Origin: Azonexaceae bacterium
GTDB taxonomy: Bacteria; Pseudomonadota; Gammaproteobacteria; Burkholderiales; Rhodocyclaceae
DNA: 6,753 bases
Direction: 5' to 3'
Assembly: GCA_009469685.1 (NCBI GenBank)
Contig: SSTA01000220.1
Span: 1-6,753 of the forward strand
Shown: piece by piece, positions 1-6,753 of the stretch
Layout: every line of letters starts with the position of its first letter
Numbering within the stretch: the stretch's first letter is position 1
Translations under genes and position numbers: made by a program
Notes under the pieces: model-generated
Told to the model about the DNA's origin: nothing
The model's input: only the letters and a program-made list of their open reading frames with translations
Database searches by the model: none

Positions 1-10
1 CCGCCGGGGG

Positions 11-1363
11 TCACTTGCCGATGCAAAAACGCCCGAAAATGACCCCCAGGAGGTCGTCGGCGGTGGTTTCGCCGGTGATTTCGCCGAGGGCCTTTTGAGC
101 CAGGCGCAGGTCTTCGGCGAAGAGTTCCAGGGCGGGACGCGGTGCTGCCAGACTGGCGGCGGCGGCATCGCAATGCTCGGCGGCGGTGGCGAGGGCGCGC
201 AGGTGACGCTCCCGGGCGATGAACACGTCCTCCGCCGGCTGCCAGCCGGCGATGGCGAGCAATTCGTCGTGGAGCAGTTCCACCCCGTCGCCGCTGCGGG
301 CCGATAGGGCGAGGGTGACCCCCCGGGCGTCTTCCTTGCGGCCGGGCGCCTCGCCGGTGAGGTCGATCTTGTTGCGCACGGTCAGGCGGCGCAGCCCGCC
401 GGGGAGGCGGTCGAGACGGGAGTCCGCTGGCGCCGGAGCGGCGGCGTCTTCCAGGATCAGCACCACGTCGGCGCGCTCGATCTCCCGCCAGGTCCGCTCT
501 ATCCCCAGGCGCTCGACGGGGTCGTCGGTTTCCCGCAGTCCGGCGGTGTCGATGATGTGGAGGGGAATCCCTTCCACCTGGATGAGGGAGCGCAGGGCAT
601 CCCGGGTCGTTCCGGCCACCGGGGTGACGATGGCCAGGTCGTCCCCGGCGAGGCGATTGAGGAGCGACGATTTGCCGACATTGGGCGGCCCGGCGAGCAC
701 CACCTGCAGTCCGGCCTGCAGCAGCTTGCCCTGGCCGGCCCGGGCCCGGGTGGCCCCCAGGCGGTCGCGCAGCCGGGCCAGGCGGCCGACGGCGTCGGCG
801 GCCTGGAGGAAGTCGATGTCCTCGTCCGGAAAGTCGAGGGTCGCTTCGACCAGCGCGCGCAATTCCGTGAGCTGGTCCACCAGGGCGTGCACCGCCCGGG
901 AAAACTCCCCCTGCAGGGAACGCACCGCCGAACGGGCGGCACCGGTTGAGGCCGCGTCGATGAGATCGGCAACGGCCTCGGCCTGGGCGAGGTCGAGCTT
1001 GCCGTTCAGGAAAGCCCGGCGGGTGAATTCGCCGGGCTGGGCCAGGCGGGCGCCGAGGTCAAGGCAACGGGCGAGCAGCATCTGCAGGACCACCGGACCG
1101 CCATGGCCCTGGAGTTCGAGAACGTCGTCGCCGGTGAAGGAATGGGGGGCTGGAAAGTAGAGAAGCAGGCCGCTGTCGAGGGGACTGCCGTCGGCGGCTT
1201 TGAAGTCAGCCAGGGTGGCCCGGCGGGGTTCCGGAGTCTTGCCGGTGAGGGCGATGGCGAGGGGCAGGAGATCCGGCCCCGCCACCCTCACCACGCCGAT
1301 GCCGCCCCGGCCCGGGGCGGTGGCGATGGCGGCGATCCGGTCAGGTGTCCCCGGCAGGATCAT
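11..1363 (-). CDS. mnmE: tRNA uridine-5-carboxymethylaminomethyl modification GTPase MnmE (TrmE)
   Basis: MnmE is the GTPase that works with MnmG to place the (carboxymethyl)aminomethyl group on wobble U34 of certain tRNAs, using a tetrahydrofolate one-carbon donor. The 450-residue product is close to the usual 450-455. Visible features are the N-terminal folate-binding domain (about 1-120, starting [19 protein letters not shown], with [20 protein letters not shown] at 111-130), a helical domain, and an inserted G domain. The G domain shows G1 GPPNVGKSS (225-233), G2 AGTTRD (250-255), G3 DTAG (272-275), G4 NKID (331-334) and G5 SAR (354-356). The C-terminus is FCIGK with the conserved cysteine C447, so the gene is intact. 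The ATG at 1363 fits the family N-terminus, but no clear Shine-Dalgarno sequence precedes it. It lies 57 nt downstream of the yidC stop with no convincing terminator between, so it is probably the last gene seen of the rpmH operon. Confidence 0.98.
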
Positions 1364-1420
1364 GGCTGCTACCGCGTTGCGGCGCCGGCCGCAAGAAGGC
1401 GACGATGCCCGCCCAGGGCA

Positions 1421-3091
1421 TCACGCCTTGGCGTCGTTGGCCGCCTTGCCACCCGCCTCGATGACCTGGGTGATGCGCCACTGCTGGGCGATGGACAGGA
1501 TGTTGTTGACCACCCAGTAAAGCACCAGACCGGCGGGGAACCAGAAGAACATCACGCCGAAGATGAAGGGCATGGCCATCATCACCTTGGCCTGGATGGG
1601 ATCGGGCGGGGTCGGGTTGAGCTTGGTCTGCAGGAGCATGGTGACCACCATGACCACCGGCAGGATGTAGTAGGGGTCTTGCGAAGCGAGGTCGGTGATC
1701 CACAGGATCCAGGGCGCGTCACGCATTTCGACGGCGCCCAGGAGCACCCAGTAGAGAGCGATGAAGACGGGAATCTGGACCAGGATGGGCAGGCAACCGC
1801 CGAGAGGATTGACCTTTTCGGTCTGGTAGAGCTTCATCATCTCCTGGTTCATGCGCTGGCGGTCGTCGCCGTAACGTTCCTTCAGCTGCGCCAGGCGGGG
1901 GGTGAGCACCCGCATCTTGGCCATGGATTTGTAGGAGGCGGCGGAGAGCGGATAGAAGGCGGCCTTGATCAGCACGGTCAGGATGACGATGGCCCAGCCC
2001 CAGTTGCCCACCAGTTTATGGATCGCTTCCAGAGCCCAGAAGATGGGCGCGGCCACCACCGTGAGCCAGCCGTAATCGACCACCAGATCGAGTCCGGGAG
2101 CGATCTTCTTGAGGGAATCCTGGATCTGGGGACCGGCGAACAGGGTGACCGCAACACCGCCCTTGGCGCCGGGAGCCACTTCCGCCACTGGGACGATCAC
2201 GCCGGCCTGGACCACATTCTCGACACCGTCGGCCTTGCGCATGTAGAACTCGCGCGGCGACTTGTCGGCGGGTATCCAGGCGGAGACGAAGTAATGCTGG
2301 ACCATGGCCAGCCAACCGTTGTCGGCGGTCTTGGCAAACTTGGCCTTGCCGGCGATGGCGTCGCCGAAATCGACCTTCTGGTACTTTTCGGCTTCGGTAT
2401 AGACGGCGGGGCCGGTAAAGGTGGACACCATCTTGGTCTCCCCCTCGGGGGCCACATGGTCGCGCTGCAGCTGGAAATAGGCGTGGGAAGCCAGCGGCTT
2501 GCCGCTGCCGTTCTCGATTTCCCAGGCCACATCGACGACATAGCTTCCCCGGTGGAAGGTATAGACCTTGGCCACCTTGACGCCTTCGGGGCCGCTGCCT
2601 TCGAGGCGGACCTTGAGTTCGCCGGCGCCCTCGGCGAGTTCGCTGGGGCCAGGCGCCCGCTTGAAGACTGTCCGATGATTGGGCAGGCCGTCGCCGATCA
2701 GGCCGCTCTGGGCGAGATACTGGTGCTTGGCCTCGAACAGGACGAAATGCTTGTCCTTGTCGCCGTGCGCGCGGTACTTGAGCAATTCCAGACCGACCAG
2801 GTCACCGCCCTGGGTGGAGAAGGTCGCCGTGACCAGATCGGTGGTGACGGCAAAGGTCTCCCCGGTCGTGGGTGCCGAGGCAGCGGACGGCGCCGCCGCG
2901 GGCGCGCCGGAGTTGGCCGCCAGGGGGGCGGTGGGCTTGGGGACGTCGCCGGCGGGGGCGGCCGATCCGCCGGCCACGGCGGCCTCGGCGACGGCCGGAG
3001 GCTTGGGCTGGTTGTACTTCTGCCAATTCTCCCAGAGCATGAAGCTGGAGAGGGTGAAGATGATGACCAGGATCAGTCGCCGAGTTTCCAT
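1421..3091 (-). CDS. yidC: Membrane protein insertase YidC (Oxa1 family)
   Basis: YidC inserts and folds inner-membrane proteins, alone or with SecYEG. The product from the ATG at 3091 is 556 residues, typical of Gram-negative YidC. It shows an N-terminal transmembrane anchor (about 5-20, LILVIIFTLSSFMLW), an Ala/Pro-rich linker (about 30-75), the large periplasmic P1 domain (about 76-335) and the conserved five-helix insertase core (about 345-545). Core motifs include SMAKMR (389-394), EKVNPLGGC (425-433) and QDPYYILP (471-478). The groove charge that is Arg366 in E. coli aligns with Lys376 here, a conservative swap. A TTG two codons upstream (3097) is in frame, but the ATG gives METRRLILVIIF, which matches the family N-terminus, so I start there. 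The gap to yidD is 25 nt. The C-terminal tail is short (GGKAANDAKA) and lacks a long basic extension. Confidence 0.98.
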   Translation of the reverse strand: METRRLILVIIFTLSSFMLWENWQKYNQPKPPAVAEAAVAGGSAAPAGDVPKPTAPLAANSGAPAAAPSAASAPTTGETFAVTTDLVTATFSTQGGDLVGLELLKYRAHGDKDKHFVLFEAKHQYLAQSGLIGDGLPNHRTVFKRAPGPSELAEGAGELKVRLEGSGPEGVKVAKVYTFHRGSYVVDVAWEIENGSGKPLASHAYFQLQRDHVAPEGETKMVSTFTGPAVYTEAEKYQKVDFGDAIAGKAKFAKTADNGWLAMVQHYFVSAWIPADKSPREFYMRKADGVENVVQAGVIVPVAEVAPGAKGGVAVTLFAGPQIQDSLKKIAPGLDLVVDYGWLTVVAAPIFWALEAIHKLVGNWGWAIVILTVLIKAAFYPLSAASYKSMAKMRVLTPRLAQLKERYGDDRQRMNQEMMKLYQTEKVNPLGGCLPILVQIPVFIALYWVLLGAVEMRDAPWILWITDLASQDPYYILPVVMVVTMLLQTKLNPTPPDPIQAKVMMAMPFIFGVMFFWFPAGLVLYWVVNNILSIAQQWRITQVIEAGGKAANDAKA

Positions 3092-3116
3092 GTACAACCC
3101 ATGTCAAAGTTGATGT

Positions 3117-3326
3117 TCAGGGGACGGGATCGTACCCGCCCGGATGCCAGGGATGGCAGCGGCAGACCCGCCGCGCACTCAGCCAGGCGCCTCTTGCCGC
3201 CCCGTATTTTCGCACCGCCGTCACTGCGTACTCCGAACAACTGGGATGGAAGCGGCAACGCCTTCCCAGCCAGGGGCTCACAGCGTACTGATAGCCCCGC
3301 AGAAGCGCAATGAGCAGGGCTTTCAT
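3117..3326 (-). CDS. yidD: Membrane protein insertion efficiency factor YidD
   Basis: YidD is a small membrane-associated protein that helps YidC-dependent insertion, and its gene is usually found between rnpA and yidC, as here. The 69-residue product carries the family pattern: an amphipathic N-terminus ([21 protein letters not shown]), [11 protein letters not shown] (24-34), [10 protein letters not shown] (55-64) and a terminal DPVP. Cysteines are at 24, 30, 55 and 57. It is shorter than the 85-residue E. coli protein because it ends right after DPVP, which is common in the family. The ATG at 3326 overlaps the rnpA TGA as ATGA, and GGAAGG lies three bases upstream inside rnpA, which suggests translational coupling. 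Its stop is 25 nt before yidC. Confidence 0.96.
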
Positions 3327-3715
3327 CCGCCTTCCGAAATCGCCTTGCGGGGCAATCGGGCCATGAGGTCTAGGGCTTCCCGCGCCACAAGCCGGCCATC
3401 GATGCGGCCCGGCTTGACCATCAGGCGAAAGACCACGTCCAGGGAGGGAAGACCGCTGCGCCGAAGGCGGAACTGTTCGCGCAGGATCCGTTTGATGCGG
3501 TTGCGGCCCACCGCCGATTTGACCTGTTTGCGTCCGATCACCAGCCCCAGGCGGGCATCCGTGCCGTCGGCACCGCGGGGCCGGTAATGGACCATGAAAA
3601 GCGTGCCGCGGATCGCCCTCCGGAAACCAAAAACGGATGAATACTCATCCGTTTTGGTTAAGCGATAGCGTCGCGGAAAGGCGCCGACGGACGGTGCCGC
3701 GGCAGCCGCGCTCAA
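3323..3715 (-). CDS. rnpA: Ribonuclease P protein component, TTG start overlapping rpmH
   Basis: RnpA is the protein subunit of RNase P. It binds the catalytic RNA and pre-tRNA leaders during 5' maturation of tRNAs. The 130-residue product contains [17 protein letters not shown] (13-29), then [22 protein letters not shown] (55-76) with the signature RNR at 71-73, and LDVVFRLM (92-99). I choose the TTG at 3715. It overlaps the rpmH stop as TTGA, and it is the first ATG/GTG/TTG in this frame downstream of the mapped promoter. The next in-frame candidate, the ATG of LFMVHYR at residue 41, would delete conserved sequence. The frame stays open upstream through all of rpmH, but that stretch reads as the rpmH sequence out of frame. 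No good Shine-Dalgarno sequence precedes the TTG, so initiation probably depends on ribosomes finishing rpmH. A terminator-like hairpin lies within codons 19-31. Confidence 0.93.
3625..3659 (-). terminator. Intragenic terminator-like hairpin early in rnpA
   Basis: Read on the minus strand, AACCAAAACGGATGA (15 nt, 3645-3659) is followed by the loop GTAT and then TCATCCGTTTTTGGTT (3625-3640). An uninterrupted 11-bp stem is extended by four more pairs past a single bulged base. The layout is that of an intrinsic terminator with an A-tract, a CGGATGA/TCATCCG core and a U-tract. It is nearly symmetric and could act on either strand. It lies in codons 19-31 of rnpA, about 55 nt after the start. Inference: it partly terminates transcription so that rpmH is expressed well above rnpA. 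Confidence 0.7.
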
Positions 3716-3846
3716 ACGCCCAGACGCTGGCGGCCCTTGGCGCGACGGGCGGCGATGACCTTGCGGCCGCCCTTGGTGCGCATGCGGACCAGGAAGCCGT
3801 GGGTGCGCTTGCGGCGCACGACGGAGGGCTGATACGTGCGTTTCAT
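3712..3846 (-). CDS. rpmH: 50S ribosomal protein L34
   Basis: L34 is a tiny, very basic protein of the large ribosomal subunit. The 44-residue product begins [20 protein letters not shown] and continues with the near-invariant core [19 protein letters not shown], ending RQRLGV. Length and sequence are those of the family. The ATG at 3846 is preceded by AAGGA (3854-3858) with seven bases between, a good ribosome-binding site. It is the first gene of the operon, about 28 nt from the predicted transcription start, and its TGA overlaps the likely rnpA TTG. Position next to dnaA, read divergently, is the classic origin arrangement in proteobacteria. Confidence 0.99.
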
Positions 3847-3880
3847 TTCTTATTCCTTGATGAGCAGAGAAAAACGGCGA

Positions 3881-3910
3881 ATTACATCGCATTTTCAAGG
3901 CTCTTGTCAA
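3881..3910 (-). promoter_or_regulatory. rpmH operon promoter (sigma70 type)
   Basis: The minus strand shows a perfect -35 TTGACA (3905-3910), an 18-nt spacer and a -10 TGTAAT (3881-3886, five of six consensus bases). Predicted start is near 3874, giving a 5' leader of about 28 nt. It is the best promoter match seen in the window, as expected for a ribosomal protein operon. Confidence 0.8.
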
Positions 3911-3913
3911 GGC
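3895..3913. repeat. Short direct repeat in the rpmH promoter spacer and -35
   Basis: TCAAGGC occurs at 3895-3901 and again at 3907-3913, exactly 12 bp apart (plus-strand context TTTTCAAGGC and TTGTCAAGGC). The second copy overlaps the -35 hexamer and the first lies in the spacer. It could be chance or a binding site for a regulator that contacts one face of the DNA. Confidence 0.4.
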
Positions 3914-3924
3914 GAAATTTTCGC
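3912..3924. promoter_or_regulatory. AT-rich palindrome abutting the rpmH -35
   Basis: GCGAAATTTTCGC is a perfect 6-bp inverted repeat around one central base. It starts one base upstream of the rpmH -35 and ends six bases before the DnaA box at 3931. The A/T core is in the position of an UP element contacted by the RNA polymerase alpha subunit, but the symmetry could equally mark an operator. The sequence is seen; the function is inferred. Confidence 0.4.
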
Positions 3925-3930
3925 ATCGGC

Positions 3931-3939
3931 TGTGGATAA
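3931..3939 (-). promoter_or_regulatory. DnaA box, perfect consensus, upstream of dnaA and rpmH
   Basis: The minus strand reads TTATCCACA, an exact match to the consensus DnaA box TTATNCACA. It lies 20 bp upstream of the rpmH -35 and 144 bp before the dnaA ATG. Likely roles are DnaA autoregulation of dnaA, an effect on rpmH, or an outlying part of a bipartite origin. I found no second good match in this intergenic region. Confidence 0.75.
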
Positions 3940-3956
3940 CTTGCCCGGAGGCGGGG

Positions 3957-4027
3957 TAGAATGTTCGCGTACAGAGGCGGCTTTGGGCCGCCAATTTTGT
4001 TGTCCAAATTCCAAGCGTTTCCATAAG
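3957..4027 (+). promoter_or_regulatory. Candidate dnaA promoter region (weak matches)
   Basis: Two weak candidates exist. TAGAAT at 3957-3962 matches five of six -10 bases but has no good -35; the DnaA box overlaps the -35 position, which would suit repression by DnaA. TTGTCC (4000-4005) with CATAAG (4022-4027) at 16-nt spacing matches four of six in each hexamer and lies downstream of the GC hairpin. The sequence alone does not decide between them. Confidence 0.3.
3976..4002 (+). terminator. GC hairpin with T-rich tail upstream of dnaA
   Basis: GGCGGC (3976-3981), a five-base loop TTTGG, and GCCGCC (3987-3992) form a perfect 6-bp GC stem, followed on the plus strand by AATTTTGTTG. This resembles an intrinsic terminator for rightward transcripts. 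It could insulate dnaA from antisense transcription coming through the rpmH operon, or act as a leader attenuator if dnaA starts at the TAGAAT upstream. Confidence 0.45.
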
Positions 4028-4063
4028 TTTGAATAGTCCGCCCCCGTGTTTTTGATGAGGGGT

Positions 4064-4072
4064 GGGGAGGAG
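4064..4072 (+). promoter_or_regulatory. dnaA Shine-Dalgarno sequence
   Basis: GGGGAGGAG precedes the dnaA ATG by 11 bases, a strong but slightly distant ribosome-binding site that supports the start at 4084. A CCCCC run at 4041-4045 could pair with the G runs at 4059-4062 or 4064-4067 and partly mask the site; this pairing is only a possibility. Confidence 0.65.
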
Positions 4073-4083
4073 TCTTTGCGGCG

Positions 4084-5466
4084 ATGTCCGGTTTTTGGGA
4101 ATCCTGCCTGCTACGTTTTGAACAGGAATTGCCGGCTCAGCAGTTCAACACCTGGATCAGGCCGCTGCGTCTGGAAGGGGAAGAAGCGCCGCAGGAGGGG
4201 CTAAGGCTGCTCGCCCCCAACACGTTCATCCTCAAGTGGGTGCGGGATCGCTACCTGACCCGCATCGAGGACTATTGCCGCAGCTTTTTCGCCATGCCGG
4301 TTTCGATCGCCTTGTCGGTCTCCGGTGGCCGCGCTGCGACTCCAAGACAAGACTCCGAATCGGCAACGGAAGAAGTTGCGACCGCACCGGTGCCGGCGGC
4401 CACTTCCGCCGCCGCCAAGAAAGTCATGGGCCGCCCGTCCGCCTATGAAAAGACCCGGCTCATCGCGGGCTTCACCTTCGACAATCTGGTCGTCGGCAAG
4501 GCCAACGATCTCGCCCGGGCGGCCGCCCAGCAGGTCGCCGGCAATCCCGGCGGAGCTTACAACCCCCTCTTCATCTATGGCGGCGCCGGCCTGGGCAAGA
4601 CCCACCTGATCCACGCCATCGGCAATGCCATCCTGGCGGACAACGGCGAGCGGGTGATCCGCTACGTCCATGCCGAGGATTACTACTCCGACGTCGTCCG
4701 CGCCTATCAGCAGAAATCCTTCGACAGCTTCAAGCGTCAGTACCGCACCCTCGACGTGCTGCTCCTCGACGACGTCCAGTTCTTCAACGGCAAGAACCGC
4801 TCCCAGGAGGAATTCTTCTTCCTGTTCAATGCCCTGATCGAAGCCAAGAAGCAGATCATCATCACCTGCGATACCTACCCCAAGGACATCAACGGACTCG
4901 ACGATCGCCTGGTGACCCGCTTCGACTGGGGCCTCACCGTCCAGATCGAGCCGCCGGAACTGGAAATGCGGGTGGCCATCCTGAAGAAGAAGGCGGAAGC
5001 CGAAGGGATCCAGCTCAACGACGAAGTCGCCTTCTTCATCGCCAAGCATCTGCGCTCCAACGTGCGCGAACTGGAAGGCGCGCTCAAGAAGGTCCTCGCT
5101 TATTCGTCCTTCCACTGCCGCGAAATCGCCCTCGACCTGGCCAAGGAGGCCTTGAAGGACGTCATCGGCTCGGTCCGCAATGTCGGCATCGAAAGCATCC
5201 AGAAGACCGTCTCCGACTATTACAAGATCAAGGTCGCCGACCTCTTTTCCAAGAAGCGGACGCGCGCCATCGCCCGGCCGCGCCAGGTGGCCATGTGGTT
5301 GTGCCGCGAAGTGACCAGCCACAGTTTTCCGGAAATCGGCGATGCCTTCGGCGGCCGCGATCACACCACGGTGATCCACGCCGTGAAGACCATCGACGGC
5401 CTGAAAACCAAGGACAACGAACTCAACCACGACCTGCACGTCCTGGTGCAGGTACTCAAGGGGTAA
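4084..5466 (+). CDS. dnaA: Chromosomal replication initiator protein DnaA
   Basis: DnaA binds DnaA boxes as an ATP-dependent oligomer, melts the origin and helps load the DnaB helicase. The 460-residue product has all four domains. Domain I (about 1-80) starts MSGFWESCLLRFEQELPAQQ and includes the conserved FNTWIRPL. Domain II (about 82-120) is a short Ala/Thr-rich linker. Domain III is AAA+, with Walker A GGAGLGKT (166-173), Walker B LLLDD (226-230), the arginine-finger region TRFDWGL (278-284, R279) and sensor II RSNVRELEG (324-332, R328). Domain IV carries the DNA-binding helix-turn-helix with ARPRQVAMWL (397-406) and signature GGRDHTTVIHA (423-433). All key residues are present. The start fits the family N-terminus and a strong Shine-Dalgarno sequence. 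dnaN follows in the same direction after 208 bp. DnaA boxes on both sides suggest autoregulation and a nearby origin. Confidence 0.99.
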   Translation: MSGFWESCLLRFEQELPAQQFNTWIRPLRLEGEEAPQEGLRLLAPNTFILKWVRDRYLTRIEDYCRSFFAMPVSIALSVSGGRAATPRQDSESATEEVATAPVPAATSAAAKKVMGRPSAYEKTRLIAGFTFDNLVVGKANDLARAAAQQVAGNPGGAYNPLFIYGGAGLGKTHLIHAIGNAILADNGERVIRYVHAEDYYSDVVRAYQQKSFDSFKRQYRTLDVLLLDDVQFFNGKNRSQEEFFFLFNALIEAKKQIIITCDTYPKDINGLDDRLVTRFDWGLTVQIEPPELEMRVAILKKKAEAEGIQLNDEVAFFIAKHLRSNVRELEGALKKVLAYSSFHCREIALDLAKEALKDVIGSVRNVGIESIQKTVSDYYKIKVADLFSKKRTRAIARPRQVAMWLCREVTSHSFPEIGDAFGGRDHTTVIHAVKTIDGLKTKDNELNHDLHVLVQVLKG

Positions 5467-5468
5467 GC

Positions 5469-5559
5469 CTGTGGGCAGCCTGGGGGAAAGCTGTCAGCGC
5501 TTTGGGGACATCTGCGAAAAAGGCGACCTGTGGATAAGTTGTCCCCTTTTCGCCCACAG
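5469..5559. repeat. Nested inverted repeats flanking a DnaA box
   Basis: The outer arms are CTGTGGGC (5469-5476) and GCCCACAG (5552-5559), an 8-bp perfect inverted repeat. The inner arms are GGGGACA (5504-5510) and TGTCCCC (5540-5546), a 7-bp perfect repeat followed by TTTT. The perfect DnaA box at 5529-5537 lies inside both. The outer arms contain TGTGGG/CCCACA and resemble degenerate DnaA boxes facing each other. Confidence 0.5.
5529..5537 (-). promoter_or_regulatory. DnaA box, perfect consensus, in dnaA-dnaN gap
   Basis: TGTGGATAA on the plus strand is TTATCCACA on the minus strand, an exact consensus match with the same orientation as the box at 3931. It sits 63 bp after the dnaA stop. 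Confidence 0.75.
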
Positions 5560-5565
5560 CATCAC

Positions 5566-5591
5566 CAGGGGGTTTCCAAGACCCTGTTTTT
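5566..5591 (+). terminator. Probable dnaA intrinsic terminator
   Basis: CAGGG (5566-5570), an 11-base loop and CCCTG (5582-5586) form a 5-bp stem immediately followed by TTTTT (5587-5591). The loop itself contains GGTTTCC, which could form a small inner hairpin. The stem is short, so termination may be partial and allow dnaA-dnaN read-through. Confidence 0.45.
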
Positions 5592-5618
5592 GACTTCAAG
5601 TCACTGTTTCATTTCTTT
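5590..5618 (+). promoter_or_regulatory. Possible dnaN promoter, with a dyad at its -35
   Basis: TTGACT (5590-5595) matches five of six -35 bases, but the -10 at 17-nt spacing (TTCTTT, 5613-5618) is poor. The -35 overlaps a perfect dyad TGACTT-C-AAGTCA (5591-5603), which could be an operator or a protein site in the origin. dnaN may be transcribed mainly from dnaA promoters. Confidence 0.3.
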
Positions 5619-5627
5619 AAACCTGCA

Positions 5628-5636
5628 CTATCCACA
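5628..5636 (+). promoter_or_regulatory. DnaA box, one mismatch, upstream of dnaN
   Basis: CTATCCACA differs from TTATCCACA only at the first base and points toward dnaN. It lies in the AT-rich segment 39 bp before the dnaN ATG. Downstream, TTACTA (5655-5660) resembles two DnaA-trio units, although it is farther from the box than in the best-known example. Confidence 0.6.
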
Positions 5637-5642
5637 GAGTTG

Positions 5643-5666
5643 TTCCTGACTTAGTTACTATAGGAA
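5643..5666 (+). promoter_or_regulatory. dnaN Shine-Dalgarno with a possible masking hairpin
   Basis: AGGAA (5662-5666) lies eight bases before the dnaN ATG and is the ribosome-binding site that supports the start at 5675. TTCCT at 5643-5647 is its exact complement, so a 5-bp hairpin with a 14-base loop could hide the site. The stem is short and AT-containing, so the effect may be slight. Confidence 0.4.
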
Positions 5667-5674
5667 TTTGTTTT

Positions 5675-6753
5675 ATGGTTCTTATCAAAACCCAAAGAGA
5701 CACCCTGCTGGTTCCTCTGCAGTCCGTTTCCGGCATTGTCGAAAGACGGCATACCCTGCCGATTCTGTCCAATGTGCTGCTGGAAAAAAGAGGCGACCGG
5801 CTGACTCTTTTGGCGACCGATATCGAAATCCAGATCACGACCTCGACGGATGGTGCGGGAGGCGAGGGTGACGGCGCCATCACTGTCGGCGCGCGCAAGC
5901 TGCAGGACATCCTCCGTTCCCTCTCGGACAACGTCGACGTCAGCCTGCTGCTCGAAGACAAGCGCCTCCAGGTCCGGGCAGGCAAGAGCCGCTTCAGCCT
6001 GCAGACCCTGCCGGCGGACGATTTTCCGCGGATGACCATCGCCGAGGGCGATACCAAGCAGATCCAGCTCACGCAAAAGGCTTTCCGCCAGCTGCTGGCC
6101 AAGACGCAATACGCCATGGCCGCCCAGGACGTGCGCTATTACCTGAACGGCCTGCTCCTGCTCACCGAAGGCCGGGAACTGCGCGCCGTGGCCACCGATG
6201 GCCATCGTCTGGCCTACGCCAGCGTCGCCATCGAAACCGAACTGCCGCGGCAGGAAATGATTCTGCCCCGCAAGACCGTCCTCGAACTGAACCGGCTGCT
6301 TGCGGATACCGATGAATCCTTGACCATCACCCTGGCCCCCAACCAGGTGCGCTTCACCTTCGGTTCCGTGGTGTTGGTGTCCAAGTTGATCGACGGCAAG
6401 TTCCCCGATTACGAGCGGGTCGTTCCCCAGACCCTCAAGAACCACATGACTGCCAGCCGTCAATTGCTGCTGCAGGCGATGAACCGGGCGGCGATCCTGA
6501 CCAACGAGAAATTCCGCGGCGTGCGGGTGGTGCTGGCAGAAGGAAGTCTCAAGTTGATCGCCGCCAATGCCGAGCAGGAAGAAGCCCAGGAAGAAATCGA
6601 AGTCCAGTACAGCGGCGATCCCCTCGACGTCGGATTCAACGTGGGTTACCTGCTCGACGTCCTCAACAACGTCCAGAACGACGAAGTGGTGTGGAGTTTC
6701 AATGACGCCAATTCGAGCGCTCTGGTCACGGTGCCCGGCAACGACCGCTTCAA
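5675..6753 (+). CDS. dnaN: DNA polymerase III beta subunit (sliding clamp), C-terminally cut by the window
   Basis: DnaN forms the ring-shaped dimer that tethers DNA polymerase III and other partners to DNA and takes part in inactivation of DnaA-ATP through Hda. From the ATG at 5675 the frame stays open to the window end and gives 359 residues. The family norm is about 366-370, so only about ten residues are missing; the end at NDRF comes just before the usual YVVMPMRL-type tail that helps form the partner-binding pocket. Visible motifs are RHTLPILSN (25-33), ATDGHRLA (173-180), FPDYERVVP (243-251) and NAEQEEAQEE (298-307), marking the three repeated clamp domains. The start matches the family N-terminus (MVLIKTQRDTLLVPLQSVSG) and follows an AGGA Shine-Dalgarno sequence. 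It is co-oriented with dnaA, 208 bp downstream. Confidence 0.98.
   Translation, partial: MVLIKTQRDTLLVPLQSVSGIVERRHTLPILSNVLLEKRGDRLTLLATDIEIQITTSTDGAGGEGDGAITVGARKLQDILRSLSDNVDVSLLLEDKRLQVRAGKSRFSLQTLPADDFPRMTIAEGDTKQIQLTQKAFRQLLAKTQYAMAAQDVRYYLNGLLLLTEGRELRAVATDGHRLAYASVAIETELPRQEMILPRKTVLELNRLLADTDESLTITLAPNQVRFTFGSVVLVSKLIDGKFPDYERVVPQTLKNHMTASRQLLLQAMNRAAILTNEKFRGVRVVLAEGSLKLIAANAEQEEAQEEIEVQYSGDPLDVGFNVGYLLDVLNNVQNDEVVWSFNDANSSALVTVPGNDRF

Follow-up and report, generated by a model that had tools for sequence, protein, structure and literature searches.

Intrinsic (Rho-independent) terminators are the class of signals closest to the element that we describe here inside rnpA, which like them has a 7-pair stem with four G-C pairs, a 4-base loop, and, in the sense direction, a T-tract that follows the stem immediately. 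Unlike usual intrinsic terminators, however, the element lies wholly within the early codons of an essential gene, and nearly every base of it is conserved in the betaproteobacterial loci that carry it. For E. coli, transcript 3' ends that are premature or internal to open reading frames, some of them with intrinsic-terminator scores, are described by Adams et al. 2021 (PMC7815308). Those are mapped ends, whereas the rnpA element is recognised by comparative conservation, and neither rnpA nor rpmH appears in the main text of that paper. In the archaeon Methanococcus maripaludis, internal operon terminators set unequal gene expression and lower the downstream genes (PMC10450193); these terminators have been mapped experimentally, whereas the bacterial rnpA element is placed inside the codons of the downstream gene. 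A further related case is Thermus, in which the overlap of rnpA and rpmH links their expression through a shared translation initiation site (PMC9841429). The two genes are the same, but the link in Thermus is made at translation initiation and the rnpA element is a transcription-type signal. No account of the element was found in the titles, abstract starts and passages of the open-licence literature, and the open-licence literature also yielded no report of the reduced transcription between rpmH and rnpA in E. coli that the first-pass annotation had mentioned. Codons 8-15 of the E. coli K-12 rnpA hold an 8-base inverted repeat without mismatches, GGGAGTTA/TAACTCCC (L231:3016-3038). This repeat has no T-tract, no terminator-like site was found there on that strand, and the fold of 121 bases is not significant (z -0.49), so that the same signal in E. 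coli was rejected.

In the window, which is the whole stretch of 6,753 nucleotides that was analysed, the minus strand encodes mnmE, yidC, yidD, rnpA, and rpmH, and the plus strand encodes dnaA and dnaN. The assignments of yidC, yidD, rnpA, and rpmH are based on NCBIfam models and those of mnmE, dnaA, and dnaN on translation and gene order. The features needed here are the following:

3712..3846, minus strand: rpmH, ribosomal protein L34 (TIGR01030, 82.6 bits, cut-off 37.65), upstream neighbour of rnpA and presumed to belong to the same operon
3323..3715, minus strand: rnpA, RNase P protein (TIGR00188, 46 bits, cut-off 38.35; translation)
3625..3659, minus strand: whole hairpin including A-tract, T-tract, and the outer AACC/GGTT extension (sequence and folds)
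3652..3655, minus strand: A-tract, sense AAAA, able to pair with the T-tract (102 of 116 distinct motif loci have AAA as their Lys-type codon)
3645..3651, minus strand: left arm of the core stem, sense CGGATGA (seven of seven core pairs in all 86 distinct sequences of alignment A3)
3641..3644, minus strand: loop, sense GTAT, the variable part (Glu/Asp and Tyr/Phe/Ile codons in the matches in relatives)
3634..3640, minus strand: right arm of the core stem, sense TCATCCG (alignment A3)
3629..3633, minus strand: T-tract, sense TTTTT (codons GTT TTT; GTT in 116 and TTT in 114 of 116 distinct motif loci)

The 116 distinct loci are what is left of 159 motif loci after removal of repeats, L205 and L219-L222 being set aside as other than rnpA. 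Read from the sequence, with the start being inferred, the presumed TTG start of rnpA overlaps the TGA stop of rpmH (bases 3712-3715), which suggests that the two genes may be translationally coupled. An L34 gene lies upstream of rnpA in 225 of the 226 loci examined, and the hairpin follows the rpmH stop by about 60 bases (60 in the window; median 69 and range 37-215 in 115 loci). Two further observations concern the neighbourhood. An Rfam match to AsdA, the antisense RNA of the dnaA mRNA, falls within dnaA (window 4576-4651) with 41.5 bits, below the gathering score of 52, and a plus-strand terminator-like hairpin, GGCGGCTTTGGGCCGCC followed by AATTTTGTTG, lies between rpmH and dnaA (window 3976-3992), sites of this kind being about as frequent in the window as expected by chance. 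In total, Rfam gave two weak matches in the window and none at 3600-3720 (up to E=1).

The hairpin reported in the first-pass annotation is real, with 15 pairs, one bulge, a 4-base loop, an A-tract before and a T-tract after the core. Positions 3625-3659 of the window read aaccaaaaacggatgaatactcatccgttttggtt; in the sense direction, from 3659 down to 3625, these are AACC AAAA CGGATGA GTAT TCATCCG TTTTT GGTT, corresponding to codons 19-31 of rnpA. Wide conservation is found for the inner 11 pairs and the T-tract only, and the outer AACC/GGTT pairs are present in some close relatives only. The region 3600-3720 folds with -57.8 kcal/mol (z -3.86) and the region 3615-3670 with -21.3 kcal/mol (z -5.22), none of 200 dinucleotide shuffles being as low in either case; both folds were made on the plus strand, and the palindrome folds on either strand. 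The core hairpin in the window, with its 7 pairs and loop of 4, accounts for -8.6 kcal/mol. A GC-containing stem-loop and a U-tract immediately 3' of the stem, two features of an intrinsic terminator, are both present. A simple terminator scan of the window did not have the hairpin among the 6 sites that it listed, a number near chance (5.2 expected). Taken together with the comparisons described below, we estimate a probability of roughly three in four that the element is a partial intrinsic transcription terminator inside the rnpA reading frame, which would end many rpmH transcripts and thereby limit the RNase P protein.

The same peptide without the stem, named in the first-pass annotation as a refuting case, would speak against selection on the structure itself, but no such case was found in either of two sets of relatives. 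A peptide search with one genome per species, in which TDEYSSVF was one of six patterns, gave at least 61 loci, 60 of which could be aligned at the motif (L061 could not). Among the matches listed, 58 of these 60 encode TDEYSSVF and all 58 share ACGGATGARTAYTCATCCGTTTTT, differing at two loop bases only: all read ACG GAT GAR TAY TCA TCC GTT TTT, where the third bases of GAR and TAY are the loop positions, and the preceding Lys-type codon is AAA in 54, AGA in three, and AGG in one. Because the patterns were peptides, the search did not select for codon choice. The two aligned loci without the motif are labelled Luteimonas and Psychrobacter, and the labels among the 58 include Dechloromonas, Thauera, Zoogloea, Aromatoleum, Accumulibacter, Caballeronia, Vogesella, Chitiniphilus, and Neisseriaceae as well as, for a few metagenome-assembled genomes (MAGs) with other labels, one Paludibacter, one Gammaproteobacteria, one Comamonadaceae, and several Proteobacteria. 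The contig labelled Paludibacter (Bacteroidota; L038), whose rnpA has the hairpin, is probably a mis-binned betaproteobacterial contig. A Neisseria gonorrhoeae record also carries the element. The second set was taken from the 207 genomes without exact arms in the search of 300 genomes of one order described below, of which 160 were searched with PF00825, giving 150 matches; 148 were fetched (G163 and G200 were left out) and 140 rnpA genes could be aligned at the motif (L173, L298, L299, L301, L305, L311, L312, and L314 could not). Twenty of the 140 carry SSVF, each with all seven pairs. Full pairing is missing in 119 of the remaining 120, and therefore many genomes of the order do without the element. 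The exception, L292 (AADISAVL), forms all seven pairs at the homologous site and has no T-tract, possibly a decayed copy or chance; it was counted as a non-carrier, as were L142 and L287, which have six of seven pairs.

Copy number and wider distribution were recorded in the relatives' genomes. One exact copy per genome (two mismatches allowed) is found in 21 of 22 genomes, the exception being the Luteimonas genome, and exact arms occur in 93 of 300 genomes of the order to which the Dechloromonas-labelled MAG G001 belongs, as a single copy each. With these single copies, a dispersed repeat or DNA uptake sequence was rejected. Among the matches listed, the loop differs within that order, with Glu or Asp and Tyr or Phe. 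The codon-agnostic pattern [TA]D[ED]xSSVF with TCN serines is matched in 157 of 399 genomes; for this search, as for that of the 300 genomes, only part of the matches were placed in rnpA. All but four of the pattern matches listed combine either GAT with TCA or GAC with TCG. The four are GAT with TCG in the rnpA of G059 (L113), one match outside rnpA in G041, and those in G241 and G331, which are outside rnpA or were not placed there. In G172 and G209 the pattern occurs a second time, in both cases outside rnpA. In the wider class, 5 of 185 genomes matched, and fully paired arms are present only in the centre genome. The arms of the four other candidate matches pair at 5 or 6 of 7 positions, of which five are forced by the pattern.

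The T-tract is near-invariant. The 116 distinct loci have GTT in 116 and TTT in 114 cases, giving TTTTT in 114 and TTTTC in two; part of these loci were fetched by a pattern that fixes the arms, and the third base of GTT and the codon TTT were left free in it. This bears on the best-surviving alternative, that the hairpin acts post-transcriptionally, by blocking a 3' exonuclease or being cut by an endonuclease, and leaves a stable rpmH and an unstable rnpA mRNA with no stop of the polymerase. Processing of operons by RNases is well known, and a stable hairpin on the sense strand would likewise be selected for pairing. However, such a function would not need a T-tract, yet in addition to the constancy of the GTT and TTT codons T5 is intact in 21 of 21 sequences with an altered A-tract, and we regard this explanation as unlikely.

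Pairing itself was followed over the 11 inner pairs in the 86 distinct sequences of alignment A3. In these, 99.7% of 946 cells are paired compared to 98.6% in shuffles, and 10 cells are changed on both sides compared to 1.1 in shuffles, where cells count sequences rather than events. Six of the eleven pairs never vary, and counted by pairs, double changes are no more numerous than in the shuffles (1 versus 0.7; this number is reached in 340 of 500 shuffles). Since the peptide sets five of the seven core pairs, only two core pairs are free at synonymous sites. One of these, columns 9-24, is G-C throughout. Compensatory changes were found at the other, columns 12-21, and there only: it is U-A in 75 sequences, C-G in nine, A-U in one, and U-G in one. 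The GAC/TCG form appears in two groups that are separate in the tree, the KADEFSSVF group, within which L113 (GAT/TCG) is nested, and L115/L118 (KTDEISSVF). At least three changes of the GAC/TCG label are forced by well supported branches of the tree, which rests on few columns. L241, L248, and L256 are similar to L115/L118 and are outside the tree. In L250, a change of Asp to Glu is matched by a change of the opposite Ser codon from TCA to TCT, so that an amino-acid change on one side and a synonymous change on the other keep the pair. Among the stem changes on one side only, 26 cells are G.U or U.G wobble pairs in the sense RNA and three are unpaired. Sixteen of the one-sided changes are Thr-to-Ala at one column, and the events are therefore fewer than the cells. 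The same wobble changes would be A.C mismatches in the antisense RNA. That it is the sense RNA which is under selection is thus a well supported reading of the alignment.

The same data bear on the possibility that a dimeric protein binds the element as a palindromic DNA site in the vicinity of oriC. It is a near-perfect palindrome, has one exact copy in 21 of 22 genomes, and belongs to an operon adjoining dnaA; TGAGTACTCA also seems to resemble the SlmA site. But the changes obey the pairing rules of the sense RNA (26 wobble versus three unpaired cells), and the T-G intermediate of L113 and the altered A-tracts break the symmetry of the DNA while T5 stays. Because the changes follow RNA pairing rules, a protein-bound DNA palindrome was rejected as the main reading and seems very unlikely.

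The direction of the signal was assessed on both strands. T5 is intact in 84 of the 86 distinct sequences and AAAA in 65. A d'Aubenton-Carafa type score is positive at all 116 sense sites (0.17 to 23.8, median 5.6). The hairpin and its T-tract look like a weak intrinsic terminator in the direction of rnpA. Of 158 motif loci, which include repeats and arm-pattern loci, 156 have a terminator-like site in the stretch from the rpmH stop to the early part of rnpA, compared to 2 of 67 other loci (L060 and L153). With only two such cases, a substitute terminator-like site was rejected as a general feature of the lineages without the motif. One of the two, the Psychrobacter-labelled L060, lacks the rnpA hairpin but shows a strong terminator-like one at 357-379, AAGCACCTAATTATTAGGTGCTT and then TTTTTGAT, downstream of rpmH and upstream of the position of the rnpA motif, which perhaps does the same job at another place. 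The first-pass annotation had also proposed that the almost symmetric hairpin could stop antisense transcripts, and an element acting mainly in this way, or in both directions, would terminate transcripts running from yidC/rnpA towards oriC. The A-tract, which reads as a T-tract on the opposite strand, is conserved as well (AAA in 102 of 116), and a loose scan of all fetched loci, asking for 7 perfect pairs and T at 4 of 5 positions, in which repeated loci and overlapping hits were counted, gave 224 antisense hits of the palindrome compared to 322 in the sense place. However, the antisense score is below the sense score in 115 of 116 loci, and AAAA is altered in 21 of 86 distinct sequences while T5 is altered in 2 of 86. 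The antisense proposal is less well supported: some antisense role may exist, given the frequent loose-scan hits, but it is very improbable that this is the main function.

The codons of the hairpin had been described as far more AT-rich than those of the remaining gene, and this holds: the joint probability of the seven hairpin codons is about 10^-6.5. Among their synonyms in four other genes of the window, these codons account for few cases (TCA 1 of 78, GTT 9 of 144, AAA 10 of 86, TTT 13 of 69). When 20,000 random synonymous versions were drawn with the codon usage of the window, 5.1% had a 7-pair stem (G.U allowed) and 1.2% had T5, and both were combined in 15 versions. Five of the seven core pairs are set by the peptide [TA]D[ED]xSSV with TCN serines and, together with the 5.1% of synonymous versions, this means that the peptide predisposes to part of the stem. 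The remaining stem and the T-tract are beyond what the peptide dictates. The total folding energy of the 48-mer is unremarkable among synonymous versions (363 of 4,000 are as low). Across the 116 distinct loci, the GC3 of the remaining rnpA ranges from 0.22 to 0.90 and the hairpin codons hardly vary. In the group with GC3>0.8, the hairpin has GTT in 33 of 33 cases versus 10 of 270 Val codons in the remaining rnpA, and TCA in 33 of 33 versus 9 of 107 Ser codons. In the group with GC3<0.45, it has TCC in 10 of 10 versus 5 of 55 Ser codons. Elsewhere in rnpA, conserved residues have mixed codons. A constraint on codons or protein only, such as ribosome pausing or the RnpA fold, is hardly credible: although the peptide belongs to the N-terminal region of RnpA and five of the seven core pairs arise from it alone, the same codons are used at low and high GC3, the D, S, and S residues vary in 66 RnpA without the motif, and there are paired changes between distant codons.

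In these 66 RnpA sequences without the motif, D is found in 7, the first S in 9, the second S in 5, V in 26, and SS in none. At the aligned position, PSQFTFVF is found both in the RnpA of the solved structure 2ljp and in that encoded by E. coli K-12 rnpA. Within the motif set, the invariance of the residues is given by definition because they define the set. Because the same positions vary in relatives without the hairpin, the RNA may hold the peptide, and the informative point for this is that no gene with SSVF was found without the hairpin. The earlier suggestion that the structure is selected while conserved residues are kept is thus borne out with regard to the structure (58 of 58 and 20 of 20 loci), but may be incomplete with regard to the residues, which vary where the hairpin is missing (66 loci).

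What the comparisons show is nucleotide-level selection, compensatory base pairs in the sense RNA, a near-invariant T-tract, and a location downstream of rpmH. From these we infer termination, its efficiency, and its control by translation. If the element is a partial terminator, a polymerase leaving rpmH would make the CGGAUGA/UCAUCCG hairpin followed by five U and would often stop, yielding a short rpmH mRNA with a stable 3' end, and the remaining polymerases would read on through rnpA. As the hairpin is part of the rnpA codons, its left arm would be masked by a ribosome that has restarted at the overlapping rnpA start and follows closely behind the polymerase. Such masking would favour read-through, and expression of rnpA should then depend on its own translation. 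A single promoter would in this way provide L34 in large and RNase P protein in small amounts. Since rnpA is essential, termination must be partial, which is in line with the modest scores. Against a terminator, the T-tract is only five long and its score modest (median 5.6), and the A-tract is kept beyond the need of a sense-only terminator. Competing upstream sequences were also considered. 6-mers complementary to an arm are found within 200 bases upstream in 19 of 116 loci (TCATCCG-type) and 18 of 116 loci (CGGATGA-type). The former are often in Thauera-like rpmH at one place and the latter are scattered; no generally conserved upstream antiterminator was found among them, and this reading was not retained. 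In many of the Thauera-like loci (L019-L058), a TCATCCG that could pair with the left arm occurs within rpmH, some 100 bases before the hairpin, perhaps by chance in a conserved coding stretch or as a clade-specific competitor.

Judged by its anatomy, the element would work as an attenuator or intrinsic terminator, with a terminator-like signal embedded in codons that an essential gene conserves. A more far-reaching idea, possible but on balance doubtful, is that the terminator RNA dictates at least three RnpA residues (Asp/Glu, Ser, Ser) and, with read-through depending on translation, forms a self-adjusting RNase P attenuator that couples tRNA processing to ribosomal protein synthesis. Such an attenuator may respond to RNase P itself. 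Annotation of terminators usually looks between genes, and terminators inside codons are therefore easily missed. In many betaproteobacteria, the element offers a testable handle on how one operon could provide a ribosomal protein in abundance while its RNase P protein stays scarce. The element is, moreover, a clear case in which a terminator-like RNA and a protein share the same bases, and in which the RNA seems to limit the amino acids that are allowed.
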